Shown in pieces: positions 1-64,000 of a stretch of DNA of 64,000 bases (position 1 is its first letter; each line of letters begins with the position of its first letter). Below the pieces are notes generated by a model, which was not told the DNA's origin, made no database searches, and was given only the letters and a program-made list of their open reading frames with translations. Source of the stretch: Acidobacteriota bacterium (lineage in GTDB: Bacteria; Acidobacteriota; Terriglobia; Bryobacterales; Bryobacteraceae); assembly GCA_947470805.1 (NCBI GenBank), contig CANIVU010000024.1:1-64000 (forward strand), given 5' to 3'. The position numbers and the translations under genes were made by a program.

Positions 1-76
1 CCTCGCTTCGCTCGCCTTCGCTCCGTTCCGCGGCTCCCCACGCCGTGGTCGATCCGTTCGTCTGCTGCTTGTTCAT

Positions 77-120
77 TCCGGTTCTCTTTCCCGCTCTGCT
101 CTTTAATTAGTCGAACCGGA
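77..120. promoter_or_regulatory. 8-bp inverted repeat upstream of ATPase/TOPRIM pair
   Basis: Arms TCCGGTTC (77-84) and GAACCGGA (113-120) are perfect reverse complements separated by 28 bases, and the right arm ends 12 bases before the ATPase start codon. The region between the arms is AT-richer (contains CTTTAATTAG). It could be an operator or looping site for the module; no adjacent regulator is visible, so the role is inference. Confidence 0.35.
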
Positions 121-132
121 TTTGTCTCACCT

Positions 133-1227
133 ATGTTGGCACGGAGGGACTTTCGAAGTTTTGAGAACTTTGAATACCGGTTGGAACGAAAACAACTGAT
201 ACTTGGGGGAAATGGAACCGGGAAGTCGTCATTCCTGGATTCCATGTTTTTGGTCCGGCAACTCGCAGTGTCGGGGATGACTGTGGACGAGTTTCCATTC
301 CTTCTGAATCGAACTCGGTGGTCAACGCGAAAAGAGCAGTCTTTCGAAGTAGATGCCATCCTTGATGGGAATACGTACACCTACCGGCTCGTATTGGAAC
401 CCTTCGGCGACCCGCCGCGGGCTAGAATCGCCATGGAGTCGCTGCAGTGTGACGGGACTCCGCTTGTTATTTTCAAGGACCGGGAAGTTCAGTTATTCAG
501 CGACTTGCGGGGCCCTTCCGTGACCTATCCTTTCGACGCTGACAGATCGGCCTTAGCGACGATTGCGCCCCGGGGAGACAACTTGCGCTTAACTCGCTTT
601 AAGCAGTGGCTTTCGAACGTCTTTTGTTTTCGCATCAACCCTTATGGAATCTCTGGCCGCGCCGATAGCGAGGATCTTTTTCCGAAATTGCAATTGGACA
701 ATCTAGCGTCCTGGTACCGGCATCTCATCCAATCCGATCAGAGGCAGAATTTCGAGCTTCTGAAATCATTGAGGTCGGTCATGGATGACTTTAAGTTTCT
801 GGAGCTGCAGCCAGTCGGTGAGAACGTGCGCGTAATGATTGCCGAGTTTGGAGTAGACGGCGCCTACACAAAATACTTGCTGAACGAGCTTTCTGAAGGG
901 CAGCGTTGTCTCCTATGCCTCTACACAATCCTCCATTTCCTGATCGAAAAGGGCGCAACTGTCTTCATTGACGAACCTGATAACTTTATCTCCTTGCGTG
1001 AGATCCAACCCTGGTTGATGGCCGCCTCCGATGCTGTGGATGAGGCGTCTTCGCAGCTCATACTGATCTCTCATCATCCCGAGATCCTTGATCAGTGGGC
1101 CCCTTCATTCGGGATGCGATTCTTCCGGGAAAAAGGCGGCATTACCCGTGCAAAATCCTTCGTCGCCACCGAGGAAGGTATGGCCCTGCCACCATCCGAG
1201 TTGATCGCCCGCGGTTGGATTTCGTGA
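133..1227 (+). CDS. AAA/ABC-type ATPase, OLD-like, first gene of a putative defence pair
   Basis: A 364-residue soluble P-loop ATPase of the SMC/ABC-like AAA_15/AAA_21 type. Walker A is GGNGTGKS at about residues 25-32, an ABC-like signature LSEGQR lies at 253-258, Walker B VFIDEP at 277-282, and the switch-histidine motif SHHPE at 313-317. This is the compact architecture used by ATPases that partner with TOPRIM or HNH effectors in phage-defence systems (OLD, PARIS, AbiL and Septu types). No N-terminal extension or membrane segment is seen. Its stop overlaps the GTG of the next gene (GTGA), so the two are probably translationally coupled. Base composition is visibly less GC-rich than the neighbouring genes, suggesting transfer. 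The substrate is unknown; assignment to a named defence system is not possible from sequence alone. Confidence 0.85.
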   Translation: MLARRDFRSFENFEYRLERKQLILGGNGTGKSSFLDSMFLVRQLAVSGMTVDEFPFLLNRTRWSTRKEQSFEVDAILDGNTYTYRLVLEPFGDPPRARIAMESLQCDGTPLVIFKDREVQLFSDLRGPSVTYPFDADRSALATIAPRGDNLRLTRFKQWLSNVFCFRINPYGISGRADSEDLFPKLQLDNLASWYRHLIQSDQRQNFELLKSLRSVMDDFKFLELQPVGENVRVMIAEFGVDGAYTKYLLNELSEGQRCLLCLYTILHFLIEKGATVFIDEPDNFISLREIQPWLMAASDAVDEASSQLILISHHPEILDQWAPSFGMRFFREKGGITRAKSFVATEEGMALPPSELIARGWIS

Positions 1228-1766
1228 GCAGGGAGTCGCTCGTTATTGTGCTGGCCGAGGACGTTGCCCAGCAGCAATTCGCTCGGAGGTGTCTTTATCT
1301 GCAGGGGTATACGATCCACCAGCTCCGTTTCGAAAAGCTCCCTTCTGGCACCGGGGAACAATGGGTACGTGAGCGTTATCCGAATGCCGTTTCTGCGTAT
1401 CGGGAGCGGGCTTCTCGGGTTGCAACAGCAATGGTGACGGTTATTGATGCGGACACTGGCACTGTCGCGCATCGTTCGGCACAACTTCAATCGGCCCTGT
1501 CGGAATCGGCCATTGATGCCAGGCGTGATCAGGAGAAGATTGTCCACCTGATTCCCAAACGGAACATTGAGACATGGGTCGCCTTCCTCAACGGCCGTGA
1601 CGTGAACGAAGTAGACGATTACAAGCATGAGGTGAAAGCCGAGGGATTACAGCCGAAATCAGCTGCCCAGGCGTTCTTTTCGCGAAGCCGCCAACCGGAT
1701 CCACCCGCCAACGCGTTACTCCCGTCTCTACGAGACGGGCTCCGTGTATGGGCCCGTCTCGCTTAA
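1224..1766 (+). CDS. TOPRIM-like putative effector nuclease paired with the ATPase
   Basis: The open frame extends further upstream, but a GTG at 1224 overlapping the ATPase stop by four bases (GTGA) gives the natural start and a 180-residue protein. The pattern resembles a TOPRIM-type fold: a hydrophobic strand followed by E12-D13, then VIDAD with D75 and D77, then IPKRNIETW at about 110-118. Glu plus Asp-x-Asp is the metal-binding layout of TOPRIM nucleases in OLD, AbiL and PARIS partners. No known catalytic Lys or OB-fold addition is evident. The tight coupling to an OLD-like ATPase argues for a two-component defence or genome-maintenance module. The fold assignment is by motif pattern, not by search; it may belong to an uncharacterised family that is regularly found with such ATPases. 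Confidence 0.65.
   Translation: MSRESLVIVLAEDVAQQQFARRCLYLQGYTIHQLRFEKLPSGTGEQWVRERYPNAVSAYRERASRVATAMVTVIDADTGTVAHRSAQLQSALSESAIDARRDQEKIVHLIPKRNIETWVAFLNGRDVNEVDDYKHEVKAEGLQPKSAAQAFFSRSRQPDPPANALLPSLRDGLRVWARLA
1721..1761. repeat. CCCGTCTC triplet able to form two alternative hairpins
   Basis: CCCGTCTC (1721-1728) is followed by its complement within CGAGACGGGC (1731-1740) and again by GCCCGTCTCG (1752-1761). The middle element can pair with either flank: an 8-bp stem with a 3-base loop, or a 10-bp stem with an 11-base loop. It covers the last codons of the TOPRIM gene, just before the convergent DUF481 gene. No T-run follows, so if it ends transcription it is not a classical intrinsic terminator. 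Confidence 0.5.
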
Positions 1767-1774
1767 ACCCCGAA

Positions 1775-2839
1775 CTAGCGCTTAATCGTAATGCCCAGCC
1801 CCATCGTATACAGGAAGTCGTTCTTCTTCCGGCCCGGTGCGGGATTGCTCAAATAGCGGTCGCTCAACGCGACATTCCAAGTCAGCCACTTGGTCAACGC
1901 CGCCGCCACGCCCACGTCCACGTTCTGGCGATACTCACCGGTATTGGTCATGTTGTTGAACATCCGGTAGTTCTCGAAGAACGAAATCCGCGGCGAGAAT
2001 TTGTAGTTGAAATCGTCGCCCCAGTAAACTTCCGCCGAGTTCCGCGTGAACGGTTGTCGCGGCCGGATCGGGTCAAACTTTTCACGGTTGTACGCGCCAC
2101 CACCGATGATGTCCAGGCGCCCCTTCTCGCCCTTCCAGGCGATGTAGCCCAAACCGCCGCCAAACACAACGCGCAAGTCCAGATTCTGGAACTTGTCGTA
2201 TTCGTAGTCGTTGAAGGTGTTCACGAACAGCTTCGGCTGCAAGTTCCGCGCGTAGCCCCAGCCGCCGCGCACGGCCTGCGCCGTCGCTGCCGAAGCGCCG
2301 CCAATCGAAGCCGACGCACGAATGAAGTTGAAATACGCCGTCGTCTTGTCGTTGTTGGTCACGCGCACCGCGTTCACCGGCGTCGTAAACGTCGCCGTCT
2401 TTGCGTTACCCGATGTCCCGGCGATTCCGATGTTGGCGTTAATCACCCACAGGTCGCCCCACCCCGGATTCAACAGCCGCAAATAGGCCTTCTGTTCCGC
2501 ATCGTTGCGCAACACCTTGATGTCCGCCGGCGCCACGGTCTGCTTCGTCCCGCCAGCCGCCACTTCCACTTTCTCTCCAGCCGTAGCCAGGGTGCCCTGC
2601 ACCGTCTGCCCGCTGCCAATGACGACGTTCAACGGCTTGTCCGCCGTCACGCTCGCCACTTGCTCCCAGGGCAGTGTTACCACTCCGAAATATTCGGTCT
2701 TGATCGTTAGATCTTTCGCGTCCTTTTTGATGATGCTGCCGGTGACGCGGTCACCATTCTTCATCACGATCTGGTCGGCCCACAGGCCCATCACGCTCAG
2801 GCCCAAGGCCACTAGCGAAACAATAATACGGTTGTTCAT
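1775..2839 (-). CDS. DUF481 outer-membrane protein (YdiY-like)
   Basis: A secreted protein of 354 residues. The start at 2839 is chosen because it opens directly on a signal peptide (MNNRIIVSLVALGLSVMGLWA); an in-frame ATG at 2908 would add 23 residues of non-signal sequence. After the cleavage site comes a small beta-rich domain (about residues 20-110; 'KNGDRVTGSI', 'LPWEQVASVT') and then a DUF481 beta-barrel like the salt-induced outer-membrane protein YdiY, with alternating hydrophobic strands and a C-terminal aromatic/basic end (GLGITIKR). The role is probably structural or transport in the outer membrane; substrate unknown. It is convergent with the TOPRIM gene (8 bases between) and divergent from the Gfo/Idh/MocA gene. 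Confidence 0.8.
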   Translation of the reverse strand: MNNRIIVSLVALGLSVMGLWADQIVMKNGDRVTGSIIKKDAKDLTIKTEYFGVVTLPWEQVASVTADKPLNVVIGSGQTVQGTLATAGEKVEVAAGGTKQTVAPADIKVLRNDAEQKAYLRLLNPGWGDLWVINANIGIAGTSGNAKTATFTTPVNAVRVTNNDKTTAYFNFIRASASIGGASAATAQAVRGGWGYARNLQPKLFVNTFNDYEYDKFQNLDLRVVFGGGLGYIAWKGEKGRLDIIGGGAYNREKFDPIRPRQPFTRNSAEVYWGDDFNYKFSPRISFFENYRMFNNMTNTGEYRQNVDVGVAAALTKWLTWNVALSDRYLSNPAPGRKKNDFLYTMGLGITIKR

Positions 2840-2998
2840 AAAGAATTTCAGTCTGAAAATGGATGCGCCAACACGATCCTGCGTTACAAATTCGGGGGGC
2901 GAATCCATCCCTTTTTATTGTCGCTCCACCCGTAGCCCTCGCAACCAAGGAATGACATAATAGCAAGCGGTTACATACACCCCCGTAAGGACACTCAC

Positions 2999-4132
2999 AT
3001 GAACCAGGAAAACTCCCGCCGCACCTTTGTGAAAACCGCCGGCACCGCCACAGCCTTCTCTATCATTGGCTCACAATCGGTGCGCGGTTCCCAGGCCAAC
3101 TCCGCCGTCACGCTCGGCCTCATCGGCTGCGGCAATCGCGGCATGTACGTCAGCGGCCTCTTCGCCAAGAATGAAAACCTGAAGGTCGCCGCCTTCAACG
3201 ACATCTACGAGGACAAGTTCCAGGCCGCCGCCGCCAAGTACTCCGGCGCCAAGCGCTTCAACTCCATGGACGATCTCCTCGCCGACAAGTCCATCGATGC
3301 CGTCCTCATCGCCACCCCCGCCTTCCTCCACCCCGAACACTTCGAACGCGCCGTGAAGGCCAAGAAACACATCTTCCTCGAAAAGCCCGCCGGTGTCGAC
3401 GCCGCCGGGTGCCACCGCGTTCTCCGCGCTGCCAAATCGGCCGACCCCACCAAGCGCATCAGCATGGACTACCAGCAGCGCTACGGCACCGACTACCGCA
3501 AAGTCCACAGCGTCGTGAAGTCCGGCGAACTCGGCCGCATCCTCCAGATCCGCGCCGCCTGGATGGGCGGTGGCCCCCCCATTAAGAAGGGGCACCCGAA
3601 GGACCAGGAACGCATCCGCAACTGGTTCTTCTACCGCGAACTCTCCGGCGATATTTTGATCGAGCAGGACTGCCACAACATCGACGTCGTCAACTGGTTC
3701 ATGGGCACCCACCCCGTGCGCGTCTCCGGCCACGGCTCCCGCATGTCCCGCACCGACATCGGCGACATCTACGACAGCCTCGCTTGCAGCTTCCAGTTCG
3801 AAGACGGCACCATCTGCAGCTACACGGCCAATCAATTCGGCAACATGGTCGGCTATAGCGACGTCTCGGAAACCTTCGTCTGTGAAAAGGGCTCGGTGAA
3901 CGTGGGCCGCAAGGGCTACACGATCTACCGCCCCGGCAAGCCCAACGAAACCGGCGAAACCAAGTACGACATCACGCTCGACAACGTGAACCAGTTCGTC
4001 GAAGGCGTCCGCACCGGCAAGATTGAAAACGCCGCCCTCTGGGGCGCCGAAAGCACTCTCGTCGCGGTGATGGCGCTCACGGCTTGCACCAGCGGCCAGC
4101 CCATGACCTGGGAAAAAGTAAACCAGGCCTAG
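2999..4132 (+). CDS. Gfo/Idh/MocA-family oxidoreductase, Tat-exported
   Basis: A 377-residue NAD(P)-dependent sugar or cyclitol oxidoreductase. The N-terminus carries a twin-arginine signal (SRRTFVKTAG, residues 6-15), so the folded cofactor-bound enzyme is probably exported, as is common for this family in Acidobacteria and Planctomycetes. The Rossmann motif GLIGCGNRG lies at 40-48, the family EKP motif is in 'FLEKPAG', and the conserved 'EQDCHNIDVVNW' segment supplies the putative catalytic His. A ribosome-binding site (AAGGA) lies 8 bases before the ATG. The substrate cannot be inferred. It ends at a strong hairpin (4144-4182) facing a convergent gene. Confidence 0.9.
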   Translation: MNQENSRRTFVKTAGTATAFSIIGSQSVRGSQANSAVTLGLIGCGNRGMYVSGLFAKNENLKVAAFNDIYEDKFQAAAAKYSGAKRFNSMDDLLADKSIDAVLIATPAFLHPEHFERAVKAKKHIFLEKPAGVDAAGCHRVLRAAKSADPTKRISMDYQQRYGTDYRKVHSVVKSGELGRILQIRAAWMGGGPPIKKGHPKDQERIRNWFFYRELSGDILIEQDCHNIDVVNWFMGTHPVRVSGHGSRMSRTDIGDIYDSLACSFQFEDGTICSYTANQFGNMVGYSDVSETFVCEKGSVNVGRKGYTIYRPGKPNETGETKYDITLDNVNQFVEGVRTGKIENAALWGAESTLVAVMALTACTSGQPMTWEKVNQA

Positions 4133-4143
4133 AGCCCAACATG

Positions 4144-4182
4144 CCCTCGGGGACGCCGGGCCCCGGCCCGAGTCCCCGAGGG
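4144..4182. terminator. Long GC hairpin between convergent genes
   Basis: CCCTCGGGGAC (4144-4154) pairs perfectly with GTCCCCGAGGG (4172-4182), and the intervening bases form a second stem (GCCGG 4155-4159 with CCGGC 4163-4167). On the plus strand it is followed by TTTACCTT, a weak U-tract. It sits between the convergent oxidoreductase and DUF4097-like genes and probably insulates both. Confidence 0.65.
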
Positions 4183-4188
4183 TTTACC

Positions 4189-4962
4189 TTACAACTTCCG
4201 AATCTGCACGCCCCCATTATTCGTCTTCAACGAAACCGTCGGCCCGCCCGCCCCGATCGTAATATCCACGTTCCGCTGCCGCCGCTCCCGCGTCTCCGGC
4301 ATCGCAAAGTCCGATTGAATCCCGCCGTTATTCGTCTCCGCATGCACCCGCGCCCCACCCGCCCGCGGCACGGCCAAATGGATCCCGCCGTTATAAGTCG
4401 TCAACTGCACCGCCCCGCTCACCCCCTCCGCCAACTCCACATGAATCCCGCCGTTATGCGACGTTCCCGAAACCTCCCCCGCCACGCGCGCCAAATGTAC
4501 GCCCCCGTTGTGCGTCTTCGCCGTCAACCGCCCCCGTACATCGGAAACATGCACGCCCCCGTTATGCGCCGTCAAAGCTAAATCGGTAGCCTGCGGCACA
4601 AACACCTCCCAACTCACCGCCCACCCGCGCCCGTCCCCAGTCTCCGGCCCCGTCGCCCGCAGCATCCCGCTCGCCGTCTCCACCTGCACCTGCCCGGCCA
4701 GCAGCGATGCTTCCGAATCCGAAGCCGCCCACGCCTCCACCTTCGCCCGCACCAGCGTCTTGCCCTGCGTCCACCCCTTCACCACAACGCCCCCGTTGTG
4801 TCCCGCGTCCGCCGTCACGCGTCCCAGCACGCCTAGTCCAAACTCCTGAATCTTGCAGGAACGCGCCCGGTCCCCGCCCCACTTACCCTCACACGTCATC
4901 TGCTTGTCAGCCGTCTGTGCCGAAAGTCCAACGGCCAGAAGAAGTAGGAATGCTGTTTTCAT
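4189..4962 (-). CDS. Secreted DUF4097-like beta-strand repeat protein
   Basis: A 257-residue exported protein; the start at 4962 opens a clear signal peptide (MKTAFLLLLAVGLSAQ), whereas the longer frame to 5055 adds Ala/Gly-rich sequence that overlaps the next gene. The mature part carries seven repeats of an NGG motif with the pattern [ST]xNGG[VI][HQ][VL] (for example AHNGGVHV, THNGGVHL, SHNGGIHV, TNNGGVQI), spaced about 17-40 residues. This is the strand-turn pattern of DUF4097/putative adhesin beta-solenoids. Function unknown: surface adhesion or stress-sensing are the usual guesses. It lies downstream of the ArsR/SRPBCC pair and 29 bases after it, so it may be part of the same transcript. 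Confidence 0.7.
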   Translation of the reverse strand: MKTAFLLLLAVGLSAQTADKQMTCEGKWGGDRARSCKIQEFGLGVLGRVTADAGHNGGVVVKGWTQGKTLVRAKVEAWAASDSEASLLAGQVQVETASGMLRATGPETGDGRGWAVSWEVFVPQATDLALTAHNGGVHVSDVRGRLTAKTHNGGVHLARVAGEVSGTSHNGGIHVELAEGVSGAVQLTTYNGGIHLAVPRAGGARVHAETNNGGIQSDFAMPETRERRQRNVDITIGAGGPTVSLKTNNGGVQIRKL

Positions 4963-4991
4963 GCCAATACTACGGCCCACTGCCGAACCCG

Positions 4992-5297
4992 TTACAGCAA
5001 TTTCCCCAGCCGGTCCAATCGCCGCTCCCACAGCGCCCGCCGCTCCCGGAACCACGCCTCGGCCAGCGCCAACCCCGCCGGCTCAATCCGGCACGTGCGC
5101 ACCCGTCCCAACTTCTCCGTCCGCACCAACCCGCTCTCTTCCAGAATCTGCAAATGCTGCAACACCGCCGCCAGCGACATTGCAAACGGCTCCGCCAGCC
5201 CCGAAACCGACATCGGTCCCGTGCTCAACCGCTCCACCATCGCCTGTCGTGTCGGGTCCCCCAGCGCGTGAAAGACCCGATGCACTTGGCCCGTCAT
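4992..5297 (-). CDS. ArsR-family winged-helix repressor
   Basis: A 101-residue HTH_20/ArsR-type regulator starting at 5297 (MTGQVHRVFHALGDPTRQ), the typical N-terminus of the family; the longer frame to 5342 overlaps the upstream gene. Helix-turn-helix residues include 'SVSGLAEPFAMSLAAVLQHLQILEESGLV'-like sequence at about 25-55, followed by the wing 'VRTEKLGRVRTCRIEP'. No Cys metal-binding motif is visible, consistent with the non-metal ArsR members that travel with SRPBCC proteins. Its ATG overlaps the stop of the SRPBCC gene by one base (TGATG), so the pair is translationally coupled. It may bind the dyad upstream of that gene. Confidence 0.88.
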   Translation of the reverse strand: MTGQVHRVFHALGDPTRQAMVERLSTGPMSVSGLAEPFAMSLAAVLQHLQILEESGLVRTEKLGRVRTCRIEPAGLALAEAWFRERRALWERRLDRLGKLL

Positions 5298-5770
5298 CAC
5301 GCCCCCAGCGCGCCCGCCAACTGCCCCAACAGCGCCGTCCACCCATGCTTCCGAATCTCCGGCCCGTCCGAATACGGAAAGTACGCCCCCTGCTCCGTAA
5401 ACACCAACTTGGTCCCCGTCTCCGTCGCCCGCAGTTCAAACGTCGCCATCGACGCCGAAAACCGCCTCTCCCCCATATTCATCGTGTAGGCGAACACCAC
5501 CCGCTCGTCCTGCACAATGTCCAGATACGTGGTGCGATTCGTCACCACAATATTCGGAATCGGCGACTCCTCCCCCGCCCGAAAACTAGTCATATCCGTT
5601 CCGCCGACCCGGAAGTCCATCGTGAACTCTTCCACCGTGGACTTCTCCCCATCGGCAAACCACCGCCGCTTCTTCTCCGGGTCCGAAAGCGCCGCAAACA
5701 CCTGCGCCCGCGATGCCGTGTACTCCCGCTCAATCGTAAATGTGCTGTGAATCACCGTCGGTTCGGCCAT
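5297..5770 (-). CDS. SRPBCC/AHSA1-like ligand-binding protein
   Basis: A 157-residue START-like (SRPBCC, Aha1-C) protein: 'IEREYTASRAQVFAALSDPEKKRRWF' pattern at the N-terminus, a central beta-sheet, and a C-terminal helix ('GWTALLGQLAGAL'). Such proteins bind hydrophobic ligands in a helix-grip cavity and are very often the first gene of an operon with an ArsR repressor, as here. Odd point: the ATG directly follows a T6 run and a perfect 19-bp hairpin, leaving no room for a Shine-Dalgarno site, so translation may be leaderless or the true start may lie further in. Confidence 0.88.
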   Translation of the reverse strand: MAEPTVIHSTFTIEREYTASRAQVFAALSDPEKKRRWFADGEKSTVEEFTMDFRVGGTDMTSFRAGEESPIPNIVVTNRTTYLDIVQDERVVFAYTMNMGERRFSASMATFELRATETGTKLVFTEQGAYFPYSDGPEIRKHGWTALLGQLAGALGA

Positions 5771-5818
5771 AAAAAAGAATCTCCAATACTAAAGCGTTGG
5801 CTTTAGTATTGGAGATTC
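5771..5818 (-). terminator. Perfect 19-bp hairpin plus T6 abutting a start codon
   Basis: Arms 5777-5795 and 5800-5818 are perfectly complementary with a 4-base loop (5796-5799). Read on the minus strand the hairpin is followed by six T (complement of 5771-5776), a textbook intrinsic terminator for the coiled-coil gene that ends at 5844. The T-run is immediately followed by the ATG of the SRPBCC gene at 5770. It may therefore also be the operator of the ArsR repressor or a riboregulator. Confidence 0.75.
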
Positions 5819-5843
5819 CCGTTGCCCTGTCAAGTGGATGCAG

Positions 5844-6749
5844 TTACTTCCGCGCCGCCAGCTTCACCTTCGGCACCGACAGGTAGCCAGTCACCTTGTC
5901 CTTGCCCACGTCGTTGATCACAACTTCAAACGGAGTCCGCGCCTGCGACGTGTAGAACTGTACCGGTTCGTTCATGCTGCGGTCTTTCTTCTCGATTCTC
6001 CGGTCGTCAGCAATCACATCCATCGTGAACCGGCTGCGCTTGACGTCGGCCTTCTTCAAAGCCAGCTGAATCCCGCCCACCTTCTGCGGCGCCTGGGCAT
6101 TCTTGTTCAGCGTGAATTCGAAGTATTCACGGTCACCCAGCTTCTTCAGTGCGTCCAGTTCACTCGAGTTCGTCGCAATTAGCCCGCTCATCACACCCAT
6201 GTCGCCGTTCACCCGGCGCAGGTCCGTGATGGTCTTGTCCAACTCGGTCTTCGTCGCCGCCACCTCGGTCTTCACGGTTCCCACTTCGCCCTGAATACCG
6301 GTCAGCGTCTCCTTCACCTGGGTCGATTTGGTCTCGGAGTCCTTCTGCAGCTCCACCAGTTGCGACGAAATCTGTTCGCTCTGCTCGCTCAGCGCGGCCA
6401 GCTGTTTCACGGTCTGCTTCCGCACGTTGGTCTCGGCGCGCGCCGCGTGGCTCTTGGCCGACAAGTCAGCCGCGGCCAGCTCCTTGGCCATGCGCTCATT
6501 TACCTGCGCCAGTTCGGCCTCGGCCTGTTTCCGGGCGGCTGAAACAGATTCCCCCATCTCGCCGCGCATCGCGGCCATCTCTTGTTTCGTGCGCGTCAGT
6601 TCGTCGCGCACGGAGGCACCTTGGAACCACAGCCCGCCGAGGGCGGCAGCCACCAGCGTACCGGCGGCGATCTTGCCCGCAACCTCGTTGCGCTTCTCCG
6701 GGAAGGGCGGCGGAGTCGACGGGCTATTGAAGGTCGGATTGGTATTCAT
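5844..6749 (-). CDS. Membrane-anchored coiled-coil protein
   Basis: A 301-residue protein starting at 6749, where a good ribosome-binding site (AAGGAG, 10 bases upstream) precedes MNTNPTF; the frame open to 6821 lacks such support. Residues 1-22 are Pro/Ser-rich, a single transmembrane segment (KIAAGTLVAAALGGLWFQG) follows at about 26-44, then a long Ala/Glu/Lys-rich coiled coil to about residue 185 and a C-terminal globular domain (about 190-301). Topology suggests an anchor with a large extracytoplasmic or cytoplasmic coiled coil. No family recognised with confidence. It ends at the 5777-5818 hairpin. Confidence 0.75.
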   Translation of the reverse strand: MNTNPTFNSPSTPPPFPEKRNEVAGKIAAGTLVAAALGGLWFQGASVRDELTRTKQEMAAMRGEMGESVSAARKQAEAELAQVNERMAKELAAADLSAKSHAARAETNVRKQTVKQLAALSEQSEQISSQLVELQKDSETKSTQVKETLTGIQGEVGTVKTEVAATKTELDKTITDLRRVNGDMGVMSGLIATNSSELDALKKLGDREYFEFTLNKNAQAPQKVGGIQLALKKADVKRSRFTMDVIADDRRIEKKDRSMNEPVQFYTSQARTPFEVVINDVGKDKVTGYLSVPKVKLAARK

Positions 6750-7072
6750 GTTGAATGTGCTCCTTATCGAGTCGGTCCGCGTGTTGCGGTACAAACTCTT
6801 GAAGTGCACGCCAGACGCCAAACTCGTAAGTCGCCTGAATCCAACAAAATGCCCGGCCCGCCCGGCAATTCTTACCGGAACTGTCTAATTCGCGAACGGC
6901 GAACCGTCCGCCAATCGAACACTCACCCCCACAACTTTGCGCTTGCCAATCCGCCCAACCTATGGCAAATTCATCTCTGGCTCCCGCGGCTGCTGACCGG
7001 GGAACCGCCACAGACTAGGCAATCCTCGCGTCCCCAACCCACCGGCGCCAACGCGCCCGAAGAGGATGCGCC
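6750..7072. other. Intergenic stretch, no gene seen
   Basis: No convincing coding sequence on either strand; short open frames here have no ribosome-binding site or family-like sequence. The part next to 6749 must hold the promoter of the coiled-coil gene. The rest leads into the RtcB-like remnant. Confidence 0.5.
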
Positions 7073-7333
7073 ATGCAGCAGAAACTGCTCCAAAGGGTGA
7101 ACGCCACCCAACTCCGTCTATCGGCGGCGCCATGATTTCCCGTCCGCGTTTTCGCCAACGAGTCGGTCCCGATCGAGCGGCAAGCCGTCGACGAACTCCT
7201 CTCTGTGCTCGATTGCCAGCGAACCCTGGACCGGCGGCCCGCCGGCTGAATCGAAGCCGTAGCCATCACGTCCGACTTTCACAAAGGCGTTGGACCGCTC
7301 CCTCCCGCCATGTTTCATGCTGGCGAGGTTTGA
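7073..7333 (+). pseudogene. Decayed N-terminal fragment of an RtcB-like protein
   Basis: From the ATG at 7073 one frame can be read through in-frame TGA codons at 7133 and near 7247: MQQKLLQRVNATQ..., then 'VRVFANESVPIERQAVDEL', then 'IEAVAITSDFHKGVGPLPPAM', ending at a third TGA (7331-7333). The last segment resembles the start of the catalytic domain of RtcB-family RNA ligase homologues (a 'P/S-D-x-H-x-G-x-G' pattern) and the order of segments fits that family's N-terminus. The remaining roughly 300 residues are absent. A GAGGATG ribosome site still precedes the ATG. Similarity is from memory of the family and should be treated as tentative. Confidence 0.45.
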
Positions 7334-7429
7334 GCTTGCTGTACTGCAGCGCCTGTCCGTGCGCCAGATTCGAGAAAATCCCTATGCATCGTCCCAGTCA
7401 GATTCGTAGCGGTGGAATAGGTGGTCCGA

Positions 7430-8227
7430 TTAGATCCCAGCTCCGGCAGTGGGCTCTTGTTGAGCCGCCAGAAGTTGCTCTCTGTACCGTTCCTCAAAGG
7501 AAACCGCACCGACTTCGGCGAAGGTAAAGGATAGCTTCTTGGCGCGTCGAAGTTGCCTGCTCGCGATTTCGGCCACATGGACGTCAAACAATGCGATGTT
7601 TTTACCATCGCCAACTTGGCTGGTGTATATAATTCCTTCGTATCCTGCCGCTCTAAAGGCCTCCGCGATGTACTGGGTCGGTGCATAGTCTGCGACGTCT
7701 TCGGCTTGAAATACTGGCAAGGAGAACGCCTCGTTGAGGACGTACCAGTTATTGCCCTCCAACTGCTCTTGAGTCTTGATATCGAGATCAAAAGAAGTGC
7801 GCACGGTGCAATCAACCACCGACACCTGCTTCAGCAGTACCAGCTGAGACACTGTGAGAACAGACCCGGCCCAAGGACGAGTCTCCATCATCGCCGTCTC
7901 GGCATTCGTTGCCGTGTAAAGACACGGAACGCCTTTTGGGTTTACGCGCCCTTCGTACGCTCTACCTCTGAGCGGTTTCATACGCTCGGTTGCGTGCGGT
8001 TCAATGGACTCAAGGAAGAAGACGTCGTGCGGATGTACGCCTTCTTCGGCAACATAGCCCTGTGCAGCACGCCAGAGAACCTGGCCTTGTGGTATCGAGG
8101 TTATCCGCTTCTTACTGGTCTCCACAATTGCTTCCAGGAATCCGCGCTGTCGCCCATCCAAAATATATCGAGATTGGCTTCGAATGTAGCTCGCAAAATG
8201 CTCGTAATCTTCGCTGGTAAAAAACAT
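7430..8227 (-). CDS. RES-domain toxin, apparently without its antitoxin
   Basis: A 265-residue protein with a C-terminal RES domain, about residues 45-225: 'VLWRAA' (conserved Arg), 'GRVNPKGVPCLYTATNAETAMME' (Arg, Tyr and Glu of the fold) and 'FRAAGYEGIIYTSQVGDGKNIALF' (conserved Ser/Gly turn). RES toxins of the MbcT/ParT type consume NAD+ by phosphorolysis or ADP-ribosylate targets. They normally follow a DUF2384/Xre antitoxin gene; no such gene is visible in the 440 bases upstream, though longer RES proteins like this one can lack an Xre partner. GGAG precedes the ATG by about 10 bases. Base composition is less GC-rich than the neighbours and flanks are decayed, suggesting transfer. Confidence 0.8.
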   Translation of the reverse strand: MFFTSEDYEHFASYIRSQSRYILDGRQRGFLEAIVETSKKRITSIPQGQVLWRAAQGYVAEEGVHPHDVFFLESIEPHATERMKPLRGRAYEGRVNPKGVPCLYTATNAETAMMETRPWAGSVLTVSQLVLLKQVSVVDCTVRTSFDLDIKTQEQLEGNNWYVLNEAFSLPVFQAEDVADYAPTQYIAEAFRAAGYEGIIYTSQVGDGKNIALFDVHVAEIASRQLRRAKKLSFTFAEVGAVSFEERYREQLLAAQQEPTAGAGI

Positions 8228-8326
8228 CCTTGACGACTCCGTGTCTTCCCCTTCATATTGAGGTGTTTGAATCTGAAGGCGCAGGCTTGGCCCTAATCAT
8301 AAACTCCCTCATATCAGCTAGTCTGG

Positions 8327-8344
8327 CTGAATTGGTGAATTCAG
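8327..8344. promoter_or_regulatory. 7-bp dyad upstream of RES gene
   Basis: CTGAATT and AATTCAG are perfect complements separated by GGTG. It lies in the presumed promoter region of the RES-toxin gene and could be an operator; no regulator is adjacent. Confidence 0.25.
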
Positions 8345-8624
8345 GTCAGGTCGCTCATTGAAATGGTTCTGGGCGGTTTGTCGGCTATCCCGAAGTTGGC
8401 CAAGATTTCCACAAACTTCTTTGGAATCGCGCAGCGTAGATGCGACCGTTGCGCGGCCCCTCTCCGCACCTGTTCAACCGCACGAGACCGATCGCACGCC
8501 AAGCTGATGGTGACGAACTGCGCCACTTACTTCTCAATACGATAGCCAAGCTCATCAGTATCCCAAAAGCCCGAGCGTCATCCTTCCCCGCAAACCCTAC
8601 CGTCCCTAACGCCATGTAGTTACG

Positions 8625-8658
8625 AAAAAGGGAGGGGCCGGACACTCCGTCCAGCCCC
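8625..8658 (-). terminator. Intrinsic terminator of the ricin/crystallin gene
   Basis: On the minus strand GGGGCTGGAC (8658-8649) pairs with GTCCGGCCCC (8643-8634), one G-U pair, 5-base loop, followed closely by a run of T (complement of AAAAA at 8625-8629). It lies 10 bases after the stop of the gene ending at 8669. Confidence 0.8.
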
Positions 8659-8668
8659 CCGAAATCGA

Positions 8669-9592
8669 TCAATACACCCGCATCGACTGCGGCGCTCCGC
8701 GCAGATTCCCGCGCGAGTTCCGCCGGAAGTCCCTGTCATCCCCGGTTACTTCCACCGAATTCCCCCGGAACTCCTCGCGATCAAACACCTGCACGCCCGT
8801 CGCCCGGCCGAAAAACTTTACCGACCCGATATCGGTAAACGTCGAATTCCAACGCGGCCGTCCGCTCCGCACCGTCGCGCACACCGCGTCGCCGCGGAAG
8901 TCCCGCTCCCGGTAGAAGCAAACGCCATCACCGTCCATCTTGGTCATCCGGTCGCGGTCGTCATAGTAGGCCCCGTCCGCATCGCGCTGGGCCCCACCGG
9001 CCGTTTGGCCATCGTACCGGCTCACGCCGCCCCGCCCCGGTTGTTTCGCCGGCAAATCATACCGCCCAGTATTGCTGCCGCTATTGCTATACCCGCCGAA
9101 GTTCCCCTGCGCCGCCTGGAACTGCCATTGCTGATTCTCCTCGCCGTTTCGCCCATACGAGTTGACCTTCGACCCGTTATTCTTCGAACCGTTCGGAATA
9201 TCCGCCGCCTTCCCGTTCCGGTTCACCAGGATCGCCGTCGTGTTCTCGCCACTCTCAAACCGCCACTGCTGCTGCGGAGAATTGCTGAACGGCTCGGCAA
9301 TCAACGGCGACGAATTCCGGTCATCAGCTACCGCCAGCGCGTTCCCGTTCATCACGTTGCGGATAAAGTAAAACCCGCCTCCGGCGTCGGTAATGTCCCA
9401 CGTCTGATTGTCCGTATGCCGCGATTCGTATTGAATAATCGTCCGCCGGTCGTTGCGGTCCATGTCCAATACCTTCCGCGACAACGGGGCGTAAATCTCA
9501 TACCGCCCCGGTCCCCGGAAACCGCCCTGCGCCATCAGCGCCATCGATGCCAAAACCAACAGTAGGGTGCGTTGCATATTGTTAGAATCCAA
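8669..9592 (-). CDS. Secreted ricin-type lectin with C-terminal beta/gamma-crystallin-like domain
   Basis: A 307-residue exported protein. GAAGGAG lies 7-8 bases before the ATG at 9592; an internal ATG at 9577 would begin directly at the signal peptide (MQRTLLLVLASMALMAQ). Residues about 28-160 form a ricin B-type beta-trefoil with QxW-type repeats ('NQTWDIT', 'QQQWRFE', 'NQQWQFQ'); a Gly/Ser/Asn-rich linker follows; residues about 220-305 resemble a beta/gamma-crystallin or peptidase-inhibitor I36 fold ('VCFYRERDFRG', 'VQVFDREEFRG'). It overlaps the end of the S46 peptidase gene by 11 bases, so both are made together. The lectin part may bind carbohydrate; an inhibitor role toward a peptidase is only a guess. 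A terminator follows. Confidence 0.8.
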   Translation of the reverse strand: MDSNNMQRTLLLVLASMALMAQGGFRGPGRYEIYAPLSRKVLDMDRNDRRTIIQYESRHTDNQTWDITDAGGGFYFIRNVMNGNALAVADDRNSSPLIAEPFSNSPQQQWRFESGENTTAILVNRNGKAADIPNGSKNNGSKVNSYGRNGEENQQWQFQAAQGNFGGYSNSGSNTGRYDLPAKQPGRGGVSRYDGQTAGGAQRDADGAYYDDRDRMTKMDGDGVCFYRERDFRGDAVCATVRSGRPRWNSTFTDIGSVKFFGRATGVQVFDREEFRGNSVEVTGDDRDFRRNSRGNLRGAPQSMRVY

Positions 9593-11642
9593 TCTCCTTC
9601 AGGATCGCCGTCGCCCGGTAAACGTTACGCAGCGCCTCCACAATCCCCTGGCTCGCCACGTGGACGCTCCGCTCCATCTTGTCCCGGTACAGATACTGAT
9701 TCGGCAGCCCCTCGATATTCCCATCGAACAAAATGCCAACCAGCTCTCCCTTTGTGTTCACCGTCGGCGAACCGGAATTGCCGCCATGCGTGTCTGCAGT
9801 CGAAACAAAATTAAACGGCGTCTTCAGCTTCACCGCGCCCTTGGCCTTCGTCCACGACGGCGGCAGCGCAAACGGCTCCTCGCCCGTCGCTCGCGCGTAC
9901 AGCCCCGCGAAATCGGTCGCCCACGGCACCGCCTTTCCCGCCGCGTTCGTGTAGCCCTTCACCGGCGCATACGTCAGCCGCAACGTGAAGGTGGCATCCG
10001 GATACTCATTGGCGCCATATACCGCAAACCGCGCCTGCGCAATCCGCGATGCGCTCGACGCCTGCACCGCTTCCACCTTGTCCTCAAATCGCTTGAACAG
10101 CCCGCGCCCGTGGGCGTCCAGGATCCGCGCCAACTCAATCATCGTGTCCTTGCTCGCCGCCACCGCCGCCGGGTCCGCCGTCAGCTTCTTCCGCTCCGCT
10201 ACGTCTGCCAGCTTCGTGCCGCGCACATAATACTGCGCCGCCGCCGCCGGTGTCCGCCCGGCCAAAACCTTCTTCACCACCGCGTGATCCGCGCCCAACT
10301 TCTCCGTCAGCCGCTTCATCCACTCGGTCAGCACCACTTCCTCCAGCGCCGGGTAGATCGGAGCCGTCGAATACATAGCCATCTCAGTAGCCGGCAGCGC
10401 CGCGTCGGTAAACTCCTTCAACCGCTCCGCGTTCGGCTTCGCCTTCTCCGCCCCGTAGCGATTAATCGACCGCGCCAAACCGAACAACTCGCTCCCCGTG
10501 CCAGCCGCGCGTTCCAAGAGCGAATACTCCACGTAGAACGCCCGATACTCCTTCACATAGCCTTCAATCTCGTCCCAGATCGCGCCAAACTGCTTCTGCT
10601 TCGCCGGATCATCGGCAATCGCCTTCCGCAACCGCGTCTCGGCGTCTTTCTTCAGTCGCATCAACTCCGGGTCCAACAGCCCGCGCTGGAATCCGCTCCG
10701 CGCCTTGAAGCTGTTCTGCACCGTCGCCAGCAGGTCCCGCGCAATGCGCTTGTTCTCGGGATCGGTCGAGCCAAACGCCAACAACCGGTCTGCCAGCTTC
10801 TGCAAAATCTCGAGGCCATACGGCTGCGTTACGTCCCGCTGAAATTCCAACTCCGCCACCGTCGCCAACCGGTCCGTCTTCCCCGGGTGCCCGCTGACAA
10901 ACACCAGTTCCCCGTCCTTGGCCCCTTGCTTCGCCCACTTCAAATAGTTCTTCGGTCGCACCGGCTTGCCGTTCTCATAGGCGCGGAACAACGCGAAATC
11001 CAAACAAAATCGCGGATATGTGAAGTTATCCGGGTCCCCGCCAAACGCCGCAATCGACTCTTCCGGCGCGAACACCAGCCGGATATCGGTGTACTTCTTG
11101 TACTCGTAAAGATCGTACTGGCCGCCCGAATACAGCGTCACCACGTCGCACCGGTTCCCCGTGGCCTTATTACAGGCCGACTCCAGCTTCGAGATATTCG
11201 CCTGCCGGATCTTGTTCGCCTCCGCCGGCGCGGTGGCCGCTGTGACGCCATCGTTGACCTTCGCCGTCACCGTCTCAATCCGCAACAGAACGTTCACTTC
11301 CAAATCCGGACAGGCCTTTTCATCGGCGCGCGAGCCGGCTGTGAAGCCATTCTTCATGTAATCGTTTTCTTTGGTGCTGACTTTATAAATGCACTCCGCT
11401 CCCACGTGATGGTTCGTGAACAACATGCCATCCGCGGATACGAAGGAGCCCGAGCCCCCGCTGTTGAACCGGACCGAGGACATCTGCAGGTTCTGCAGAA
11501 ACTGATCGGTCAGCGTGATTCCGTACTTCTTCTTCAGTTCCTCTTTGGGAAACCGGTTCAGAAGCCACATGCCTTCATCGGCGAAGCCCGGTAGGGCGGC
11601 GGCAACAAGAGCGATAGAAAGGGGTATAATTTGTCGGCGCAT
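9582..11642 (-). CDS. S46-family dipeptidyl-peptidase (DPP7/DPP11-like)
   Basis: A 686-residue secreted serine peptidase that removes dipeptides from the N-terminus of oligopeptides. After a signal peptide (residues 1-21) the mature start 'DEGMWLLNRFP' is typical of the family. The triad is visible: His in TNHHVG (77-82), Asp in FGGDPDNF (Asp203/Asp205), and Ser623 in GGNSGSP. The central all-helical region characteristic of S46 lies between. Length matches the family (about 700). It probably acts in the periplasm, feeding peptide use together with the Oar receptor and M19 dipeptidase further on. The downstream lectin gene starts inside its last codons. Confidence 0.93.
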   Translation of the reverse strand: MRRQIIPLSIALVAAALPGFADEGMWLLNRFPKEELKKKYGITLTDQFLQNLQMSSVRFNSGGSGSFVSADGMLFTNHHVGAECIYKVSTKENDYMKNGFTAGSRADEKACPDLEVNVLLRIETVTAKVNDGVTAATAPAEANKIRQANISKLESACNKATGNRCDVVTLYSGGQYDLYEYKKYTDIRLVFAPEESIAAFGGDPDNFTYPRFCLDFALFRAYENGKPVRPKNYLKWAKQGAKDGELVFVSGHPGKTDRLATVAELEFQRDVTQPYGLEILQKLADRLLAFGSTDPENKRIARDLLATVQNSFKARSGFQRGLLDPELMRLKKDAETRLRKAIADDPAKQKQFGAIWDEIEGYVKEYRAFYVEYSLLERAAGTGSELFGLARSINRYGAEKAKPNAERLKEFTDAALPATEMAMYSTAPIYPALEEVVLTEWMKRLTEKLGADHAVVKKVLAGRTPAAAAQYYVRGTKLADVAERKKLTADPAAVAASKDTMIELARILDAHGRGLFKRFEDKVEAVQASSASRIAQARFAVYGANEYPDATFTLRLTYAPVKGYTNAAGKAVPWATDFAGLYARATGEEPFALPPSWTKAKGAVKLKTPFNFVSTADTHGGNSGSPTVNTKGELVGILFDGNIEGLPNQYLYRDKMERSVHVASQGIVEALRNVYRATAILKEIGF

Positions 11643-11802
11643 AGTTCCTTTATTCTCTCACGACCGCCGGGAGAGGATTTTTCGGACATGTTAACTCGTT
11701 AACCTTCAATCACTTGCGATATCTTTTTGCAGGCGGATTGCTATACATTACCTGTCCTGTATGCCATACTCGTAACTGGAATTTTTTCCTGTAGCTACGG
11801 CG

Positions 11803-13158
11803 ATGAATCAAGTGGACGAGGCGATTGCCCGTTATCACAAACTCCTGGAAACGGAACCGTTTCGAGATTTAGGCTGGGTCGAACAGCTGCACCAGACCAT
11901 GAAGGTGCGGAAGCTCGAACTAAGCGGAAAGCCAGTTTCGGCTTTTTTGCGCCCACATTTCGTGACGCGGCGACAGTACGACGCCTTGGAAAAAGGCGGC
12001 GAATTACTGTGGACCGCCCTCGACCGGATGCGCCAGATGGTGCTTACCACCCCGGCGCTGCTGAACCGTCTGGACCTGCTGCCCGGCGAACGCATGCTCG
12101 CCGAGATGAACCCCGGCTACAAACATTTTGCTGTCAGCGGTTTGCTCGATTCCCACATCAACAACGGGAATATGCGCTTCTCCCACTTCTCCGCCGAGAC
12201 ACCTACCGGCGTCCTCTACCAGGACATGCTGAGCGATCTGTTCTACGACGCGGCCCCGGTGAAGGAGTTCCGCAAGCGTCACAAACTGTCGAAAATACCC
12301 TCCGTAAAGTACCTACAAAGCGCACTTTTGAAAGCATTTCGCGACTTTGGAGGGCGAAAAACAGCACAAATTGGCATCTTAGAGTTCAAACAGCCGTTTG
12401 AAACCATCGAGTCCCGCGAGCATCATCTGCTCGCCGACTACCTCACCGCCCACGGCAACCCGGCCGAGGTGGTCAGCCCCGAACAGCTCGAATATAAGAA
12501 CGGTGTCCTGCGCAAGGGCGAGTTCGTGATCGATATCATCTATCGCCGCGTGCGCACCCATGAGTTCCTGGTGAAGTACGATTTGACCGTGCATCCGCTG
12601 GTGAAAGCCTACCGGGACGGGGCTGTGTGCGTCGTAAACAGTTTCCGCAGCGATATTGCCCAGCGCAAGGCGATGCTGGACCTGATGACTGACGAAACGC
12701 TGATCGCCAAGTTCCCGCTGGCCGAACGGAAAGCCATTCGCGCCTTGATTCCCACCACCCGCGTGATGGGCGAGCGCAAAGTGCAGTGGGGCGGGGAAAC
12801 TGTGGATCTGCCGGAATTCGTCGTCAAGAATCGGACGAAACTGGTCCTCCGGCCGAACAGCGATGGCTCGGAAATGCCTGTATTTGAAGGTACTTCCATG
12901 GACGACGTGCAGTGGGACCGGGCCGTGAAGCGCGCCATTCGCGAACGCTACGTGGTGCAGGAAGTGGTCGCTCCGGTGACGGCGAAGTTCCCGATCAGCG
13001 TCTACGGCATGCTCGATATGAAAGAGATGGCGGTGGATGTTCACCCCCATGTCTGTATCGGCAAGGTGCAGAGCTGCTCGACGTGGCTGACGCCCGCCAC
13101 CACCGGGTTCTCCACCGCCGTGGGCATCACGCCGACCTTCCTACTCGAAGGAAAATAA
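11803..13158 (+). CDS. Circularly permuted ATP-grasp-like protein
   Basis: A 451-residue cytoplasmic protein resembling the circularly permuted ATP-grasp (glutathionylspermidine synthase-like) family. Suggestive segments are 'EMNPGYKHFAVSGLLDSHI' (N-terminal), 'GILEFKQPFETIESREHHLLADYL', 'VIDIIYRRVRTHEFL' and 'VVKNRTKLVLRPNSDGSE', the last like an ATP-binding Lys strand, plus 'GFSTAVGITPTFLL' at the end. In such families the enzyme ligates an amine to a carboxylate using ATP; the substrate here is unknown. No ribosome-binding site stands out. It is divergent from the S46 peptidase and ends one base before the convergent dipeptidase. Confidence 0.6.
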   Translation: MNQVDEAIARYHKLLETEPFRDLGWVEQLHQTMKVRKLELSGKPVSAFLRPHFVTRRQYDALEKGGELLWTALDRMRQMVLTTPALLNRLDLLPGERMLAEMNPGYKHFAVSGLLDSHINNGNMRFSHFSAETPTGVLYQDMLSDLFYDAAPVKEFRKRHKLSKIPSVKYLQSALLKAFRDFGGRKTAQIGILEFKQPFETIESREHHLLADYLTAHGNPAEVVSPEQLEYKNGVLRKGEFVIDIIYRRVRTHEFLVKYDLTVHPLVKAYRDGAVCVVNSFRSDIAQRKAMLDLMTDETLIAKFPLAERKAIRALIPTTRVMGERKVQWGGETVDLPEFVVKNRTKLVLRPNSDGSEMPVFEGTSMDDVQWDRAVKRAIRERYVVQEVVAPVTAKFPISVYGMLDMKEMAVDVHPHVCIGKVQSCSTWLTPATTGFSTAVGITPTFLLEGK

Positions 13159-13159
13159 A

Positions 13160-14356
13160 CTACTTACGCGCTTTTTCCGCGGCGCGCATGACGCGCAGCG
13201 TGTTCTCGCCGTAGATCTTGCGGATGTCTTTTGCCGTGTAGCCCTTTTCGAGCAGCGCGCGGGTGAGGTTGGGCATTTTGCTAACGTCTTCCAGGCCAAC
13301 GGGGACGCAATCGACGCCGTCGTAGTCGGCCCCGATCCCGACCGCATCGATGCCGGCGATCTTGACGATGTAATCGATGTGGGCAACGGCGTCTTCCAAA
13401 GTTGCGGGGACGGTCTTAAGTCCCAGCGTTTTAACGACTTCGCTCAACTTGGCGCGGCGCTCTTCGGCCGTTCCCTTGAAATCCTTCATGGCGGCGGTGA
13501 TCTTTTCGCGCAGGGTCGGGTTCCCGAACATGGACGTATTGGCCGATTTCTGGCTCAGGAATTCGCAACCGAAGTTCACCTGGACCACGCCGCCCTTCTT
13601 CGCCAGGGCGACGATCATTTCGTCGGTCATGTTCCGTGGAATGTCAGAGATAGAGCGGCAGGACGAGTGGCTGGCGAGCAGCGGGGCCGTGCTCACTTCG
13701 AGCGCATCCCAGAACGTTTTGTCGCTGACGTGGGAGATATCGACCATCATCCCGAGCCGATTCATTTCGCGGACGATGTCTTTGCCGAGCGGGGTGAGGC
13801 CCTTGGTGCGGCCTTCGAGATCGCCCGATGAGCCCGCCCAAGTATTTGTATTCGAATGGGTTAGCGTCATGTAGCGGATGCCCAGCGCGTAGAAATCGCG
13901 GAGCAGGCGCGGGCTATCCTCGATGGCGTGGCCGCCTTCGATGCCCATTAGCGACGCAATTTTGCCCTGTTTGCGGGCGCGAATGACGTCATCGGCGGTC
14001 AACGCGAGCGCGAAATCATTCGGATATTTGCCGATGATGTCGTGGCGGACCGTGTCGATCATCTCCATGGCACGGTGGGCGCTGCGGTTGCCCTCGACGT
14101 AGTTGGCGGCAACGTAGACGGCGAAGAACTGCGCGCCGAAGCCGCCGGCGCGGTAGCGAACGATGTCGGTATGCCCGTCGTTGGCGGCTTTGCCGATATC
14201 AAAGCCGGTGATGGTACGGCTGGTGACGTCGTTGTGAGTATCGATAAAAAGGGCCGATTTGTGGACCTTTTTCACTTCGGCATCGGTTATTAAGCGCTTG
14301 GGCGCCTGCGCGGAGATTGCGCAGGCGCCCAAGGTGAGAATGGCAACAAATCGCAT
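13160..14356 (-). CDS. M19-family membrane dipeptidase, exported
   Basis: A 398-residue zinc dipeptidase of the renal dipeptidase family with a signal peptide (residues 1-18). Metal-binding motifs appear in order: IDTHND (His, Asp), EGGHAIE (bridging Glu), ISHVSD (His), ASHSSCRSI (His) and GIGADYDGV (Asp). It hydrolyses dipeptides, probably in the periplasm. GAAGGAG precedes the ATG. It begins 17 bases after the end of an Oar-type receptor, so the two form an operon: import of peptide-like compounds, then cleavage. Full length for the family. Confidence 0.93.
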   Translation of the reverse strand: MRFVAILTLGACAISAQAPKRLITDAEVKKVHKSALFIDTHNDVTSRTITGFDIGKAANDGHTDIVRYRAGGFGAQFFAVYVAANYVEGNRSAHRAMEMIDTVRHDIIGKYPNDFALALTADDVIRARKQGKIASLMGIEGGHAIEDSPRLLRDFYALGIRYMTLTHSNTNTWAGSSGDLEGRTKGLTPLGKDIVREMNRLGMMVDISHVSDKTFWDALEVSTAPLLASHSSCRSISDIPRNMTDEMIVALAKKGGVVQVNFGCEFLSQKSANTSMFGNPTLREKITAAMKDFKGTAEERRAKLSEVVKTLGLKTVPATLEDAVAHIDYIVKIAGIDAVGIGADYDGVDCVPVGLEDVSKMPNLTRALLEKGYTAKDIRKIYGENTLRVMRAAEKARK

Positions 14357-14373
14357 TGCACTCCTTCAGAGAG

Positions 14374-17300
14374 CTAGAAGATGAACTTCAAGGCTAGCTG
14401 AATGTTGCGCGGTTCGCCAACGCCGATACCGGGAGCGCCGCTTCCGTTGCGGGTGTTCGTCATGATGCCGAAGCCCGCGGCGGAGGAGAGCGACGTGCCG
14501 GGATTTGCCCAGTTCGTCCGGTTGGTGAGGTTGAAGATTTCGAAGCGGAACTGCGTCGAGATCTTTTCGGTGATCGGGGTCTGCTTGAAGATGCTGAAAT
14601 CGATGGCGCCGAAGCCGGGGCCGTAGATCGCATTTCTGCCGATGTTGCCGAAGGTGCCAGCGGCCGGGGCCGCGAAGGCCGCCGGGTTGAAGTAGCGCAC
14701 CGAACGGGTGTTGACGAGCGGCACGACATTGGCGAAGGGATCGCCGACGACGTTGACTCGGTCGCGACCGTCGCCGGAGGTGCTGATGTTGGTGCCGGCC
14801 AGGAGGTTCAGCGGCTGGCCACCGTGGGCGGTGAAGAGCGAATTCAACTGCCAGCCCTTCGTGAGCAGCGGCAGTGCCTTGCCGAACACGGGGACTTCAT
14901 AGCTCATGAAGGCTGTCATCATATGGCGCGTGTCAAAGGACGAATTGCCCTTCTCGTTGCGCAGGTCGTAGGAGTTCGTCGGCAGGTTGTTGCGGACGTC
15001 CGAGCCGTTATCGATGGCGTGGCTCCAGGTGTAGTTGAGCACACCGGTGAGGCCCTTCCACATGGTCTGGCGGAGCTGGACCTGCATGGAGCTGTAGTTG
15101 GAGTTGGCGATGGAGTTGAGTTCATTGATGGCGGCCAGGTCCGGATACGCCCCGTTGAAGGGACGGCGGCTCTGGACGGTGCCGGTGGTGCCGGGGACGG
15201 GGGCGTTGATGTTGCGCAGGAGGCTCAACTTACGGCCTTGGGAGCCGACGTAGCCAACCTGGAGGATGGTGCCGCTGGTGAGCTGCTGCTGCACGTTCAG
15301 GTTCATGTTGATGACGTAGGGCGTGCGGAAGTCCTGGCTCATGGAGAAGGCGCCGAAGGGCGGGCGCGGGGTGGCGGTGCCGAAGATGGGCGTGCCGCTG
15401 GTGAGGTTGATGGAGCTGAGGGCGATGGAGTAGACCGGGGCGGTACCGCCCGGGTTGGCGTGGACTCCGGCGGAGCCGCCGTTGGGCATGCCGGTGTTGG
15501 CCACGATGAAGTTCAACGGGGGCACATCGTTGAAGAAGCCGAAGCTGCCGCGGAGAACGGTCTTGCCATTCTTCTTGGGCGTCCAGGCGAAGCCGACGCG
15601 CGGGGTGAAGTTATTCAGATCGCGCGCGTAGAGGGTGTCGAGGCCCGATCCTGGTCCGATGAAGCCTTTGCCGGGGACGAAGGTGGAGAGGGTTCCCTTC
15701 TTGTCGCTCAAGGGTCCGTGGTAGGTGAAGCGGACGCCGAAGTTGAGGCTCAAGGTGGGCGTCATCTGAAAGGTGTCGTGGATCCAGGAGTCAAACGAGT
15801 TCTGGACGTAATCGCGCTGGAGCTGGCCACGAACGATCTGGGCGCCGGAGTTGGAGCTGGTGTAGCCGGCGAGGAAGTCGGCCATGGCTTTGAGGTTGCC
15901 GTTGGCGGAGGAGGAGGCCCAGGGACCGCGAGCGCCGTCGAAGACGAAGGAGCCGCGCTTGTTGGTGTCGTAGAAGACGTCGAGCTGGGCGCGGCGGTAT
16001 TCGCCACCGATTTTGAGGGTGTGGCGGCCGAGGGTGTAGGAGAGGTTGTCGGTCAGGTGGCCGGTGGTGTCGATACGACCGAGGGGCTGGGTGACACCGA
16101 CGGGGGTGAAGCCGTTGATGGTGGTGGTGGGGGTGCCGCGGAGGGAGGCCTCGGTGACGCCGGTGTTGAGGCCGAGGGCGACGGGATCGATAGAGGTATC
16201 GGCGTCGTTGAAGACCTGGAGGAAGAAGTTCGTCCCGAGGGTCAACTGATTGACGATGCGGGGGGAGAGCACGCTGTTGAGCACGACGGAGACGTTGTGC
16301 ATGCGGCTGGGGGCCACCTGGAAGTATTCGGCGAGCTGCGAGTTCGTCGGGGCGGTTTGGGCGCCGGTGCCGCCGAAGTAGCGAGCGGAGATGGAGTGCT
16401 TGTCGTTGAAGCGGTGGTCCATCTTGATGATGCCGTTGTAGCTGTTGTAGTCAGACGGGTCGGCATTCAGGAAGTTGTTGAGGCTGTTGCCGGCATTCTT
16501 GATGCGCGACGGCCAGAAGGTGAGCATGTTGGTGGCGAGCGGGTTGACCGGGACGCCGTAGGTGGCCATGAGGGCGCGGGCATCGCTGACCCAGCCGTCG
16601 GAGGGGACGGTGGCGAGGGCGGAGTTGGCGGCTTTGGCCTGCTGGCCTTCGCCGGTGAGGAAGAAGAACGTGCGGTTCTTCAGGACCGGGCCGCCGACGG
16701 AGAAGCCGTACTGGTTGTTGCGAATGGCGCGGGCTTTGGCACCTTCGGGCTGGAGCGGGGAGGCGGCGGCGAGGGCCTCGTTGCGGTTGAAGTAGAAGAG
16801 GGAGCCGTGGAGATTGTTGGTGCCGGACTTGATGACGAGGTTGACCGAGGAACCGCCGTTGCGGCCGACGTCGGCGCTGGCGTTGGTTTGGATGGAGAAC
16901 TGGTCGATGGCCTCGATGGGGAGGAGGGTTCCGGCGATGCCGGCGACGCCGCCCTGGTTGACGGCGGAGGAGTTGTGGAAGGCGTCGTTATTGTCGGCAC
17001 CATCGATCTGGTAGTTGTTGCCGGAGGTGCGCATGCCGTTGACGGAGCTATTGGCGGCGTTGACACCGGGGGCGAGTTTGAGCATTTGACGGAAGTCGCG
17101 GCCGTTCATGGGCAGATCCTTAACGGTGCGCGTGTCGACGACGCCGGTAAGGGCGGTGGACGTGGTTTCCAGGCTAACGGCCTGGGCGTTGACCTCGACG
17201 AGCGAAGACTGGCTGGCTACGCCGAGGGTGAGAGTAAGGTTCGTGGTACGGGAGACGACGACTTCGACGTTGTCGACCTTCTTCGATTCGAAGCCGGGAT

Positions 17301-17529
17301 GGGTGACGGAAACGGTGTATTTGCCGGTGGGGAGTTCGGGGATTGAAAAGTCGCCGGTGGCATTGGCCAGGACGGCGCGGGTGAGGCCGGTGGCCGGACT
17401 TTCCAGTTTCACGGCGGCATTGGGGACGGCGGCGCCAGAGGGATCTTGGACGATACCGGCGATGTTGCCGCGGAATGTCTGTGCGGAGAGGGCTAGCGTA
17501 AATAGGGCTAGCGTCGCGAATAGTCGCAT
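14374..17529 (-). CDS. Oar-like TonB-dependent outer-membrane receptor
   Basis: A 1051-residue receptor with signal peptide (start at 17529, MRLFATLALFTLALSAQ; the open frame to 17616 lacks a signal). Residues about 20-100 are a carboxypeptidase-regulatory-like domain ('GNIAGIVQDPSGAAVPNA'), followed by the TonB plug ('RTVKDLPMNGRDFRQMLKLAPGV') and a large beta-barrel ending in Phe (LALKFIF), the outer-membrane insertion signal. These receptors are greatly expanded in Acidobacteria and import large or complex substrates such as oligosaccharides or peptides. The downstream M19 dipeptidase, 17 bases on, suggests a peptide. Substrate not determinable from sequence. Confidence 0.93.
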   Translation of the reverse strand: MRLFATLALFTLALSAQTFRGNIAGIVQDPSGAAVPNAAVKLESPATGLTRAVLANATGDFSIPELPTGKYTVSVTHPGFESKKVDNVEVVVSRTTNLTLTLGVASQSSLVEVNAQAVSLETTSTALTGVVDTRTVKDLPMNGRDFRQMLKLAPGVNAANSSVNGMRTSGNNYQIDGADNNDAFHNSSAVNQGGVAGIAGTLLPIEAIDQFSIQTNASADVGRNGGSSVNLVIKSGTNNLHGSLFYFNRNEALAAASPLQPEGAKARAIRNNQYGFSVGGPVLKNRTFFFLTGEGQQAKAANSALATVPSDGWVSDARALMATYGVPVNPLATNMLTFWPSRIKNAGNSLNNFLNADPSDYNSYNGIIKMDHRFNDKHSISARYFGGTGAQTAPTNSQLAEYFQVAPSRMHNVSVVLNSVLSPRIVNQLTLGTNFFLQVFNDADTSIDPVALGLNTGVTEASLRGTPTTTINGFTPVGVTQPLGRIDTTGHLTDNLSYTLGRHTLKIGGEYRRAQLDVFYDTNKRGSFVFDGARGPWASSSANGNLKAMADFLAGYTSSNSGAQIVRGQLQRDYVQNSFDSWIHDTFQMTPTLSLNFGVRFTYHGPLSDKKGTLSTFVPGKGFIGPGSGLDTLYARDLNNFTPRVGFAWTPKKNGKTVLRGSFGFFNDVPPLNFIVANTGMPNGGSAGVHANPGGTAPVYSIALSSINLTSGTPIFGTATPRPPFGAFSMSQDFRTPYVINMNLNVQQQLTSGTILQVGYVGSQGRKLSLLRNINAPVPGTTGTVQSRRPFNGAYPDLAAINELNSIANSNYSSMQVQLRQTMWKGLTGVLNYTWSHAIDNGSDVRNNLPTNSYDLRNEKGNSSFDTRHMMTAFMSYEVPVFGKALPLLTKGWQLNSLFTAHGGQPLNLLAGTNISTSGDGRDRVNVVGDPFANVVPLVNTRSVRYFNPAAFAAPAAGTFGNIGRNAIYGPGFGAIDFSIFKQTPITEKISTQFRFEIFNLTNRTNWANPGTSLSSAAGFGIMTNTRNGSGAPGIGVGEPRNIQLALKFIF

Positions 17530-17658
17530 GAAAAACCTCGCTGGGTGGAATGGCAAGGCAATCTTGGCCTTAGGGCAAAGCTGCGACTGGGAGGGACGGG
17601 GGCGGACACTGCCCACCTGGAGACTGTGGTGCCTTTCAGTTTAGCAGGTGGGGGGCGA

Positions 17659-18447
17659 TCAGTCGCATTCCCAGAGGAGAACGCCTTCGGTGGCGGCGGG
17701 GTTGATCATCACGTAGCCGGTGCCGGTGCCGAAGTTGTAGTTCGGGTTGAGCATGCGTTCGTTGTCGGCGCTGACATCGTCGGTGACGGGGGAGTTGCTG
17801 AGTTGCAGGAGAAGTTTGAAGCCTTTGGGGGCGCGGTCTCCGGTTTGGATCCAGTGCGGCGTGCCGCCGATCTTCTGCTCGTTGATAGCCAGTTGGAGGC
17901 CGATTTTGTGGCGGGCGTTCGGTGATAGTGGGGTGGTGGGGATTTCGATGTGATCGGGTTCGGCACGGAATTCGAGGGTGGCTTCGAGTTCGATGTCGAG
18001 CCGGATTGGTTTGCCGTCTCGCCAGATGGTTTCGGTCAGTTTGGGCCCGCCGGAGGTGACCGGTTGGCGGCCGGGTTGGGTTTGCTGGATGATGACGGCG
18101 TTTTCCTCGCCGCGGGGTTCCCAGGTTTCGTCCGCGCGGGGATCTTCGGTGATAAAGACGTAGGCGATGCGGCCGGGCGGGACCTGGAACAGGGCGGGTT
18201 CGATGACGACCTGGCCGATGAAGAGCATGGGGATCCCGAGTTTGCGGGATTGGGGCCAGGCGGGAGTGTCGACCCAGACGGGTTGGCCGCCGAGTTTGGT
18301 TACCGGTTCCTGAATGGGGTTTGCGGCGCGGCGGAGGTGGAGGCGGGCGTGATCGGGAGTTTCGATTGTTGTTGGTTGGCGGGATGGGCGTCCGCAGCCG
18401 GTGTGAAGGCCGAGGGCAGCGAGGCAGTGCCGGCGCGAGATCCGCAT
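17659..18447 (-). CDS. DUF1963-like (YwqG) exported protein
   Basis: A 262-residue protein. The N-terminus MRISRRHCLAALGLHTGC has a twin-arginine and a Cys at 18, resembling a Tat or lipoprotein signal, though the residue at -3 of the Cys is not the usual Leu. The body resembles DUF1963: 'KLGGQPVWVDTPAWPQ', 'MLFIGQVV' and the terminal 'GYVMINPAATEGVLLWECD'. Function unknown. It is transcribed in the same direction as the Oar gene, 129 bases upstream of it. Family assignment moderate. Confidence 0.6.
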   Translation of the reverse strand: MRISRRHCLAALGLHTGCGRPSRQPTTIETPDHARLHLRRAANPIQEPVTKLGGQPVWVDTPAWPQSRKLGIPMLFIGQVVIEPALFQVPPGRIAYVFITEDPRADETWEPRGEENAVIIQQTQPGRQPVTSGGPKLTETIWRDGKPIRLDIELEATLEFRAEPDHIEIPTTPLSPNARHKIGLQLAINEQKIGGTPHWIQTGDRAPKGFKLLLQLSNSPVTDDVSADNERMLNPNYNFGTGTGYVMINPAATEGVLLWECD

Positions 18448-18574
18448 CTGTTTTTTACTATCGGAAGCGGATTGGGGGTTCTTTAGGCTGGATGATGACT
18501 TGGCATTTGGAAGCGAGAACGGCCAGGCCAGATTGAACGGCCGGTTTGCGAAAGATTCCGGAAACGAGCTTGCT

Positions 18575-18592
18575 TATAGATTATAGTCTATA
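18575..18592. promoter_or_regulatory. AT-rich operator-like dyad upstream of mobile mystery A
   Basis: TATAGA-TTATAG-TCTATA is a perfect 6-bp inverted repeat with 6-base spacer inside an unusually AT-rich block (about 18572-18650) containing further ATATAG copies near 18613 and 18639. The block is the promoter of the HTH/Fic pair. The HTH protein probably represses its own operon here (inference). Confidence 0.5.
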
Positions 18593-18654
18593 TAATAAAG
18601 AATTGATATTTAATATAGTCGATATGTATGTGATGATAATATAGGGTGTGAGCT

Positions 18655-19116
18655 ATGATTGGACGGGCAAAAAGCGGGCTGCCGCGTATGCGGCTGGATG
18701 AACGGGTTCGGGAGATCGGCCCGGCGTCGCGGTTTGCGGTGCCAGTGCGAGGGTGGATTCGCGCGATCCGGGATGGGCTGGGATTGTCGTCGGCTCAGTT
18801 GGGCAAGCGCCTGGGGATCACGCAGCCATCGGTGACGGCGCTGGAGCAATCGGAGGCGAAGGGGACGATTGAGCTGGCGACGTTGCGGCGGGTGGCGGCG
18901 GCGATGGATTGCACTTTGGTGTACGCGCTCGTGCCGAACAAACCGTTGGAAAAGACGGTTCGGGAGCGGGCGCTGGCGGTGCTGCGACGGCGGCGGGACC
19001 CGATTGCCCATTCGATGTTGCTGGAAGGGCAGGCGGTACCGGAGGCGGACCTGGAGGCGCTGGTGGATGAGTTCCTGCGGGAGGTGAATCCGCGGCGGCT
19101 TTGGGACGAACCGTGA
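18655..19116 (+). CDS. Mobile mystery protein A (XRE-type HTH antitoxin)
   Basis: A 153-residue DNA-binding protein with an XRE-like helix-turn-helix at about residues 43-75 ('LSSAQLGKRLGITQPSVTALE'), matching the mobile mystery protein A family that is always next to a Fic-domain protein B. Upstream 'GWIRAIRDGLGLSS' is typical of this family. It likely neutralises the Fic protein and represses the operon. The stop overlaps the GTG start of the Fic gene by four bases. The upstream region is AT-rich with dyads. Confidence 0.88.
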   Translation: MIGRAKSGLPRMRLDERVREIGPASRFAVPVRGWIRAIRDGLGLSSAQLGKRLGITQPSVTALEQSEAKGTIELATLRRVAAAMDCTLVYALVPNKPLEKTVRERALAVLRRRRDPIAHSMLLEGQAVPEADLEALVDEFLREVNPRRLWDEP

Positions 19117-19697
19117 GCGGCGTGTTTCGCCATGCGGCGGGCGCGACGCCGCTCACGTGGGAGGAGATGCAGGATGTGATTCCGGTGCATATTGCCTACC
19201 GGCGGGATTTGGACGAGGCGGAGCAGGCGAACATTTTGCGGGGGCAGGATTGGGCGCTGGCGCGGCGGCGGTCCATCTTGAATGAGAAGTTCATTTTGGC
19301 GTTGCACAAGCGGATGTTCGGGGATGTGTGGCGGTGGGCGGGGCGGTTCCGGACGTCGGCGCGGAATATTGGGATTGACCACTGGTTGATTCCGGTGGCG
19401 TTGCGGCAGGCGCTGGAGGATTGCGAGGCGTGGCTGGAGTTTGAGAGCTACCCGATGGATGAGATCGCGGTGCGGCTGCATCACAAGTTGGTGTGGATTC
19501 ATCCGTTTCCGAACGGGAATGGGCGGCACGCGCGGCTGGTGGTGGACCTGCTGATGATGCAGGCGGGGCGGGAGCGGTTTTCGTGGGGCCGGGCGACGCT
19601 GCGGGAGGCGGGGGAGATGCGGGAACGATATATTGGCGCGCTGCGGCGGGCGGATGGGTTTGATATGGCGCCGCTGGTGGCGTTTGCGCGGTCGTAG
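19113..19697 (+). CDS. Mobile mystery protein B (Fic-domain toxin)
   Basis: A 194-residue Fic protein starting at GTG 19113 (overlap GTGA with the antitoxin); a TTG at 19101 is also in frame. The Fic motif HPFPNGNGRHAR occupies residues 130-141 with all catalytic residues intact (His130, Asn136-Gly-Arg138, Arg141). The N-terminal 'ATPLTWEEMQDVIPVHI' and C-terminal 'YIGALRRADGFDMAPLVAF' are characteristic of mobile mystery protein B. Fic enzymes transfer AMP or other groups to protein hydroxyls. The unit is probably a toxin-antitoxin cassette of mobile origin. Confidence 0.9.
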   Translation: MSGVFRHAAGATPLTWEEMQDVIPVHIAYRRDLDEAEQANILRGQDWALARRRSILNEKFILALHKRMFGDVWRWAGRFRTSARNIGIDHWLIPVALRQALEDCEAWLEFESYPMDEIAVRLHHKLVWIHPFPNGNGRHARLVVDLLMMQAGRERFSWGRATLREAGEMRERYIGALRRADGFDMAPLVAFARS

Positions 19698-19701
19698 GGG
19701 G

Positions 19702-20082
19702 CTAAGTGGAGATCAGTTTCAGGCTGGCGTCGAGGCGGCGGAGATCGTCGGGGTCGCTTGTGACTACCGCTTGTCCGGTTCGTTGGGCACAGAGGACGAC
19801 GTGCGCGTCGACGATATCGGCGGTTCCGGTTCGTGCCATCAGAAGACCTACTGCTGTTGCGTCCGGACCGTTGAGAGAAACGAGATCGGTGCTTACATGA
19901 CGAATCAGCCGCGACAGACGCGCCTGGCGGGCTGGGCTTCGCATCGCCTGGGCAAGGGCGGTCGCGGGGATGGTAATTCTCAGGCCAAGTTCGGTGGCGC
20001 GTTCGAGAAGGGCGATGATTCGCCGATTGTTCCGGTCCAGGGCGATGAGACCACCGGCGTCGAGGGTGATTCCGTTGGTCAA
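19702..20082 (-). CDS. PIN-domain (VapC-like) toxin
   Basis: A 126-residue PIN-domain ribonuclease. The start is taken as TTG 20082, which overlaps the antitoxin stop (TTGA); the frame open to 20133 would add 17 residues inside the antitoxin gene. Conserved acids are Asp8 (ITLDAGGLI), Asp89 and Asp92 (TADIVDAHV), and Asp110/112 (VTSDPDD). The second conserved acidic position is Gln45 (ALAQAM), seen in some subfamilies. PIN toxins cleave tRNA or other RNA. It ends 4 bases after the Fic gene in convergent orientation. Confidence 0.85.
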   Translation of the reverse strand: MTNGITLDAGGLIALDRNNRRIIALLERATELGLRITIPATALAQAMRSPARQARLSRLIRHVSTDLVSLNGPDATAVGLLMARTGTADIVDAHVVLCAQRTGQAVVTSDPDDLRRLDASLKLIST

Positions 20083-20339
20083 GCGGCGTTCCGTTTTCGG
20101 CGGCGGGCAGGTAAGAGAATCTTGTCGGCCCAATCCCGCTCCTGCTTCGTGAGCGGGCCGCCAGTTTGTTTGAGCGCCTCCTGCAACATCTCTCGCCAGC
20201 CAGCCGCATCGGACAACGCGATGCCGACGGCGTGCTGGACGAAGGCAGAGACATTGGCTGCCTGGCCGGCTGCGACGAGGGCTCGGATTTCCTGGAGTTG
20301 TTCGTCCTGAAGCGTGATGGTGAGCTTGGTGGTCGCCAT
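20079..20339 (-). CDS. Ribbon-helix-helix (VapB-like) antitoxin
   Basis: An 86-residue protein starting MATTKLTITLQDEQLQEI, typical of ribbon-helix-helix antitoxins (strand KLTITL followed by two helices; 'NVSAFVQHAVGIAL'). An in-frame ATG at 20351 would add four residues. It precedes the PIN toxin with a four-base overlap, the usual antitoxin-first order. The C-terminal part ('WREMLQEALKQTGGPLTKQERDWADKIL') would wrap the toxin. No clear ribosome site is visible, so translation may be leaderless. Confidence 0.8.
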   Translation of the reverse strand: MATTKLTITLQDEQLQEIRALVAAGQAANVSAFVQHAVGIALSDAAGWREMLQEALKQTGGPLTKQERDWADKILLPARRRKRNAA

Positions 20340-20361
20340 ACCAACGACCATACCATTTCGC

Positions 20362-21597
20362 TTAGTCCGGTGGCGGCACGGCGGACGGGGCGCGGTACTT
20401 GCGAAAGGCGGGGAGGGCCCAGGTGATGGCTAAGGAACCTACGACTGTTAGGACGCCGCCTACGACTACCGATGGCCCGAGGCCGAGGAGGCGGGCGGCG
20501 AAGCCGGCTTCGGCGTTGCCGAGGTAGGGGCCGCTTAGGTAGCTGACCATCTCAATCGCCGCGGTGCGGCCGCGGAGGCGGGCGGGGATTGTCTGGTTCC
20601 AAAGAGTTCCGCGGAAGATGCCGCTGACCATGTCGGCCGCGCCGGCGCAGGCCAGGAAGAAAAGCGCCAGCCAGAGGCTTTGTGAGAACCCGAAGCCGAT
20701 GATGGCCACGCCCCAGAGGCCGGCCGCCCAGGCGATGGCCTGGCCGTGGTGCACGATGTGTTTGGCCCAGCCGGAGGTCACGCTACATAGCAGCGCGCCG
20801 ACGGGGCCGGCGGAGTAGAGCCAGCCTACGTTCTGTTCCCCGAAGATGGCGCCGAAGGCCGGGAACAGGGCGTTGGGCATGCCGAAGAACATGGCGTTCA
20901 TATCGATGAGATATGTCCCGAGGAGATCCTTGCGTTCGAGCGCGTAGTGCCAGCCTTCGGCAAGCGTGTGCCAGGTGATGGCACCTTCTTCGCCGCTTTG
21001 GAACACCTTCTGCTTCATTGCCAGGAGAGCGGCGATGGGGGCGAGGTAGCTGGCGGCGTCGAGTCCGAAGGCCACGGCGGCTCCGTAGTTGACGGCGATC
21101 CAGCCGGCGAGGCCGGGGCCGGCGATGTAGGCGATGTTGTGACGGATGGAGTTCAGGGCGCTGACGGCGGTCATCTCGTCGGCGCGGACGAGTTGGGGCG
21201 TCATGGCTTCAATGGCCGGGCGGTGGACGGAGTTCAAGGCAGCGAGGAACGCTGCGGCGGCGAAGAGGAGGTTGACGCGGGGTTGCGGTTGGAGAGCGTT
21301 GATGGTGAGCGCGATGAGGGTGGCGGTCATCAGCGTGTCGGCCATCATGAGGAGCCGGCGGCGGTTGAAACGGTCCGCCAGTACGCCGCCGAGGAAGGCC
21401 ATGAGCAGCATGGGCACGAACTCGGCTACGCCCAGCAGGCCCACCATCACCGAGGACTTGGTGAGCTGGTACATCTGCACGGGGAGCACGACATATGTCA
21501 CGGCCGAACCGAAGCCGGAGATGGCTTGGCCCAGGTAGAGCAGGCGGAAATCGCCGGGGCGTTGGAGCGGGGCGAGGTCCGGGAGGAGGTGGCGCAC
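20362..21597 (-). CDS. MFS transporter (EntS/MFS_3-like exporter)
   Basis: A 411-residue major-facilitator protein with about 12 hydrophobic segments. The start is GTG at 21597, directly abutting the stop of the preceding ABC-like gene. The N-terminal 'FRLLYLGQAISGFGSAVTYVVLPVQMYQLT' and the loop 'GGVLADRFNRRRLLMMAD' (MFS motif A: G-x-x-x-D-R-x-x-R-R) fit the enterobactin-exporter/MFS_3 group. Substrate unknown. Its coupling to a Wzt-like gene suggests a shared envelope or export role. Confidence 0.9.
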   Translation of the reverse strand: MRHLLPDLAPLQRPGDFRLLYLGQAISGFGSAVTYVVLPVQMYQLTKSSVMVGLLGVAEFVPMLLMAFLGGVLADRFNRRRLLMMADTLMTATLIALTINALQPQPRVNLLFAAAAFLAALNSVHRPAIEAMTPQLVRADEMTAVSALNSIRHNIAYIAGPGLAGWIAVNYGAAVAFGLDAASYLAPIAALLAMKQKVFQSGEEGAITWHTLAEGWHYALERKDLLGTYLIDMNAMFFGMPNALFPAFGAIFGEQNVGWLYSAGPVGALLCSVTSGWAKHIVHHGQAIAWAAGLWGVAIIGFGFSQSLWLALFFLACAGAADMVSGIFRGTLWNQTIPARLRGRTAAIEMVSYLSGPYLGNAEAGFAARLLGLGPSVVVGGVLTVVGSLAITWALPAFRKYRAPSAVPPPD

Positions 21598-22533
21598 CTA
21601 CAGACGTTCGGCGTGGACTTCGGCGCGGAGGTTGGCGACGCCGGCGGTGTAGCGCGTATCGGCTACGGCGAAGGCGAGGGCGTCTTCCATCCAGTCGTGC
21701 CAGACGCCGTTGGCATCATGGGAGGCGGCGGTGATGGCGTATTCCTGCGGGCAGAGCTGGCAGGGGAAACGGTAGGTGATGCGGACGACCTGGCCGGGCT
21801 GCATGGCGCCGAGCGGGTAGCGTTCGAGCTCCGTGTTGGTTCCGTATACTTCCGAGCCGATGCGGGTGCGGATCATCATGCCGACTACCGGATTTTCGAC
21901 GGCGCTGTTGAACTTGACAGTGATCCGGACGGACATGACCTCGCCGCTTTGGATGACGAGGGACGGGGCGCCATTGGCGCCGAGCGTTTCGATGGCGACG
22001 ATTTCGGCGCGGCCGTCGCCGCGGCGGAGCGCGGGGGCGAGATGGCCTGGAGTGGTTTCGCCCCAGGCGCGGTGGCGAGCGGCGATGTGTTGGAGATAGC
22101 GGGCGCTGACTTCGCGGGGATCGCCTTTGGCGTAGAGGCGGCCGTCGTGGATCCACCAGATTTCGTCGGCGAGTTGGTGGAGGAGTTCGAGGTCGTGGGA
22201 GGCGATGAGGACGGTGGCACCGGTGCGGCGGAGGCGTTCGAGGCCGGTGAAGGCGCGGGCCTTGACGAGGGCGTCGCAGCAGGCGAGGGAATGGTCGAGG
22301 GCGAGGGTGGAGACGGGGGCGAGTTGGAGCGCGTCGAGGGGGCCGAGGTAGCGGGCGGCGGCATCGAAACGGACTTCGCCGGACTGGGCGTGGGCGAGGC
22401 CGGTGGCGAGTTGGAGGAGCTGGTGGACGCCCGCGCCATCCTCCCCAATTACGCCGATGACAGCGCCATCGGGAGCGGAGACGGTAACCTGTTGTAGCGG
22501 GGCCAATGAGGCGTCGCGGAAATGAATGGCCAT
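21598..22533 (-). CDS. Degenerate Wzt-like ABC protein with glycan-binding C-terminal domain
   Basis: A 311-residue protein. Residues 1-160 align in pattern with an ABC ATPase but are shortened and inactive-looking: the Walker A is GEDGAGVH (30-37) with the essential Lys replaced by Val36 and Ser/Thr by His37; the segment from the Q-loop through the LSGGQ signature is missing; Walker B keeps Asp80 but has His81 for Glu; the switch ASHD (His113) remains. Residues about 175-290 match the Wzt C-terminal carbohydrate-binding fold ('SGEVMSVRITVKF', 'GMMIRTRIGSEVYGTNT'). No Wzm permease is nearby. It probably binds glycan or acts as a scaffold rather than hydrolysing ATP. Confidence 0.75.
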   Translation of the reverse strand: MAIHFRDASLAPLQQVTVSAPDGAVIGVIGEDGAGVHQLLQLATGLAHAQSGEVRFDAAARYLGPLDALQLAPVSTLALDHSLACCDALVKARAFTGLERLRRTGATVLIASHDLELLHQLADEIWWIHDGRLYAKGDPREVSARYLQHIAARHRAWGETTPGHLAPALRRGDGRAEIVAIETLGANGAPSLVIQSGEVMSVRITVKFNSAVENPVVGMMIRTRIGSEVYGTNTELERYPLGAMQPGQVVRITYRFPCQLCPQEYAITAASHDANGVWHDWMEDALAFAVADTRYTAGVANLRAEVHAERL

Positions 22534-23767
22534 CGTTAACAGGATACTGTCCTTGCTCGCGGTTTGCTCCTTTTCTGCTTTTGGCGGGGAGGTGATTTCG
22601 TGCGTGACGGGGCAGGAAATTTTGCGGGAAGGCTTGACGCTGACGTCCGAGCTGCGGATTGAAGGGCCCTGCCGGGTGACTTTGCGGAAGCTGACGGTGC
22701 GCGGGGACCGGGCCGGGGCAGCGCAGGGACAGGCGTTGCCGCCATCGGACAGGCGGTTCGCGGATCACTATTCGGGCAATGGGATTGTGTTGCTGGGGAG
22801 CGCGGAGGTTGTTATCGAAGACTCCACGTTTAGCGAAATTGCGGGGTTCGCGGTGCTGGCGAGCGGGGTGGGAAAGTTGCGGATTGCGCGGTGCGCGTTT
22901 AGTGATTCGGGGTCGCGAAATGCAAAGGGGCGGAACAATACGACGGGGGGCGTTTTGCTGGAGGATGGGACGGCGAATTTTGTTGTGGAAGACTCGTCGT
23001 TTGCGCGGATTTTAGGGAACGCGCTGTGGACCCATTCGCGCTACAACCACGTGCGGAATGGGCCGGGGGTGATGCGGCGGAACACGTTTGTGGAGATTGC
23101 GCGGGATGCGGTGCAGGTGGGGCATGCGTTCGGCGTGGACGTGGTGGAGAACCGGATGGAGCGGATTGGGTATCCGCAGGAGGCGATCGACGTGGAAGGG
23201 GGCGGGACGCCGGTCGGGGTGGATACGGCGGGGAATGTGGATGGGTCGAATTACTCGCGGAATGTGATGGCGGAGATCAATGGGAAGTGTTTTGACCTGG
23301 ATGGATTTCATCACGGGGCGTTGGTGGGGAACACGTGTGTGAACAAGGGGGAGCACGCGTTTGGGCACTTTGGGATTGTGATGAACAACACGAATCCGGA
23401 CATGCAATCGGTGGGGATTCGGATTGAGGGGAACCGGTTTGAAGGGATGCGGTTTGGCGGGATTTTCGTGATTGGGTCCGGGCACGTGATTCGTGGGAAT
23501 ACGTTGACACGGCTGCATACGGCGCATTGCAGCGAGGCCGTGGTGCAGCCGGGGTGCACGCATTTTGAGGGCGAGCCGGACCTGTTGCGGACGGGGATTT
23601 ATTTTGGCCGGCGGGCGGAGCGCGGGGCGGTGACGCGGGGGAACCGGGTGGAGGGGAACACGATTTCCGGGTGGCGGATGGATAAGAAGTGCATTGGCTT
23701 CGCGCCGGGCGTGAATTCGAAGGACAATCAAATTACCGGCAATGTGTGCCGGCATGCGGATCATTAA
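22526..23767 (+). CDS. Secreted right-handed beta-helix protein
   Basis: A 413-residue exported protein; residues 1-20 (MAIVNRILSLLAVCSFSAFG) form a signal peptide. The mature part has repeated short strands of the pectate-lyase/NosD-like beta-helix type ('VVIEDSTFSEIAGFAVLAS', 'IRIEGNRFEGMRFGGIFV', 'HVIRGNTLTRL', 'NRVEGNTISGW'). Possibly a polysaccharide-active or binding protein; catalytic residues are not evident. The start codon shares the palindrome ATGGCCAT with the divergent Wzt-like gene, giving an 8-base overlap of the two genes. The methyltransferase gene starts 4 bases after its stop. Confidence 0.75.
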   Translation: MAIVNRILSLLAVCSFSAFGGEVISCVTGQEILREGLTLTSELRIEGPCRVTLRKLTVRGDRAGAAQGQALPPSDRRFADHYSGNGIVLLGSAEVVIEDSTFSEIAGFAVLASGVGKLRIARCAFSDSGSRNAKGRNNTTGGVLLEDGTANFVVEDSSFARILGNALWTHSRYNHVRNGPGVMRRNTFVEIARDAVQVGHAFGVDVVENRMERIGYPQEAIDVEGGGTPVGVDTAGNVDGSNYSRNVMAEINGKCFDLDGFHHGALVGNTCVNKGEHAFGHFGIVMNNTNPDMQSVGIRIEGNRFEGMRFGGIFVIGSGHVIRGNTLTRLHTAHCSEAVVQPGCTHFEGEPDLLRTGIYFGRRAERGAVTRGNRVEGNTISGWRMDKKCIGFAPGVNSKDNQITGNVCRHADH

Positions 23768-23770
23768 AAC

Positions 23771-25081
23771 ATGGCTGAGACTACACCGAACGTTGTTGAC
23801 AAGATGCGCGAGGACTGGAACGCGCGGGCTCGCGAGGACGCGAACTACTACGTGGCCTTTGGGCGGCGGGACCAGGACGACGGCGAGTTTCAGGACACGG
23901 CGCACGAGGTGGTGCACGGGTTGGAGTGGGAGATGCGACGGTTGCCGGCGGGACAGGATCCGCGGAACCGGCGGGCGCTGGAGATTGGCTGCGGGCCGGG
24001 GCGGCTGTTGCGGCCGATGTCGGCGCATTATGGCGAGATTCACGGGGTGGACATTTCCGACGAGATGGTGGCGCGGGCGCGGCAGCGATTGGCGCACATT
24101 CCGCACGCGCATGCGCATGTGGCGCGCCGTTCTAATTTAGAGATGTTTGCGGGCGAATCGTTCGATTTTGTTTATAGTTACGCGGTGTTTCAACATATTC
24201 CGAGCCGCGATGTGGTGCTGGGCTATTTGCGGGAGACGTGGCGGGTGTTGAAGCCGGGCGGGTACATGCGGTGCCAGATCAACGGGCTACCGGAGGCGGC
24301 GGCGCGGTACGACACCTGGAGCGGCGTGCGGATATCGGCGACGGAGTTGGAAGAGTTTTGCCGGGCGAACGATTTCCAGATGCTGTCGTTGGAGGGGACG
24401 CAGACGCAGTATATGTGGACAACGCTGCGGAAGCGGGAGCGGGGTTGGTATCAGACGGCGAAGCGGCCGGAGCAGCCGGTGGTGATCCGGCGGATTACCA
24501 ATGCCCAGAACTCCGAACCGGTGGCGCCGGTGCGGGGGCGGTTTGCGGCTCTTTCTTTATGGGTGGAGAATTTGCCGGAGGAGTGCGACCTGATTAATTT
24601 TGAGGTCCATGTGGGCGGGGCGCGGGGGACGTTGACCTACATTGGGCCGCGCGAATATGACGGGATGGCGCAGGTGAATCTGCGTTTGCCGCATGACGTG
24701 GGGACGGGGTTGCAGCCGGTGGTGTTGAAGTGGCGGGGCGAGGAGATTGGGCCGCCGGCGAAGGTGCGGATTGTGCCGCAGCCGGCGCTAGTGCCGCGGA
24801 TACTGGCGCTGTCGGACGGGATTAATTTGTTGAGTGGGCCGCGGATTGAGACGCGGTCGGTGAAGGTGACGTTGGAAGAAGTGGCGGAGCCGGAGCAGTT
24901 TTCGGCGACGGTGGACGGGATCCCGGTGTTGGACATCGACTTCTTCTGCACGGACCCGCTGCCGCCACGGTTTGAGGTGAATTTCAAACTGCCGGAGGAG
25001 ATTGGCGTGGGCGGGCATGCGCTCGAGATGAAGATGGGTAAGCGGGTGGTGGCGCCGATCGGGATCGACGTCGTGGCTTAG
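23771..25081 (+). CDS. SAM methyltransferase fused to Ig-like domains
   Basis: A 436-residue protein. Residues about 1-230 are a class I methyltransferase: motif I 'ALEIGCGPGRLL' (69-80), 'IHGVDISDEMVARAR', 'FDFVYSYAVFQHI' and 'RVLKPGGYMRCQ'. Residues about 236-338 and 339-436 are two beta-rich repeats; the first ('VHVGGARGTLTYIGP' ... 'AQVNLRLPHDVGTG' ... 'PVVLKWRGEEIGPPAKV') looks like the Ig-like TIGR03437 domain known mainly as a C-terminal domain of secreted Solibacter proteins. No signal peptide is seen, so the fusion would be cytoplasmic unless exported otherwise. It probably forms an operon with the beta-helix gene. Confidence 0.75.
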   Translation: MAETTPNVVDKMREDWNARAREDANYYVAFGRRDQDDGEFQDTAHEVVHGLEWEMRRLPAGQDPRNRRALEIGCGPGRLLRPMSAHYGEIHGVDISDEMVARARQRLAHIPHAHAHVARRSNLEMFAGESFDFVYSYAVFQHIPSRDVVLGYLRETWRVLKPGGYMRCQINGLPEAAARYDTWSGVRISATELEEFCRANDFQMLSLEGTQTQYMWTTLRKRERGWYQTAKRPEQPVVIRRITNAQNSEPVAPVRGRFAALSLWVENLPEECDLINFEVHVGGARGTLTYIGPREYDGMAQVNLRLPHDVGTGLQPVVLKWRGEEIGPPAKVRIVPQPALVPRILALSDGINLLSGPRIETRSVKVTLEEVAEPEQFSATVDGIPVLDIDFFCTDPLPPRFEVNFKLPEEIGVGGHALEMKMGKRVVAPIGIDVVA

Positions 25082-26046
25082 GTTTGCGCGGCGCGCTGGG
25101 AGCGTTCGTCCTCGGTTTTCGCGGTGATTTTGGAGCGGAGGCCGAGGAGTTTGTCGAGTAACCCTTTCCAGAACGGCGCGCCCATGCCGAGGAGGACCCA
25201 AGTTACCAGGACGCCGGGTTGGGAGAGGGCTTTTTGCGGGGCGGTGGTGAGGTGGCAGAGGCGGCTGTCGCCGCAGGTCTGGTAGATTTCTGACCAGAAT
25301 TTGTTGGGCTGATCGAAGGTGTCGGCGAAGATGGCTTGTTGTTTGACGGCGTTGAGAAGTTGGGTTGGGTCCTTGGTCTTTTCGGCTTTGTCGGCGAGGA
25401 CGGTGGCGACGGTTTTTTCGGTGGCGAGGCGGGTGATCATGTCGAGCGAGTTGACGGGGTAGACGGTAAGGAAGACTAGGGCGAGGGCGGTGGAGGCGAC
25501 TTTGGTGGAGTAGGCGGTGTTGCCGTCGGTGCGGGTCATGACGTCGTCGAACTGGGCGAAGAGGCGGGCGGCGAGGTCGGGGGCGATTCGGGCGAGGGCT
25601 TTGGTGCGCCAGACGCTGGCGGGCGCGGAGGGGTCGGCGGCCTCTTCGGCGAGGATGGCGAGTTCGACGGCTTTGACGAGGTCGGCGGGGGACTGTTTGG
25701 TGATGGTTTGGATGGCGGTGCTGAGCTCGGCCCAGGGACCATCGCCAGCGGATTTGCGGAGGAGCATGAGGACGAACTCTTCGCGGCCGATGGCTTCGGT
25801 CTTGCTGAAGCCGCGGGGGAGCCAGGAGAGGACCATTTTGTCGCGGAGGAGGGAGGCGGCGAGTTCTTTGGTGGGCAGAGTGCTGTCGAGCGTGCCGATG
25901 ATGAGTTCCAGGCCGGCCTGGAGGTTGTTGGTGCGGGAGCGGATGACGGAGAGCCACATGGCGGTGGTTGTGCCGACGAGAGTGGCGAGGACCATCATGC
26001 TGAGGCTGAAGCCGATAGCCACGTCGAGGTAGTGGAGTACGTCCAT
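25078..26046 (-). CDS. Membrane protein of unknown function
   Basis: A 322-residue protein with an N-terminal transmembrane helix (about residues 10-36, 'IGFSLSMMVLATLVGTTTAMWL'), a second around 205-222 ('TALALVFLTVYPVNSL') and a third near 282-298 ('VLVTWVLLGMGAPFW'). Between them is a helical soluble domain with 'LIIGTLDSTLPTKELAASLL'. No family recognised. Its stop overlaps the stop of the convergent methyltransferase gene (TTAG). Upstream of its start lies the regulatory region shared with the DUF1800 gene. Confidence 0.7.
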   Translation of the reverse strand: MDVLHYLDVAIGFSLSMMVLATLVGTTTAMWLSVIRSRTNNLQAGLELIIGTLDSTLPTKELAASLLRDKMVLSWLPRGFSKTEAIGREEFVLMLLRKSAGDGPWAELSTAIQTITKQSPADLVKAVELAILAEEAADPSAPASVWRTKALARIAPDLAARLFAQFDDVMTRTDGNTAYSTKVASTALALVFLTVYPVNSLDMITRLATEKTVATVLADKAEKTKDPTQLLNAVKQQAIFADTFDQPNKFWSEIYQTCGDSRLCHLTTAPQKALSQPGVLVTWVLLGMGAPFWKGLLDKLLGLRSKITAKTEDERSQRAAQT

Positions 26047-26080
26047 CTGTCTGATTCCTCCCTAGGGGATTTGAACGAAG

Positions 26081-26152
26081 TTGCCTTAGCTGGCTTCAGA
26101 TTTGCCTTATCTTGATCGTCTTTGGGATTTCCTACCGCATTGTTGTAGGAAA
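26081..26152. promoter_or_regulatory. Direct and inverted repeats in the divergent region before DUF1800
   Basis: TTGCCTTA occurs twice, at 26081-26088 and 26102-26109, 21 bases apart (two helical turns). Further on TTTCCTAC (26128-26135) and GTAGGAAA (26145-26152) form a perfect 8-bp dyad with a 9-base spacer. They lie between the divergent membrane-protein and DUF1800 genes and look like activator and repressor sites. Confidence 0.4.
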
Positions 26153-26184
26153 AGATCGGTTCTCAAAGTCAGGAACCGGCATAC

Positions 26185-29121
26185 ATGGAGGTTTGCTTGC
26201 TATCTGGAAAACGATGGATCTTGAACGGGTTGGCGCTGCTGGTGATGGCCGCGCCGGCTTACTCGCAAATAGAGGTGTACCACAAAACGGTTAGCGTGGA
26301 AGTGGGGAAGACGTATCAGTTTTCCTCTTACGTGCCGTTGTCGCCGAACACCGTTGTGTGGTCGGTGAATGGGATCGCGGGCGGAAACGCCGCGATTGGC
26401 ACGATTTCGAATACGGGTTTGTATGCGGCGCCGGCTGTGGCGCCGGTGCCGAGCGTGCTGGCTGTACGGGCAACGAGTACGGCGTATCCGGACAAGTTTG
26501 GTGAGGCGACGTTGACGGTGACGCGGCCGACGCCCTGGGTGTGGAGTGTGTCGCCTTCGCCGGTGCCGGCGGGGAATTTTTCGATCAGTTTGAACGGCGC
26601 GAACTTCAAGCCGGATGCGCAGGTGCGGTTGAACGGCATGGCGTTGACGACGGTTTATGTGTCGCCGACGTCGGTGAAGGCCAGCGGGAATGCGGTGGCC
26701 GGGGCGGGTTCGATTGCGGTCTATCTGCCGGGGCCGGGAGAGGTGACGAGCCAGGCGGTGACGGTGAGTTTTGTGACGCCGACGTTGACGGTTTCGCCGT
26801 CGAGCGCCTCGGTGGTGACGGGTGGGACACGCACGTTTACGGCGAATATGCCGGTGACTTGGACGGCTTCGGCGGGTTCTGTCTCCTTGGCTGGAGTGTT
26901 TACGGCGCCGGCGATGGCGGGGACGGTGACGGTGACGGCGAAGAGTGTGGCTGATCCTTCCAAGATGGCTATGGCGACCGTGACGGTGACGGCGCCACCG
27001 TTGACGATTACGCCGGTGAGTTCCACGGTCGCGCCGGGCGGAACGGTGACGTTCGCGGCGAATGCGGCGGTGAACTGGCAGGCTTCGGCGGGTTCGATTA
27101 CCGCGGCCGGTGTGTTTACGGCGCCGGCGATGGCTGGGGCGGTGACGGTTACCGCGGTCAGCATGGCCGATGCGACGAAGATGGCGACGGCTACCGTGAC
27201 AGTGGTGGCGCCGGCGATTACGATCACGCCGGCGAGTGTGACGGTGTTGACGGAGTCGGTGACGGCGTTTACGGCCAGTACGGCGGTGACGTGGCAGGCC
27301 TCGGCGGGTTCGATTTCGCCGGCGGGGGTGTTTACGGCGCCGTTGACGGCAGGGCAAGTTACAGTGACGGCGGTGAGCGTGGCGGACGCGACGAAGACGG
27401 CTACGGCGCTAGTGACGGTGCAGTTGCCAACGGTTTCGATTACGCCGCCATCGGGGACGGTGGGGATTGGCGGGACGCTGGCGTTTAGCGCCAATCTGCC
27501 GGTTATTTGGCAGGTGAACGGGATCGCGGGCGGGAATGCGGTTGTTGGGACGATTTCGGCCGCGGGTCTATATACGGCTCCGGCGGTGGTTCCTTCTCCC
27601 CCGACCGTGACGGTGCGGGCGGTGAATGCCAGCAATGCGGCGAGCTTCGCCACGGCGAGTGTCGTTGTCACTGGGCCGGCGCCTCTGGTGAGCCTGTTGA
27701 CGGCTGGCCGGTTACTGGAGCAGGCCGCGTTCGGCGGGCGTCCGGCGGATATCGTCAAGGTCCAGCAGATGGGTGTTGCCGGGTGGTTGGACGAGCAGTT
27801 CGCGCTGCCGGAGACGGCGATTCCGGATCAGGGGTCGACGGCTTCGCTGCGGGCTTGGGAGTTGAACAACTTCGTTCATGCGCCGGACCAGCTGCGGCAG
27901 CGGGTGCGGTATTCGCTGGGGCAGATTGTTGTTACTTCGTTGGGTAAGTTGAACTACGCCAATGAGATTCTGCCGTGGATGCGGGTTCTGCAGCGGAATG
28001 CGTTTGGGAATTACAGGACCTTGCTGCGGGAAGTGACTCTGAGTCCGTCGATGGGTAAGTATCTGGATCTGGCCAACTCCACCAAGCCGAGTGCGATGAG
28101 TGCGGCGAACGAAAATTATCCGCGGGAGGTGATGCAGCTATTTTCGATTGGGCTGTGGAAGCTGAACAACGACGGCTCGCAGCAGCTGGATGCCAACGGA
28201 CAGCCGATTCCCACTTACGATCAGGCGACGGTGCGGCAGGTGGCGCTGGCGCTGACCGGGTGGACCTATCCGACGGCGCCCGGTGGGACTCCGGGACTGT
28301 TGAATTGGGAGAACTTTACTGGCGACATGGAGCCGCGGCCGGCGTATCACGACACGACGGCGAAGGCGTTCCTGGGTTGTTCGCTCGCGGCGAATCAGAC
28401 GATTCAGCAGGATTTGGACGCGACGATTGATTGTCTGTTCCAGCATCCGAATCTGCCTCCGTTCATTGCGACGCGGTTGATCCGGAGTCTGGTGAAGAGC
28501 AATCCGTCGCCCGCCTACATTGCGAGAATTTCGGCAGTGTTTATCAACAACGGTCAGGGTGTGCGTGGCGATTTGAAGGCTGTCGTGCGGGCGATTCTGA
28601 CCGATGCGGAGGCGCGGCAGGATGTTCCCGATGCGACTTCGGGCCGGTTGAAGGAGCCGATCTATTTCATCTCTTCGTTTGTGCGGGCGATGAATGGGGC
28701 GGTCTCTTTGAACACCGGGATGGCGTATGTGTACGACAGCATGGGGCAATCGGTGCTGGCGCCGCCGTCGGTGTTCAACTGGTTCTCGCCGATGTACCGG
28801 GTCCCGAAGAGTCCGCTGTACGGGCCGGAGTTCCAGATTTATACGCCGACCGAGGCGTCGTTACGGGCGAATCTGGTGTATCAGATTCTGACGTCAAACG
28901 GCGGCGATGCGGTGGTGGATCTGACGAACTTCAACGCGGTGGCGGGGAACACGATGGCGCTGTTGGACGAGGTGGACAAAGTGTTTTTTTACGGGCGTAT
29001 GCCGGCTGGCGTGCGCACAGCCCTGACGAACGCGGTTACCGCCGCCTATGACAATAACCAACGCGTGCAGGCGGCGGTGTATCTGGCGGCGTTGTCCGGC
29101 CAGTACGCCGTGCAGTATTAA
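26185..29121 (+). CDS. Secreted DUF1800 protein with N-terminal Ig-like repeats
   Basis: A 978-residue exported protein. ATG 26185 is used; TTG 26197 is an alternative because GGAGG lies 5 bases before it. A signal peptide covers about residues 8-28 ('LNGLALLVMAAPAYSQ'). Residues about 30-500 hold several Ig-like (Big-2 type) domains, three of them nearly identical (see repeat at 26785). Residues about 503-978 are the DUF1800 domain ('LLTAGRLLEQAAFGGRPADI', 'NFVHAPDQLRQRVRYSLGQIVV', 'FIATRLIRSLVKSNPSPAYI'). DUF1800 proteins nearly always precede a DUF1501 gene, as here (18 bases). Function unsolved; probably periplasmic or surface. Confidence 0.88.
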   Translation: MEVCLLSGKRWILNGLALLVMAAPAYSQIEVYHKTVSVEVGKTYQFSSYVPLSPNTVVWSVNGIAGGNAAIGTISNTGLYAAPAVAPVPSVLAVRATSTAYPDKFGEATLTVTRPTPWVWSVSPSPVPAGNFSISLNGANFKPDAQVRLNGMALTTVYVSPTSVKASGNAVAGAGSIAVYLPGPGEVTSQAVTVSFVTPTLTVSPSSASVVTGGTRTFTANMPVTWTASAGSVSLAGVFTAPAMAGTVTVTAKSVADPSKMAMATVTVTAPPLTITPVSSTVAPGGTVTFAANAAVNWQASAGSITAAGVFTAPAMAGAVTVTAVSMADATKMATATVTVVAPAITITPASVTVLTESVTAFTASTAVTWQASAGSISPAGVFTAPLTAGQVTVTAVSVADATKTATALVTVQLPTVSITPPSGTVGIGGTLAFSANLPVIWQVNGIAGGNAVVGTISAAGLYTAPAVVPSPPTVTVRAVNASNAASFATASVVVTGPAPLVSLLTAGRLLEQAAFGGRPADIVKVQQMGVAGWLDEQFALPETAIPDQGSTASLRAWELNNFVHAPDQLRQRVRYSLGQIVVTSLGKLNYANEILPWMRVLQRNAFGNYRTLLREVTLSPSMGKYLDLANSTKPSAMSAANENYPREVMQLFSIGLWKLNNDGSQQLDANGQPIPTYDQATVRQVALALTGWTYPTAPGGTPGLLNWENFTGDMEPRPAYHDTTAKAFLGCSLAANQTIQQDLDATIDCLFQHPNLPPFIATRLIRSLVKSNPSPAYIARISAVFINNGQGVRGDLKAVVRAILTDAEARQDVPDATSGRLKEPIYFISSFVRAMNGAVSLNTGMAYVYDSMGQSVLAPPSVFNWFSPMYRVPKSPLYGPEFQIYTPTEASLRANLVYQILTSNGGDAVVDLTNFNAVAGNTMALLDEVDKVFFYGRMPAGVRTALTNAVTAAYDNNQRVQAAVYLAALSGQYAVQY
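26785..27432 (+). repeat. Three tandem 216-base repeats encoding Ig-like domains
   Basis: Units start at 26785, 27001 and 27217, each exactly 216 bases (72 codons), with 'TVTWxASAGSxxxAGVFTAP' and 'TVTAxSxADxxKxATAxVTV' in each. A fourth, diverged unit follows at 27433 and resembles the first Ig domain (both contain a 'NGIAGGNA' segment). Recent tandem duplication or homogenisation is likely, and copy number may vary between strains. Confidence 0.85.
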
Positions 29122-29139
29122 CGAAAGGAATCGAGACCA

Positions 29140-30462
29140 ATGAGCACTTTCTCCCGTAGAGATTTACTTCGAATGAGCGCGTTTAGCGCGATGAACGCGA
29201 TGGCGCAGTCGGGCGCGTCTGACTACAAGGCCATGGTGTGCGTTTTCCTGCTGGGCGGGAATGACGGCAACAACATGGTGGTGCCGATGACGCAGACGGA
29301 CTTTGATGCGTATAAGGCGATTCGCGGGAACCTGGCGTTGCCGGATAACTCCGCGAAGCTGTTGGCTGTGCAGAGCCTGGCGGATGGGAAGCCATATGGG
29401 TTGAACGACGGGCTGAAGGGAATTCAGCCGTTGTGGGGGCAGGGGAAGCTGGCTGTCGTGGCCAACATGGGCAATCTGGTGAAGCCCACCACGCGGGCTG
29501 AGTACCTGGCGAATGCCGGGCCGGTGCCGACGAACCTGTTTTCGCATTCCGACCAGACTTCGCAGATGCAGAGCGGATTTCCGAACACCGGGGCTGGCAC
29601 GGGGTGGGCCGGCCGGGTGGCCGATGCGGCGAACGCGATGAATGGGGCGGCGTCGTTCCCGGCGTCGGTTTCGATGTCGGGGCCGGCGCTGTTTTGTACC
29701 GGTGGCGTGGTGCAGTCGGCCAGTCTGATTCCGGACTACGACCTGTCGGTTTACGGCATGGATCTCTGGCCGGCGACGGCCGCGGCGGCACGGAAGACCG
29801 CGCTGCAGGAGTTGCTGACCTTCGACAGCGGCATGGCGATGGTGCAGGCGGCGAACAAGGTGCGGCAGGATGCGGCGAATCTGAACGCGATGTTGAAGGA
29901 CACCGGGGCGAGTCCGCCGTTGGTGACGGCGTTCCCGGGGACGTCGATCGGCCGGCAGTTACAACAGGTGGCCAAGATCATTCAGTTGCGTGGTGCGACG
30001 GGGATGAAGCGGCAGGTGTTCTTCTGTGCGCTGGGCGGGTTTGATCCGCACGGTTCGCAGGGCTGGACGCATTGGGATCTGTTGACCCAATTGGGCGACG
30101 CTTTGACGGCGTTCTACCAATCGACGGTGGACCAGGGCGTGGCTGGGCAGGTGACCTCGTTTACGCTGTCCGAGTTTGGCCGTTCGCTGCAGCCAAGCGG
30201 GAGCGGGAGCGACCACGGCTGGGGCAACCATCAGATTGTTCTTGGTGGGGCTGTGCAGGGTGGGCGAGTCTACGGTTCGTTCCCGGCATTCGCGTTGGGC
30301 GGCCCGAACGACTCCGGTTCGCGCGGTGTCTGGATTCCGACGACGGCGACCGACCAGTTCGGCGCGACGCTGGCAAGTTGGTTTGGGCTGACGGCCGGAC
30401 AATTGCCGGCGGTGTTCCCGAATCTGGGGAACTTTGCTCAGACGAACCTTGGGTTCGTCTGA
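29140..30462 (+). CDS. DUF1501 protein, Tat-exported
   Basis: A 440-residue protein of the DUF1501 family (alkaline-phosphatase/sulfatase-like superfamily). The twin-arginine signal SRRDLLRMSA lies at residues 5-14. Family segments include 'VFLLGGNDGNNMVVP', 'GGFDPHGSQ' and 'TLSEFGRSLQPSGSGSDHGWG', with the His/Asp metal-site pattern near the C-terminus. It follows the DUF1800 gene by 18 bases and AAAGGAA precedes its ATG; the pair is a conserved unit in Acidobacteria and Planctomycetes. Enzymatic activity is not established. Confidence 0.92.
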   Translation: MSTFSRRDLLRMSAFSAMNAMAQSGASDYKAMVCVFLLGGNDGNNMVVPMTQTDFDAYKAIRGNLALPDNSAKLLAVQSLADGKPYGLNDGLKGIQPLWGQGKLAVVANMGNLVKPTTRAEYLANAGPVPTNLFSHSDQTSQMQSGFPNTGAGTGWAGRVADAANAMNGAASFPASVSMSGPALFCTGGVVQSASLIPDYDLSVYGMDLWPATAAAARKTALQELLTFDSGMAMVQAANKVRQDAANLNAMLKDTGASPPLVTAFPGTSIGRQLQQVAKIIQLRGATGMKRQVFFCALGGFDPHGSQGWTHWDLLTQLGDALTAFYQSTVDQGVAGQVTSFTLSEFGRSLQPSGSGSDHGWGNHQIVLGGAVQGGRVYGSFPAFALGGPNDSGSRGVWIPTTATDQFGATLASWFGLTAGQLPAVFPNLGNFAQTNLGFV

Positions 30463-30463
30463 G
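30437..30463 (+). other. 12-bp hairpin over the DUF1501 stop codon
   Basis: CTCAGACGAACC (30437-30448) and GGTTCGTCTGAG (30452-30463) are perfect complements around a 3-base loop TTG. The stem covers the last codons and the TGA stop. No T-run follows on the plus strand. It may protect the transcript 3' end or weaken read-through. Confidence 0.5.
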
Positions 30464-30478
30464 GCCACCGTAGGAACG

Positions 30479-30506
30479 AAAAAAAGCGGGAGTTGGAGGC
30501 TCCCGC
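30479..30506 (-). terminator. Intrinsic terminator of the TPR gene
   Basis: GCGGGAG (30486-30492) pairs with CTCCCGC (30500-30506), 7-base loop. Read on the minus strand the stem is followed by seven T (complement of 30479-30485). It lies 28 bases after the TPR gene stop. Confidence 0.85.
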
Positions 30507-30533
30507 CATCGTTACAGAGGAATTGGATTGGTT

Positions 30534-32156
30534 CTATTCGAAGTAACCTTTTGCTAGTTCCGGTTTCACGTTGATCGCCTGGCGCCAGTAGGACTTGGCC
30601 TCTTCGTTGCGGCCTTGGGCTTTGAGAGCATGGCCGAGATTGAGGAGGGCTTCGGCGAACTGCGGGCGTTCGTTGATGGCTTCCTGATAGAGGCGGATGG
30701 CGTCGTCAAGCTGGCCGGATTTTTGAAGGAGAAGGCCGGTGTTGTAGAAAACTTCCGGTGAGCGTTCGCCGACGTCGATCAATTGGGCCTGGAAGTCGAG
30801 CGCCTTTTCGAAGTCTTCGCCTTCGACGGCGAGCCCGGCGAGTCCGCGCAGCGCTTCGACGGACTTCGGTTCCTGGGCGAGGAGCTTGTGGAACGTTTCA
30901 GAGGCGGTGGTGCGATTGCCGCTCTTCCATCGGGCGAGTCCGAGATTGATAAGGGCTTCCTTCCAATCCGCGCGTTTTCGCAGGCAGGTTTCGAAGGCTT
31001 CTTCGGCGCCTTTGTACTCATTGCGGTCGAGCCGGAGAAAACCGAGACGGAACCATGCTTCTTCCCAGTCGGCGTTCTTCGTCAGAAGTTTCTGGTAGAG
31101 TTTTTCGGCGTCTTCCTTCTGGCCTTGCATTTCAAAAACAGTGGCGAGGTTGAAGAGGACTTCGGGGAGATCGGGGGCAATGGTGAGTGCCTTTTCGTAG
31201 GCCTCCCGGGCGCCGGCCAGATCGTTCAATTCCTGCTTGACCGATCCGAGGTTGGAGAAGGCCTGTTTAGCATCGGGGCGGATGCGGAGCGCTTCAGTAT
31301 AGCCTTTGGCGGCCTGGTCGAGGCGGCCCAGTTTCTGGCTGGCGACAGCATAGTTGTACCAGCGTTCGTAGTGATTCGGCGTCAGATCCACCAGTTTCTG
31401 GCAGAGCTTGGCGGCGGCTTCAAAGTCGCCGCTCTGGAACGAGCACGTGGCCAGCCCTTCGAGTGCCGCCTGGGAGTACGGACGGAAGACGAGCAGTTGG
31501 TCGGAATACTGCCGAACCTGGTCATAGTCTTTGCGGGCGATGGAGATGGCGATGAGGTTGGTCAGCGCCTCTTCCGATTTCGGATTCGCGGCGAGCGAAT
31601 TCTGATAGATTTCGGCGGCTTCGTCGAAGCGCCACAACAGTTGCAGGGCGACGGCCTTGCCGAACTGTGCCGTCTCGTCGGACGGATTCTTCTTGAGGTA
31701 AACCTGAAACTCCTCGAGAGCGGGCTCCGGCTTTTCCAGATGCAGGAGGCAGATGCCGAGACCGAGGCGCGCTTCGGCCCGGTCGGGTTCGGCGGCGAGC
31801 GTGGCGGTGAACCCGTTCGCGGCGGACTCCCACTTGCCAAGCTTTTCGTGAGCAACGGCCTGATTGAACAGGGCGACGGTATTGTCCGGGGACAGTTCGA
31901 GTAACCGGCCGTACGTTTTCACGGCCTCGTCGTACTGTTCCAGTTCGCACTGCAGATGGCCGATTGCGGCCAGCATCTCGGGCTGTTCGCCATGGGTCCC
32001 AATGCCACTCTGCAATTCGCCGAGGGCTTCTTTCAGTTTGCCCTCCATGTGCAGCGCCACGGCGCGGCCTAAGACCGCGGCGGCGCCGTCGACGGGAGCG
32101 CCGGCTTGCCCGTTTCCTCCACGATTACCTGTACGAGAAGGTTGATTTTTGCTCAT
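30534..32156 (-). CDS. Large TPR-repeat protein
   Basis: A 540-residue protein made almost wholly of tetratricopeptide repeats (about 14, from residue 30 to the end), each with the A-L-G-Y-F-A-P pattern, for example 'YDEAVKTYGRLLELSPDNTVALF' split over helices. The first 25 residues are Gly/Asn/Gln-rich and disordered. There is no signal peptide or membrane segment, so it is a cytoplasmic scaffold. ATG 32156 (MSKNQ) is preferred; GTG 32165 is in frame. It lies 45 bases after the zinc-ribbon/transmembrane gene and is probably cotranscribed with it, suggesting the TPR protein binds it. Confidence 0.9.
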   Translation of the reverse strand: MSKNQPSRTGNRGGNGQAGAPVDGAAAVLGRAVALHMEGKLKEALGELQSGIGTHGEQPEMLAAIGHLQCELEQYDEAVKTYGRLLELSPDNTVALFNQAVAHEKLGKWESAANGFTATLAAEPDRAEARLGLGICLLHLEKPEPALEEFQVYLKKNPSDETAQFGKAVALQLLWRFDEAAEIYQNSLAANPKSEEALTNLIAISIARKDYDQVRQYSDQLLVFRPYSQAALEGLATCSFQSGDFEAAAKLCQKLVDLTPNHYERWYNYAVASQKLGRLDQAAKGYTEALRIRPDAKQAFSNLGSVKQELNDLAGAREAYEKALTIAPDLPEVLFNLATVFEMQGQKEDAEKLYQKLLTKNADWEEAWFRLGFLRLDRNEYKGAEEAFETCLRKRADWKEALINLGLARWKSGNRTTASETFHKLLAQEPKSVEALRGLAGLAVEGEDFEKALDFQAQLIDVGERSPEVFYNTGLLLQKSGQLDDAIRLYQEAINERPQFAEALLNLGHALKAQGRNEEAKSYWRQAINVKPELAKGYFE

Positions 32157-32201
32157 GTTACTCACTCTCTGCGTGGGTGGTTACGTCCGATCAAACAGAA
32201 G

Positions 32202-35066
32202 TCAATCAGATCCCTGTGTATGTATCGGCTGCGGAGCTAAAAAAGAACATAGCTTGCCAAAAAAGTCGTTCTGATGGGTGACGCGGATTCCGTATATGCG
32301 GGGGCGATCGTCGGGTCCGCCTACGAGCCCAACGCCTCCATCCTGCAATCTTGGGTCGTTGAACGTGTCGATGACCTGATCCTGCAGGTAGGTGGTGATG
32401 CTGTCACCGTGAACCTCCACACGGATGGCGTATAAGGTCTGATTGGCGCCTCCGTGAGGAAGCGGCAGCCTGGTGACCTTTCCGACGCGGCCGTTGATAA
32501 CCGTCCAGCGTTCCAGTTCCAATCGCGTGAGCGGGGCTCCGGGGGTGACGTTCAAGCGGGCGAAATGATAATTCTGCATGTTGGCGGCACGGACCATCCA
32601 CTGAATGGAATGGCGCTCGATAGACGCTTTCATTTCAAAGACATAGTCTTTCAAGCCAACACTGGGCTGGTAGATCGCCATATGGCCGGGGCGTACGGTT
32701 CCCGCGCGGTCATAAGACCAGGAACGGGCCCATTCGCCGCGACCATCCCAGGAACTGAGGCCATTACGGAAGTCTTCATTGAAATTGACGCTGGCACGGC
32801 TGGCGATGCGGGCGGTGAATGCGTCCCAGGCTGTCGGCTCACCCACTGGCGCAGGTTTTTCGGTACTGGGCTTCACTGGTGCGACCACGGGTTGCCGTTC
32901 TTCCACCGGAGGCGCCGCAACGGGCCGGACTGCGGCGAGTTCGGTTCGCTTGCCGGGCTCCTCTGGCGCGACTTCGGAAATCTCCTGCCGCTCGGTTACG
33001 GGGTGCGGCACGACTGGCTCCGCCGTGGATGGCCGTGCCAGTACCCAGATGCCGATGATCAGCGGAACGACCATGGTGATCCACTTGAGGTCCGAAGGGA
33101 GTAGTGTCGCTTTCCTCCACAACTCCTGAACGCCGCCGCTAGTGAAGCGCTCGTAAATCTCGCGGCCGAACTGCTGGGTCGTTTTGGGCGCCTTGCGCCG
33201 TTTGCCATCGTCGGCCACCAGGCCTGATGGGCGCATCGATGGGATTCCGCCCCAATCGCCGATTGCAAAATGGAGGGGTTTCCTGTTGCTGGGGCGCGCC
33301 ATTGGCTGCGCTCCGGGAACTTTGTAGAGCCGCACCGGCAGGTGTCGCAGCGAAAGTGGCCTCGCCGGCGCGGCCGGTCCGGGCAATGCAGCGTCCGGCG
33401 CGAGAATCAGATGGTCCGTCAACGGCAATGACTGGGTGGACGCGATGGCGGAGGGCGCCGAGAGGGGCACGCACTCCGCGGTGCCATACTTGCTGACCCG
33501 TTTCGCCGCGTGACGCGGCAGTCGGAGCCGGAGGACCGTCTGGAGCGCAGTGGGACGATAAATGGGCCGCTCCCCGGTCGCTAGATCCGGCCGCAGTTCA
33601 CAGGGAACGGCGCCGCCTAGCAGCAGTCCGTCGCCGAGGGCGCGAAGGCTGGTGGACGGCCGCAACTCCTGGACCGGACTGGGGAGCGGGGCCCGTGTGC
33701 TTCCGTTCGGTGCGACAACGGGGCCCGCCGGCCGAGGCGCTGTTAAGGCGACAATAGCCGCCGATTGCAGACTGGCGAAGTCCGGCGCGGGTGGGCGTGA
33801 GGGGTGGGCCGGGGGTGTGTTCGACTCTGCCCAGTCACCACTCCAATTCGCGGCAATTCGGCCGATGGCGAAACGTGGCGGGGCGACCTGCAGGATGGTG
33901 GATTCCGCCGCCAGGAGCCGTTCCGCGATCCATTCCGGGCGCGCGGGAACAACCCGCACCGGTTGGGTAGCGAGCAGCTTGGCGATTCGCTTTTGTGATC
34001 GGGCTACGTCCGGGGGCGCCGGCCTTCCGACGGGTTGAAGGGTGACGGCCGGAGCGAGGGCGACGGGGGCGAACTCTATGGCGACGCAGGCGGTGGCACT
34101 CGACGATTGGAAGTCGACCGTTTGCAGACGCGGCGCATCGGAATGAGTGGCAGGCTGTGGCGGCACCGGCTGTACCGTCGAGTACTGCGTTGCCGCCAGT
34201 AATGCTCCGAGCGGCTGGGACTCCATGGCCGCCCAGATCTTCTCATCCACAAAATCTTCCGGCAGTGCCGCGGCCAGCGTGATCGCCAGTTTGGGTGTAA
34301 GCGGGTAGCAAACCTGTGCGGCCGGTACTCCGAAGGGGTGGTCCTGCTGTTGCTTCGCCTTCTCTGACCCTTCATAGACGACGCCAGCCGCTCCGAGCGA
34401 TATCCGATCTGGTTGTGAGCAGGGCCGCAGTTGTCGAGGACGACGTTGGACCAAGCGGTTGATTCGGGTCACAGAAACATCGACGGGAAGCGACGATCCG
34501 CCTTTTTCTGCACTGGTCGCCGCGGCGGCGGCCGGAGCAGGCGGGGAAACCCGCTGCAACTGAAAGATAGGACTGAGCGACCGGGAGTGCCGGCTTTGGG
34601 ACGCAAACGTGCGCGGAAGCGCCACCCGCAACGAAGCCGATTGTCCTAGAACGGCTGCCTTCGGGGGCGGGATTGTCTTCGGCCGGAAGGGAATCCGGAA
34701 CGGGCGGGTCGAACGCGGAAACTCAAGTCGGAAGGTGTGCTCCCGGTCGCGGAACAGCACGATCGCGCCGCTGGCGATCGGTACTGCCGATACCTCGAGG
34801 CGGGGCCCAGGAACAGGGGCGAGTGGGTCCGGGCAGCGCTCCCCGACGCGGGACATGGTGGGGCCGTAAGGGGAAATCGGCGGGGGGGCGAGCGTCGCCG
34901 CGGGCATTCGCTGTGTCCGCTGCATGGAGGGAGTCGTATCGGTTAGCCGTTGCATGGCCAACTGCTGCTCTTCCCCGAATGCCTGCCGGTGCGCATCGGT
35001 GCAGAACGAAGCATCGTTCATTCGCCGCAGTAACGATATTGATTTATTGCAGTAGCGGCACCGCAC
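32202..35066 (-). CDS. 954-residue zinc-ribbon, disordered, transmembrane, lectin-fold protein
   Basis: Start is GTG 35066 with GAGGA 8 bases upstream. Residues 3-26 form a metal-binding knuckle C-x2-C-x15-C-x3-H (CRYC ... FCTDAH) like FCS/TRASH zinc fingers. Residues about 40-640 are Pro/Ala/Arg-rich and probably disordered. One transmembrane helix lies at about 661-680 ('LKWITMVVPLIIGIWVLA'). After a Pro/Glu/Val-rich linker, residues about 759-940 form a jelly-roll like the DUF1080/laminin-G fold ('NFNEDFRNGLSSWDGRGEW', 'YVFEMKASI', 'VHGDSITTYLQDQVIDTF'). This predicts cytoplasmic zinc finger, membrane anchor and external binding domain. I do not know this architecture; partner of the TPR protein downstream. 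Confidence 0.75.
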   Translation of the reverse strand: MRCRYCNKSISLLRRMNDASFCTDAHRQAFGEEQQLAMQRLTDTTPSMQRTQRMPAATLAPPPISPYGPTMSRVGERCPDPLAPVPGPRLEVSAVPIASGAIVLFRDREHTFRLEFPRSTRPFRIPFRPKTIPPPKAAVLGQSASLRVALPRTFASQSRHSRSLSPIFQLQRVSPPAPAAAAATSAEKGGSSLPVDVSVTRINRLVQRRPRQLRPCSQPDRISLGAAGVVYEGSEKAKQQQDHPFGVPAAQVCYPLTPKLAITLAAALPEDFVDEKIWAAMESQPLGALLAATQYSTVQPVPPQPATHSDAPRLQTVDFQSSSATACVAIEFAPVALAPAVTLQPVGRPAPPDVARSQKRIAKLLATQPVRVVPARPEWIAERLLAAESTILQVAPPRFAIGRIAANWSGDWAESNTPPAHPSRPPAPDFASLQSAAIVALTAPRPAGPVVAPNGSTRAPLPSPVQELRPSTSLRALGDGLLLGGAVPCELRPDLATGERPIYRPTALQTVLRLRLPRHAAKRVSKYGTAECVPLSAPSAIASTQSLPLTDHLILAPDAALPGPAAPARPLSLRHLPVRLYKVPGAQPMARPSNRKPLHFAIGDWGGIPSMRPSGLVADDGKRRKAPKTTQQFGREIYERFTSGGVQELWRKATLLPSDLKWITMVVPLIIGIWVLARPSTAEPVVPHPVTERQEISEVAPEEPGKRTELAAVRPVAAPPVEERQPVVAPVKPSTEKPAPVGEPTAWDAFTARIASRASVNFNEDFRNGLSSWDGRGEWARSWSYDRAGTVRPGHMAIYQPSVGLKDYVFEMKASIERHSIQWMVRAANMQNYHFARLNVTPGAPLTRLELERWTVINGRVGKVTRLPLPHGGANQTLYAIRVEVHGDSITTYLQDQVIDTFNDPRLQDGGVGLVGGPDDRPRIYGIRVTHQNDFFGKLCSFLAPQPIHTQGSD

Positions 35067-35129
35067 GCCAGATCCTCTTCAGGGGGCAAGCTCCCATCAC
35101 CAGCGTAGGACGGCTCCGCACCGATTACT

Positions 35130-35148
35130 ACACAGTGAATGACTGTGT
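35130..35148. promoter_or_regulatory. 7-bp operator-like dyad upstream of the zinc-ribbon operon
   Basis: ACACAGT-GAATG-ACTGTGT is a perfect inverted repeat 64 bases upstream of the GTG start. Nearby, AAGGG(n)TTCGCC occurs twice as a direct repeat at 35164-35175 and 35183-35195. The region also lies before the divergent dual-OB gene. Confidence 0.4.
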
Positions 35149-35252
35149 TTCAGCTAAGACCCTAAGGGATTCGCCGTTTTTCAAGGGGGTTCGCCTTAGA
35201 ATTGTCGCGTCGCAGAGAATTTTTCGGTCCGCCGCCCACTATTTCAGTAAGC

Positions 35253-36032
35253 ATGCCGATGGACCTGTTGATCGTTGGCGTCACCCGACAGGGCGACGGG
35301 AGATCGTATATCGGGTTTGGAGCGGTCGGCCCGGGCCGCACGGGCTTTGTCCGGCTGGTGGCGCCGACGCCAAGTGGCGTACTTTATCCGCAGGAGTACC
35401 AGTTACAAGGGGTTTTGGAGCCTCGGCGTTGGGATCTCGTCCGGGTGGAGGCGCCATGGGCGGACAGCCGGCCGATGCAACCGGAGAATCGGATTCTGGA
35501 TCGAACGCCTTGGGAACTGCTGGAGAGGCCGGCGTCGGCGCAGTGGATACGGGCGTTGGAGGGGCAGCCGGTGGAGCGGGGGTGGTTGCTGGGTACGCGG
35601 GGGCGGTCCGTTCGGGCGGGCAACATCCAGGCGGCCGGGTCCATTGCCTATGTGGAGCCCGCCGATGTTACGGCGGTGTGCGAATGGGATCCGCGACGGG
35701 AGCGCTACCGGGCGCGGCTGCATTTCGGGCTGGACGGGGAGCGTTATGATTTGGCGCTATCGGACCGCTCCTATGCCCCGGTCATCTGCCGGATGCCGGA
35801 GGCGACCTACTCGCTGGATCAGGTTGGCTGCCGGGCTCCGCATGGTCTCCGGCTGTTGATCTCGTTGACGGAGCCGTTTCATGGCTGGTGTTACAAGACG
35901 GTTGCCGGCATCCTGCCGCGTCGAACCGTTACACTGATGCGAGATGGTACCTCGTCGACACTTTCTGCTACAGACCGGCACGCTGCTGACCACGTTGTGG
36001 AACACCCCCGTTCGTTTGTGGTCGGCACCTAA
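35253..36032 (+). CDS. Dual-OB-domain protein
   Basis: A 259-residue cytoplasmic protein beginning MPMDLLIVGVTRQGDGR; the pattern 'ivGvTR-G-r-yIgfgavgpgrtgfvRLVaPtpsGvLyp' is that of dual OB-containing domain proteins, which are predicted to bind nucleic acid or small ligands and occur near defence or stress genes. A longer frame from 35202 exists but lacks support. The last 89 bases overlap the PhoD gene; the tail after 'GILPRRTVTLMRDG' is probably not structured and could mark a drifted stop. Divergent from the zinc-ribbon gene. Confidence 0.7.
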   Translation: MPMDLLIVGVTRQGDGRSYIGFGAVGPGRTGFVRLVAPTPSGVLYPQEYQLQGVLEPRRWDLVRVEAPWADSRPMQPENRILDRTPWELLERPASAQWIRALEGQPVERGWLLGTRGRSVRAGNIQAAGSIAYVEPADVTAVCEWDPRRERYRARLHFGLDGERYDLALSDRSYAPVICRMPEATYSLDQVGCRAPHGLRLLISLTEPFHGWCYKTVAGILPRRTVTLMRDGTSSTLSATDRHAADHVVEHPRSFVVGT

Positions 36033-37473
36033 GTTTTCCTCGTATCCTTTCGCGCTTGGGATTGCCTCCGGCGATCCGGTGCCGGACGGGATGGTGCTGT
36101 GGACGCGGTTGGCGCCGAAACCGGTGGAGGGCGGGGGAATGCCGGACGCCGCGGTGGCGGTGGAATGGCGCGTGGCCGAGGACGAGGGGATGAAGCGGGT
36201 GGTGAAGAAGGGCACGTCGATGGCCGTGCCGGCGCTGGCCCACTCGGTTCATGTGGAGGTGGCGGGATTACGGCCCGACCGGTGGTATTGGTACCAGTTT
36301 CGGGCGGGCGGCGAAGTGAGCCCGGTGGGGCGAACGCGGACGGCGCCGGCGGCCGGGTCGATGCCGGAGCGGCTGCGGTATGCCTTTGCGTCCTGTCAGC
36401 ACTGGGAGAGCGGTTACTTTACGGCTTACGAGCATATGGCGGCGGAGAATCCGGACCTGGTTGTCCATTTGGGTGACTACATTTATGAAGGGTCGCCGAA
36501 GCCGGGAAATCCGCGGCTGCATAACAGTCAGGAGATCGTCACGCTATCGGACTACAGGAACCGGCATGCGCTCTACAAAACAGACAAAGCGCTACAGAAC
36601 ATGCACGCCTGGGCTCCGTGGATCGTGACGTGGGATGACCACGAGGTGGATAACAACTACGCCGGGGATATCGCCGAGGATAAGCAAACACGCCAGCAGT
36701 TACTGGAGCGGCGGGCGAGCGCCTATCAGGCTTACTACGAGCACATGCCGTTGCGGGCGGGGGCCACGCCGAAGGGATCCGGGATGTTGCTCTATCGGAA
36801 TCTGTCGTGGGGCGGGCTGGCGAATTTTACGGTATTGGACACGCGGCAGTATCGTACGGACCAACCGTGTGGCGACGGGCGGAAGGCGCCCTGTAAAGAA
36901 GTGTTTGATCCGGCGGCAACGCTGCTGGGCGCCGAGCAGCATGCGTGGATGGAGCGGCAGTTGGGTTCTTCACGGGCCGTCTGGAACATCCTGGCGCAGC
37001 AGGTGTTGATGGCGAAGTTGGACTTCCAGCGGGGCGATGGCGAGTTGCTCTCGATGGACCAATGGAGCGGCTACGAGGCATGCCGGAATCGCGTGCTGCA
37101 GTTTCTTGACCAGCGCAAGATTGCCAATCCGGTGGTGATCACCGGTGACATTCACTCGAACTGGGCGTGTGATTTGAAGCTCGATTGGCGAGACGGCAAG
37201 GCGCCAGCGGTGGGCGTGGAACTGGTGGGTACCTCGATTACTTCCGGCGGCGACGGCGCCGAGGCGATGAAGGGGATTGACGATGTCTATGCCGAAAACC
37301 CGCACTTGAAATGGCACAGCGCGCGCCGCGGGTACGTTTCGTGCGTGGTGACGCCGAAGCAGACTCGCGCCGATTACCGCACGCTCCCCTACGTGGCCAA
37401 GCCGGGTGCGCCAGTGCAAACGCCGCGCAGTTTTGTGGTGGAAGCCGGCCGGGCCGGATTGCAGAACGCCTGA
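35944..37473 (+). CDS. phoD: PhoD-family alkaline phosphatase
   Basis: A 509-residue Tat-exported phosphodiesterase/phosphatase. The signal MVPRRHFLLQTGTLL has the twin arginine; then an N-terminal Ig-like PhoD domain ('FALGIASGDPVPDGMVLWTRLAP') and the calcineurin-like catalytic domain with 'VHLGDYIYEG', 'WIVTWDDHEVDNNYAGD' and 'VVITGDIHSNW' that bind Fe3+ and Ca2+. It releases phosphate from phosphoesters outside the cytoplasm. The start overlaps the preceding gene by 89 bases. The GT39 gene follows 15 bases after its stop. Confidence 0.93.
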   Translation: MVPRRHFLLQTGTLLTTLWNTPVRLWSAPKFSSYPFALGIASGDPVPDGMVLWTRLAPKPVEGGGMPDAAVAVEWRVAEDEGMKRVVKKGTSMAVPALAHSVHVEVAGLRPDRWYWYQFRAGGEVSPVGRTRTAPAAGSMPERLRYAFASCQHWESGYFTAYEHMAAENPDLVVHLGDYIYEGSPKPGNPRLHNSQEIVTLSDYRNRHALYKTDKALQNMHAWAPWIVTWDDHEVDNNYAGDIAEDKQTRQQLLERRASAYQAYYEHMPLRAGATPKGSGMLLYRNLSWGGLANFTVLDTRQYRTDQPCGDGRKAPCKEVFDPAATLLGAEQHAWMERQLGSSRAVWNILAQQVLMAKLDFQRGDGELLSMDQWSGYEACRNRVLQFLDQRKIANPVVITGDIHSNWACDLKLDWRDGKAPAVGVELVGTSITSGGDGAEAMKGIDDVYAENPHLKWHSARRGYVSCVVTPKQTRADYRTLPYVAKPGAPVQTPRSFVVEAGRAGLQNA

Positions 37474-37488
37474 CGGTAGGATGACCTG

Positions 37489-39135
37489 TTGCTTCCGTTT
37501 CTAGATAAATTCTTTCGGCAACTGGCGGCTGTTCCGATCTGCCTGATGGTGATTCTTCAGGTCGCCACGCTGCGGCAGGAGAGCCAGACGTTCGACGAAG
37601 GCGTGCATCTTGCGGCTGGATATCGCTATTGGAACACCGGTGATTTTTCTCTGAACGTGGAACACCCGCCCTTGCAGAAGCTGCTGAGTGCGGCACCGTT
37701 GTTCCTGTTGCGGCCTCCATTGCCGACTGATGAAAAGCTGCTGATTGACCAGTCGGAGTATGCCCGGGCATTTTTGTTTGGGGGTGCGGCGGACGGGGAC
37801 CGGTTGTTGTTCTATGGCCGCATGCCGACGGTACTGCTGTCTGTGCTGTTGTTGGTCGCCGTGGCATGGGCGACGCGGCTATACTTCGGCGCGCCGGCCG
37901 CGCTGGGCGCGCTATGGCTGTGCGCGTTGGATCCGAACCTGATCGCGCATGGCCGGTACGTGACTACCGATTTGGTGAGTGCGCTGCTGTTCTTCCTGAC
38001 GGTCGTGCTGTGGGTGGACTACTGGCGCGCGCCAACAGGCCAGCGGGCTGTGTGGGCTACCGTTGCCGGCGGCCTGGCGTTGGGCGCGAAGTTTTCGATG
38101 CTCCTGTTGTTGCCGTTGATTCCGGCGCTCCTGCTGTTGCATGCGGTTCTGTTGCGGCCCGGTTGGCGCAGGCTGGGGCGGTCGCTGGCCGTGCTGGCTG
38201 TGTCGGCTGTCGTGGCGATCGTCATGGTTGCGGGGCTCTATGCACCGGAGACGTGGCGTGTTTCGCAAGGGCGCACAATCAACGTTGCCGCGGAGACGCT
38301 TCTATCATTCACATTCCCACCGAGCACCTATTTGACGGGTTTGCGGACGCTGATGGACCACAACCGGGAGGGCCACACGGCGTTTCTTCTTGGCCAGGTT
38401 TCTGACCAGGGTTGGTGGTATTACTTCCCAGTTGTGTTTGCGGTGAAGTCGCCGCTGGTGGTTTTGCTCCTTACCGTGATGCTGGTGGGCATTGGGCTTT
38501 GGAAACTGCCGTCGATTGTCCGGACGCCCGCGGCCGGATTTGTGTGGGCGGCACTCGCGGCGGCGCCGTTGGCGTACTTTGCGGTGACGCTGAATAGTCG
38601 AATCAATCTCGGCGTGCGGCATCTATTGCCGGTCTATCCGTTTCTCTACGTGCTCGGCATGGCGGCGTTGGCCGCGTTGTTGCCATTGCGCCGATATCTG
38701 ATCGTTGCCGGCGCCGTGATCGGCCTGCAAACGGTCGAGTCGGCGGTTGTGTATCCCGATTACCTCGGGTTCTTTAATGCCGCGGTTGGGGGCAGTAGCG
38801 CCGGCCCTCGCTATCTGCTGGATTCCAACATCGATTGGGGCCAGGATCTGAAGAAGCTGAAGACGTATATGGAGACCCATCCCGGGCCGGTTTGCCTGGA
38901 GTATTTCGGTTCCGTGGAGCCAAAGCACTACGGCATCCAATTCGAGTACTTGCCGAAGACGTGGGACAAGGACGAGCGCGAACGCCTGGACTGCGTCGGG
39001 GCGATCAGCCACACACTGCTTCGCGATCTGTACGTTCGCCCGGGCAGCTATGAGTGGCTTCGGCGGCGCCCGCAAATCGGGCGGGTTGGCAGTTCGCTGG
39101 CGCTATATGATTTGCGAAAGCCTAAAGGGCGGTAG
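37489..39135 (+). CDS. GT39/ArnT-like membrane glycosyltransferase
   Basis: A 548-residue polytopic membrane protein (about 10-11 helices) of the dolichyl/undecaprenyl-phosphate mannosyltransferase (PMT_2) superfamily. Start is TTG 37489 with AGGA 8 bases upstream. The first periplasmic loop has the catalytic acidic pair in 'TFDEGVHLAAGYRYW' and the 'VEHPPLQKLLS' motif. A soluble C-terminal domain follows ('LLDSNIDWGQDLKKLKTYME'). It transfers a sugar from a lipid carrier to an exported protein or lipid. Acceptor unknown. Convergent with the PA14 gene, 4 bases apart. Confidence 0.9.
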   Translation: MLPFLDKFFRQLAAVPICLMVILQVATLRQESQTFDEGVHLAAGYRYWNTGDFSLNVEHPPLQKLLSAAPLFLLRPPLPTDEKLLIDQSEYARAFLFGGAADGDRLLFYGRMPTVLLSVLLLVAVAWATRLYFGAPAALGALWLCALDPNLIAHGRYVTTDLVSALLFFLTVVLWVDYWRAPTGQRAVWATVAGGLALGAKFSMLLLLPLIPALLLLHAVLLRPGWRRLGRSLAVLAVSAVVAIVMVAGLYAPETWRVSQGRTINVAAETLLSFTFPPSTYLTGLRTLMDHNREGHTAFLLGQVSDQGWWYYFPVVFAVKSPLVVLLLTVMLVGIGLWKLPSIVRTPAAGFVWAALAAAPLAYFAVTLNSRINLGVRHLLPVYPFLYVLGMAALAALLPLRRYLIVAGAVIGLQTVESAVVYPDYLGFFNAAVGGSSAGPRYLLDSNIDWGQDLKKLKTYMETHPGPVCLEYFGSVEPKHYGIQFEYLPKTWDKDERERLDCVGAISHTLLRDLYVRPGSYEWLRRRPQIGRVGSSLALYDLRKPKGR

Positions 39136-39139
39136 GCAA

Positions 39140-39751
39140 TCACCAATTCTCCCCGCGCTTCTTGTTGCGAATTGTGCCCTTGATCCATTCGGCGCGATCC
39201 GCGGGCGGGAGGTAGTTTCTGGTGTCGAAAGGGCGGAGGATGCCGTCGCCCGGCCCGGCGATGCTCAGCACCAGAGCGACGTGTGCGCGCGGACCTTGGA
39301 AGTAATCGAGCCGTAGTTCGTGGACGCCTCTGGATAGCACGGCGGAGCCATCAATGGCGGCTGGCGGGTGTGTGCCATCGTTGTCGATCAGCAGTTGGCC
39401 GTCGATCCAGAGCTTGGATCCATCGTCGGAGAGGACGCGGAACTGGTAGCGGCCACCGTGCTCAATCCAGAAGCGGCCGGTGTAGTGAATCGCAAACCAC
39501 TCGAACTGGCCCGTTACACCGGGGAAGCCCTGCACGAAGTTGCGCGGCGTGACCTGCAGCGTGTTTGTGTAAATGGTGCCGACCGGTTTCATTCGCTTAA
39601 AGCCGGGCAGTAAATCGGTATTGGGTTTCAGGAGATAAATGTCGCCTCGCAAGTCCGACGAGCCAACGACCGTGGTGCCAAATGTAACTCCCGATTGCTC
39701 CTGCGCCGTCAGCGCGAACAGCGTCGCCGCAATGGCCCAGGGGATTCGCAC
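39140..39751 (-). CDS. Secreted PA14-domain protein
   Basis: A 203-residue exported protein with signal peptide MRIPWAIAATLFALTA and a single PA14 domain: 'FAIHYTGRFWIEHGGRYQFRVLSDDGSKLWIDGQLLIDNDG' region at about residues 88-130, including the conserved SDDGSxLWIDG. PA14 is a carbohydrate-binding beta-barrel. Its GTG start overlaps the TAG stop of the surE gene by one base (TAGTG), so it is translationally coupled. Confidence 0.88.
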   Translation of the reverse strand: MRIPWAIAATLFALTAQEQSGVTFGTTVVGSSDLRGDIYLLKPNTDLLPGFKRMKPVGTIYTNTLQVTPRNFVQGFPGVTGQFEWFAIHYTGRFWIEHGGRYQFRVLSDDGSKLWIDGQLLIDNDGTHPPAAIDGSAVLSRGVHELRLDYFQGPRAHVALVLSIAGPGDGILRPFDTRNYLPPADRAEWIKGTIRNKKRGENW

Positions 39752-40440
39752 TAGACGTGCAACCGGCTGATGGTGACGGCGCCGCCGAAACAGAGTTCGA
39801 CATCCCGTCCCGCGGTTCTCGGGCGCCCGATGTAGCTGCCGGAAAAGGCGAGTTGGTCACCTTCACGCCGGAACTGCACGTCGAGTGGTTCGTTGTCGGG
39901 CGTGCATTCCAACTCCGGGGCGACGGCGCCGGTTTCCAGATGCGGCAGATTGACGTTCCAATATTCCTTTGTTTGGTGCGGTTGGCTGAGCAGGCGCTCA
40001 ATCGTCGGCGTCGCAATGCGTGCGGACTCCGACCAGTCCAGTGGCCTGCCACGCTGCACGTATTGGGAGATGGCGATCGCGGGTTTGCCAAGGAAGGCGG
40101 CTTCCCGGGCGGCGGCGACGGTTCCGGATGAATAGATATCGACTCCCAGGTTGCCGCCGCGGTTGATGCCGGAAAGCACGAAGTCGAATGGGATTGCCAT
40201 GGCGGTGAGCGCGACGCGGACACAGTCGGCCGGTGTGCCGGAGAGGTGGTATTCCGCGGGCGCAGTCGCCGAGAGCACCATCGGCGCGTCGGTGGTGACG
40301 CGGTGGCCGGCGTAGGAGTGAGGGTCGCGGGGAGCGACCACGTGCACATCGCCGAAGCGGGCGGCGAGTGCTTTGAGCGCCGCCAACCCGGGCGCGTCCC
40401 AGCCATCGTCATTCGTTACGAGTATCTGCAGTCGAGCCAT
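39751..40440 (-). CDS. surE: 5'/3'-nucleotidase SurE
   Basis: A 229-residue SurE survival protein: divalent-metal nucleotidase/exopolyphosphatase. The N-terminal LVTNDDG (Asn10, Asp11, Asp12) and 'SGINRGGNLGVDIYSSGTVAAAREA' are the metal and active-site motifs. 'HVVAPRDPHSYAGHRVTT' matches the family. ATG 40440 is used; the Shine-Dalgarno GGAAGGAG directly abuts it, which is unusual spacing. The longer frame to 41070 is antisense to a real gene. Dephosphorylates nucleoside monophosphates in stress. Divergent from the cytochrome/ankyrin gene. Confidence 0.93.
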   Translation of the reverse strand: MARLQILVTNDDGWDAPGLAALKALAARFGDVHVVAPRDPHSYAGHRVTTDAPMVLSATAPAEYHLSGTPADCVRVALTAMAIPFDFVLSGINRGGNLGVDIYSSGTVAAAREAAFLGKPAIAISQYVQRGRPLDWSESARIATPTIERLLSQPHQTKEYWNVNLPHLETGAVAPELECTPDNEPLDVQFRREGDQLAFSGSYIGRPRTAGRDVELCFGGAVTISRLHV

Positions 40441-40530
40441 CTCCTTCCATGTTGCCAATTTGTTTGGCCCCTCGCCGGGAATGTTCGCGCTGAGAGGAGG
40501 ACGCGGAACACCGCGAAAGGAGTCTGCAAA

Positions 40531-42738
40531 ATGAAAACGGGAATTGGAACGTGGCTGCTTGTCGCCGGAGTTGCCTTCGCGCAGCCACCGGAGATGCCTC
40601 CACCGGCGGCGATGAAGATTGATTTTGAACAGCACGTGCAACCCGTGTTGGAGTCCAAATGCTATGGATGTCATGGTGCTGGCAAGCAGTTGGCGGGCCT
40701 GCGCTTGGACCGGCGGCAGCAGGCGCTTCGGGGTGGCGACTATGGAAAGGTGATTGTGCCGGGCGACAGCGCCAACAGCAAATTGATCCATCGTCTTGTC
40801 GGTTCCCAGGCGGGAATGCAGATGCCGCCGGCCGGTCCGTTGGACCCGAATGAAATTTCCATTCTGCGGGCGTGGATTGATCAGGGGCCGGACTATGGAA
40901 ACTCGCAGTTGTCGCGGGCCACAATGGCGGCCAAGCCCGTTTCGCCGGCATTCGTGGCTCTGGTGGACGCGATTGCGGCGAATGATCTGGTGCGCGTTCG
41001 CGGGGAGTTGGCGAAGTCCAGGGAACTGGCGAATGCGGCGGATGGGGCTGGTTCGACGGCGTTGATTCATGCAGCGGGGCGGGGAAGTGTGGCGGCGATG
41101 GCGATGTTACTCACTGCTGGCGCCGACGTGAATGCCCGCAACCGGCGCGGAGCGACGGCGTTGACCTGGGCACTTTCGGACCCGGCGAAGGTTCGATTGT
41201 TGATTGAGAAAGGGGTCACCGTCGATGGGAAGACGAGCGAGGGGCGGGTGCCACTGCACATTGCCGCGCAACAGTCTGGCGGGGCGGAGGTTTTGGAGCT
41301 TCTGCTGGCGGGCGGCGCGAACCCGAATGTAGCGGACGTCGCTGGTATGACGCCCGTGCATATTGCCGCCACCACCGGCAGCGAAGCCTTGCTGCGAGCG
41401 TTGATTGCCGCCGGCGGCAACGTGAATGCTGTGAGTGGCAATGGGTCGACACCGTTGATTCTAGCGGCGGGAAGCGGGGCGAATGGCGCCGTGCGCCTGC
41501 TGCTGGAGAACGGAGCGGATCCGTCGAAAGTCACCAAGCGCAACCTGAGTGCGTTGGCATCCGCGTCCTATTGGGGCGATATCGTCACGATGCAGAAACT
41601 GATTGAGAAGGGTGCGCCGGTGCAATTGGCCGATCACGACGGGTTCTCGCCGTTGACCTATGCCGCCTATTCGGAAGTAGCCGGCCCGGAAGCGGTGCGA
41701 CTGCTGATGCGCCATGGGGCCAAGCCCCATCCGACGGTCGATGGCGAAACGCCGGCTTCGCTGGCGGCTAAGCGCGGCGCGACGGATGTTGTAAAGATAC
41801 TGACTGAATCGGCCACTATGGAGCCGCAGTTGACCAGTGCGATTCTCCGCGCGTTTCGGCCATTGCAACAGCAAAGCCCGAACTTCGTGAAAATCGGCGG
41901 CTGCAACTCCTGCCACAACCAGGACCTGCCGGTGTACGCGCAGTTGGTGGCGCGGCAGCGGGGGATCGCGGTGCCTGGCGAAATCGCTCTGGCGCCGGAG
42001 ACGCAGAACTCGGAGCGAGTGTTCGAACACAGCGGTCTGCTTGGGGCCAGTTCGATTGGCTACGAGGTGATGAGCCGAGTCGGCCGACAGGCGCCGGCCG
42101 ACTCCACCTCGGACGCGATGGTCAACTATCTGATGGCGCATCAGGAACCCGATGGAAGGTGGGCCTCTCGTTCCAACAGGCAGCCGTTGACGGCCGGTGA
42201 CCATCACGCAACCGCCTTCGCGATCTTCGCACTGCGGTCGTATGGCCGGGGCGCGAAGAGCGCCGAGATCCGCGCAAGCATTGGCAGGGGAGTTGCCTGG
42301 CTGGAAGAGCACGCGCCCGTCAGCAGTCAGGATGCCGCCATGCGCTTGATGGGCCTTGTTTGGGGCGGTGCCGATACCGCTGCCGTTGCGAAAGCGGCTG
42401 ACGCGGTTGGCAAGCGCCAGCGTGCCGATGGCGGCTGGTCGCAATTGGCGACGCTCGCATCGGACGCCTATGCCACCGGCCAGTCGCTCTATGCCCTGGC
42501 GCTGGCTGGTATGCCGATCGCCAACCCTGTTTATCGCAGCGGGGTCGACTACCTGCTCCGCACACAGGCGACCGATGGAACCTGGCATGTCGCGGCGCGG
42601 TCCAAGCCGCTGCAGCCCTATTTCGAAAGCGGCTTCCCCTACGGTCGCGATCAATGGATCTCGGCCGCAGGAACCAGTTGGGCCGCCATGGCGCTATCGA
42701 TGGCGGTGGAGGCGCCGCGCAATACTGCCAGCCGCTGA
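40531..42738 (+). CDS. Secreted cytochrome/ankyrin/alpha-alpha-barrel fusion
   Basis: A 735-residue exported protein with AAAGGAG 8 bases before ATG 40531 and a signal peptide (MKTGIGTWLLVAGVAFAQ). A planctomycete-type cytochrome c domain has heme motif CYGCH at 44-48 ('VLESKCYGCHG', 'GDSANSKLIHRLVG'). Residues about 143-430 are six to seven ankyrin repeats. A second heme-like CNSCH lies at 458-462. Residues about 510-735 contain squalene-cyclase/prenyltransferase-like repeats ('QEPDGRWASRS', 'QRADGGWSQLAT', 'QATDGTWHV'). No catalytic DxDD motif is visible. Probably periplasmic, binding or sensing role with redox chemistry; a hairpin follows. Confidence 0.85.
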   Translation: MKTGIGTWLLVAGVAFAQPPEMPPPAAMKIDFEQHVQPVLESKCYGCHGAGKQLAGLRLDRRQQALRGGDYGKVIVPGDSANSKLIHRLVGSQAGMQMPPAGPLDPNEISILRAWIDQGPDYGNSQLSRATMAAKPVSPAFVALVDAIAANDLVRVRGELAKSRELANAADGAGSTALIHAAGRGSVAAMAMLLTAGADVNARNRRGATALTWALSDPAKVRLLIEKGVTVDGKTSEGRVPLHIAAQQSGGAEVLELLLAGGANPNVADVAGMTPVHIAATTGSEALLRALIAAGGNVNAVSGNGSTPLILAAGSGANGAVRLLLENGADPSKVTKRNLSALASASYWGDIVTMQKLIEKGAPVQLADHDGFSPLTYAAYSEVAGPEAVRLLMRHGAKPHPTVDGETPASLAAKRGATDVVKILTESATMEPQLTSAILRAFRPLQQQSPNFVKIGGCNSCHNQDLPVYAQLVARQRGIAVPGEIALAPETQNSERVFEHSGLLGASSIGYEVMSRVGRQAPADSTSDAMVNYLMAHQEPDGRWASRSNRQPLTAGDHHATAFAIFALRSYGRGAKSAEIRASIGRGVAWLEEHAPVSSQDAAMRLMGLVWGGADTAAVAKAADAVGKRQRADGGWSQLATLASDAYATGQSLYALALAGMPIANPVYRSGVDYLLRTQATDGTWHVAARSKPLQPYFESGFPYGRDQWISAAGTSWAAMALSMAVEAPRNTASR

Positions 42739-42752
42739 CAGCGCGTCTCCAG

Positions 42753-42786
42753 CACGAGCGCGCCGCATCAAATCGGCGCGCTCGTG
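42753..42786. terminator. 13-bp hairpin between cytochrome fusion and aldo/keto reductase
   Basis: CACGAGCGCGCCG (42753-42765) pairs perfectly with CGGCGCGCTCGTG (42774-42786) around an 8-base loop. It follows the stop at 42738 and precedes the next ATG at 42814. Only two T follow, so termination may be weak or factor-dependent. Confidence 0.6.
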
Positions 42787-42813
42787 TTGCGGAACCGATA
42801 TCCTAGGCATGAG

Positions 42814-43770
42814 ATGTCAGCGCCCTCTGAAATGATCTACCGCCCGTTCGGCAACACCGGAGAAACACTCTCTGCGATTGGTATTGGAGGCTGGCACTTG
42901 GGCTTGCGCCACGTCGACGAGGCGTTTGCCATCCGCATCGTTCGCGAGTCGATTGACCGGGGCGTGAACTTCCTGGACAACTGCTGGGATTACAACGAAG
43001 GCCTCAGTGAAGAGCGGATGGGGATGGCGTTGCGCGACGGCTACCGGCAGAAGGCCTTCGTGATGACCAAGATCGACGGGCGCTCTTATTCTGAGGCGAT
43101 GCGGCAGTTGGAAGATTGTTTGCGACGGTTGCGAGTCGACTGTATCGACCTGGTCCAGCACCACGAAATTCAGCGGTTTGAAGACCCCTTCCGTATCCTC
43201 GATGAGGAAGGCGCGCAGGTGGCGCTGGAGGACGCTCGCAAGGCAGGCAAGCTTCGCTATACCGGGTTTACCGGGCACAAGGATCCACTCATGCATCTCC
43301 GGATGTTGGAGATGGCGGCTGAACGCGGCGTGCGCTTCGACGCCGTACAGATGCCCTTGAATGTAATGGATGCGCACTACCGCAGTTTTGCCCACATGGT
43401 GCTGCCGGAACTGGTCAAGCAGCAGATCGCGCCGCTGGCGATGAAGTCCATGGCGAACGGCCATATTCTGAAATCGGGGACTGTGTCGGCGATCGAATGC
43501 CTGCACTACGCGCTGAATTTGCCAGTCGCCACGGTCATTACCGGCATCGATACGCCCGCCACTCTGGAGCAGGCTTTTGAGGCGGTGCGTACCTTCCGTC
43601 CAATGAGCGCGGAGGCGGTTGCGGCGCTGTTGTCCCGTACCGAGGCGAAGGGGCGCACCGGAGAGTTCGAACTCTTTAAGACGACGTCGATTTACGACGG
43701 CACGGGTGCGCATCCCGAGTGGCTCGGTGAAGAGCCGAAGCGCCTTCGGGATGCGGTGTTGACGATCTGA
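42814..43770 (+). CDS. Aldo/keto reductase
   Basis: A 318-residue NADPH-dependent TIM-barrel oxidoreductase. ATG 42814 (MSAPSEMIYRPFGNTG) is preferred; GTG 42784 in the hairpin is in frame but unlikely. Catalytic tetrad positions are visible: Asp and Tyr in 'FLDNCWDYNEG', Lys in 'FVMTKIDG', His in 'LVQHHEI'. 'FRPFGNTG' start and 'VITGIDTPATLEQAFEAVR' end match the family, though a Fe-S variant C-terminus is absent. Substrate unknown. Convergent with the amidohydrolase pair. Confidence 0.9.
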   Translation: MSAPSEMIYRPFGNTGETLSAIGIGGWHLGLRHVDEAFAIRIVRESIDRGVNFLDNCWDYNEGLSEERMGMALRDGYRQKAFVMTKIDGRSYSEAMRQLEDCLRRLRVDCIDLVQHHEIQRFEDPFRILDEEGAQVALEDARKAGKLRYTGFTGHKDPLMHLRMLEMAAERGVRFDAVQMPLNVMDAHYRSFAHMVLPELVKQQIAPLAMKSMANGHILKSGTVSAIECLHYALNLPVATVITGIDTPATLEQAFEAVRTFRPMSAEAVAALLSRTEAKGRTGEFELFKTTSIYDGTGAHPEWLGEEPKRLRDAVLTI

Positions 43771-43779
43771 CGCGCACCA

Positions 43780-44694
43780 TCAAAATCCATAGAGGCGAGC
43801 TGGGTTATCGACGAGAATCTTCTTTCGTGTCGCGGCATCCGGCGCCCAAGCCGGTAGCTGATTGAGCAGTCGCGCGTCATCGATAGGCAGCGGCGCGCTC
43901 ACCTCTGTTGGCTTGCGACCCGCCGGCCCCGGTGAATCCGGATGCGGCCAGTCTGTGCCCCACACGATTCGGTCGGGATTCGCGCCGATCAATGCCTGTG
44001 CCAACGGTGTGGCGTCGGCAAAGTCGGGGCCGTTGTCGGATGCACGATAGGCGCCGGAAATCTTCACGTATGCCTTGCCGCTGCGCACCAATCCCAGCAG
44101 CTCCGCGAAGCCCGGTTGCGACACGCCCATTGCAGCTTTCGCGCCACCGAAATGATCGAAGACCACTGGTACAGGCGAATCCATTACCAGCTCGCGAATG
44201 CCCGCGATTACGGCCAGATTTGCATAGATCTGGATGTGCCAGCCGCGGCTCTTCATCCGGGCCGCGGCACGTTGAAATCGCTCGCGCCCTTGGGCTGGAT
44301 CGGTAATCCCCGCTGTCGCCAGATTCAGCCTTATTCCACGCACGCCCGACTTACCCATGGCGTCCAGCTCGCGGTCGGTTGTCTTGTCGTCAATCACCGC
44401 GATGCCGCGTGCACCTTTTCCCATCTCGCGAATGCCCCAGAGGGTTGCGGCGTTGTCGGTCCCGTAGACGCTCGGCGTAACAATCACCACGCGTTGCATC
44501 CCCAAGGCCCCATGCAATTCCTTCATCGCCGCCGGCAGCGCGGGCTGCGGCGTGTAGCTGCGGCCGGGCGAGAAAGGAAACCGGGCCAGCGGGCCAAATA
44601 TATGTGTGTGGCAATCGCAGGCTCCTGGAGGGACCGCGAAGTTGATCGCTGTTCGTGCCGCCAGCGCGCTCATAAGCAGTTCGCGTCGCGTCAT
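43780..44694 (-). CDS. Amidohydrolase (PDC-lactonase-like), exported
   Basis: A 304-residue metal-dependent hydrolase of the amidohydrolase_2 family. The start at 44694 overlaps the upstream gene's stop by four bases (ATGA). N-terminus MTRRELLMSALAA resembles a Tat signal. Metal ligands: 'CDCHTHIFG' (HxH), 'VVFDHFGG' (His) and 'IVWGTDWPHPD' (Asp). Closest in pattern to 2-pyrone-4,6-dicarboxylate lactonase-type enzymes; the true substrate is unknown. Coupled to another amidohydrolase, suggesting successive steps in ring or lactone breakdown. Confidence 0.88.
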   Translation of the reverse strand: MTRRELLMSALAARTAINFAVPPGACDCHTHIFGPLARFPFSPGRSYTPQPALPAAMKELHGALGMQRVVIVTPSVYGTDNAATLWGIREMGKGARGIAVIDDKTTDRELDAMGKSGVRGIRLNLATAGITDPAQGRERFQRAAARMKSRGWHIQIYANLAVIAGIRELVMDSPVPVVFDHFGGAKAAMGVSQPGFAELLGLVRSGKAYVKISGAYRASDNGPDFADATPLAQALIGANPDRIVWGTDWPHPDSPGPAGRKPTEVSAPLPIDDARLLNQLPAWAPDAATRKKILVDNPARLYGF

Positions 44695-45590
44695 ACGTGC
44701 AGCAGTTTCGTCGCGTTTGTCCAGGTTACTTTGCGGAAGACTTCCGGCGTGGTGAAGCTCTTCAAGAGTCCCAAGGTGTCGCGGCCCACGCACTTGTTCT
44801 TCAATCGCGGCAACAGCGCGCCGCTGCCAAGTCCCTTGCCGTCCTTGCAACTGCAGTCGCTGCCGAACATCAATTTATTCTGGTGGCGAGCAACGAAGTC
44901 ACGCGCGAATTCGGGGTCGCGGCTCAGCGCGTTGTTGCCGGAATTGGCCGACATATCTCCCCAGAGGTTCGGGTAATCTGCCAGCCATTTATCGGTCAGT
45001 CCGCCCCGTTTCACCGGACCTGAGGGATACTCCGATTCGCGGGCCACATCGGTGCTGATACTGGCCCAGAAGAAATTTGCGTGGCCGATGAAAGTTGTCT
45101 TCTTGTGCGCTTTCAGCACCTTGTCAAAATGTTCGAATCCGGTGTTCCAGCCTTCTTCGCCTGTGAACTTGGATGTCTCCTGAAAGTGAATCAGTACAGG
45201 GACTTTCCGTTCCGCACACATGTCATAGACGCGCCGCATGTCCTTAGCGTCGGCCGCCGTGTGGCTCTTCATTTCGCCAACGCCGCGAGCACCACTGTCG
45301 AGCGCCTTTTGAATCGCTTCGAAGTTGCCGGGTTGCGACGGGTCCGCCGCGACAAACCAAATGAACCGGTCCGGATGCGCTGCGATCTCGCCCTTGGCGA
45401 TATCCGCCATCCGGATATTCGTCAACAGTACCGCCTTCGACGCCCCGCTCCCCTCGGTGTGCAAAAGGCATTCACCAACGGTTTTGCGCGGATGCAGGTG
45501 GATGTCGATCACCGGTCCGCCCCACTCTCCGCCCGGCTGCGCACCCAGCGCCAGCCCCGCGCCTGTTCCCAGAAATTCTCTTCGGTTCAT
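44691..45590 (-). CDS. Amidohydrolase-family protein, Tat-exported
   Basis: A 299-residue amidohydrolase_2 protein starting at 45590 with GAGGAG about 4-9 bases upstream and a Tat-like N-terminus MNRREFLGTGAGLALG. Motifs: 'VIDIHLHP' (HxH), 'VLIHFQET' and 'FIGHANFFW' (His), 'LMFGSDCSCKDG' (Asp). It is first in a two-gene operon with the next amidohydrolase (four-base overlap). Both probably work in the periplasm on cyclic carboxylates; not further assignable. Confidence 0.87.
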   Translation of the reverse strand: MNRREFLGTGAGLALGAQPGGEWGGPVIDIHLHPRKTVGECLLHTEGSGASKAVLLTNIRMADIAKGEIAAHPDRFIWFVAADPSQPGNFEAIQKALDSGARGVGEMKSHTAADAKDMRRVYDMCAERKVPVLIHFQETSKFTGEEGWNTGFEHFDKVLKAHKKTTFIGHANFFWASISTDVARESEYPSGPVKRGGLTDKWLADYPNLWGDMSANSGNNALSRDPEFARDFVARHQNKLMFGSDCSCKDGKGLGSGALLPRLKNKCVGRDTLGLLKSFTTPEVFRKVTWTNATKLLHV

Positions 45591-45698
45591 GACTCTCCTC
45601 TGCCCGTTCCCGCAGGCAACGCCCAACAGTGTTTCACATTCCAGTCGGTGTCTGGGAACAGGAAACCACCTGCGATTCATCTGTCCCGCATCCATCCC

Positions 45699-46068
45699 AT
45701 GTTTCTTCTTGCTCGGCGCTCTGCCCTCCTCCTGACTGTGATTTCTCTCTGTTCAATCCACGCTCAGTTCGTCTCCCTCTCCAATCCACCCCCCCACCCG
45801 GCGCTACTCATCTTCGCCGTGTTCGCCAACACCTGCCACGGCTTCTACGACCGTACAGCCAACAAGCCTTTGCTCTACAAAGATTCGCTGCGCCGTCACC
45901 AACACGGTGGCAGACCCATACATGGTTTCGCCCTATACCGGCGGGACCTTCTTCCTCAATCTGGAACTTCGTGGCCCCTACATCGGGACCGCGAAGAAGC
46001 TCTACATCTGGGTTGTCGATCAGCAAGGCAATGGCACCGGTTGGGTCCACGCCGCCACTTGGAACTAG
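45699..46068 (+). pseudogene. Frameshifted small secreted protein
   Basis: From ATG 45699 the frame encodes a signal peptide (MFLLARRSALLLTVISLCSIHAQ) and 'NTCHGFYDRTANKPLLYKDS', after which the matching continuation lies in another frame from about 45889: 'AVTNTVADPYMVSPYTGG' ... 'KKLYIWVVDQQGNGTGWVHAATW', ending at TAG 46066-46068. The two parts together resemble a repeat found in secreted Acidobacteria proteins ('CYxxYDRxANxLYL' ... 'GWxxxGTW'). A single frameshift near 45885 would join them, by mutation, sequencing error or recoding. Its last bases overlap the stop of the convergent Oar gene. Confidence 0.5.
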
Positions 46069-49000
46069 AAAATCACCTTCAGTCCCAATTGCACAATCCG
46101 CGCGTCGCGCGCCGAATTCACGGTGCCGAACGTCGAACTGCGGTTCTTTCCATCGGTGCCCGGAACGAAGTTGTCATCCGCCAATCCCAGATTCACATGG
46201 TTGGCAATATTGAACGCCTCCGCCCGGAATTCCACTCGGAACCGTTCGCGGATCACGGTCTCCTTCAACAGCGAAACGTCAAAGTTCACTGCGCCCGGAT
46301 GCCGCACGTCCGGCGTCGTTCGGCCCACGTTGCCAAGCTGATAATCGGGCGGGTTCACAAACACATCCGTCCGGAACCAGGCCGTCCGCGTCGGGTTATC
46401 CAACGCCGCGCTTTGCCCGGTCGAATTCGGCCGGTCCGCGGCGAAGTTGCTCGCCCCGCGCACAGTCAGCGGCGCGCCGTTCTGCATCACGTTGATCACG
46501 TTCACCTGCCAACCGCCAACAATCCGGCTCAATACCGAATTGCTCGGGCTGAACCACTTGCCACGGCCGAACGGCAACTCATACAGCATGCTGATCACGC
46601 TGCGTCGCGACACGTCCGCGGGATCGACAGACTTGTTCAATTTCCGGTTCGTCACGCTGTCCTGAAAGCCGTTCTCGTTGGTCTGCTCCACCGGGCCGAA
46701 ATCCACCGGCACCGACACGCCATCGCTGATCTTCTTGCCCCCCGTGAACGCCCAATGCACCAGCAATCCCTTCGCCATCCGCCGCTTCACGTTCACCTGT
46801 AACTGATGCGAGTTGTAGTTCCCGTAGCGCGGATTGCGAATCGAAACGCCGTTGTAGTGCGGGAAGGGAAGCAGCGTTCTCTCCCGCGTCACCGTCGCCG
46901 CGCCCAATCCGCCGGGCACTTTGCCCGCCAGCGGATTCGGCAACACGTCCTGCAACGTCCGGCCCAGCCGCAACCGCTCCGCCGGCGTCAGCGAATTTAC
47001 GCTATAACCGGAAGCGTTGAAGTGGTTGCCTTTGTTGCCGGCGTACGTCGCGTCAATCAGCCAGCCCTTCCACTGTTGTTGCAAAGAGAAGTTCCATTGC
47101 TGTGTCATCGGCGTCGTCGGGTCGTCCTCGGTCACGCTCACGCCCTGTCCCAACAGCGCGCTCGGCCCTAGTTTCGAACCCGGCGATTCCAACGGCGCCG
47201 TCGGGAATCCCTGCGCGAAGCGGAACGCCCGTTGCCCCGGCCCGAGCGCCGCGTAGGAGGTGGAGGTCGTCGTAAACAGTTGCGTGTTGCCCAGGAAGTT
47301 CCGCCAGAAAATCGGCGGATAGAAAATCCCGTACCCGCCGCGCAGCACCGTTTTGCCGCTGCCGAAGGCGTCCCAGGCAAACCCAAACCGCGGCGCGAAA
47401 TCGTTGTAGTCTTCCTTCAGAAACGTGCGCGGCTGCCCATCGACGCCCGCGTAGACAGTCTTCCCACGCAGCCCGCTCACGGGGTCAATCGCGTTCATGT
47501 CGAAGTTGATCTGCCCGTTGTTGCGCTCATACGGCTTCTGCTGGAAGTCGTAGCGGAAGCCCATGTTCAAGGTCAGTCGCCGTCCCAGTTTCCAATCGTC
47601 CTGCACGAATGCGCTCGCCGAATAGCCGGCCCACGTGTTGCCCAGAATGCGGTCGATGGAGGCGCTCGAGACCTCACCCAACAGGAACTGCGCCAGGCTC
47701 GAACCCGTCGCCGCCGGCACTTGCGGATTCGACGTCAACCCGGAAAAAGCGAAGTTGCCCGACATCGCCGCCCCCTGCAAATTGCCCCCCTGCAGAATGC
47801 GATGGTTGTAGCCAATCTTCAACGTGTGGTTCCGCGCCACCTTCGTAATCATGTCCTGGATATCCCAGTTCAGCGACGCTCGATTGCCCGCCGCGCCACC
47901 GCCGATATCGCCGAAGCCAAAGTTGATCAGCGGAAACTGATCCTGCGGCACAATCGGCGGCAGTCCCAACTTCTTCGGCCAATCCTGCCCGAAATTCGCC
48001 GCAACGAAGATGAACGATTGCCGCATAATGCCCACGCGCAAATCGTTGATCAACGTCGGCGAAAACGTGTGCGTGTCGCTCACAACGCCATTCTTATTCA
48101 CCTGGTCGTCGTAGCGATTGGAACCCACGGTCGGGTCCAGGAAGAACGAGTCTGACCCCGGCTTGTGCTGCGCCGACGTATACCGGACAAACATCGAGTT
48201 CCGTTCGCTGAACCGGTGATCGACCTTGAAGTTCCACTGCCGCCAATCGATCGTGCTCCGGTTGGCGTCCTGGAAATTCTGCGCCTGCGTGAAGGCATTT
48301 TGCGGCGCCTTGTTCGGCAGCGGCCAGAACGCCACCACCTTCGGAGCAATCGGGTCGAACCGGCTCTTCGGCACCATGTTCCCCGGGAACGCATCCCGCA
48401 CCTGGCCGGTGCCGTTCGGGTTGTTTCGCGTGGTGGCCGGGTCGTACACCGGAATCACCGCGCCCGCTACCGTGAACAGATTGCTGTAGTCGCCCTCCCG
48501 CCACGTGGCCAGCGGAACGCTGGCGATGCGAGGCGAACTCCGCCGCGACTTGTAGTCTTCAAAATTGAAGAACCCGAATGTCTTGTCCTTCCGGATCGGC
48601 CCGCCAATCGTGCCCCCGTACTGGTTATAGCGGAACGGCAGTTTGTTAGGAGAAAACGTGTTTCGCGCATCGAATTTGTCGTTCCGCAGAAACTCATACA
48701 ACGACCCCTTAATCCGGTTTGTCCCCGACTTAGTCACCAGATTAATCGTGCCCCCAGCCGTAAACCCAAACTCGGCCGACATCGTGCCGCTCTGCACCTT
48801 GAACTCTTCCACCGCGTCCACCGCCGGAGGAACGCCCACCTCGCCCACATAGCTCAGAATGTTGTTCGACCCGTCCAGCATCTGCGCGTTCATCGAATTC
48901 GGGCTGCCGTTAATGGAAACAGAAGAGATCTGAATTCCCCGATCGCCAAAGCCGGAGTTCGTCGGCCCGGCGTTGGAAATCACGCCACTCGTCAACAGCG

Positions 49001-49457
49001 TCAGCGCCAGCGCCCCCCGCCCGTTCAACGGCAGGTCGCGCACGCGCCGGTTCTCAATCACCTCGCCCACCGTGGCGTTGCTCGTATTCACCACCGGTGC
49101 CTCCCCAACCACCTCCACGGTATCCGCCACCTGGCCGATCTCCAGCCGCACATCCACCTGTGCAGTCTGGTTCACCTGCAGCGTAATCCCGCTACGAACC
49201 GAACGCTTAAACCCGGCTCGCTCCGTCACCACTTCATAGTCCCCAACCGCCATGCCCGGCGCCGTGAAGTAGCCCTGCTCGTTCGCCTTGGTCCGGAACA
49301 TCGAGTTCGTTCCCGTATTCCGCACCCGAACGTCGGCCCCTGGGACCGCCGCGTTCTGCGGATCGGTAACGATGCCGGAAATGGTTCCGGATCCCTGTTG
49401 TCCAAGCAAAAGCCCGGCTCCCAGAATGCTGATCAAAAGAAATAGTTGGCGAAACAT
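46065..49457 (-). CDS. Oar-like TonB-dependent outer-membrane receptor
   Basis: A 1130-residue receptor with signal peptide (MFRQLFLLISILGAGLLLGQ), N-terminal carboxypeptidase-regulatory-like domain ('GTISGIVTDPQNAAVPGADVRV'), plug ('NRRVRDLPLNGRGALALTLLTSGV') and a barrel ending VQLGLKVIF. Same architecture as the receptor at 14.4-17.5 kb but clearly different in sequence. No transport or hydrolase partner is directly cotranscribed. It presumably takes up a complex substrate; identity unknown. Confidence 0.92.
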   Translation of the reverse strand: MFRQLFLLISILGAGLLLGQQGSGTISGIVTDPQNAAVPGADVRVRNTGTNSMFRTKANEQGYFTAPGMAVGDYEVVTERAGFKRSVRSGITLQVNQTAQVDVRLEIGQVADTVEVVGEAPVVNTSNATVGEVIENRRVRDLPLNGRGALALTLLTSGVISNAGPTNSGFGDRGIQISSVSINGSPNSMNAQMLDGSNNILSYVGEVGVPPAVDAVEEFKVQSGTMSAEFGFTAGGTINLVTKSGTNRIKGSLYEFLRNDKFDARNTFSPNKLPFRYNQYGGTIGGPIRKDKTFGFFNFEDYKSRRSSPRIASVPLATWREGDYSNLFTVAGAVIPVYDPATTRNNPNGTGQVRDAFPGNMVPKSRFDPIAPKVVAFWPLPNKAPQNAFTQAQNFQDANRSTIDWRQWNFKVDHRFSERNSMFVRYTSAQHKPGSDSFFLDPTVGSNRYDDQVNKNGVVSDTHTFSPTLINDLRVGIMRQSFIFVAANFGQDWPKKLGLPPIVPQDQFPLINFGFGDIGGGAAGNRASLNWDIQDMITKVARNHTLKIGYNHRILQGGNLQGAAMSGNFAFSGLTSNPQVPAATGSSLAQFLLGEVSSASIDRILGNTWAGYSASAFVQDDWKLGRRLTLNMGFRYDFQQKPYERNNGQINFDMNAIDPVSGLRGKTVYAGVDGQPRTFLKEDYNDFAPRFGFAWDAFGSGKTVLRGGYGIFYPPIFWRNFLGNTQLFTTTSTSYAALGPGQRAFRFAQGFPTAPLESPGSKLGPSALLGQGVSVTEDDPTTPMTQQWNFSLQQQWKGWLIDATYAGNKGNHFNASGYSVNSLTPAERLRLGRTLQDVLPNPLAGKVPGGLGAATVTRERTLLPFPHYNGVSIRNPRYGNYNSHQLQVNVKRRMAKGLLVHWAFTGGKKISDGVSVPVDFGPVEQTNENGFQDSVTNRKLNKSVDPADVSRRSVISMLYELPFGRGKWFSPSNSVLSRIVGGWQVNVINVMQNGAPLTVRGASNFAADRPNSTGQSAALDNPTRTAWFRTDVFVNPPDYQLGNVGRTTPDVRHPGAVNFDVSLLKETVIRERFRVEFRAEAFNIANHVNLGLADDNFVPGTDGKNRSSTFGTVNSARDARIVQLGLKVIF

Positions 49458-49597
49458 ACGTGATCTCCGCCAGACATACTTTCACATCTGACAATCCGCT
49501 CGCAACGAGAAGTTTCGGATTTCACAAAGATGATGAACGCGGCTTAATGACCCCGCGCCAGATCCTTCTCCGCACGCTCATTTATAGGAGCCATTTC

Positions 49598-51343
49598 GTG
49601 TCATTTCTCCGTCGCGGCGTCCCCGCGATCCTTTCACTGATCCTCGTTCTGCCGGCCCTCGCCGGCCAGTTTCGTCACGGTATTGGCCGAGGCGACTCCA
49701 TCAACGCCAAACTGCCCAATCTCCCCGCCATACGCATCGGCCGCGCCTCCCTTGCCATTGATGTCATGGATGCCACTACAGCCGGCGGCCAACCCGGCAT
49801 GGGGATGGCCGTTCCCGGTGCCGCTGGACCCGCCGATACGACAGTTCCAACTACCCAATTGCAAGCAGCTCTCGACCAGAGCTTCCGGGAGAGTTTCACC
49901 ATCGTCCAGGCAAATGGCGATGCCTTTCTCCGCGTCGCCATTACCCACTACACCCCAGCTGAATCACGTATCGATACCCTCACACAGAAAACGCGCTCAC
50001 CCGCTCCGCCCAATCCGGATGGCTCCATGCAACGGGATCAGACCGGCCAGCCGCTGATGATTGACCAGACAATCAACGTTGAACAATGGGTCGCCAAAGG
50101 CCAGCTAGCCGTTCGCGTGGAAGTCGTCGATTCCTCCGGCGTTCTCTTGGATGGCTTCGCCCCGCAGTCGGCGGTCAGCGCGACACAAGTCATCAGCGTC
50201 AACGGGCAGGACCGTGTAGATCGTACACAGATCCCTACGCCCGATCAGGTGAAAGCAAAGCTAATCGGCGACTTGGTCAAACAGTTCGCGCCCCGCTATG
50301 CCCCGGTTGCCGAGGCGGTCGAAATTCCACTTGCCGTCGACGATGAACTGCGGCCCGGTAACAAGCTGGCCAAGGAAGGCGATTTCGAATCCGCCGTAAA
50401 GTCCTGGCAAACGGCTGTCTTGAAGAAATCCGAAAATGAAGCCGACAAGATCTATAACCTCGGAGCCGTCTACGAAACCGAGGCCTATGACCGGCTCCTA
50501 AAGCAAGGGGCGGTTGACCAGATTGCTCCCTACCTGGACCGTGCCGCGAAGCAATTTGCCGACGCCGCGGCCGCCGATCCCAAGGAAAAGTACTTCACCC
50601 GGGCGTCCGAGCGAATTCGCAAAGCCCGTCTGCGCCTGAACCGCATTGCGGATCTCGAAGCGGTTCGCCAACGCGCTCTCAGCGCCAAGGCCAATCCCTC
50701 TCCCTGGCCGCCGGGTTCCGCTCCAGTGGCCCCGGTAGTCGCGGTCGCCCCACAGCCGCAAGCGCCCCCGGTAGTTATGCAGCCCGTGCTGGCGGAACCG
50801 GTTGCCGCGCCCGTCCCAACCCCGGTCCCGGTTGCCAACACACCTCCCGCCGCGCCCACGCCCATTCCTGAAGCCGTTGTCGCCAACAAGCTGATCCCCG
50901 CCAACGTGGTGCCGGCCGCCAACCCTCCAGAGCCCGCCGCAACTCCAGCCGACCCCGCCCTACAGGAAGCCTTGGAGCAGGTCTTGAACGACCCCCGCCC
51001 TGACTCCGCCCAGGAAAAAGTATTCCGAACCTTCATCCGCCTCCGGCTGAAAGCACTCTCCGGTGCCATCACCGATGACGTCAAGCGCCAGTTCGAAGCC
51101 ATCGGCCCCGCCGCCTACTCGCTCACCGCTCTGCAGTCCCGGCGCATCATCCACCAGGAGGCCAAGGCCTGGACCGCACTGCAACCGAAACTCACCATCT
51201 ACCGCGAATCCGTCACCGCCTTCGCCGCCGACGGAAAGCTCTCGCCCGACGAGCGCTCGGCGCTCCAGGCAATGGCGAAGCAACTCGGTCTCGCCCCCGA
51301 AGACGCCGCCGCCATCGACGCTTCCATCAAACTCCCCGAGTAG
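49598..51343 (+). CDS. Secreted protein with helical repeats, Pro-rich linker and TerB-like end
   Basis: GTG 49598 is preferred (581 residues): TAGGAG lies 7 bases before it and it opens directly on a signal peptide (SFLRRGVPAILSLILVLPALA). ATG 49547 is in frame. An N-terminal CsgG/LpoB-like domain (residues about 25-220, 'FRESFTIVQANGDAFLRVAI') is followed by TPR-like helices (about 230-350, 'EGDFESAVKSWQTAVLKKSENEAD'), a Pro/Ala/Val linker (about 365-455) and a helical C-terminus (about 470-581) resembling TerB-like folds ('ADGKLSPDERSALQAMAKQLG'). Function unknown; divergent from the Oar gene (140 bases). Confidence 0.65.
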   Translation: MSFLRRGVPAILSLILVLPALAGQFRHGIGRGDSINAKLPNLPAIRIGRASLAIDVMDATTAGGQPGMGMAVPGAAGPADTTVPTTQLQAALDQSFRESFTIVQANGDAFLRVAITHYTPAESRIDTLTQKTRSPAPPNPDGSMQRDQTGQPLMIDQTINVEQWVAKGQLAVRVEVVDSSGVLLDGFAPQSAVSATQVISVNGQDRVDRTQIPTPDQVKAKLIGDLVKQFAPRYAPVAEAVEIPLAVDDELRPGNKLAKEGDFESAVKSWQTAVLKKSENEADKIYNLGAVYETEAYDRLLKQGAVDQIAPYLDRAAKQFADAAAADPKEKYFTRASERIRKARLRLNRIADLEAVRQRALSAKANPSPWPPGSAPVAPVVAVAPQPQAPPVVMQPVLAEPVAAPVPTPVPVANTPPAAPTPIPEAVVANKLIPANVVPAANPPEPAATPADPALQEALEQVLNDPRPDSAQEKVFRTFIRLRLKALSGAITDDVKRQFEAIGPAAYSLTALQSRRIIHQEAKAWTALQPKLTIYRESVTAFAADGKLSPDERSALQAMAKQLGLAPEDAAAIDASIKLPE

Positions 51344-51363
51344 TGGGACCTCGATGAAATCGA

Positions 51364-51885
51364 TCATTCCTCCAGCACAACAGCCCGAGCGGCTCCCGCG
51401 AGCCGCGCGGCATATTCCTGTATGTCCTCCGGCCAGCCGGCCATCAGCGAGACAAACTTCACTAAATCCCCTGCGTACAATGCCCGTGTCGCTTCTTGAT
51501 ACCCAGAAAGGTTCCCCGCCATCGCTGTCAGAAAACGCCCCGCCGCCGCTCGCCCTTGCCGTTCCTTCTCCCCGGGCATCGCCCGCGCCTGATCCACCAG
51601 CCGACGGATCGCCGCCGACGCGCCGCTCGGCTGCGCCTCCAGCCACTCCCAGTGCCGCGGCAACAACGATATCTCCCGCGATACCACCCCCAACTTCGGC
51701 CGCCCCGGGCCCGTCGATACCTTCACCGGCTCCCGCCAGTTGAAGTCCACTTGCTTCCCGCTTTGGTCTTCAAAACACAGCAGCCCGTTCTCCCCCTGCG
51801 CCGCCACCCAACTCCGCGCTCCTTCCAACCCGCCGGGAATCTGCCGATCGCCGCAGAACGCCGTGAACGTCTTCATTTCTTCCAT
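51364..51885 (-). CDS. DUF2239-family protein
   Basis: A 173-residue protein matching DUF2239: 'TAFCGDRQIPGGLEGARSW', 'GLLCFEDQSGKQVDFNW', 'PGRPKLGVVSREISLLPRHW' and 'ASAAIRRLVDQAR', 'MAGNLSGYQEATRALYAGD'. Full length for the family. Function unknown. ATG 51885 lies only six bases after a strong -10 element, so the transcript is probably leaderless; ATG 51876 is the alternative. Convergent with the secreted protein above. Confidence 0.9.
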   Translation of the reverse strand: MEEMKTFTAFCGDRQIPGGLEGARSWVAAQGENGLLCFEDQSGKQVDFNWREPVKVSTGPGRPKLGVVSREISLLPRHWEWLEAQPSGASAAIRRLVDQARAMPGEKERQGRAAAGRFLTAMAGNLSGYQEATRALYAGDLVKFVSLMAGWPEDIQEYAARLAGAARAVVLEE

Positions 51886-51891
51886 ACTCGA

Positions 51892-51934
51892 ATATTACCC
51901 GGATAAAATAAATCCGTCAATAATATCCGGGTAA
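51892..51934 (-). promoter_or_regulatory. Strong sigma-70-like promoter bracketed by a 10-bp dyad
   Basis: On the minus strand -35 TTGACG (51920-51915), 17-base spacer, -10 TAATAT (51897-51892), near consensus. Arms TTACCCGGAT (51934-51925 read minus; complement at 51895-51904) form a perfect 10-bp inverted repeat enclosing the -35 and covering the spacer end. The start codon of the DUF2239 gene lies at about +1. A repressor binding both arms would block the promoter. Confidence 0.75.
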
Positions 51935-51936
51935 AA

Positions 51937-53067
51937 TTAAATCGTGATCAGTTCCAGCCGGTGTTCCGCCACCGCCTCTGGAATCACGGTCACCCCCAGC
52001 CCCGGCCCTTGCGGCACAGCCACTCTGCCATCCGCTCCCAGGACGATCTTCTCCGCGATCACCGCATCGCGGAACGGGCTCTCGGTCTGGTCGAACTCAA
52101 ACATCGGCGGCGGCGCGGCCAGCGCCTCGGTAATCGGCGCGCACGTTGCCATCCACTGCAGAATCGCTGCCGTCCGCACCGCCGTCCCCCAGTTGTGCGG
52201 AATCACTTGCATGTCCTTCAGCCAGCAGGAATGCATCAATCGCCGTGCCCCTGTCAGGCCGATGATCTCCACTTCCGGCTGCAGAATGTCCACTAACCGC
52301 GGCTCCACGTAATCCTGCGCCAACCGGTCCGCATCGAAGGTCTCTCCGCCGGCGAGTGGAATGCTGATGGACTCGCGCAGGCGACGATACCCGGCCAGGT
52401 TATCTGCCAGCACCGGTTCCTCCCACCAAAGCAAATCGTACGCCTCCAGTTGCCTGCCCAGCGCCACGGCAGTGGCCGCGTCGTAGCCGCAATTGGCATC
52501 AACGGCAAGCCCGATCTCCGGACCAATGGCCTCCCGAACCGCGGCCACATTCTGAACGTCGATCGCTGCGCCATAGCCCACCTTCATCTTCATCGTCCGA
52601 TAGCCCTGGCGCTTCCACTCGGCCGCCTCATCTGCCAACCCCCGCGCCAAGTCGGGCCAGTCTTTTCGATACAGCGCCGTGCAATAGGGCTCCACGCGGT
52701 CCCGCCAAACCTTGCCGAACAGGCGCGAAACCGGCATCCCGAGGGCCTTCCCCTGCAGGTCCCACAACGCCGTATCCAGGCCCCCGCAAACGGTGGCGCC
52801 GTGTCGCGCCTGCTTCCACACGAACGGTCGCAGCGAATCGTAAATCGCCTCCGCCTCAAAGGGCGACTTGCCGATAACCAGTTCCGGATGCGCCCGCAGC
52901 GTATCGCCGCCAAAGTAACCGTCACCCCAACCGGTCAGCCCATCGTCCGTTCGTACCTCAACCAGCGTCGCCGTGCGGCGGTTTGTCCAGCCAAGGGACC
53001 ACCCAAAACGCTCCCGCAGCGGCGCATCCAGGCGATGAATACGAACTTCTGTGATCCGAAGTGACAT
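51937..53067 (-). CDS. Enolase-superfamily dehydratase/racemase (mandelate racemase group)
   Basis: A 376-residue enzyme of the mandelate racemase/muconate lactonizing group. Capping domain residues 1-125 ('ITEVRIHRLDAPL'), then the TIM barrel: 'YRTMKMKVGYG' (catalytic KxK Lys), 'AVDANCGYD' (metal Asp), 'LLWWEEP' (metal Glu), 'IPLAGGETF' (third ligand) and 'DILQPEVEIIGLTGA'. It abstracts a proton alpha to a carboxylate, acting as acid-sugar dehydratase or racemase; substrate not predictable. Ends 3 bases before the DUF2239 promoter dyad. Follows the TonB receptor by 18 bases, so may belong to its operon. Confidence 0.92.
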   Translation of the reverse strand: MSLRITEVRIHRLDAPLRERFGWSLGWTNRRTATLVEVRTDDGLTGWGDGYFGGDTLRAHPELVIGKSPFEAEAIYDSLRPFVWKQARHGATVCGGLDTALWDLQGKALGMPVSRLFGKVWRDRVEPYCTALYRKDWPDLARGLADEAAEWKRQGYRTMKMKVGYGAAIDVQNVAAVREAIGPEIGLAVDANCGYDAATAVALGRQLEAYDLLWWEEPVLADNLAGYRRLRESISIPLAGGETFDADRLAQDYVEPRLVDILQPEVEIIGLTGARRLMHSCWLKDMQVIPHNWGTAVRTAAILQWMATCAPITEALAAPPPMFEFDQTESPFRDAVIAEKIVLGADGRVAVPQGPGLGVTVIPEAVAEHRLELITI

Positions 53068-53085
53068 GCGCCACCCATCGTATCG

Positions 53086-55359
53086 CTAGAACCGGGCCGT
53101 CAGTCCAATCCGCAGCGCCCGCGGCGAGCCAGGAGAGATGTTGGTGTTGTTGTCCGCGTTGGCGAAGTAGCGGCGGTCCGTCAGGTTCTCGACGTTTGCC
53201 TGCAAGCGGATCTTCTCCGTGAGCGAATAGAACACCGCCGCGTCCACCCGTGTATAACTCGGCAGCAGCACCGTATTGTCGATCGCGGCGAACATGTCGG
53301 AGCGGTTCAACACGCCCAGTCCAGCGCCCAGCCGAGACATCACCCGGTAGTTGTTCCAAAAGGAAAACGTCGCCCGCGGGACTTGCGCAACCTGCGCCCC
53401 AGCCCGGGCCGTCGTCGTCGCGCTGGTCACAAACGCGTCCTGCACGCCAACGCCGCCAGACACCTGCCAGGCCTTGGTCACACTGCCATTCCAGCCCAGT
53501 TCCACCCCATTCGTTCGCTGGCTGCCGGTCTGCACAATCCGCGTCGGGTCGTTCGGGTCGGTCGAACGCGTATTCGTGCGGTCCAAACGATACGCCGCCA
53601 TGGTCAGGAACAGCGAACGGCGTACATCCCACTTGATCCCCACCTCATAGTTTTCAAATTTCTCAGGCTTCACCTGCTGTGTCACTGTAGTGAGCGACGC
53701 AAACTGATCTCCCGCGCTGGGCAGGTAGGAGACGCTGTAGTTGGCGTAGAACGAAACCGCATCCACAGGCTTCAGAACCAGACCCAAGCGCGGGGAAATC
53801 AAGGTGTCAACACGCTGTAGCCGCTCCGGTACCCGACGGTTCTGAAACTGCAGGTCGAAGCGGTCCACTCGAACACCACCCACCAGCCGGAGATACCGGC
53901 TGAGCGTCCATTGGTCCTGTGCGTACAACGCCGCCACCCGGGTGTTGATGTGGTTGCTGGCGTCCGTCGCGCTCTGCCGGAAAGTGGCGTACGTGCCGGT
54001 CACAGGCGATGCCAACGGCACGAGGATAGCGGTCGCGGTCCCGCCGAAGTACCCCGTGTTGCGGAAATTGTCGGTGGACTGCCGGCCGGCCTCCGCGCCG
54101 AACAGCACTGTATGCCGCGCCGCGGCGTACGTCACGTCCGTTTGGTTGAACATGTTCAGCCGGCCGGTCGCGTTGTCGTACGAAGAGATTGATACCTGCA
54201 AACCATTCGCAGCCACAGCGCCCGGGACGTAGTTCCGGTAGAACCGGTCGTACCCGCCGAACTGCGTGCGATTGCGGATGTTCCACCGTCCGGCCTGGTG
54301 TTCCACCATGGCCGACCCCAGGTTCACCGTCGCCCGCACCGGCGCGTCGTTGGGATTGCCGAAAAACGTGCGGAAATCCACCGTCGCCGGCCGTCCGTTC
54401 ATCGAAGTGATGCCCCGGTCGCCCACCCGTTGGTCGCGGAAATGTTCGTACGCCACCACCAGCCGAGTCCTCTGATTGACCAGCCAGGTGACAGTCGGAC
54501 TGACGCCAGCACGTTCCAGATTGACATACCGCCGAAAGCCATTCGAGTTCTCATACATGCCATTCACGCGCAACGCCAGTTTGTCGCCAAACGCCTGATC
54601 CACATCCCCCGAAATCCGCTTGTTCCCGAACGATCCGCCTTGCAGCGATATCTCCCGGACTGGAATGAAACCGGCCTCTTTGGTGACGCGGTTGATCACG
54701 CCGCCCCCGCCGCCCCGTCCGAAGATCATTGCGTTTGGCCCCTTCAACGCCTCCACGCGTTCCAAGTTATAAAGGTCGCGGAAATACTGTACGTCGTCAC
54801 GGACGCCATTGACAAAAAAGTCAGCCGAAGAGTTGTTCCCGCGAATGATGACCTGATCCCGATTGTTCTCCCCCTGATGCGCCGAGATTCCCGGAACATA
54901 ACGGACGACGTCGGCGACGCTCATCATGAGCTGATCGCGGATCTGGGACTGCGTCACCACCGCGATCGATTGCGGAATGTCTCGCAGCGGAGTCGCCGTT
55001 TTTGTCGCCGTCGAGGTCGCGCCCACCAGGTACCCGGCGTTCTCCGTCACCGTCACTACGCCGATCACCGGCGCCACCGCCAGGACAATTTCCCGCGGAC
55101 CTGACGGGTCCAGTTGCACTTCGGCGACGGAAAATCCCTCTTTAGATACCGAAAATCGCCATTCACCCCGAATCGGGAACGATCCAGTTGCATCTGAATA
55201 CACTATAGACCTGGAAGGCGTCGTGACGATCCGCGCCCCCGCGATCGGGCTGCCCGATGAGTCAAGCACCTTGCCCGTCAACGGCGTATCCGTCGATTGA
55301 CCCAATAAAACGCTATAAATGAGCGCCACTGCCAGGGAGATCACGCGGGGGGCTTGCAT
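53086..55359 (-). CDS. TonB-dependent siderophore-type receptor
   Basis: A 757-residue FhuA/FecA-like receptor with signal peptide and N-terminal carboxypeptidase-regulatory domain ('LTGKVLDSSGSPIAGARIV'), a siderophore-type plug ('TPLRDIPQSIAVVTQSQIRDQ', 'VRYVPGISAHQGENNRDQVIIRG') and a 22-strand barrel ending 'ALRIGLTARF'. Probably imports a ferric siderophore. The operon partner is an enolase-superfamily enzyme. It is divergent from a membrane-bound winged-helix regulator, with a palindrome between the starts. Confidence 0.92.
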   Translation of the reverse strand: MQAPRVISLAVALIYSVLLGQSTDTPLTGKVLDSSGSPIAGARIVTTPSRSIVYSDATGSFPIRGEWRFSVSKEGFSVAEVQLDPSGPREIVLAVAPVIGVVTVTENAGYLVGATSTATKTATPLRDIPQSIAVVTQSQIRDQLMMSVADVVRYVPGISAHQGENNRDQVIIRGNNSSADFFVNGVRDDVQYFRDLYNLERVEALKGPNAMIFGRGGGGGVINRVTKEAGFIPVREISLQGGSFGNKRISGDVDQAFGDKLALRVNGMYENSNGFRRYVNLERAGVSPTVTWLVNQRTRLVVAYEHFRDQRVGDRGITSMNGRPATVDFRTFFGNPNDAPVRATVNLGSAMVEHQAGRWNIRNRTQFGGYDRFYRNYVPGAVAANGLQVSISSYDNATGRLNMFNQTDVTYAAARHTVLFGAEAGRQSTDNFRNTGYFGGTATAILVPLASPVTGTYATFRQSATDASNHINTRVAALYAQDQWTLSRYLRLVGGVRVDRFDLQFQNRRVPERLQRVDTLISPRLGLVLKPVDAVSFYANYSVSYLPSAGDQFASLTTVTQQVKPEKFENYEVGIKWDVRRSLFLTMAAYRLDRTNTRSTDPNDPTRIVQTGSQRTNGVELGWNGSVTKAWQVSGGVGVQDAFVTSATTTARAGAQVAQVPRATFSFWNNYRVMSRLGAGLGVLNRSDMFAAIDNTVLLPSYTRVDAAVFYSLTEKIRLQANVENLTDRRYFANADNNTNISPGSPRALRIGLTARF

Positions 55360-55402
55360 ACTTCCAGCCTAACTTTCCCTCTCTTTGCCGTCAAGCTTAA
55401 TG

Positions 55403-55417
55403 TGCAAGTGACTTGCA
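55403..55417. promoter_or_regulatory. Palindromic operator between siderophore receptor and regulator
   Basis: TGCAAGT-G-ACTTGCA is a perfect 7-1-7 palindrome 44 bases upstream of the receptor start and 48 bases upstream of the regulator start. The core AAGTnACTT recurs upstream of the second winged-helix regulator (61909-61917), and CAAGT half-sites recur at 56673-56692. Confidence 0.55.
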
Positions 55418-55464
55418 TCGGTGGATGGTGTGTCGAATCCGCTACCATAAATACTCGAACCGCC

Positions 55465-56652
55465 ATGCCCGTACCCCCCGTGGCCAATCCCGTCCAGCAG
55501 GCTGCCCTTGAAGCGCTTGCCAACAGCGCCTCCTTCCGCAAGGCCCCGGCGCTGCGGGAATTGCTGCTCTACCTCTGGGAACACCGGGAAACTCCCCCTT
55601 CCGAATACGCCATCGGCACCGAAGTACTCGGTCGCAAGGAAGATTTCGATCCCAAAACCGATTCGGCGGTCCGCGTCCATATGTCCCGGCTGCGGGCGAG
55701 ACTAAAGGATCACTACGAGGCCAATCCAGCCGAACTGCGCTTCACCGTTCCTCCTGGCGAGTACCGTTTGGAACTTCGCCAGCTTGCCCCCGCTCCCCTC
55801 CCTCCCACCCGCCGGGAATTTCCCTGGAAAGTCTCTGCTGCCATCGCTTCGGCCGCCGCCGGGTTGCTGGCCGTGGATAATGTGCGCCTCCGCTGGCGGG
55901 CCCGCCCGGAGTCTCCCTCTCTCGATCTCTTCTGGCTCTCTTTCCTGCAAAAAGGGAAGCCGCAGACCCTCATTGTGCCCGCTCCCATGTTCTTCCGGTC
56001 CCGCGAACAGCCGTTTTTGGCACGCGATTTCCGCGTAAATCGCCCCGAAGATGTCGCGAAATCGACATATTTGGACGCTCTTCAGAAGCAATACGGGCCC
56101 CTCGAAGAGAACCGTTTGTACACCATCGCCTCCGATACACTGGCCGCGTCGATGGTGGCGCGCTACTTGGAAGACCGCGGTACCCCCGCCGTGGTGCTCG
56201 ATACGCCCTCTGCTGGGCTGGACATTCTCTCGTCCCAGGACGCCATCCTCTTCGTCGGCCCCGGTACCAGCGCCCAGGTCCCGGACATCATGGATCGTCT
56301 GGGCTACGGCTTTCATCTCAGCGAATCGGGCACCAACCGCGGGTTGCTCGATCGTCGTAACCCGGGAATCGAATACCCGGTCACGGTCCACTCTCCCACC
56401 CGTTCCACCGGGCACGGCCTGATCGCCCTGCTGCCGGGAAAGGCCCCGGGGACCCACGTGCTGCTGGTGGCTTCGTCGTTCAATCCGGCACTGGCCTCCG
56501 TGCTGACGATCGCCGCCGAACTGGAGCAACTCCGTCAGTTCCTCACACAGCAGAATGCCGGCAAACACTTCGAGGCGGTCATTCGCTACGAACGCAATGG
56601 AGACAAAATTCTCGATGCGCGCCCCGTCGCGGCTCGCAGGACCGTCCCATAA
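55465..56652 (+). CDS. Membrane-bound winged-helix transcription regulator
   Basis: A 395-residue regulator, start ATG 55465 (MPVPPVANPVQQ); the frame open from 55354 overlaps the receptor. N-terminal domain (about residues 10-100) is a winged helix ('LRELLLYLWEHRETPPSEYAIGTEVLGRKEDFDPKTDSAVRVHMSRLRARL' region with a recognition helix in 'SAVRVHMSRLRARL'), then a single transmembrane helix (about 113-135), then a 250-residue extracytoplasmic domain. This CadC/ToxR-like layout, common in Acidobacteria, couples an external signal to DNA binding. It probably controls the divergent siderophore receptor. A paralog sits at 60.6-61.9 kb. Confidence 0.85.
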   Translation: MPVPPVANPVQQAALEALANSASFRKAPALRELLLYLWEHRETPPSEYAIGTEVLGRKEDFDPKTDSAVRVHMSRLRARLKDHYEANPAELRFTVPPGEYRLELRQLAPAPLPPTRREFPWKVSAAIASAAAGLLAVDNVRLRWRARPESPSLDLFWLSFLQKGKPQTLIVPAPMFFRSREQPFLARDFRVNRPEDVAKSTYLDALQKQYGPLEENRLYTIASDTLAASMVARYLEDRGTPAVVLDTPSAGLDILSSQDAILFVGPGTSAQVPDIMDRLGYGFHLSESGTNRGLLDRRNPGIEYPVTVHSPTRSTGHGLIALLPGKAPGTHVLLVASSFNPALASVLTIAAELEQLRQFLTQQNAGKHFEAVIRYERNGDKILDARPVAARRTVP

Positions 56653-56663
56653 GGTATTGATTT

Positions 56664-56699
56664 GTCTACGTTACAAGTTCGCTACAACTTGTTATAGAC
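56664..56699. promoter_or_regulatory. Nested dyad between regulator and DUF1549 gene
   Basis: GTCTA (56664-56668) and TAGAC (56695-56699) flank ACAAGTT (56673-56679) and AACTTGT (56686-56692). The inner arms carry the same CAAGT/ACTTG half-site as the palindrome at 55403. It may be an operator of the DUF1549/DUF1501 genes or a terminator of the regulator gene. Confidence 0.4.
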
Positions 56700-56726
56700 A
56701 CCAAGAAACTTACGCTCGACATCGAA

Positions 56727-58445
56727 TTGTGGTCGAATCGATATGTGCTGAGACACGCGCTGCTCATTTTCTGTGCCTGCTTGCCCCTGTTGGCGGCGGA
56801 CGAAAATCTGATCGATCGCCACATTGAACAGAAGGCGAAGGCGAACAACGTGCCGATGGCGGCACTCGCCACTGACGCCGAGTTTATCCGGCGCGTCACG
56901 CTCGATCTGCAGGGCCGTCTCCCCGACCCGGCGACCACGCGGAAGTTCCTTGCCGATTCGAATCCCGACAAACGCGCCAACTATATTGATTCGTTGTTCC
57001 CCGCCATCCCGGTCCCCGGTATGCGCTCGGTGAAGGACCATCCCTTCCTCGACCGCTGGACCTACTTCTTCAACGATCTCTTCCGGAACGGCGAGCTCCT
57101 CGAAGAAGGAATCAACACCTTCTACGACCACATCTACAAGACCCTCACCCTCAACCTTCCCTATAACGACTTCGTCCAGAATCTGATCACCGCCACCGCC
57201 GTCTCCACCTGGTCCGATGGCCCGGCGAACTTCATCGCCCGCAGCCACATCTTTGAAGGCGATGGCTACCAGATGAATCATGAGGACACCGCCGACGAGA
57301 TCGCTATCAATACGACGCGCCTGTTCCTGGGCGTCAGCCTGGAATGCGTCTCTTGTCACGACGGCGCGAACCATCTGGAAAAGGTGAACCTGTGGCTTAG
57401 CCAGCGCAAGCGCGCCGAGATGTGGCGCCAGGCCAGCTTCTTCGGCAAGACCTATATCTCCCCGGTCTTCGGCCGTAGCCCCCAGTTCACCGTGAAGGAC
57501 ACGCGGAAGGGGTACGACCTCACCACCCGCTCTGGCCTCCGGCCGCCGCGGAACCCGAAGGCTGACGTCACGCCGACGTTCCTGCTGACCGGTGAGAAGC
57601 TCCCGGCCGGCGAGAAGCCCCGCGATGCTTATGCGCGCATGCTGACCGCCCATCCCCAATTCGCCCGCGCCACGGTAAATCTATTCTGGGCGGAGATCAT
57701 GGGGCAGGGTATTGTGGATGGCCCGTTTGAGTTCGATCTGGCACGCCAGGATCCGAAGAACCCGCCGCCCGCGCCGTGGACCATTCAACCCTCGCATCCG
57801 GAACTGCTCGAAGAACTCGCTGCCGACTTCCGGGCGAACGGCTTCGACCTGCGCCGCCTGATGCGGCAGATCGTCACCTCACGCGCCTACCAACGCGCCA
57901 TCGCCGCGCCCAAGGGCTGGAGCCCGAACTACGACACCTACTTCACCCGCCGCGTAACGCGCCGCATCCCTGCGGAGATGCTCTTCGACGCCGTGACGCA
58001 AACCGCCGGGCTGAAGCCGAGTTACAAGATCACCTTCTCCGATAAGAAGACGCCAAGCATTTTGCAGACCCGCTCGCCGCAGGATATCGACAAGTCCGAC
58101 CCGGCCATGTACCGCGCGCTGCAGGCCTTCGGCCAGTGCGACCGCTACGCCATCGAGGCAGACCGCAAGCCCACCATGGTTCAGGCCGCCATTCTGCTCA
58201 ACGACAAGTTGATCCGCGAGCGCCTGGTAATCCAAAAGGACAGCCGGCTGGAGTCCCTTCTGCGTTCCGATCCGCCGCTCCCCAACGAGAAAGTCGTCGA
58301 AGAGCTCTACCTCGCCGCGCTCTCCCGTTATCCGTCCAAAGCCGAATCGGCGCAGGGCGTTGATATGATCCAGAAGCACCGCGACCAGGGCGCCGAAGAT
58401 CTGCTCTGGACGCTGGTCAACCGTTTGGATTTCCTCTTCTACTAA
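56727..58445 (+). CDS. DUF1549/DUF1553 protein with heme-like CxxCH
   Basis: A 572-residue exported protein. Start TTG 56727 is used; GTG 56745 also works and opens directly on the signal (VLRHALLIFCACLPLLAA). DUF1549 covers about residues 25-245 ('LIDRHIEQKAK', 'EFIRRVTLDLQGRLPDP', 'ECVSCHDGANHLEKV'; CVSCH could bind heme or metal). DUF1553 follows ('HPQFARATVNLFWAEIMGQGIVD', 'LRRLMRQIVTSRAYQR', 'FDAVTQTAG'). It pairs with DUF1501, 4 bases downstream; the unit is typical of Planctomycetes and Acidobacteria. Function not established. Confidence 0.9.
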   Translation: MWSNRYVLRHALLIFCACLPLLAADENLIDRHIEQKAKANNVPMAALATDAEFIRRVTLDLQGRLPDPATTRKFLADSNPDKRANYIDSLFPAIPVPGMRSVKDHPFLDRWTYFFNDLFRNGELLEEGINTFYDHIYKTLTLNLPYNDFVQNLITATAVSTWSDGPANFIARSHIFEGDGYQMNHEDTADEIAINTTRLFLGVSLECVSCHDGANHLEKVNLWLSQRKRAEMWRQASFFGKTYISPVFGRSPQFTVKDTRKGYDLTTRSGLRPPRNPKADVTPTFLLTGEKLPAGEKPRDAYARMLTAHPQFARATVNLFWAEIMGQGIVDGPFEFDLARQDPKNPPPAPWTIQPSHPELLEELAADFRANGFDLRRLMRQIVTSRAYQRAIAAPKGWSPNYDTYFTRRVTRRIPAEMLFDAVTQTAGLKPSYKITFSDKKTPSILQTRSPQDIDKSDPAMYRALQAFGQCDRYAIEADRKPTMVQAAILLNDKLIRERLVIQKDSRLESLLRSDPPLPNEKVVEELYLAALSRYPSKAESAQGVDMIQKHRDQGAEDLLWTLVNRLDFLFY

Positions 58446-58449
58446 CGCC

Positions 58450-59820
58450 ATGGCCACACTTCCCCAACTCCGCCGCCGCGACCTCCTGCATCTGGGCGCG
58501 CTCTCCATCGCGGGCTACGAAATGGCCGATGCGTTTCAGCCGCACAACGTCCACGCGCAAAGTCGGACGAAGGTCCGCGGTTCGGCCGATGCCGTTATCT
58601 TCCTGAACCTCCAGGGCGGCCCGTCGCCGATGGACATGTTCGATGTGAAGTTCGGTAAGTGGGCGCCGGAGAATCGCGATGTTCGTTCGACGAAATACGG
58701 CTACCAATTCCCCTACGGGCTGATGCCGAAGCTGACCGAACAGCTGGGCGAAATCGCCGTGGTGCGCAGCGGCCAGGCGTGGGAAACGGTTCATTCACGC
58801 GGGCAGTATTACCTTCAAACCGGCCACGCGGTGAGCGCGGCGCGCATAAAAGAATCGCCCGCGATCGGCTCCGTGGTGGCGCATGAGTTCAATTCGCAGC
58901 GGAAGGCGGATGACTTCCTGCCGCCGTTCGTCTCGATGAACTACGAAGCGTCGACGATGTACGGGCCGCTGCAGGGGGAAGGCTGTTTGCCGGCCGATTG
59001 CGCGCCGCTGACGCTGGATCTGGCAAGCCGGAACCTGCCCTTTTTCGTGGACGAAAAAGATCGCGCCCGGCTGATCCGCCGCTGGGAAGCGCTGCAGCAG
59101 ATGGACTCCAGCCGCCATACGCTCGATGACAGTTCGCCGGTGGGCATGCGCCGCTTCGATAGCTTTTCGAAGCAGGTGTTCAAGATGATGAACCACCCGA
59201 AGATGAGCAGCGTGCTGAAGGTCACCGACGAAGAGCGCAAGGCCTATGGCGCGACCGCCTTCGGCGATGCCTGCCTGATCGCGCGCAACATGGTGGCGGC
59301 AAAAGCGGGTGCCAAGTTCCTGATGGTCACGCAACCCGGTTGGGATCACCATAGCAATATCTACGGCGCGAAGGGCGTGGGCGGGCTGTACAAGACCTGC
59401 TCGACGCTCGACGCGGCCTACTCGGCGCTGCTTGCCGACCTGAAGCGGATGGGGCTCTTGGAGAAGACGCTGGTGGTTTGCATGGGTGAATTCGGCCGCA
59501 CACCGGGTGATCTCACCCCTGTGGCGGGGCGCGAGCACTACGCCGACACGATGTTCGCGTTGTTCTCCGGCGCGGGCGTCAAAGGCGGTCGCGTCCTGGG
59601 CGCCACCGACGAGCAGTGCGCCAAAATCACCGAGTTTGGATGGTCCGGCCGGCGCCCGGTCTATCCCGAAGATGTCTGCGCCACCATCTATTCCGTGCTT
59701 GGCATCGATTGGTCCAAGCGAATTACCAATACGCCATCCGGCCGGGATTTCCTATACGTCGATCCCGCGGCCGGCACCAAAGTAGTCAACTTCCGCGAGG
59801 TTTCCGACCTCTGGTCGTAA
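58450..59820 (+). CDS. DUF1501 protein, Tat-exported
   Basis: A 456-residue DUF1501 protein with a twin-arginine-like N-terminus (LRRRDLLHLGALSIAG). Motifs: 'VIFLNLQGGPSPMDMFD', 'VHSRGQYYLQTGH', 'FLMVTQPGWDHHSNI', 'CMGEFGRTPG' and 'GREHYADTMFALFSGAG', the last holding His/Asp metal-site residues of the alkaline-phosphatase-like fold. It follows the DUF1549 gene by four bases, one operon. A different copy of the family is at 29.1 kb paired with DUF1800. Confidence 0.92.
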   Translation: MATLPQLRRRDLLHLGALSIAGYEMADAFQPHNVHAQSRTKVRGSADAVIFLNLQGGPSPMDMFDVKFGKWAPENRDVRSTKYGYQFPYGLMPKLTEQLGEIAVVRSGQAWETVHSRGQYYLQTGHAVSAARIKESPAIGSVVAHEFNSQRKADDFLPPFVSMNYEASTMYGPLQGEGCLPADCAPLTLDLASRNLPFFVDEKDRARLIRRWEALQQMDSSRHTLDDSSPVGMRRFDSFSKQVFKMMNHPKMSSVLKVTDEERKAYGATAFGDACLIARNMVAAKAGAKFLMVTQPGWDHHSNIYGAKGVGGLYKTCSTLDAAYSALLADLKRMGLLEKTLVVCMGEFGRTPGDLTPVAGREHYADTMFALFSGAGVKGGRVLGATDEQCAKITEFGWSGRRPVYPEDVCATIYSVLGIDWSKRITNTPSGRDFLYVDPAAGTKVVNFREVSDLWS

Positions 59821-59871
59821 CCCGCTAGCCCAGCCCCCGCATTGGCCCCCAACGTGCCACGGAATCCGTGG

Positions 59872-60717
59872 ATGCGTAGCTATTGGTGTGCCGTCGCGCT
59901 GCTGTCGAATGCCGTTTTCCCGCAGGACGGCCGCGAACTCACTTTCCGCTATGCCACCGAAATCAACCAGCAACTCCGGCTCCCCGTCGAAGAACAACAG
60001 TTCTACGGCGCGGAACTGGCGCGCTTGTTTGCCGGTAGCGGGCCGCAGTTTATCGGGCTGGTGGATCGGTCGCCGAACGTGCAGGCTTTCCTGCTCTACT
60101 GGCGGGGCGCGGATGGCGTCATGCATTGGATCGGCGCGTCGCCAGTTTCTACCGGACACCCCGGCCGGTTCGACTACTTCGAAACGCCGCTCGGCGTTTT
60201 CGATCACACCGTGGAGAACCCGGACTACCGGGCCGAAGGCACGCGCAACTCGAACGGCATCTGCGGGTACGGCGTTAAGGGCATGCGCGTGTACGACTTC
60301 GGATGGGTGCGCCAGAACAAGGGTTGGGGCGATCGCGCGGAGATCGAGATGCGCTTCCAGATGCATGCCACCGATCCGGATTTCCTGGAGCCGAAGCTGG
60401 GCACGGCGCAATCGAAGGGGTGCATTCGAATCCCACGTTCGCTCAACAAATTTCTCGACCGCCACGGCGTACTGGACGCTGATTACGTGCGCGCTGTTGA
60501 CGAAGGCGGGCGGCCATTTGTGCTTGATCGCAGCTGGCGTCCAGTTTCAGGGGCCGGCCGGTATTTGGTCGTTATCGATTCGGACCGCGCCGAGCGGCCG
60601 GCCTGGGCCGTGCCTACTCCAAAACCAGCACCGCCGCGCGTTCCGCTCCCAAAGCCCGCGTATCCGCCGACCGGGTCCGGACCACCACCTGGAACGACGC
60701 CGGTACCTCGCCCTTGA
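59872..60717 (+). CDS. L,D-transpeptidase (YkuD) family protein
   Basis: A 281-residue exported enzyme, start ATG 59872 on a signal peptide (MRSYWCAVALLSNAVFPQ); upstream TTG 59842 is less likely. YkuD core at about residues 70-185: 'GRFDYFETPLGVFDHTVENPDY', 'MHATDPDFLEPKLGTAQSKGCIRIP' with catalytic Cys in SKGCIRI and His in MHAT. It makes or cleaves 3-3 crosslinks in peptidoglycan or anchors proteins. A Pro-rich tail (last about 35 residues) overlaps the convergent regulator gene by 104 bases. Confidence 0.88.
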   Translation: MRSYWCAVALLSNAVFPQDGRELTFRYATEINQQLRLPVEEQQFYGAELARLFAGSGPQFIGLVDRSPNVQAFLLYWRGADGVMHWIGASPVSTGHPGRFDYFETPLGVFDHTVENPDYRAEGTRNSNGICGYGVKGMRVYDFGWVRQNKGWGDRAEIEMRFQMHATDPDFLEPKLGTAQSKGCIRIPRSLNKFLDRHGVLDADYVRAVDEGGRPFVLDRSWRPVSGAGRYLVVIDSDRAERPAWAVPTPKPAPPRVPLPKPAYPPTGSGPPPGTTPVPRP

Positions 60718-61858
60718 GCTCGCGGACAAGTTCGGTCAGGTCGTCGAGCGACGTGAGGTATTCCATGGCACCCTGGCTGCCATCGGAATTGAGCCCGGCG
60801 AAGAGTATGGTGCGCCGGGGGCCGGCGTTCGTGCGATTGGTCAAAACGGTGATCAGTCCGTAGTTGATCGTGCCGGACTTTTCACGGAAGTAGGCCTGTT
60901 TGCCGTCGGCGGAGACGATGCCCATCTCCCGGCGCTCTGGAACGTAGCGCACCGCAAACCCTTTCGGCGGCTGCAGAGATTGCGCCACTCGGTTATATTC
61001 GGCGCGGCCCAGCACGACCGCGTTGCGTTCCTTGATCTCCGCCGCACCGGGGTGTTCGGCGTGCCACTGTTCCACCCGAACGCCGCGTGCCGCCAGAAAG
61101 CCGGCGAGGGTGACGGCCGCACTGGCTTCGCCGCCGAGCACGCCATGGTGGTTGGGGTGAAGAACTGGTTGGCGGGGTGTGAAGCGAAGGTTCTGTTTGT
61201 ACCACTCACTGAGACGCGGGTCTTCCGGCGCCGGCAATGTGAACGGAGGATCGCCAACGGGCAGCGGGTCCGTGCCAAAATCGCGGATCCACAGTTGGGG
61301 CGCGGTAGCGAGCAGCAGCGTGACAGAGGACCCTTTTTCGAGCAGCGGACCCCAGATGCGCTGCGCGGCCCGCTCGCCCGCTGGCGCCGGCCAAAGGAAT
61401 TGAACGGCGATCGACACGGCGAGGAGCGCCCCGGCGCCAGCGGCCGCCCCGTGCCAGAAGCGCGTCGGCGTTTGTACTGTTTCGGCCGGTCTCGGTTCGG
61501 CGGGACTCTCGGCCGCCTCCTCGACATCCTGCGCAAAACGCGGCCGGTAGGTTCCTTTGGGAATCTCGATCCGCAGGCCGGGGCTGGCGGCGGTCCGGTA
61601 GTAGTCTTCGATCCGCTTGCGCAGTTCATGTGCGCGGGTTCGGACGGTGGAGTCAAGCTCGGGCGCAAACTCGGCCGGCCGGCCGAGCGCTTTTACACCG
61701 ATCGCATACTCGCTCAGGTCGGCCCCGCGCCCCTCGATTTCCTCCGTGACGATGAATCGCAGAAGTTGACGCAGCTGTTCCGAGCGGCCCAGCGCGGGGC
61801 TCGCCAGCAGCGACTCCAGGGCCCGTTGTTTATCCTCGCAATCCGACGCCACAGCCAT
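60614..61858 (-). CDS. Membrane-bound winged-helix transcription regulator, paralog
   Basis: A 414-residue regulator with the same layout as the one at 55.5 kb: N-terminal winged helix (about 15-100; 'LRFIVTEEIEGRGADLSEYAIGVKALGRPAEFAPELDSTVRTRAHELRKRIEDYY' region), one transmembrane helix (about 130-152, 'AAAGAGALLAVSIAVQFLW'), and a sensor domain. Shared words EYAIG, ALGR/VLGR, DSTVR/DSAVR show paralogy. Probably controls the divergent FAD oxidoreductase/Oar operon. The 3' end overlaps the convergent L,D-transpeptidase gene. Confidence 0.85.
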   Translation of the reverse strand: MAVASDCEDKQRALESLLASPALGRSEQLRQLLRFIVTEEIEGRGADLSEYAIGVKALGRPAEFAPELDSTVRTRAHELRKRIEDYYRTAASPGLRIEIPKGTYRPRFAQDVEEAAESPAEPRPAETVQTPTRFWHGAAAGAGALLAVSIAVQFLWPAPAGERAAQRIWGPLLEKGSSVTLLLATAPQLWIRDFGTDPLPVGDPPFTLPAPEDPRLSEWYKQNLRFTPRQPVLHPNHHGVLGGEASAAVTLAGFLAARGVRVEQWHAEHPGAAEIKERNAVVLGRAEYNRVAQSLQPPKGFAVRYVPERREMGIVSADGKQAYFREKSGTINYGLITVLTNRTNAGPRRTILFAGLNSDGSQGAMEYLTSLDDLTELVRELKGEVPASFQVVVRTRSADTRALGAERAAVLVLE

Positions 61859-61908
61859 TCAAAACAACGTTATAACAATTCAGTAACGGCTGCCACATTC
61901 CTCAAAAA

Positions 61909-61917
61909 AAGTCACTT
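61909..61917. promoter_or_regulatory. AAGTCACTT core, candidate operator
   Basis: AAGT-C-ACTT lies 50 bases upstream of the regulator start and 68 bases before the FAD oxidoreductase start, matching the core of the palindrome at 55403-55417 (AAGTGACTT). A second short dyad CAAG-AAATAA-CTTG is at 61938-61951. Confidence 0.35.
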
Positions 61918-61984
61918 ATTTAACAACGGTCGCCTAACAAGAAATAACTTGCCGACCCCTTCGGGGAACGCCCATGCTGTGCGA

Positions 61985-63577
61985 ATGCCTCTCGTCTCCC
62001 GTCGCGGCCTGCTGTTGCTGGCGGCCGCGCCTCCGTCTCCGGATGTTGTTGTCTACGGAGGTGTGCCGTGCGGGATCGCGGCGGCCATCGCGGCGGCGCG
62101 TTCGGGCAGCCGGGTGGTGCTGTTGGAGCCTTCGCGGCACGTCGGTGGGTTGTCGACGAGCGGGATCAACACGGCCGAAAGCGAGCACATGCTGCATTGG
62201 ACCATCGGCGGCATCGCGCTCGAGTTCTACGAGCGGCTAGGGCGGCACTACGGCACGGGGAAGCCGGAGTTCTACTTTGAATCGTCGGTCGCCGAGCGGG
62301 TCTATCTGGAGATGCTGCGCGAGGCTGGCGTCACGGTTCGGTTCGGGCAGCGGGTGGAGAGCGTCGATCTGGCGGGCGGACGCATCCGTGCGATCGGCCT
62401 GGCGGACGGATCCCAGGTTATGGCGAAGGTGTTCGTCGATGCATCGTATGAAGGCGACCTGATGGCGCGGGCCGGGGTTCGTTCGGTGGTGGGGCGGGAG
62501 AGCCGGGCGGAGTTCGGAGAAGAAGCGGCCGGGGTCCGCTTCGACAAGACGCCGCGCGCCGCGCGGACGGTGGATGCCGATGGCCGCCTGCTGCCTGGGA
62601 TCTCGGCATGGGCCAAGGACCTGAAAGAAGGCGACGCGCACCGGGCGGGGATGAACTACAACTTCCGGTTGACGTTCGCCAAGGACCCGGCGCTTCGGAT
62701 TCCCATTCCCGCGCCGAAGCGGTACCAGCGGGAACGGTACACACTGCTGGCGAACTGGCTGGGTGAGAATGCCGGCAAGCCGCTGCGGCTGACCGATTTC
62801 CTGGATCTCTATGCGCGGCGGAACGGGAAATTTGAAGTCAACAACAAGCAGGCCGCGATCATCTCCACCGGGCATTTTGGCGGCCAGTTCGACTATCCCA
62901 CGGCGACCTACGCCGAGCGCGAACGCATCGTCGCCGACCATTGGGACTACACGCTGGGCCTGCTGCATTTCCTGGCAAATGATGAATCCGTGCCGCCGTC
63001 CGTCCGCGCCGAGATGCGCGGCTGGGGCCTGCACAAGGACGAGTTCGCCGACAACGGGAACCTGCCGTACGCGTTGTATGTGCGGGAAGCCCGGCGGATG
63101 CGCGGGGAGTTTGTTGTGACGCAGAAGGACGTCACCACCGATCGCCGCAAGGCGGACGCCATCGGCATCAGCTCCCATTTCATCGATTCGCACCACGTCC
63201 AGCGGGTGGCGCTTTCGCCCACCGAATTTGTCAATGAGGGCCGCATTTGGCGGCTCGGCTGGGCGTACCAGATTCCCTACGGCGCCTTGGTCCCCAAAAC
63301 CGCCGAATGCACCAATCTTCTTGTCCCCGGCGCGGCGAGTTTCTCGCACGTCGCGTTTTGTACCTACCGGTTGGAGAGCGTCTGGATGATCGGTGGCCAT
63401 GCCGCCGGCGTCGCCGCGTCGATGGCGGCGCGCGGCAATCGGTCCGTGCAAAACATCCATCGCGGTCAACTCCAGCAAACCCTGCGCCGTCAGCGGCAGG
63501 TTGTCGATTTTATCCCCGGTCAACCCGAAAAGTGGAGCGATCCCAAGGGCGGCACCGGCGGTCCCCCTGAATTCTAG
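61985..63577 (+). CDS. FAD-dependent oxidoreductase, exported
   Basis: A 530-residue flavoprotein of the FAD_oxidored group. ATG 61985 (MPLVSRRGLLLLAAAP) is chosen; GTG 61979 is in frame and the open frame extends much further upstream, antisense to the regulator. N-terminal signal with RR precedes the FAD motif 'VVVYGGVPCGIAAAIAAARSG' (shifted GxGxxG) and 'VVLLEPSRHVGGLSTSGI'. 'AKVFVDASYEGDLMARAG' binds FAD as in relatives. Substrate unknown, probably a sugar or polyol. It starts an operon with the Oar-type receptor 15 bases later. Confidence 0.88.
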   Translation: MPLVSRRGLLLLAAAPPSPDVVVYGGVPCGIAAAIAAARSGSRVVLLEPSRHVGGLSTSGINTAESEHMLHWTIGGIALEFYERLGRHYGTGKPEFYFESSVAERVYLEMLREAGVTVRFGQRVESVDLAGGRIRAIGLADGSQVMAKVFVDASYEGDLMARAGVRSVVGRESRAEFGEEAAGVRFDKTPRAARTVDADGRLLPGISAWAKDLKEGDAHRAGMNYNFRLTFAKDPALRIPIPAPKRYQRERYTLLANWLGENAGKPLRLTDFLDLYARRNGKFEVNNKQAAIISTGHFGGQFDYPTATYAERERIVADHWDYTLGLLHFLANDESVPPSVRAEMRGWGLHKDEFADNGNLPYALYVREARRMRGEFVVTQKDVTTDRRKADAIGISSHFIDSHHVQRVALSPTEFVNEGRIWRLGWAYQIPYGALVPKTAECTNLLVPGAASFSHVAFCTYRLESVWMIGGHAAGVAASMAARGNRSVQNIHRGQLQQTLRRQRQVVDFIPGQPEKWSDPKGGTGGPPEF

Positions 63578-63592
63578 ACAAAGGAAAATGCC

Positions 63593-64000
63593 ATGAAGCA
63601 GCTACTTACATTTTTGCTTGTGCCGCTTGCGCTATTCGCGCAAACGGCCCAGATTACCGGTCGCGTCGCCGATTCCTCCGGCGCCGTCGTCTCCGGCGCC
63701 AAGGTTACGGTGACCAACACGGAAACCGGTGTCCGGCGCGAGATCCAGTCCAATGGCGATGGCTACTACGCCGCGCCGTTGCTGATCCGGGGCACGTACA
63801 GCATCGGCGTGCAGCAGGCAGGTTTTAAGGAGTCTGTCCGCTCCGGGTTGAGCCTGGATGAAGGCCAGACGCTGCGCATGGATTTTGCGCTCGAAGTGGG
63901 GCAGGTGAGCGAGAAGATTGAGGTCACGGGTGCGGCGCCGTTGCTGGAAACCGAAGGCGCGACGATTTCGACGGTGGTGCCGAATCAGAAGATCCTGGAT
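63593..64000 (+). CDS. Oar-like TonB-dependent receptor, 5' part only
   Basis: The first 136 codons of a third Oar-type receptor, cut by the window edge. Signal peptide MKQLLTFLLVPLALFAQ, carboxypeptidase-regulatory-like domain ('AQITGRVADSSGAVVSGAKVTVTN', 'DGYYAAPLLIRGTYSIGVQQAGF') and the beginning of the plug ('EVTGAAPLLETEGATISTVVPNQK'). AAAGGAA lies upstream of ATG 63593. It follows the FAD oxidoreductase by 15 bases, so uptake and oxidation of the same compound are likely. Confidence 0.9.
   Translation, partial: MKQLLTFLLVPLALFAQTAQITGRVADSSGAVVSGAKVTVTNTETGVRREIQSNGDGYYAAPLLIRGTYSIGVQQAGFKESVRSGLSLDEGQTLRMDFALEVGQVSEKIEVTGAAPLLETEGATISTVVPNQKILD

Follow-up and report, generated by a model that had tools for sequence, protein, structure and literature searches.

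A finger-bearing membrane protein and its TPR partner may form a so far undescribed envelope scaffold in Bryobacterales

The window analyzed here is a 64,000-nucleotide stretch of DNA from an Acidobacteriota bacterium of the order Bryobacterales. Two genes lie next to each other on its minus strand. The first (32202..35066, (-)) starts with GTG and encodes a 954-aa protein composed of an N-terminal finger, a long low-complexity region, a transmembrane (TM) segment and a C-terminal beta-sandwich. The second (30534..32165, (-)), 36 nt away on the same strand, encodes a TPR protein of 543 aa as the annotated ORF. An earlier reading made from the sequence alone (the sequence-only reading) had proposed an operon of these two genes, and both ORFs were confirmed at these coordinates. 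Since M4 is invariant in an alignment of five sequences (A2), the true start of the TPR gene is probably the ATG at 32156, which gives 540 aa. Comparison with the nearest named relative (L198, Candidatus Sulfopaludibacter sp. SbA3) gave dN/dS values of 0 in the finger (45 codons), 0.017 at residues 641-690, which include the TM segment, 0.022 in the TPR protein, 0.026 in the beta-sandwich and, higher, 0.24 in the 595-residue middle. These low values indicate that both ORFs are real genes, under strong purifying selection in the finger, TM segment, beta-sandwich and TPR protein (omega 0-0.026) and moderate purifying selection in the middle, which is therefore coding despite a poor codon-use score in an ad hoc gene caller. 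A terminator-like hairpin is located 3' of the TPR gene (30485..30507, (-)); seven such hairpins occur in the region versus 5.7 in shuffled sequences, which alone is weak support.

Upstream of the operon, a divergent DuOB gene identified by Pfam starts at 35202 and is followed by a PhoD gene. A DUF1800 and DUF1501 gene pair (Pfam; 26185-30462) lies downstream on the opposite strand. The flanking genes vary between genera: the DuOB protein and PhoD are found in the window's clade, and the neighbors in other genera include what we take, from their sequences, to be CarD-like and enolase-like genes. Because the neighbors are inconstant, genome context points to no process, and signaling via an adjacent regulator was dropped since the neighboring genes differ from genus to genus. 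Pfam returned no match for the long protein, and this membrane partner has no name in Pfam or NCBIfam.

A promoter dyad had also been noted. The dyad, ACACAGT-N5-ACTGTGT, is indeed present (35130..35148, no strand assigned) but is not conserved, as the exact 7-5-7 arrangement occurs only in the window and in one relative (L254) among 66 upstream regions. The chance of a 7-5-7 dyad in 135 bp is 0.8%, and 7% if any spacer of 0-10 is allowed. Overlapping its right arm is a conserved box (TTCACTGTGTAGTAAT, 35124..35139, (-)) that precedes the operon in many relatives. When scored on the same upstream sequences from which the motif was derived, TTYRCYGYGTAGTAWT is found with at most two mismatches in 29 of 66 regions versus none in 20 shuffle rounds, and with at most three mismatches in 32 of 66 versus 0.7 in shuffles. 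The box sits at -75 to -60 from the start codon in 29 of the 32 cases, flanked by CTAAGG-like and CCTACNATGG-like words (30 rows). We take the TTYRCYGYGTAGTAWT box as the probable promoter or operator of the operon. A regulon behind it was rejected, since the sole exact copy in the window's genome is the one at this operon; one further copy carries a mismatch.

The finger and its following helix occupy residues 1-45 (34932..35066, (-)). All 50 rows of alignment A3 have the proposed ligands C3, C6, C22 and H26, but the pattern used to choose these rows already demanded three Cys plus H or C, so that only the constancy of His at the fourth position, never Cys, is an independent result. F21, R40 and L41 are nearly invariant in the same rows. 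From its sequence, the finger would be expected to bind zinc. In the AF2 model it forms helices at residues 12-17 and 24-43, with strand content limited to single-residue bridges; the block pLDDT is 81-91 up to residue 40 and drops to 52-59 after it. It was initially read as a zinc knuckle, which does not hold: zinc knuckles (CCHC) are spaced C-x2-C-x4-H-x4-C, whereas the spacing here is C-x2-C-x15-C-x3-H. The probable treble clef DUF2116 (PF09889) weakly matches 17 of the 50 homologous fingers (best E 2.3e-4) but not the window's own finger.

One explanation starting from the finger is that the long protein is a membrane-tethered regulator of nucleic-acid machinery, in which a YacG/DksA-like finger would target gyrase or RNA polymerase, held or released by the TPR protein depending on a ligand of the outside domain. 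The finger shows no amino-acid change relative to L198 and is retained where the beta-sandwich is missing, as this explanation would have it. Foldseek with the finger returned seven rows that include YacG-gyrase, DksA2 and TraR-RNAP, but all are at noise level (best E 2.9; YacG E 7.6). Of the 21 Pfam families that matched one or more of the 50 fingers, none is YacG or DksA, in a search whose HMMER filters drop most weak matches. A YacG finger has four Cys ligands, whereas the fourth ligand is His in 50 of 50 rows here; it is Cys in a set of paralogs described below (type B). Moreover, no regulator gene is constant beside the operon among the clustered neighbors. We therefore consider such a regulator unlikely.

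The finger is followed by a long Pro/Ala/Arg-rich and poorly conserved region (IDR) at residues 46-640 (33147..34931, (-); omega 0.24). About 600 disordered residues had been claimed here. Length and low conservation agree with this, but the FoldIndex of +0.13 does not itself call disorder, which is suggested instead by the proline content of 14.5% and the divergence. The corresponding segments are 185-1127 aa long among 63 measured homologs. In 54 non-redundant IDRs, the gapped 3-mer G..LP was enriched (53 versus 21.6); this and similar signals were weak. No correlation was seen between the net charges of IDR and TPR protein (r = -0.15, 62 pairs).

A single membrane helix, as proposed earlier, was found at residues 659-677 (33036..33092, (-); mean KD 1.78), at a P-x-DLKW juxtamembrane motif; P-x-DLK[WLF] precedes the TM segment in 20 of 75 homologs. 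A segment with KD of at least 1.6 lies before the beta-sandwich in 52 of the scored loci that bear this domain, and K/R residues around it prevail N-terminally in 32 loci and C-terminally in 11, with a tie in nine. This charge bias would place the N-terminus inside and the beta-sandwich outside. The claim of a transmembrane protein with an external domain is supported only in part: 13 of 15 homologs of one group (Solibacter-type) have no such segment, and three in another family (L113, L114 and L277) reach at most 1.26. The KD threshold of 1.6 is crude and misses about ten window-type homologs whose helix is visible by eye, so that the absence of a TM segment in the Solibacter-type group rests on low KD and inspection, with no dedicated predictor.

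The C-terminal domain (residues 761-954; 32205..32786, (-)) is a predicted concanavalin-A-like beta-sandwich of the CBM66/galectin/GH16 type, based on AF2 (mean pLDDT 85.7), Foldseek and VIA-align. Foldseek reached E values of 1.2e-7 with kappa-carrageenase and CBM66 in the top rows. VIA-align placed CBM66 first (4azz_A, Z 17.7, rmsd 2.9 over 154 residues, 16% identity; best other family 16.2). The modeled domain therefore has the CBM66 fold, known from the levanase of Bacillus subtilis (4azz, 4b1l and 4b1m), but differs from that domain in sequence (16% identity; profile E only 0.1) and in setting, as CBM66 sits in an enzyme whereas the window's domain ends a membrane protein. Across the PDB sequence searches of this analysis as a whole, no match was significant (best E 0.039, 0.061 and 0.1). 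The earlier label "DUF1080-like" is right as to the class of beta-sandwich, since 3-keto-disaccharide hydrolase/DUF1080 (PF06439) shares the concanavalin-A-like fold class (VIA-align to 9fbe_A: Z 14.8, rmsd 2.9, 159 aligned), but not as to family membership. The PF06439 gathering score of 26.8 bits was not reached: the window's domain has no match, one of 59 homologs matches with E 0.0047, and two of four further paralogs score 13.5 and 18.5 bits. By analogy of the modeled fold, the ligand of this lectin-fold domain may be a glycan.

The TPR protein consists of 15 contiguous, ungapped 34-residue TPRs at residues 28-537 (30555..32084, (-)), one more than the 14 originally counted. It belongs to the TPR family (PF07719, PF00515 and relatives), with a TPR_2 score of 196.1 bits versus a gathering cut-off of 27; its score for the XrtA/PEP-CTERM protein PrsT (TIGR02917) is 165.1 bits, below the equivalog cut-off of 312.2. 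As expected for a cytoplasmic-type partner, it has no export signal, and a hydrophobic N-terminus is lacking in 76 of 76 homologs. Conservation is 0.681 at the groove positions (2, 5, 9, 12 and 13), 0.686 at the structural positions and 0.553 at the others (one-sided Mann-Whitney p 5e-10; 77 sequences of this TPR family alone). Groove positions that are conserved like fold-determining ones, next to an IDR that diverges, suggest that the groove may bind segments of the partner. However, part of this conservation may reflect helix packing, to which groove positions contribute in any TPR, so it is weaker evidence for binding. The contrast between IDR and TPR protein would fit many short, degenerate binding segments.

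To analyze the pairing, we took the best 80 of 109 relatives, fetched by the TPR sequence alone. In all 80 loci, an ORF with the finger and/or the beta-sandwich lies directly upstream of the TPR gene on the same strand. The search for the full architecture was successful in 65 of them, where this ORF has both domains; two have the finger only, nine have the beta-sandwich and run into a contig end, and four have the beta-sandwich without an in-frame finger. The finger is thus present in 67 of the 71 loci whose 5' end is on the contig, counting L276, where it matches at frame position 338. Among the four loci without it, two have the finger in a separate piece (L200 and L203, genomes G002 and G005), and none was found in L210 and L273. 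The TPR gene is in two pieces in L255, counted once, and broken in L273, where the second piece has no direct partner. The sequence-only reading would have been contradicted by homologs that, in most genomes, had no finger or no TPR gene; these loci show the opposite. In a second set, which overlaps the first in genomes and was in part originally fetched via the beta-sandwich, a partner is found beside 80 of 83 TPR frames, and the other three (L097, L107 and L115) are at contig ends. Finger partners without a beta-sandwich match occur in both sets, in seven of 80 (L113, L114, L159, L173, L185, L189 and L195) of the second and two of 80 (L249 and L252) of the named loci, which indicates that the core can do without the outside domain.

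Within the order, the TPR profile is found in 166 of 250 genomes and 64 of 84 genera, with one to four copies per positive genome, and the beta-sandwich profile in 164 genomes and 63 genera. Both are present in 162 genomes and neither in 82; four have only the TPR protein (G397, G456, G531 and G546) and two only the beta-sandwich (G006 and G361). The co-occurrence gives a Fisher p of about 3e-58, with kinship ignored. Of 297 genomes sampled evenly across the phylum, three carry the TPR protein at a strict threshold (E <= 1e-110), with about four candidates scored per genome; these three belong to the window's family and include the window's genome itself. Nearly all named loci are labeled Acidobacteriota (Bryobacterales, Bryobacteraceae, Solibacter, Sulfopaludibacter, Terriglobia or unspecific); two stand under Bordetella parapertussis and Acidimicrobiia, which we take as mislabeled MAG records. 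The beta-sandwich at 1e-5 is found in 15 of the 297 genomes, 12 of them outside the window's family and scoring at most 51.7 bits. We inspected nine such outside loci. Three encode exported-looking proteins with repeats, recognized by eye, followed by a weakly related beta-sandwich (L284, L286 and L290), and the protein of L291 resembles them. Pfam identified PEGA domains in both that were examined (L286 and L290). These PEGA-domain proteins of other Acidobacteriota share a weakly similar C-terminal beta-sandwich with the window's protein but, unlike it, have a hydrophobic N-terminus by eye and PEGA domains, and no finger was seen in them.

The homologs fall into several architectures. The window type (A) has frames of 431-1510 aa with a beta-sandwich. 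A 1930-aa homolog with a very long IDR (L252, 1021-6810) has the finger and the TPR neighbor and no beta-sandwich match. Type B is a paralogous operon, found in genomes that also have type A; its finger is C-x2-C...C-x3-C, and in the window's genome it is located at C30. In five loci (L066, L105, L106, L109 and L110), the B operon is followed by a gene that resembles CpaE/MinD by eye; it has no Pfam match at 1e-3 (L110), and we did not build on this reading. Type C is a standalone finger-TM-beta-sandwich protein (frames of 329-349 aa) with no TPR gene directly downstream; a copy is at C93 in the window's genome. C-type paralogs (L065 7130-8116, L095, L101 and L102) lie in a syntenic block, divergent from a conserved alpha/beta-hydrolase-like gene, a member of which (L098) has a Pfam match to ABHD18.

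These variants bear on whether the TPR protein is nothing more than a dedicated chaperone of a long, aggregation-prone partner, with the membrane-anchored lectin-fold protein as the working part. The strict pairing would be expected of such a chaperone, the IDR that it would serve has diverged far more than the TPR protein itself, and the standalone paralogs of about 330 aa, which have no long IDR, also have no TPR gene directly downstream. However, the TPR protein is retained with partners that have no beta-sandwich (L113, L114, L249, L252 and others), which argues that this domain is not the sole working part. We regard this explanation as quite improbable.

In another family of the order (f3), the TPR gene stands beside a gene for a protein with the finger and an acidic IDR (type D, frames of 563-712 aa). 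These proteins have no TM segment (L113, L114 and L277; best KD 1.07-1.26), and the two tested (L113 and L114) have no beta-sandwich. A separate gene on another contig encodes the TM segment and the beta-sandwich, with no finger found in its product. The TPR protein and the beta-sandwich occur in the same three of 18 f3 genomes, so that domains fused in the window are split in f3 yet kept together. The TPR gene of G053 has one in-frame stop. In all three f3 loci (L114 6992-12925, L113 6624-12281 and L277 3444-9057), the pair comes immediately after genes for ATP synthase subunits a, c and b; Pfam confirmed a, c and b in L114, a and b in L113 and b in L277, and the others were recognized by eye. 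This position is what a part of the F0 ATP synthase or of its assembly would show. However, the corresponding clusters (c57-c59) are absent beside A-type and B-type loci among the clustered neighbors, drawn from short contigs, and 82 of 250 genomes, which presumably also need ATP synthase, have neither the TPR protein nor the beta-sandwich. A role in ATP synthase is thus highly implausible. The last variant (E) comprises the Solibacter-type homologs, a working label, as six of the 15 bear the name Solibacter. Their frames are 523-612 aa and keep the beta-sandwich, and the two with a segment above the threshold (L257 and L262) have an Ala-rich one with KD 1.95 and 1.69.

Together, our results suggest that the gene pair encodes an envelope scaffold of two proteins, apparently undescribed so far. 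Finger, IDR and TPR protein seem to form its core, while the membrane helix and the lectin-fold domain appear common but dispensable. Since the former three are the most constant parts, we favor a cytoplasmic scaffold, anchored in most lineages, over a simple receptor. We then propose a tentative model, specific to the order. The superhelical groove of the 15 TPRs in the cytoplasm would bind linear segments of the partner's flexible region, and the treble-clef-like finger with its helix may offer a second docking point for some cytoplasmic ligand. In most lineages, one helix would fix the scaffold to the inner membrane with the N-terminus inside, and the lectin-fold beta-sandwich outside may hold or read an envelope glycan or protein. 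Weighing against this model are the Solibacter-type proteins, which have a beta-sandwich but no clear TM segment, the uncorrelated net charges of IDR and TPR protein and the modest topology bias (32 versus 11, with nine ties); we also count the finger partners without a beta-sandwich against it.

The long protein invites comparison with GltJ/AgmX of the Agl-Glt gliding machinery in Myxococcus xanthus, which is said to have a cytoplasmic N-terminal zinc finger, a flexible linker, one TM helix and a periplasmic part, and whose finger reportedly docks a cytoplasmic partner. The likeness is an analogy of design. GltJ/AgmX reportedly combines a zinc ribbon with GYF, whereas the finger here is treble-clef-like with C-C-C-H ligands, and it is said to have neither a lectin-fold domain nor an invariant TPR neighbor gene, unlike the window's pair. 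A bolder version of the scaffold model, which we find doubtful, is an envelope organizer found throughout Bryobacterales, a membrane-attached scaffold or condensate whose outside lectin-fold domain would tie it to the wall or capsule and whose parts would be mixed freely around the finger-IDR-TPR core.

With its domains, operon structure, conservation and co-occurrence established, the module is real, widespread and so far unnamed in one bacterial order. Its folds are known; among the literature matches listed, we found neither their combination nor the protein pair described. The split in f3 and the variants without the membrane or lectin part could separate the cytoplasmic core from the envelope role. 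With paralogous operons in one genome, the pair of 15 TPRs and an IDR could also serve as a test bed for how flexible regions remain matched to repeat proteins when only one of the two diverges.
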